12,037 nt of DNA from Actinomycetota bacterium (GTDB lineage Bacteria > Actinomycetota > Actinomycetes > Actinomycetales > Microbacteriaceae): assembly GCA_018895315.1 (NCBI GenBank), contig JAHIOK010000400.1, positions 1 to 12,037 of the forward strand, in the 5' to 3' direction. Below, piece after piece: positions 1 to 12,037 of the stretch (position 1 is the stretch's first letter; every line of letters starts with the position of its first letter). The notes under the pieces are model-generated. The model was not told the DNA's origin. It made no database searches and worked only from the letters and a program-made list of their open reading frames with translations. The position numbers and the translations under genes were made by a program.

Positions 1-199
1 CCGCGGCATCTTGCTCTGCAGGTTCCATCACCTCCATCTCCACAACGCCCGCTGGCGCATCACCCGGGAGCGGACAGGGGACTTTCTCCTGCACTCACCG
101 CCGGGGATGGGCGCAGTACCCGTGATCCTCGGGAGCAAGTCGCCGTTGCGGTTCGCCACGATCCTCGCACCGGGAGCGAGACCCAGGGGTGCGGGGTAA
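1..199 (+). CDS. HNH endonuclease (DUF222/13E12-type), C-terminal fragment
   Basis: The gene is open at the left edge; codons run from position 2 to a TAA at 197-199, giving 65 visible residues. They begin RGILLCRFHHLHLHN and continue with a WRITRE stretch and a LHSPPG turn. A hydrophobic lead-in, a Cys, then HH and H-N residues is the usual end of the HNH nuclease domain in the actinobacterial DUF222-containing proteins (often many copies per genome). A tail ending in a 'SKSPLR'-like segment also fits that group. The N-terminal DUF222 part and the first half of the HNH site lie outside the window. These proteins are presumed metal-dependent nucleases of uncertain biological role. It is convergent with the cupin gene and has no visible connection to the sugar operon. 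Confidence 0.72.
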   Translation, partial: RGILLCRFHHLHLHNARWRITRERTGDFLLHSPPGMGAVPVILGSKSPLRFATILAPGARPRGAG

Positions 200-288
200 C
201 CTGCCTGCTTTCAGCGGTGAGTCGTCAGCAGAGGTGTGATGGATGCGATGAGCCGGCGACGGGTGCGGCCATCGGAGCTACGCGCCGG

Positions 289-717
289 TCACCAGGGGGA
301 CGGGCGCTCGGTGTCGCGGGTGCCGTCATCAGGAAGATGCGGCAGCACCTCACCGCCCGCGCGGATACACAGCCAGCGCAACTGCTCAGAGCTGTCGGGC
401 ACCGACCGCCACGTGCGCCACACGCCTTGCCCCACCCGCACGACGGTGCCGGGGCCGACGTCGACGACGTCGTCATCCAGCCCCATCTGCCCATGACCGG
501 TGAGGAAGACGTACAGCTCCTCGATCGCCGAGTGCGTGTGCCAATAGCCGGCCTCTTCGCCGGGCTCGAAGGCATTCGAAGTCATACCGATGTACTGCAT
601 CGCGAGGTCGTGATCGACCACCCGACGCCCATCACGGGAACGCGACGGGTGGAACCCGCCGAAATGATCCCGCCACTCGTCGAGGGCACCCATCTCCGAC
701 ACCTGGTAGTCGCTCAC
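289..717 (-). CDS. small single-domain cupin protein, function unknown
   Basis: This 142-residue protein has a recognisable cupin first motif: G53, then H60-x-H62 and E66/E67, followed by the L-x-G-x-G turn around 72-76. These are the usual metal ligands of the fold. The second motif (about 89-104, GPGTVVRVGQGVWRTW) has the expected glycines, but Trp/Arg occupy the place where the third histidine normally sits, so metal binding may be altered. The chosen GTG start at 717 is supported by a TAAAGT box ending six bases upstream, as expected for a leaderless message; no convincing Shine-Dalgarno sequence is present. The next in-frame ATG is at 693. It lies 64 bases beyond the apnL stop, on the same strand, so read-through from the operon is possible. 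Substrate is not inferable; sugar-acid binding or isomerisation is only a guess from context. Confidence 0.8.
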   Translation of the reverse strand: MSDYQVSEMGALDEWRDHFGGFHPSRSRDGRRVVDHDLAMQYIGMTSNAFEPGEEAGYWHTHSAIEELYVFLTGHGQMGLDDDVVDVGPGTVVRVGQGVWRTWRSVPDSSEQLRWLCIRAGGEVLPHLPDDGTRDTERPSPW

Positions 718-723
718 GACGAC

Positions 724-729
724 ACTTTA
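724..729 (-). promoter_or_regulatory. -10 box of probable leaderless promoter for the cupin gene
   Basis: On the minus strand the hexamer TAAAGT (TANNNT type) is followed by exactly six bases (GTCGTC) and then the GTG start at 717. This is the same geometry as at the regulator and oxidase starts in this window. No clear -35 element is visible. Confidence 0.45.
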
Positions 730-781
730 ACCCGGGGAAGGAGACCCCGAAACCATCTCGGAACGAATCTGCCGCCTGCCC

Positions 782-2584
782 TCAGATCTGCGGCATCCGG
801 CAACCGGCGAACGTCGAGGCCTCGAGATGCACCGACATCGATGCACGCGAAGACGTCGAGCCGGCAACGATCGTGATATCTCGTTCGCGAGTGTCGAGGT
901 TCGCGATCAGCACGGAGGTGCCCGCCGCGCCACGGCCGCCGATCGCCCACACGAGACCGTCGGGACTCGAACCCCACAGCAGCGTGGACCCGCTCAGCGT
1001 CGAGAGAGCGCGCAGAGCCGCCGCCGCTGGGCGCTCGCGGCCCTCGCCGTCGCGCAGGCCGCGAGGACCCCATTCCTCGAAGAACGCGATGCTCGCCACC
1101 CCCGGCACGGCGAACGCCGCCGCACTCGCGATCGTCCATGCACTCAGCTCCGAGGCATCCTGCCGCGCGTCGTCGGCATCACCGCCGAGTAGCTGCGGAC
1201 CATAGCCTTCGTCGAGAGACGCACCGGATGCCGCGGGTGCCGCTGTGGTCGCGACGTCATTGAACCGCGGGCGCAGCGACACCAGGCCGATATGCACCGG
1301 GAGTCCCCGTGCGAAGACCACACCCTGCCGAGCGGTCAGACGCTGCATCGCCACCGACTCCACGAGCTGCTCGGTGCCGCGACTGTGGAACAGCGGGGTG
1401 CTGCTGAAGGCAACGCCCTCCAGATCGTCGGGCAGCCGATGCCCCTCGCGGTTGAGCTCCGTGAAATGCGCCCGCGAACCGCCGATGACAGAAGCGGCAA
1501 CGCCGGCGTCGGCCAGAGCGGCGCGGAGAGCGTTCGTTGCCGCGACATCCGACATGTGCTGCGACGGACCGCTGCGCTGGAAGACAGCGACCCGAGCGAC
1601 AGAGAGGTGGCGCAGCTCGCGGGCCACGGCGGCGAGTGCGCGACGGCTCGGAGACTCCGGTGAGCTCAGCGACTCGGGAGCGCTCGCGAGCACCAACCGC
1701 ACATCGAGAGGCAGGCCGGTGGCGGCGGCGCGTGCGAGCGCGGCCGTCCAGTTGGGGCTCGCGAGATCGAGCTCGACGAAGCGTGCCTGACCGATCGATG
1801 CGTCGGTCCGGGAATCGAGCGGCGCAGGATCGGGCGCCGTCGCAGCGCCGAGCACGATCTCGGGGAACGCCCCACCCTCGAACAGCTCGATGCGATCTGC
1901 ACTGGACGCCTCCGCGATCGGCGACCCGACGTGGGCGCGCACCGCTACCCGCTGATGCACTCGCTCACCGGTGCCGACGCGATACGGAAAGGGCTGCGAA
2001 AGCGGGCGACTGTACGTCTTGAACGAGGCATCCGTCCAGTTGCGCTGATCTTCCATCTCGAACACTTCGCCTGCGAACCGCACGTCAAGATCGAGCCCGT
2101 TCGACATCCACGCCAGTTCGCGGATGTCGAATGCCGGCTGATGCGCGCTGATCGCCTCGGGGAACTCCACAGAAGACTGCGAACCATCGGCGTGCACCAC
2201 ATGGAGTGCAGAACCCGCCACAGACGGGGGATGCAGCACGACGAGTCCGATCCGATTGGCCCAGAATTCGTCCTCAGAGACGAGGCTCATTTCGACCGAG
2301 ATCTCATCGGCGGACACTTCGACCCGCACGTTCCCGCTCAGATCGGCGCCGTACTCACGGGTGCGAACCGTCAGCACGATCGCCGACACCGACTCCTCTA
2401 CGTCCTCGACGACGAGGTCGGCGGTGTTCCAGTCGCGATCACGCACGACGGCGCGGATGCTGCGCAATACCATCCGGCCGTCGAAGCGCAGATCGGCGAT
2501 CTCGTCATCGCGCAGCTCGAGCGTCCAGGAGCCACGAGACCATGCCCGCGACGGGGCATGCGACGAATTCCAGGCCGACGTCAT
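782..2584 (-). CDS. apnL: D-apionate lactonase (ApnL)
   Basis: This 600-residue protein probably hydrolyses D-apionolactone to D-apionate, the first committed acid of apiose catabolism, in the cytoplasm (no signal peptide). The layout fits the family: an N-terminal beta-rich region (about 15-215), a central alpha/beta barrel-like region (about 235-530) containing FNDVATTA (441-448) and an EEWGPRG segment (503-509), and a short C-terminal beta domain (about 535-600). The strongest marker is the 176-201 stretch, EMEDQRNWTDASFK followed by a Y-S-R-P-L-S and P-F-P-Y sequence, which I recognise as highly conserved in this family. The length is normal. The ATG at 2584 lies 48 bases after the SDR stop; only a weak GAG-like Shine-Dalgarno precedes it. 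It is the distal enzyme gene of the operon and sits beside apnO and oiaC, which act next. Catalytic residues are not assigned. Confidence 0.85.
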   Translation of the reverse strand: MTSAWNSSHAPSRAWSRGSWTLELRDDEIADLRFDGRMVLRSIRAVVRDRDWNTADLVVEDVEESVSAIVLTVRTREYGADLSGNVRVEVSADEISVEMSLVSEDEFWANRIGLVVLHPPSVAGSALHVVHADGSQSSVEFPEAISAHQPAFDIRELAWMSNGLDLDVRFAGEVFEMEDQRNWTDASFKTYSRPLSQPFPYRVGTGERVHQRVAVRAHVGSPIAEASSADRIELFEGGAFPEIVLGAATAPDPAPLDSRTDASIGQARFVELDLASPNWTAALARAAATGLPLDVRLVLASAPESLSSPESPSRRALAAVARELRHLSVARVAVFQRSGPSQHMSDVAATNALRAALADAGVAASVIGGSRAHFTELNREGHRLPDDLEGVAFSSTPLFHSRGTEQLVESVAMQRLTARQGVVFARGLPVHIGLVSLRPRFNDVATTAAPAASGASLDEGYGPQLLGGDADDARQDASELSAWTIASAAAFAVPGVASIAFFEEWGPRGLRDGEGRERPAAAALRALSTLSGSTLLWGSSPDGLVWAIGGRGAAGTSVLIANLDTRERDITIVAGSTSSRASMSVHLEASTFAGCRMPQI

Positions 2585-2632
2585 CTCAGCGCGCAGTCAT
2601 CTCAGTTCGTCCCCATCCCGTCGGTGGTCATG

Positions 2633-3391
2633 TCACAGCGCGGTCATGCCGCCGTCGACCGCGAACAGCGAGCCCGTCGCGAACGCGCCATCCTCGCTGG
2701 CGAGAAACACCATGATGCCTTCGACATCGCGCGGTGCACCCGCACGGCCGAGCGGTATGCGCCCGATGATCGCGGCCCGCGAAACCGGGTCGGTCGAGAT
2801 CGCACGGACCAACGTGGTCTCGGTGTAGGCCGGCACGACGGTGTTGACCCGAATATTCCGATCCGCGTATGCGGCGGCCACCGTGCGCGCCAGGCCGTGG
2901 ATACCGGCCTTCGATGCGCTATAGGCCGTGAAGTCCGCCCCCTCGCCGTTGAGCCCGGTGGGGCTGCCGGTGAGGATGATCGAGCCGCCGCCAGAGGTGA
3001 GCATGGACCGCACCGCGTGCTTGACGGTCAGGAAGGTGCCGGTCAGGTTGATGTCGATCGTGCGTCTCCACACCTCGAGATCGAGGTCTGCCGCCGGGGC
3101 ATCCTGCCCGAAGAGCTGCACTCCGGCGTTGGCGACCGCGACGTCCGGCGACCAGCCGTCTGCCTCGAGGGCGGCGAATGCCGAGGCCACCGATGCCTCG
3201 TCGGAGATGTCCATCACTGCTGAGCGAGCCTGGTCGGCACCGATTGCAGCGACCGCATCGTGTGCGGCGGCGGCATCCCGATCGGCGATGATGACGCGCG
3301 CGCCCTCGCGGGCGAACCGCTCGGCGACACCGCGACCGATTCCCGTACCCGCGCCTGTGACGAGAGCTGTCTTACCTGTGAGTGTTGCCAT
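2633..3391 (-). CDS. SDR-family NAD(P)-dependent dehydrogenase, candidate D-apiose dehydrogenase
   Basis: This 252-residue classical short-chain dehydrogenase has the nucleotide motif TGAGTGIG (12-19), an acidic residue D37 after the second strand (favouring NAD over NADP), the NAG motif (88-90), and the catalytic set N114, S143, Y157 and K161 (YSASK). The C-terminus ends in the usual D-G-G-M-T. An upstream in-frame extension lacks domain character, so the start is the ATG at 3391; GAGG overlapping the apnO stop lies six bases ahead of it. It is eight bases downstream of apnO and upstream of the lactonase gene. Known apionate routes need no further oxidation after ApnO, so the unassigned redox step is oxidation of D-apiose to the lactone. 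In described pathways that step is done by a Gfo/Idh/MocA enzyme, so this assignment is inference; another polyol or sugar is possible. Confidence 0.88.
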   Translation of the reverse strand: MATLTGKTALVTGAGTGIGRGVAERFAREGARVIIADRDAAAAHDAVAAIGADQARSAVMDISDEASVASAFAALEADGWSPDVAVANAGVQLFGQDAPAADLDLEVWRRTIDINLTGTFLTVKHAVRSMLTSGGGSIILTGSPTGLNGEGADFTAYSASKAGIHGLARTVAAAYADRNIRVNTVVPAYTETTLVRAISTDPVSRAAIIGRIPLGRAGAPRDVEGIMVFLASEDGAFATGSLFAVDGGMTAL

Positions 3392-3399
3392 GTCGGGCC

Positions 3400-4254
3400 T
3401 CAGCGTTCGATGTGATCGAGGTGGAGCATTCGCGCGAGGTTCTTGTCGAGCTCGTCGTCGCGGAAGATCTTCTTCCAGTCGTCTTTGATGATGCTCTCGC
3501 GACCGTAGTCCATCGCGATCAGGCATGCATCGCTGAACGGGTTGTCTCCGCGCAGCCCGTTCGCGAGCGCCACCTGGGTGTGGCCGTACAGGATCGACCG
3601 GGCCGCGGCCTCGGGAACGCCCATCGTGTGGATGGTCTCGTTCAATGCTTCGTTCAGGAGCGAACCGATCATGCAGGCGACCGTCTCGACCAGGGTCGGC
3701 TCGAGCTGGGCGAGCTGCTTGATGGTGACGAAATGAACATCGATGATCGGTGCGTAGATCGCGCGGACGGTGGCCTCGACGATCGCGGCCTTAGCGGGAT
3801 CGTCGGATTCGACGGCGGCGATCGCGTCCTGTGGGGCGGCGATGCCACCGAAGGTGTCGGCCCACTCCTCTGGCGTCTGACGTTGCAGGAAGATCGACGG
3901 GTGGCACGGGTGCGCGACGGCCCGGATGACGTCTTCGCGGTCGGTGAGCAGTCCGGCGTATGCGGCGGCGGGGTCGAGCGTGAGCGCGATGGCCCCCGAC
4001 TTCATCTGCGGCACGAGCTCGGCGGTGACGGCCTTCAGAGCGAGGTCGGGCACGGCATAGACGACGATGTCGGCATCGGCGACAGCAGCCAGGGCATCGG
4101 TCAGCGTTCGCCAGGCGTCGAGCGTGCGCTGCTGACCGGCGGGCGAATTCTCGACGTATGACACGCGGTGCGCCGTCTTGACGAGGTTGTTGGAGACGCG
4201 CATGCCCATCTTGCCGCCCGCTCCGATGACGGCGATCGTGTAGTTCTCGGTCAT
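3400..4254 (-). CDS. apnO: D-apionate oxidoisomerase (ApnO)
   Basis: This 284-residue protein probably converts D-apionate to 3-oxo-isoapionate with NAD+. An N-terminal Rossmann fold has GAGGKMG (11-17) and E35 at the end of the second strand, consistent with NAD. It is followed by LDPAAAYAG (93-101), AHPCHPSIF (114-122), and an all-helical C-terminal domain of the phosphogluconate-dehydrogenase-like type (about 165-284) containing the EPTLVE helix (185-190). The HPCHPS segment and C-terminal domain separate it from ordinary hydroxyisobutyrate dehydrogenases and match the ApnO family as I know it. The start at 4254 is well fixed: a strong GAGGAG lies six bases upstream, and the ATG overlaps the oiaC stop (ATGA). 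A longer in-frame reading to 4335 lies wholly in the end of oiaC and is rejected. Confidence 0.86.
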   Translation of the reverse strand: MTENYTIAVIGAGGKMGMRVSNNLVKTAHRVSYVENSPAGQQRTLDAWRTLTDALAAVADADIVVYAVPDLALKAVTAELVPQMKSGAIALTLDPAAAYAGLLTDREDVIRAVAHPCHPSIFLQRQTPEEWADTFGGIAAPQDAIAAVESDDPAKAAIVEATVRAIYAPIIDVHFVTIKQLAQLEPTLVETVACMIGSLLNEALNETIHTMGVPEAAARSILYGHTQVALANGLRGDNPFSDACLIAMDYGRESIIKDDWKKIFRDDELDKNLARMLHLDHIER

Positions 4255-5045
4255 GATGTGCTCCTCAAATAGTCGATGGTGGTGCGGGTCCATTCGCGCT
4301 CGACGCGGATGGTCGTTTCGGGGTCGCCCTGCCACGGCAGCCAGTGCTCGACGATCTCGTCGATGCCGCGTTCGCGCGGTCGTACTGTCTCGAGCAGGTG
4401 CGGATAATCGTGCAGGCCGGTGCCCATCGGGGCTCCGCTGTATGTGAAGCCGACCCAGCCGGGCTGCCGGGTGAAGGCGAAGTCCTTGACATGGACGTTC
4501 GCAGCGAGGTGCGCTGAGGCCTCGACCACGTCGCGGGGGCGCTCCAGTCGTGCGACCACATTGCCGGGGTCGAGGCAGATGCCCAGCTGCGCACTGCCGA
4601 ACGATTCCACGAGTGCAACGAGGTCGTCTGTCGCGACCTGCTCATACGTCTCGAGCGCGAGAGTGACGCCGGATGCCTCATATTCCGGCAGCGACATGCG
4701 CAGCCACGCTTCCGCCTCGGGGAGCGTCGGACGCGAGTTTGCCCCGTACAGCATCGACCGCACCAGGCTCGCGGAGAACACAGAGGCGAGCGCGAGGAAT
4801 CGTGCGAGCCGCTCGGGCTCGATCCCCTTCGTGCCGAGCTGGATCGTGAGGCCGAGATCGCGGGCGGCCTCAGCGGCGTCCTCCAGCTCGACGCCGCTCA
4901 TGATCTCGAGCGGCGCGTAGTCGCAGATCTGGAAGAGGTCGACGCCGAGCGCACGGGTCGCCTCGAACGCGCCGATGAGTGAGAGGGGCTCGGGCACCCG
5001 GTCGGAGTGCTGCCAGAAGAACGCGTACGTGCCGAGGCCGATCAT
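4251..5045 (-). CDS. oiaC: 3-oxo-isoapionate decarboxylase (OiaC), AP-endonuclease-2-type TIM barrel
   Basis: This 264-residue protein of the sugar phosphate isomerase/epimerase (xylose-isomerase-like TIM barrel) superfamily probably decarboxylates 3-oxo-isoapionate to L-erythrulose. The likely metal ligands are all visible in order at the ends of barrel strands: E132 (ALETYEQ), D159 (CLDPGN), H185 (VHVKD) and E233 (IVEHW). The N-terminus GLGTYAFFWQ (3-12) is also typical of the OiaC group as I remember it. The superfamily alone would not give the reaction; the call rests mainly on its place between lerI and apnO, with which it shares four-base ATGA overlaps at both ends. A GGTGGG sequence precedes the ATG by six bases. 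The alternative is a hydroxypyruvate-isomerase-like or epimerase activity. Confidence 0.78.
   Translation of the reverse strand: MIGLGTYAFFWQHSDRVPEPLSLIGAFEATRALGVDLFQICDYAPLEIMSGVELEDAAEAARDLGLTIQLGTKGIEPERLARFLALASVFSASLVRSMLYGANSRPTLPEAEAWLRMSLPEYEASGVTLALETYEQVATDDLVALVESFGSAQLGICLDPGNVVARLERPRDVVEASAHLAANVHVKDFAFTRQPGWVGFTYSGAPMGTGLHDYPHLLETVRPRERGIDEIVEHWLPWQGDPETTIRVEREWTRTTIDYLRSTS
4261..4266 (-). promoter_or_regulatory. strong ribosome binding site for apnO
   Basis: GAGGAG on the minus strand lies six bases before the apnO ATG, inside the last codons of oiaC. It is the best Shine-Dalgarno sequence in the operon and settles the apnO start at 4254. Confidence 0.7.
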
Positions 5046-5809
5046 GCCGTGCCCACCGGCGATGTCAGGGCAGATGCCTCGGCCAGGACGCCGGCGAGGG
5101 TGGCGGGGTCGTGCGCGAACCGGCCGAGGAACAGCCCGTCGACCGCGTCGCCGAGCTCGGTGAGCAGCCCGGGGCCGGCGGAGCCGCCGTAGATCACACG
5201 CGATCCGGGCCGCGTGGCGCGCATTTCGTCACGCAAGGCTCCGGCAACCGCGCGGATGTGCGCGACGGGCGCGGGTTCGGCGGCGCCGATCGCCCACACG
5301 GGTTCGTAGGCCACGACGATCGGGCCGGGCCCGGCAGCAGCGAGGTTGGCGTGGAGCTGCGCGATCGCGGTGGCCGCGGCATCCGCGGGGGAGAGCCGTT
5401 CGGATTCGCCGATGCAGAGCACGGGAGTCACATCATTGCGGAGGGCGGCGGCCACTTTCGCCGCGACCACATCGTCGGTCTCGCCGAAGAGACGGCGCCG
5501 CTCGGCGTGGCCGATCTCGGCGAGCGCGACCCCGACCTCGGAGAGCTCGGCGGCGCTGACCTCTCCGGTGAACGCGCCGCTATCCGCGGTTGCGAGATCC
5601 TGCGCGCCAACTCGCACCCCGGTGCCCGAGAGGGCGACCAGCGCGGCCGGGATCTGCAGATAGGTGGGGATCACGAAGAGTTCGACCTCGCCACGGGCCA
5701 CCGCGTCGTTCGCGCGCGCGACCTCGGCGACGCGCGCGAACCAATTCGTCGCCTGACGATGACCGAAGTACATCTTGAGGCTGACGCCGACCGTGACCCG
5801 GACGCCCAT
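5042..5809 (-). CDS. lerI: L-erythrulose-1-phosphate isomerase (LerI/EryH-type triosephosphate isomerase homologue)
   Basis: This 255-residue TIM-fold isomerase probably converts L-erythrulose 1-phosphate to D-erythrulose 4-phosphate. The triosephosphate isomerase catalytic triad is kept: K12 (SLKMYFG), H101 (IGHAERR) and E169 (AYEPVWAIG), with loop 6 and the phosphate-loop YGGSAG (207-212). Two positions differ from ordinary TpiA: the usual Asn two before the Lys is S10, and the Ser after the active His is A102. Both fit the erythrulose-phosphate branch rather than glycolysis. The ATG at 5809 shares one base with the derI stop (TGATG); an in-frame reading to 5950 runs through derI and has no fold character. 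The stop overlaps oiaC by four bases. Being in a catabolic operon with a DhaK-type kinase and an RpiB-type isomerase strengthens the call. Confidence 0.85.
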   Translation of the reverse strand: MGVRVTVGVSLKMYFGHRQATNWFARVAEVARANDAVARGEVELFVIPTYLQIPAALVALSGTGVRVGAQDLATADSGAFTGEVSAAELSEVGVALAEIGHAERRRLFGETDDVVAAKVAAALRNDVTPVLCIGESERLSPADAAATAIAQLHANLAAAGPGPIVVAYEPVWAIGAAEPAPVAHIRAVAGALRDEMRATRPGSRVIYGGSAGPGLLTELGDAVDGLFLGRFAHDPATLAGVLAEASALTSPVGTA

Positions 5810-6279
5810 CAGCAGGACCCCGTGGCCTCGTACTCGCCGATCACCGCGACCTTCTCGGCCGACGCCGACGTCGTGTCGAACCGATAGGTGAGCCACTCGC
5901 GCACCAGGCGGCGGGCGAGCTCGATGCCCACGACGCGCTGACCCATGCACAGCACCTGCGCGTCATTGGAGAGCACGGAACGCTCGACCGAGAACCCATC
6001 GTGCGCCGTGACGGCGCGGATGCCGGCAACTTTGTTCGCCGCGATCGCGACGCCCAGACCCGTGCCGCAGAATAGCAGCGCGCGGTCGGCGTCGCCGGAT
6101 GCGACGAGTTCGGCGGCGGTTATCGCGACCCGCGGGTAGGCGGTGTGCCCGTCGGCATCGACGCCGACATCGACCACTGAGGCGACACCGGGGTGGGCTT
6201 CGAGGTCCTTCTTCAGGACCTCCTTGTAGTCGAATCCGGCGTCATCACAGCCGATGACGAGGCGCAGGGGCTCAAGCAA
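5809..6279 (-). CDS. derI: D-erythrulose-4-phosphate isomerase (DerI/EryI-type RpiB homologue)
   Basis: This roughly 156-residue RpiB/LacAB-family isomerase probably makes D-erythrose 4-phosphate from D-erythrulose 4-phosphate, ending the pathway. Numbering from the chosen start, features are [10 protein letters not shown] (10-19), C71-G-T-G (active-site cysteine loop), GVAIAANK (76-83), H93-D94 and [12 protein letters not shown] (104-115). The usual C-D-H of ribose-phosphate isomerases is C-D-D here. The TTG at 6279 was chosen because AAAGGAA lies five bases before it and the resulting length matches the family; ATG codons at 6318 and 6306 would add residues encoded inside the end of lerK and have no such ribosome binding site. 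The start overlaps the lerK stop by eight bases, and the stop shares a base with the lerI start. Confidence 0.85.
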
Positions 6280-8002
6280 GTGCGTTCCTTTCGTTGTCGA
6301 AGACATCGGCCACCGCAACAGCGATCAACGCCAGGGAATGTGCTCCGGGATCGGGGGTGCCGAGGCTCTTGTGGGCGTGCGGACGCGCGCGTCCCATCCG
6401 GGGCAGCAGGTCGGCCGTGGATGCCGCGGCCGCCGTCGCGGCATGTGCCGCCGCGCGCCAGGCATCCGTCAGTCGGGCGCCGGCGTCGACGGCGCGGGTC
6501 AGCTCCGCGCTGAACGGAACGATCGCGTCGACCATCGTCTTGTCGCCGAGCTCGGCCTTGCCGTAGTCCATGATGCCGGTGGCTCCGGCCGCGACGCCGG
6601 CGGCGACATCCGCTGCGTCCGGTGCGCCTTCGTCGCCGAGCTTCGCGGCGATCGCGGTAAGGATGACGCCCCAGAGTGCTCCCGACGTGCCGCCGGCACG
6701 GTTCGACCATGCGTCGGCGGCGCGAGCAAGAGTGGTCGCCGCCCCTGCTCCCGCATCGGCGGCGGCGATTGCCGCGGACAGTGCCGCGTGCGAGCCGCGC
6801 TGCATCCCGATGCCGTGATCGCCATCCCCGGCGATCGCATCGATCCGGCCGAGTTCGTCGACGTGGGTATCGACGGTCGCGACAACGCTCTGCAGGGTGG
6901 CTACGACGGTGGCGGCAACGCCGCGCGAGACGTCATCGGAGGGCGGGATCGCTTCGGCCGTGATCTCAGCGAGCGGCGAGGCATCCGATCGCGCCGCCTG
7001 GATCACCGATCCCCGGCGGTACGCGGGGGTGTCGACCGGGGTGTCCCAGAGCTGGGCGAGTTCGTCGTCGAGCCAGAACAGCGTCAGCGAGGTGCCCGCC
7101 ATGTCGAAGCTCGTGCAGTATTCGCCGACGTGCGGGTCGACGATCTCGATTCCGGCGGCGCGCAGCAGCTCGGCGACGCGGCGGTAGACGACGAAGAGCT
7201 CTTCATATTTGAGCGACCCCAGACCGTTGAGGATCGGCACGACTCGGGCGCCCTCGATCGCGACAGGAGCTTCTTCGAGCAGGCTCGAGACGAGGAGCCC
7301 GGCCAGTTCATCGGCGGTCGGGATGTCGGTCTCGTCGATGCCCGGTTCACCGTGGATGCCGAGTCCCACGGCCATCCGGCCTTCGGGAACCGAAAACAGC
7401 GGCGCCTCGGCACCCGGCAGCGTGCACCCGGTGAACGCAACGCCGATCGAGCGCGTGCGCTCGTTGGCATGGCGCGCGACTCGGGTGACGCCGTCGAGGT
7501 CGTAGCCCGCCTCGGCCGCCGCGGCCGCGGTGCGGAACACCGCGAGGTCGCCCGCGATACCGCGCCGCTTGTGCTTCTCGGCGGCTGTCGCGCTGAAGAT
7601 GTCGTCGGTGACCGCCACGGTCTCGCACGCGATGCCCTCGGCGCGCAGCCGGTCTTGCGCGGCATCGAAGTTGAGTACGTCGCCGGCGTAGTTGCCGTAG
7701 CTGAGGAACACCCCGCCGCCCTGCGCGGCGCCCTTCGCGACCGCGAAGACCTGCTGAGTCGAGGGCGACGCGAAGAGATTACCCATGACCGCGCCGTGGG
7801 CGAGGCCTTGGCCGACGAGTCCGCCGAAGGCCGGGTAGTGCCCCGAACCGCCGCCGATCACGACGGCGACCTGGCCCGCGGGTGAAACCGTGCTGCGGAG
7901 CACCCCGCCCGTCACGCGCCGGACGTAGCGCTCGTTCGCGGCGACGAAGCCGTCGATCATCTCGTCGGCGAAGTCGGCGGGGTCGTTCCACAGCCTGGTC
8001 AT
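6272..8002 (-). CDS. lerK: L-erythrulose 1-kinase (LerK), DhaK-DhaL fusion of the ATP-dependent dihydroxyacetone kinase family
   Basis: This 576-residue kinase probably phosphorylates L-erythrulose at C1 using ATP. The N-terminal DhaK domain (about 1-335) has GGGSGHYP (50-57), GNYAGD (103-108), and H217 in GLGIHGEPG, the histidine that binds the ketone covalently in this family. The C-terminal DhaL nucleotide domain (about 360-576) has AGDGDHG (391-397), RAGGTSG (435-441), GDKTMVDAI (486-494) and a 538-554 segment with R-P-H-A-H-K-S and D-P-G-A. Full-length two-domain structure implies direct ATP use rather than PTS coupling. Sequence alone cannot exclude dihydroxyacetone as substrate; the adjacent derI and lerI genes make L-erythrulose the best call. 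The ATG at 8002 shares a base with the transporter stop (TGATG). Confidence 0.86.
6285..6291 (-). promoter_or_regulatory. ribosome binding site deciding the derI TTG start
   Basis: AAAGGAA on the minus strand, inside the end of lerK, lies five bases before TTG at 6279. No comparable site precedes the in-frame ATGs at 6306 and 6318. Confidence 0.55.
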
Positions 8003-9360
8003 CAGCGGACGCCCCCCGTGATGGTGGCGGGGGCATCCATGGTCGTCTTCTTGTCGTTGCGCGCGAGCAGCACCATGAGCACGGCCGAGATCAGCATGAA
8101 GACGCCGACGATGATCATCGGTACCTCATAGCCGCCGGTCCAGTCGTGCACGGCGCCCGTGATGTACGGCGCACTGAAGCCCGCCAGGTTGCCGATGGTG
8201 TTGATCAGCGCGACACCGGCCGCAGCGGCGACCCCGGTGAGGAACTTCGTCGGCAGTGTCCAGAAGTTGGGCAGTGCCGCGAAGATCGCCATCGCGGTGA
8301 TGGTGATGACGGCGATGGTCGCCGCAGGAGAACCGGCGAACAGGGCGAGCGGGATCGAGATCGCGCCGACCACTGCGGGGACGGCGATGTGCCAGGTCTT
8401 GAGACCGCGCTTGGAGGCATCCTTCGACCAGAAGTACATTGCGATCGCGGCGGGCAAATAGGGGATTGCGGTGATCAGGCCCTGCTGGAACACATCGAAC
8501 GTCGCGCCCGTCTCCGACTGGAAGCCCTTGATGATCGTCGGCAGGAAGAATGCCAACGCGTAGAGACCGTAGATGAAGCCGAAGTAGATGAAGGAGAGCA
8601 TCCAGACGCGACCGCTGCTAAAAGCGAAGCGCGCCGAGACGTGCTTCTCGCTCTTCTCGGTGGCCGCGCGCTCGGCGGTCAGGGCATCGGTCAGCCACAC
8701 CTGTTCGGAGGGGGAGAGCCACTTCGCGTCGGACGGCTTGTCTTTCAGGTAGAACCAGGCGATGACACCCACGATGATCGCCGGGATGGCGACGCCCAGG
8801 AACATGAAGCGCCAGCCTTCGAGGCCGAAGAAGACATCGTGCTGCTGGATGAGCGCGCCCGCGAGCGGGGCTCCGATCACGGTGGTGAGCGGCTGTGCCA
8901 GGTAGAAGAGCATCAAGACGCGACCGCGGTACTGCGCCGGAACCCACAGGCTCAGGAACAGGATCGCGCCGGGGAAGAAGCCGGCTTCTGCGACACCCAG
9001 CAGGAAGCGGAGCACGACGAGTTGCTCGAAGTTCTGCACCCATGTGAACAGGAGCGCGACGATGCCCCAGCTCACCATGATGCGCGAGAGCCAGCGGCGG
9101 GCGCCGAAGCGGTGCAGCGCGAGGTTGGACGGCACCTCGAGCAGGATGTAGCCGATGAAGAACACGCCCGACGCGAACCCGAACTGGGCGGCGCTCAGAG
9201 CGAGGTCGGTGTTCATGCCGTTGGGGGCGGCGAAACCGATCGCTGTGCGGTCGAGGAAGTTGATGAAGAACATCAACGCCACGAAGGGTACGAGGCGCAA
9301 TGACACTTTCCTGATGGCAGAGCGCGCGACATCCGGCGCGGGGGTCTGGGTGGTGGCCAC
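8002..9360 (-). CDS. MFS transporter, anion:cation symporter type, probable D-apionate importer
   Basis: This is a 452-residue integral membrane protein with about twelve hydrophobic helices and a charged central loop (about 210-255). The first helix ends in INFLDRTAIGFAA (33-45), the hallmark of the anion:cation symporter family that imports sugar acids such as galactonate, glucarate and rhamnonate. The C-terminal tail is charged and cytoplasmic. The GTG at 9360 is preferred: GGAG lies five bases upstream; a TTG at 9375 in frame would add five residues but has no good site. As first gene of the operon it is the expected uptake step; family preference points to an organic anion, D-apionate, rather than neutral apiose, which is inference. 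L-threonate-like acids are alternatives. Its stop overlaps lerK by one base. Confidence 0.87.
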   Translation of the reverse strand: MATTQTPAPDVARSAIRKVSLRLVPFVALMFFINFLDRTAIGFAAPNGMNTDLALSAAQFGFASGVFFIGYILLEVPSNLALHRFGARRWLSRIMVSWGIVALLFTWVQNFEQLVVLRFLLGVAEAGFFPGAILFLSLWVPAQYRGRVLMLFYLAQPLTTVIGAPLAGALIQQHDVFFGLEGWRFMFLGVAIPAIIVGVIAWFYLKDKPSDAKWLSPSEQVWLTDALTAERAATEKSEKHVSARFAFSSGRVWMLSFIYFGFIYGLYALAFFLPTIIKGFQSETGATFDVFQQGLITAIPYLPAAIAMYFWSKDASKRGLKTWHIAVPAVVGAISIPLALFAGSPAATIAVITITAMAIFAALPNFWTLPTKFLTGVAAAAGVALINTIGNLAGFSAPYITGAVHDWTGGYEVPMIIVGVFMLISAVLMVLLARNDKKTTMDAPATITGGVR

Positions 9361-9419
9361 GGGGACTCCGATCAATCGACAGTGATTTCTGGGGGCGATC
9401 GAACGGCGACCGCTCGGCT

Positions 9420-9448
9420 AGTTTGGCAAACCGGTTGACCAATTGCAA
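9420..9448 (-). promoter_or_regulatory. possible promoter of the apionate operon
   Basis: On the minus strand, TTGCAA (9448-9443) and CAAACT (9425-9420) are separated by 17 bases, a plausible -35/-10 pair. The spacer is almost exactly the 20-bp palindrome, so a bound regulator would block it. Neither hexamer is close to consensus, so confidence is low. The implied 5' untranslated region is about 50 bases. Confidence 0.35.
9423..9442. promoter_or_regulatory. 20-bp palindromic operator, probably for the divergent GntR regulator
   Basis: TTGGCAAACC followed by GGTTGACCAA is an inverted repeat with 16 of 20 positions symmetric (two mismatched pairs) and a perfect AACCGGTT core at 9429-9436. It is the only such element noticed in the intergenic regions. 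It lies between the divergent transporter and regulator genes and over the candidate operon promoter, the usual position of a FadR-type autoregulatory operator. GntR-family binding is inferred from position and symmetry. Confidence 0.65.
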
Positions 9449-9471
9449 GCAGGAAGATGGATTCTCCGCGG

Positions 9472-9477
9472 TAGATT
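9472..9477 (+). promoter_or_regulatory. -10 box of probable leaderless promoter for the GntR regulator
   Basis: TAGATT is followed by six bases (GTGGGC) and the ATG at 9484. This favours a leaderless transcript starting at the ATG and argues against the in-frame GTG at 9478. No proper Shine-Dalgarno sequence precedes either codon. Confidence 0.5.
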
Positions 9478-9483
9478 GTGGGC

Positions 9484-10221
9484 ATGCCCGCCTACCCCGG
9501 TGATCGCTCGGCCGAGATCACGGCCGCCCTGGGTGCGCTTCCTAGCGGCTCTCCGGTGTCGGAGGTGGCGCGGCGTCTGCTCGACCTGTTCACGGGTGGA
9601 TCGATCGCCCCCGGCACGCGGCTGCCACCCGAACGCCAGCTCGCCGCGACCCTCGAGGTCGGGCGATCCGCGGTGCGTGAAGCCCTCGCCGCCCTCGAAA
9701 TCCTCGGCATCGTCGATGTGCGCCCCGGTTCAGGCACTTATCTGCGTGGCACCGCCAGCTCACTCCTGCCGCAGACACTGCGGTGGGGGCTGTTGATCGG
9801 AGAGCGCAACACCGCCGAGCTCCTCGAGTTGCGGTCGGGGCTTGAGATCTACGTCGCGCGCCTGGCCGCGGCGCGCGTGGACGCCACGGCCCTCGCCACT
9901 CTCGGCGCACACGTCGCACGGATGCGCGCCGCGGCAGACGACCTCGGTGCGTTCGCCCGCGCCGACCTCGACTTCCACCACGCGCTCGCCGAAACCGCGG
10001 GAAACGCCGTGCTCATCGACACGCTCCACGTTGTCCGCTCACTGCTTCAGGTCTACGCCGACCGTGCCGTCCATGACCACGCCGAAGCCCGCATCGCGAT
10101 CGACGAGCACGACGCCGTCTACCAGGCGCTGGCCCGCGGTGACGAGGATGCTGCGGCCTCGGCGATGGCGATCCATATGGCCACCGCATCCCGTCGCCTC
10201 GCGACCGAGGCCGGGCGGTAG
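9484..10221 (+). CDS. FadR-family GntR transcriptional regulator of the apionate operon
   Basis: This 245-residue regulator has an N-terminal winged helix-turn-helix (about 25-90) with PGTRLPPERQLAATLEVGRS (43-62) and the R-P-G-S-G-T wing (80-85). A C-terminal helical FCD effector domain (about 95-240) follows. Likely metal ligands of that domain are D161 and H165 (DLDFH), H209 (DEHD) and H231 (AIHM), as in FadR members that sense carboxylic acids through a bound metal. It is divergent from the sugar operon, with the 20-bp palindrome between, so it is probably a repressor relieved by a pathway intermediate such as D-apionate or 3-oxo-isoapionate (inference). Numbering is from the ATG at 9484; a GTG at 9478 would add two residues. 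Confidence 0.88.
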   Translation: MPAYPGDRSAEITAALGALPSGSPVSEVARRLLDLFTGGSIAPGTRLPPERQLAATLEVGRSAVREALAALEILGIVDVRPGSGTYLRGTASSLLPQTLRWGLLIGERNTAELLELRSGLEIYVARLAAARVDATALATLGAHVARMRAAADDLGAFARADLDFHHALAETAGNAVLIDTLHVVRSLLQVYADRAVHDHAEARIAIDEHDAVYQALARGDEDAAASAMAIHMATASRRLATEAGR

Positions 10222-10241
10222 CTTTCGGGGTCTGCCGGGTC

Positions 10242-10399
10242 CGGGGCCGACCGCACGCGACTCTTCGCGCATTTGCGGACACCCGCGCCTGCCGCTCCCC
10301 GTGCACAACTCCTCCACTCCGGCCTCCTCAGGGACTCCGGGGCTGTTTCTGCCCTCTGCGGTTGAGGATTGGAGGAGTTGTGCGGGGCCGATCGCACGC
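10242..10399. repeat. pair of 17-bp direct repeats flanking the inverted repeat
   Basis: CGGGGCCGACCGCACGC at 10242-10258 recurs at 10383-10399 with one change (C to T). The first copy lies 38 bases before the inverted repeat; the second overlaps its last GGGG. The pair may mark the borders of a duplicated or inserted element, or be chance in GC-rich DNA. Confidence 0.45.
10297..10387. repeat. long imperfect inverted repeat (REP-like hairpin) between regulator and oxidase genes
   Basis: The 254-base gap 10222-10475 holds two 18-base arms, 10303-10320 (GCACAACTCCTCCACTCC) and 10366-10383, complementary at 17 of 18 positions. CCCC (10297-10300) and GGGG (10384-10387) extend the stem past a two-base bulge. 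Within the 45-base loop, CCTCA (10326-10330) could alternatively pair with TGAGG (10363-10367). There is no T-run after it on either strand, so a classical terminator is unlikely, though it could end the regulator transcript. It resembles an intergenic palindromic repeat. Confidence 0.7.
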
Positions 10400-10463
10400 A
10401 CCGGCGTCGGCGGTCCGGGCTGGCGGTCGGGCGGGGGCGCCGGTAGCTCGCTCGCGGCGGGAG

Positions 10464-10469
10464 TAGCGT
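10464..10469 (+). promoter_or_regulatory. -10 box of probable leaderless promoter for the alditol-oxidase gene
   Basis: TAGCGT is followed by six bases (GGGAAG) and the ATG at 10476, the same layout as upstream of the regulator and the cupin. No clear -35 element is visible. Confidence 0.45.
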
Positions 10470-10475
10470 GGGAAG

Positions 10476-11732
10476 ATGCGTCAGAACTGGGCCGGAACCT
10501 ACGAGTACACGGCGCCGCGGATCGTCGCGGCCACTTCGATCGAAGAAGTGCGGCGTGCCGTGACCAGCGGTGGCCGAGTCCACGCGCTCGGCACACGTCA
10601 TTCCTTCACCGACCTGCCCGATACCGCCGGCACTCTGATCGATGTGTCAGGAATGGCCCCCGAGTTCGCGCTCGACGAGGCGGCGCGCACCGTCACGGTG
10701 AGCGCCGGCACCCGCTACGGAGTCCTCGCGATGTGGCTCGACGCCCGCGGCTGGGCCCTGCACAACCTCGGATCTCTGCCGCACATATCCGTCGGCGGGG
10801 CCATCGCGACCGCCACCCACGGTTCGGGTGATCGCAACGGGGTGCTCACGACCGCGGTGCGCGGCATCCGATACGTCGGCGGCGACGGCGACCTTCACTA
10901 CGTGCACCGCGGTGACCCCGACTTCGACGCGCTCGCGGTGGGACTCGGCGCATACGGCGTGACCGTCGCTGTGACCCTCGAGATCCAGCCCTCGTATCGC
11001 GCGCGGCAGGACATCTACCGCGGCCTCACCTGGGAGGCCCTGTTCGAGCAGTTCGACCAGGTCACCGGCGCCGGGTACAGCGTGTCGGTGTTCACGCAGT
11101 GGGATGCCGCCGACCTGGGTCACATCTGGGTGAAGACGCGCCTCGACACCGACGCCGATGTCGTGCCCGACGAACTCGCCGGCGCGCTCCGAGACCGGGT
11201 CGTGGGCCCCGCACTCACGCCGGTGCTGGAGAGCAACGTCACCGAGCAGGGCGGGGTCCCGGGGCCGTGGATGCTGCGGCTCCCGCATTTCCGACTCGAC
11301 GCGGAACCGTCCTACGGCGATGAGATCCAGACCGAGTATTTCGTGCGCCGCGAAGACGGACCCGCTGCGCTCCGGTCCATGCTCGCGCTCGCGCCGGCGA
11401 TCCGCCCGCACCTGCTGGTGAGCGAACTGCGCACGGCGGCCGCCGACGGGCTCTGGCTGAGCGGGGCATACCAGCGCGACATCCTCGCGATCCACTTCAC
11501 TTGGCGCAACGACCCGGTGGGTGTCGGATCGGTGCTGCCCGCGATCGAGGCGGCGCTCGCCCCGTTCGATGCGCGACCGCACTGGGGCAAGGTGCACGGG
11601 TTCGATGCGGGTCGGCGTGCGGCAGTGCATCCGCGGCTCGCCGACGCGCGCGCGGTCTTCGAGCGACTCGACCCGGAGGGCCTGTTCGTCAACGCGCATC
11701 TCGAACGCAACGGCGTGCGCGAGTCGCGCTGA
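10476..11732 (+). CDS. FAD-linked alditol (xylitol) oxidase-like protein
   Basis: This 418-residue flavoprotein is of the vanillyl-alcohol-oxidase fold, the same length as I recall for Streptomyces alditol oxidase AldO. The FAD domain comes first: HALGTRHSF (36-44) supplies the histidine (H42) expected to bind FAD covalently; VGGAIATATHGSG (106-118) is the pyrophosphate-binding stretch. The C-terminal cap and active site retain E317-L-R319 in a S-E-L-R-T context, LWLSGAY (326-332) and K372 (HWGKVHG), matching the Glu/Arg/Lys set of AldO. Such enzymes oxidise a terminal hydroxyl of polyols with O2, giving H2O2. It has its own apparent leaderless promoter and does not share the operon, but sits next to its regulator, so a role with apiitol, threitol or erythritol is conceivable. 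D-arabinono-lactone oxidase-type activity is a less likely alternative. Confidence 0.83.
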   Translation: MRQNWAGTYEYTAPRIVAATSIEEVRRAVTSGGRVHALGTRHSFTDLPDTAGTLIDVSGMAPEFALDEAARTVTVSAGTRYGVLAMWLDARGWALHNLGSLPHISVGGAIATATHGSGDRNGVLTTAVRGIRYVGGDGDLHYVHRGDPDFDALAVGLGAYGVTVAVTLEIQPSYRARQDIYRGLTWEALFEQFDQVTGAGYSVSVFTQWDAADLGHIWVKTRLDTDADVVPDELAGALRDRVVGPALTPVLESNVTEQGGVPGPWMLRLPHFRLDAEPSYGDEIQTEYFVRREDGPAALRSMLALAPAIRPHLLVSELRTAAADGLWLSGAYQRDILAIHFTWRNDPVGVGSVLPAIEAALAPFDARPHWGKVHGFDAGRRAAVHPRLADARAVFERLDPEGLFVNAHLERNGVRESR

Positions 11733-11748
11733 GGGGATCGGCGCTGTC

Positions 11749-11769
11749 GCGGGCCGGGTCCCGGTCCGT
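11749..11769. terminator. candidate bidirectional GC hairpin terminator
   Basis: In the 46-base gap between two convergent stops, GGGCCGG (11751-11757), loop GTC and CCGGTCC (11761-11767) form a stem of seven pairs including one G-T, extendable by one C-G and one G-T pair. There is no U-run, which is common for high-GC actinobacteria. Confidence 0.5.
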
Positions 11770-11778
11770 CGTCCAGCG

Positions 11779-12037
11779 TCAGCCGCGGTGCGGAGTCGGC
11801 CGCAGAGCCTGCTCGCGGGCGATGATGATCGGACGCTCGCCGGGCAGCGGGATCGGCGTGGTCGCGGCGACTTCGTCGCTGAACTCCTCGGGCGAGACGA
11901 TCTCGAGCGGACGCGTCTCGTCGATCGTCAGGCGGAACCGCTTGCTCTCGTGACGGTGCAGCCGACCCGACACCATGACCCACGTGATGCCGACGGTACA
12001 CGCGGCCAGTCCGCCGACAGCTCCGAGCTGGATCGCC
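11779..12037 (-). CDS. unidentified membrane protein, C-terminal fragment
   Basis: The reading frame is open to the right edge; 85 residues are visible before the TGA at 11779-11781. The first twenty (AIQLGAVGGLAACTVGITWV) form a good transmembrane helix. A polar tail with HRHESKRF follows, then an acidic and proline-rich region, ending in RPTPHRG. By the positive-inside rule the basic stretch after the helix suggests a cytoplasmic tail. An ATG at 11976 falls after the helix and is probably internal. I do not recognise the family. It converges on the oxidase gene and shows no link to sugar catabolism. Confidence 0.6.
   Translation of the reverse strand, partial: AIQLGAVGGLAACTVGITWVMVSGRLHRHESKRFRLTIDETRPLEIVSPEEFSDEVAATTPIPLPGERPIIIAREQALRPTPHRG

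Follow-up and report, generated by a model that had tools for sequence, protein, structure and literature searches.

A 12,037-nucleotide stretch of DNA from a member of the Microbacteriaceae (hereafter the window) contains an operon that probably encodes the complete catabolism of D-apiose, down to D-erythrose 4-phosphate. We consider it likely that an SDR-family D-apiose dehydrogenase, non-orthologous to the enzyme known from other clusters, and a distinct clade of ApnL form a relocatable two-gene oxidation module, which is widespread in Microbacteriaceae and in many cases has the same operator as the FCD-GntR apionate operon. The SDR entry step appears to be new; the core pathway appears to be already known and common. 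Plant pectin and glycosides contain apiose, and to our knowledge the characterized bacterial routes for its use come from other groups. In the literature we found no work linking apiose with Microbacterium and no mention of apiose dehydrogenase, apiose 1-dehydrogenase or apiose reductase; apiose isomerase is mentioned.

In the proposed route, the SDR would oxidize D-apiose with NAD+ to D-apionolactone, which the ApnL-like lactonase would open to D-apionate. The ApnO-like protein would then oxidize and rearrange D-apionate to 3-oxo-isoapionate, and the OiaC-like enzyme would decarboxylate this compound to L-erythrulose. The LerK-like kinase would phosphorylate L-erythrulose to L-erythrulose 1-phosphate, the LerI-like isomerase would convert the latter to D-erythrulose 4-phosphate, and the DerI-like isomerase would yield D-erythrose 4-phosphate, which would enter the pentose phosphate pathway. 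The divergent FCD-GntR may bind the palindrome upstream of the operon and control it, and may also control separately located SDR-ApnL units in several relatives. The genes, families, synteny, co-occurrence and common motif are computed results; each chemical step and the action of the regulator are deduced from the families. If the proposal is correct, a substrate could be assigned to a protein that dozens of Microbacteriaceae genomes carry under the generic name "SDR family oxidoreductase", an operator open to testing would be available for an apiose regulon, and genome sequences would reveal which Microbacteriaceae can use apiose.

Gene content and layout of the operon

As stated in a preliminary description of this DNA, eight minus-strand genes follow each other between positions 782 and 9360 (Table 1). 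From the MFS gene to the ApnL-like gene, the successive intergenic gaps are -1, -17, 5, -4, -7, 8 and 48 bp. A cupin gene missing from that description lies 64 bp beyond the ApnL-like gene; tblastn at 1e-8 found no match to it in 83 related loci (L003-L085). A promoter scan of the window was uninformative, and five terminator-like sites were detected, against a mean of 2.9 (sd 1.8) in shuffled sequences. As this number is near chance, the single transcript proposed earlier is likely, as a prediction from sequence. The family names given in the description were recognizable as families, but the ApnL- and DerI-like proteins score under the cut-offs of the models that give these names.

Table 1. 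Features of the window and the matches on which their assignment rests
Feature	Position	Strand	Evidence
Cupin_2 protein, trailing gene of the operon	289..717	-	PF07883, 37 bits
ApnL-like protein	782..2584	-	NF049900, 192.9 bits, under cut-off of 750
SDR	2633..3391	-	Ser137, Tyr157, Lys161, Asp37; co-occurrence with ApnL and OiaC
ApnO-like oxidoisomerase, PGDH_C protein	3400..4257	-	PF16896, 186.7 bits
OiaC-like xylose-isomerase-fold decarboxylase	4251..5045	-	PF01261
LerI-like triose-phosphate-isomerase-family isomerase	5042..5803	-	PF00121, 175.5 bits
DerI-like RpiB-family isomerase	5809..6288	-	TIGR02133, 201.4 bits, cut-off of 168.2 passed
LerK-like DhaK-DhaL fusion kinase	6272..8002	-	NF011049, 744.9 bits, cut-off of 492 passed; Dak1 and Dak2 domains
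MFS transporter	8002..9360	-	PF07690, 172 bits; TIGR00893, 266.1 bits, under cut-off of 395
Palindromic operator candidate, divergent promoter region	9423..9442	.	Inverted repeat
FCD-type GntR regulator (presumed, of the operon)	9478..10221	+	PF00392 and PF07729
Alditol-oxidase-like FAD protein, optional accessory	10476..11732	+	PDB 8ot8, 336.9 bits; 2vfr (xylitol oxidase), 327.3 bits

Core pathway and its relation to known clusters

The model score of the LerK-like protein places it in the DhaK-DhaL kinase family. The DerI-like protein passed the actinobacterial RpiB model and scored 139.3 bits with the rhizobial DerI model NF051858, under its cut-off of 240. The host assembly has three RpiB-family genes (100, 71 and 30% identical to the DerI-like protein). 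A separate RpiB of 30–37% identity was present in 15 of 15 genomes tested, and close DerI-like copies occurred only in the 11 that have OiaC; the DerI-like gene thus behaves as a specialized copy alongside a housekeeping RpiB. For the LerI-like protein, the best TpiA model gave 172.2 bits (cut-off 293).

The OiaC-like protein matched its domain model with 57.1 bits (cut-off 31.1), shares 49% identity with its Erwinia and Pantoea counterparts in the corresponding cluster, and 4 of its 120 listed relatives (78–80% identical) carry the JGI name 3-oxoisoapionate decarboxylase. Its metal-type residues E132, D159, H185 and E233 recur in all 17 rows of the alignment, an unspecific test because the rows include two paralogues at 30–34% identity. 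Its gene adjoins that of the ApnO-like protein, which has an NAD-binding domain (PF03446, 28.3 bits) in addition to PGDH_C, matches PDB 5t57 with 204.2 bits and is 55–56% identical to Pantoea and Erwinia genes adjoining OiaC; no NCBIfam ApnO model was among the matches listed for it.

The order LerK-DerI-LerI-OiaC-ApnO is kept on one strand, within 6.5 kb, in 64 of the 72 related loci that could be assessed, so the gene string is more than chance. Cultured environmental relatives that have the operon include Microbacterium aoyamense (locus L007) and Humibacter albus (L039). The most fitting reading of the gene set is the OiaC branch already known for D-apionate breakdown, and we take the core route here to be that published branch. 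Carter et al. reportedly described in 2018 a branch of D-apionate catabolism with OiaC, a xylose-isomerase-family decarboxylase, in which ApnO and OiaC are said to be followed by L-erythrulose and C4 phosphates; the operon is alike in all these points. The names LerK, LerI and DerI reportedly come from erythritol and threitol pathways of Mycolicibacterium smegmatis (Huang et al., 2015). Erwinia and Pantoea plasmids carry a similar run, MFS-DhaKL-TIM-OiaC-ApnO with rpiB nearby. In contrast, the operon here has the DerI-like gene inside and an SDR and a divergent ApnL added, and its presumed regulator is a GntR encoded divergently, where those clusters have a sugar-binding regulator gene at their end. 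The earlier claim of one joined route from D-apionate to D-erythrose 4-phosphate stands in that a capable gene set lies in an apparent single transcription unit, but this set is not peculiar to the host: other actinobacteria conserve it, and Erwinia and Pantoea have it too. According to the passages available, M. smegmatis likewise makes D-erythrose 4-phosphate from tetrulose phosphates, but there the feed is tetritols (PMC12780249), whereas here it would be a decarboxylated C5 acid.

The window was said to have no need for the kinase/RuBisCO-like branches. Such a branch is indeed absent from it, and a search for an oiaK/oiaT/oiaX-type branch elsewhere in the genome found no match to PF00016 (RuBisCO-like protein) or to the OiaK model in the host assembly, which is 73% complete, a limit on every absence reported from it. 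PF00016 (RuBisCO_large) was found in 18 of 219 Microbacteriaceae genomes, and in several relatives genes for a DUF1537-type kinase and a RuBisCO-like protein lie close to the corresponding loci; the statement therefore applies to this window and not to the whole family. The apiose clusters of Rhizobium and Paraburkholderia (OiaX or OiaK) also have ApnO-like and ApnL-like genes, and that of Rhizobium has genes annotated as TIM, RpiB and DhaK/DhaL, as here. In contrast, both have a Gfo/Idh/MocA gene preceding ApnL, and they also encode a kinase of the DUF1537 type and a RuBisCO-like protein; the window lacks all three, and searches of the host assembly found none of them.

SDR and ApnL-like protein

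Ser137, Tyr157, Lys161 and Asp37 of the SDR are shared by all 13 clade members aligned. No NCBIfam model was passed among the 25 matches listed, and none of the 120 relatives listed is named as an apiose enzyme. The ApnL-like protein matched the model for ApnL, D-apionate lactonase, in two stretches (a Rhizobium ApnL reference reaches 1063.2 bits) and had no Pfam match; against PDB, there was no single-sequence match and no profile match at E up to 1. At 53 positions no more than one of 22 aligned sequences, which include proteobacterial ApnL-like proteins, deviates from its residue (E176, E178, D179, R181, N182, W183, K189, E376, N378 and H400 are among them). Its AF2 model has a pLDDT of 88.6, and residues 228–600 align with glycosidase folds. 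We propose that it is a D-apionolactone lactonase of a divergent clade.

The SDR was detected in 38 of the 219 genomes; all 38 contain ApnL, and 37 contain OiaC, which was present in 49 genomes overall (Fisher p 2.9e-30 for SDR and OiaC, overstated because the genomes are related). Four genomes had ApnL and no SDR. Similarity thresholds were chosen by us (SDR 1e-85, ApnL 1e-15, OiaC 1e-20, glycosidase 1e-20, Gfo/Idh/MocA 1e-30, rhamnosidase 1e-100), and the lists of genomes entered into the Fisher tests were compiled by hand from the search results; one genome, G029, was counted as OiaC-positive with a 32% identical match. The counts are lower bounds because the best few candidates per genome were scored (at most 12 for SDR and 9 for Gfo/Idh/MocA). 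The two genes lie within 300 bp of each other in 33 of the 38 genomes (in 30 of these they share a strand). The tight order ApnO-SDR-ApnL is found in 33 of 37 loci; the 37 loci were scored by identity and not by coverage, one of them (L083) has an SDR remnant, and ORFs in the related loci were called mechanically, with some genes missed or lengthened.

A different sugar lactone as the target of the SDR and of the divergent ApnL clade, with the link to OiaC reflecting a common plant-debris diet, is quite unlikely. The ApnL-like protein is only 28–31% identical to three proteobacterial ApnL-like proteins, and an unrelated rhamnosidase used as a control also tracks OiaC (p 9.5e-11, likewise overstated), which makes the co-occurrence partly a matter of lifestyle. 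However, OiaC is present in 40 of 91 rhamnosidase genomes versus nearly all SDR genomes, and the tight gene order also speaks against this reading.

Regulator and operator

A GntR protein at least 45% identical to the presumed regulator was found in 65 of 79 related loci, and in 48 of 65 loci an operator site lies within 330 bp upstream of the GntR gene. Allowing up to 3 mismatches, the whole host assembly contains no other match to the palindrome. Ten of the 33 adjacent SDR-ApnL pairs are separated from OiaC or belong to genomes that lack it; these include pairs on another contig in draft assemblies (G052, G077, G130, G140, G192), and such pairs could nevertheless be linked to OiaC. An operator match (score threshold of 10, chosen by us) was present upstream of 7 of these 10 pairs; of 294 other gene starts, 7 had one, including 5 core GntR/MFS promoters. 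This is a further argument against another lactone. The 7 matches at separate pairs scored 14.5–22.6, under the 5th percentile (23.6) of 46 core sites. In G077, G140 and G192, the match at the separate pair is the sole one genome-wide with up to 3 mismatches. The pairs in G021, G052 and G130 have no operator match, but the core promoter in these genomes has one.

Entry reaction

The D-apiose dehydrogenase ApsD presumably belongs to the Gfo/Idh/MocA family. In Rhizobium and Paraburkholderia a gene of this family directly precedes ApnL, and here the SDR occupies that slot. The argument rests on two clusters, because the ApnL of Paroceanicella had no such neighbor in the stretch read. At 1e-30, the Rhizobium query had no match in the 73% complete host assembly, where all 5 candidates were scored, and matched 4 of the 219 genomes, one of them with OiaC. 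Considering this together with the co-occurrence, adjacency and shared operator matches of SDR and ApnL, we propose that the SDR is an NAD-dependent D-apiose 1-dehydrogenase, non-orthologous to the Gfo/Idh/MocA enzyme. The operon would then start at apiose and not at apionate, as had been described before; D-apiose is the probable start because the SDR and ApnL behave as a pair that is inherited together and often regulated together. A similar replacement of the entry enzyme by unrelated oxidoreductases was hypothesized for the apiose cluster of E. coli ST131, which, in the passages available, has the kinase aplK and the transketolases aptA/aptB without apsI, and no mention of ApnO or OiaC (PMC13001218).

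Alternatively, D-apionate or its lactone is imported and the SDR has another job, for example as a dehydrogenase that feeds LerK by acting on erythrulose or a C4 polyol. As the SDR is missing from 12 of the 49 OiaC genomes, the core can do without it, and supply of D-erythrose 4-phosphate from tetritols is described for M. smegmatis in the available part of PMC12780249. In addition, the MFS transporter, at least 60% identical in 43 of the 79 loci and presumed to take up apionate or apiose, is most similar to galactonate/HpaX acid transporters, although under the model cut-off. However, the SDR tracks ApnL without exception and not the C4 genes alone, the separate pairs lie apart from OiaC, and the SDR adjoins an apiosidase-like glycosidase family in G087 (~26 bp) and G021 (~44 bp). 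These observations make an apionate-only operon unlikely and favor D-apiose oxidation by the SDR.

It is very improbable that D-apiose (or apiitol) is instead oxidized with oxygen by the alditol-oxidase-like FAD protein, leaving the SDR secondary. This xylitol-oxidase homologue is encoded near the regulator, and a gene at least 60% identical occurs in 11 of the 79 loci. But all 11 also have the SDR and ApnL, 26 further loci have SDR sequence and no oxidase (L083, with the remnant, is one), and the oxidase gene is not on the strand of the operon.

Plant-sugar context

The suggested association with plant sugars gained support from neighboring genes. One representative of each neighbor family was scanned against Pfam, with two more for the glycosidase family, whose representative has an "apiosidase-like" domain. 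This family is found within ~10 kb in 19 related loci and an alpha-L-rhamnosidase family in 12. The host's own glycosidase copy had no PF13204 match at 1e-5; it is 81% identical and adjoins a truncated rhamnosidase on another contig of the host assembly.

Host assembly and operon layout

The window covers positions 1-12037 of contig C359 in the host assembly. This assembly (G000; 2.12 Mb in 461 contigs, estimated completeness 72.8%) is probably a metagenome-assembled genome, and the closest relatives of the window proteins are from Microbacterium and other Microbacteriaceae (83% to Microbacterium aoyamense for the OiaC-like protein). The eight consecutive minus-strand genes of the preliminary description are present, as judged from gene families and intergenic gaps. 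For the cupin gene that ends the operon, the 83 related loci L003-L085 yielded no match.

Features of the window, and an additional RpiB gene of the host assembly
Feature	Position	Strand	Gap to next gene (bp)	Remark
MFS transporter	from 9360 downward	minus	-1	first gene of operon
DhaK-DhaL fusion kinase		minus	-17	LerK-like
RpiB-family isomerase		minus	5	DerI-like
TIM-family isomerase		minus	-4	LerI-like
Xylose-isomerase-like barrel		minus	-7	OiaC-like
PGDH_C-domain oxidoreductase		minus	8	ApnO-like
SDR		minus	48
ApnL-like protein		minus	64
Cupin_2 protein	289-717	minus		end of operon
Palindrome TTGGCAAACCGGTTGACCAA	9423-9442			candidate operator, divergent promoter region
FCD-GntR regulator		plus		divergent from operon
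FAD protein	10476-11732	plus		behind GntR gene; nearest solved sequence relatives 8ot8 and xylitol oxidase 2vfr
Second DerI-type RpiB	G000:C410:7283-7741			71% identity

Conservation of the core pathway

In D-apionate breakdown, ApnO shifts a hydroxymethyl group to yield 3-oxo-isoapionate, OiaC decarboxylates this compound to L-erythrulose, and LerK, LerI and DerI convert L-erythrulose to D-erythrose 4-phosphate. Judged by sequence, the enzyme families in the window fit this published OiaC-branch chemistry. Previous reports state a role for 3-oxo-isoapionate 4-phosphate in apiose catabolism (PMC6302742), growth on D-apiose of a member of the Rhodobacteraceae whose cluster is of the OiaK/OiaX type (PMC11747546) and a tetritol route leading to D-erythrose 4-phosphate in M. 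smegmatis (PMC12780249).

Among 79 related genome loci, 72 extended upstream of OiaC by 4 kb or more and could be assessed for gene order. The order LerK-DerI-LerI-OiaC-ApnO, on a single strand and within 6.5 kb, was kept in 64 of them and missing in eight, including Propionivibrio L058 and L067 and Intestinirhabdus L076, where no LerK, DerI or LerI was found above the identity thresholds that we set. Plasmids of Erwinia sp. E602 and Pantoea sp. At-9b carry a similar single run (MFS-DhaKL-TIM-OiaC-ApnO) with rpiB nearby. Because of this recurrence, the core is an ordinary, widespread operon. Thus, the joined apionate-to-erythrose-4-phosphate gene set that had been pointed out in the window is real but not particular to this organism, and the finding is mainly an ordinary one, belonging to a type of pathway already known.

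We also compared the proteins with curated models. The window ApnL scored 192.9 bits, below the cut-off of 750 of the ApnL model, on which a Rhizobium sp. N621 protein scored 1063.2 bits. The DerI-like gene fell below the cut-off of the rhizobial DerI model and above that of the actinobacterial RpiB model. Two further RpiB-family genes are present in the host assembly; the second DerI-type copy, on contig C410, is perhaps part of a tetritol or erythrulose pathway. In 15 genomes tested, a distant RpiB copy (30-37% identity) occurred in all 15, and close copies (at least 69%) were confined to the 11 that carry OiaC. Four metal-type residues of the OiaC-like protein recur in all 17 aligned sequences, including two paralogues with 30-34% identity, which makes them permissive evidence for OiaC.

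SDR-ApnL pair and the proposed entry step

The slot before ApnL is occupied in the window by the SDR, the proposed D-apiose 1-dehydrogenase, whereas the clusters of Rhizobium and Paraburkholderia have there a gene of the Gfo/Idh/MocA type, which directly precedes ApnL and overlaps it. The characterised D-apiose dehydrogenase belongs to the Gfo/Idh/MocA family. ApnL had no such neighbor in the stretch examined of the Paroceanicella cluster. At 1e-30, the Rhizobium Gfo/Idh/MocA query matched four of 219 Microbacteriaceae genomes, one of them with OiaC, and had no match in the host assembly (72.8% complete).

SDR and ApnL sequences occurred together in 37 of the 79 loci, ApnL alone in 3, SDR alone in none and neither in 39, and the tight order ApnO-SDR-ApnL was seen in 33 of the 37. 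The 37 include locus L083 (genome G057), where a remnant of the SDR, its final 52 residues, is all that is left between the ApnO and ApnL genes. In the 219 genomes, SDR was detected in 38, ApnL in 42 and OiaC in 49; every SDR genome had ApnL and all except G072 had OiaC (37/38). ApnL without SDR was found in G026, G056, G205 and G057 (with the 52-residue remnant). At most 300 bp separated the two genes in 33 of the 38 SDR genomes, with both on the same strand in 30 and on opposite strands in G031, G105 and G214. For 10 of these 33 close pairs, the distance to OiaC exceeded 15 kb, OiaC was on a different contig, or the genome had no OiaC. An unrelated alpha-L-rhamnosidase, used as a control, also co-occurred with OiaC (p 9.5e-11; OiaC in only 40 of its 91 genomes), so shared lifestyle accounts for part of the co-occurrence, and p values are indicative only because the genomes are related.

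No description of this operon or of an SDR apiose dehydrogenase was found in the mostly open-access literature searched, which is weak evidence of absence. In open-access articles, nothing was found for apiose together with Microbacterium, nor were the phrases apiose dehydrogenase or apiose reductase, and apiose isomerase was found. None of the 120 relatives listed for the SDR had an apiose name. A parallel for replacement of the entry enzyme is the E. coli apiose cluster, reported to be without apsI, with replacement by two oxidoreductases hypothesised (PMC13001218).

Candidate operator and regulon

In 48 of 65 loci with a GntR at least 45% identical, a palindrome-like site with no more than 5 mismatches was present in the 330 bp preceding GntR. 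The 17 loci without it were 15 Streptomyces/Kitasatospora loci, with 47-51% identical GntR, plus L028 and L045; elsewhere in the 1.29 Mb of locus sequence searched, 19 additional sites were detected. With a weight matrix built from 46 core-promoter sites (threshold 10), a match was found within 160 bp upstream of SDR in seven of the ten pairs apart from OiaC (G072, G077, G134, G140, G168, G187 and G192), scoring 14.5-22.6, under the 5th percentile of the training sites (23.6). The pairs of G021, G052 and G130 had no upstream match, but their core promoters did. Seven further separate starts in or near the cluster gave matches in G045, G040, G016 and G106 and none in G029, G137 and G087. As background, 7 of 294 other gene starts in these and other regions matched. 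Five were starts of core GntR or MFS genes, and the remaining two were both sides of one divergent G087 promoter (LacI/solute-binding protein, leading to glycosidase-SDR genes). In 659,834 bases of shuffled sequence, the matrix matched 4 times.

One form of the site (at most 3 mismatches) was also searched genome-wide in 18 genomes. Seven had exactly one match each: G000, G106 and G179 had it in the core promoter region, G077, G140 and G192 upstream of SDR, and G002 at a distance of ~10 kb from OiaC. The remaining 11 had no match (SDR-ApnL genomes G021, G134, G168, G187, G072, G087 and G016; chosen negatives G215, G004, G007 and G025), and a reversed control pattern matched once in total, in G002. 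Irrespective of linkage, the candidate operator connects many of the separate SDR-ApnL pairs, though not every one, with the apionate operon. The finding is of value because it puts forward a specific gene that can be tested for the entry step, and a candidate regulon.

RuBisCO-like branch

The preliminary description had called for a search for the kinase/RuBisCO-like branch elsewhere in the genome, and neither PF00016 nor the OiaK model had a match in the host assembly (72.8% complete). PF00016 matched 18 of 219 genomes, exceeding 195 bits in ten, seven of which have OiaC; the OiaK model matched 58, none above its cut-off. In G137 (L111) and G205 (L110), a RuBisCO-like gene adjoins OiaC. These clusters also contain ApnL, ApnO and a kinase of DUF1537 type but, in the stretch examined, no match to LerK, LerI or DerI; each has two putative decarboxylase types. 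In G179, a kinase and RuBisCO-like pair lies ~17 kb from the OiaC of a complete operon. These arrangements suggest that the two branches are combined in some relatives. A similar pair is located ~14 kb from OiaC in L083. The two RuBisCO-like proteins scanned scored 408.5 and 443.4 bits, both below the OiaX cut-off of 700.

Accessory genes and putative glycosidase neighbors

In the FAD protein, H42, S100, E317, R319, H340, T342 and K372 are identical to aligned 2vfr residues, which we take to be FAD-linking or substrate residues. An alditol-oxidase-like FAD gene was found in 11 of 79 loci, every time with SDR and ApnL. L102 (G106) has the FAD oxidase between SDR and ApnL, and its GntR and MFS genes are separated by an SMP-30 lactonase-type gene.

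In 19 loci, a putative glycosidase gene family, a possible source of the apiose, was located within ~10 kb; its representative (L026) contains DUF5060, PF13204 (Pfam's apiosidase-like domain) and DUF5605 and has, at 1e-3, a single solved relative, the putative glycoside hydrolase 4n0r. The family occurs in 27 genomes, 22 of them with OiaC. An 81% identical copy, adjoining a truncated rhamnosidase, is present on host contig C197; at 1e-5 it matched DUF5060 and DUF5605 and not PF13204, and the G021 copy matched all three. The gap from putative glycosidase to SDR, by alignment ends, is ~26 bp in G087 and ~44 bp in G021, where binding protein, glycosidase, SDR and ApnL follow each other in this order on a single strand. 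Another family of ~566 aa, whose representative had no Pfam match at 1e-6, looks like a TIM-barrel glycosidase. It lies between GntR and the core in L011, L015, L016, L019, L024 and L030 and adjoins a solute-binding protein in five of these six loci.
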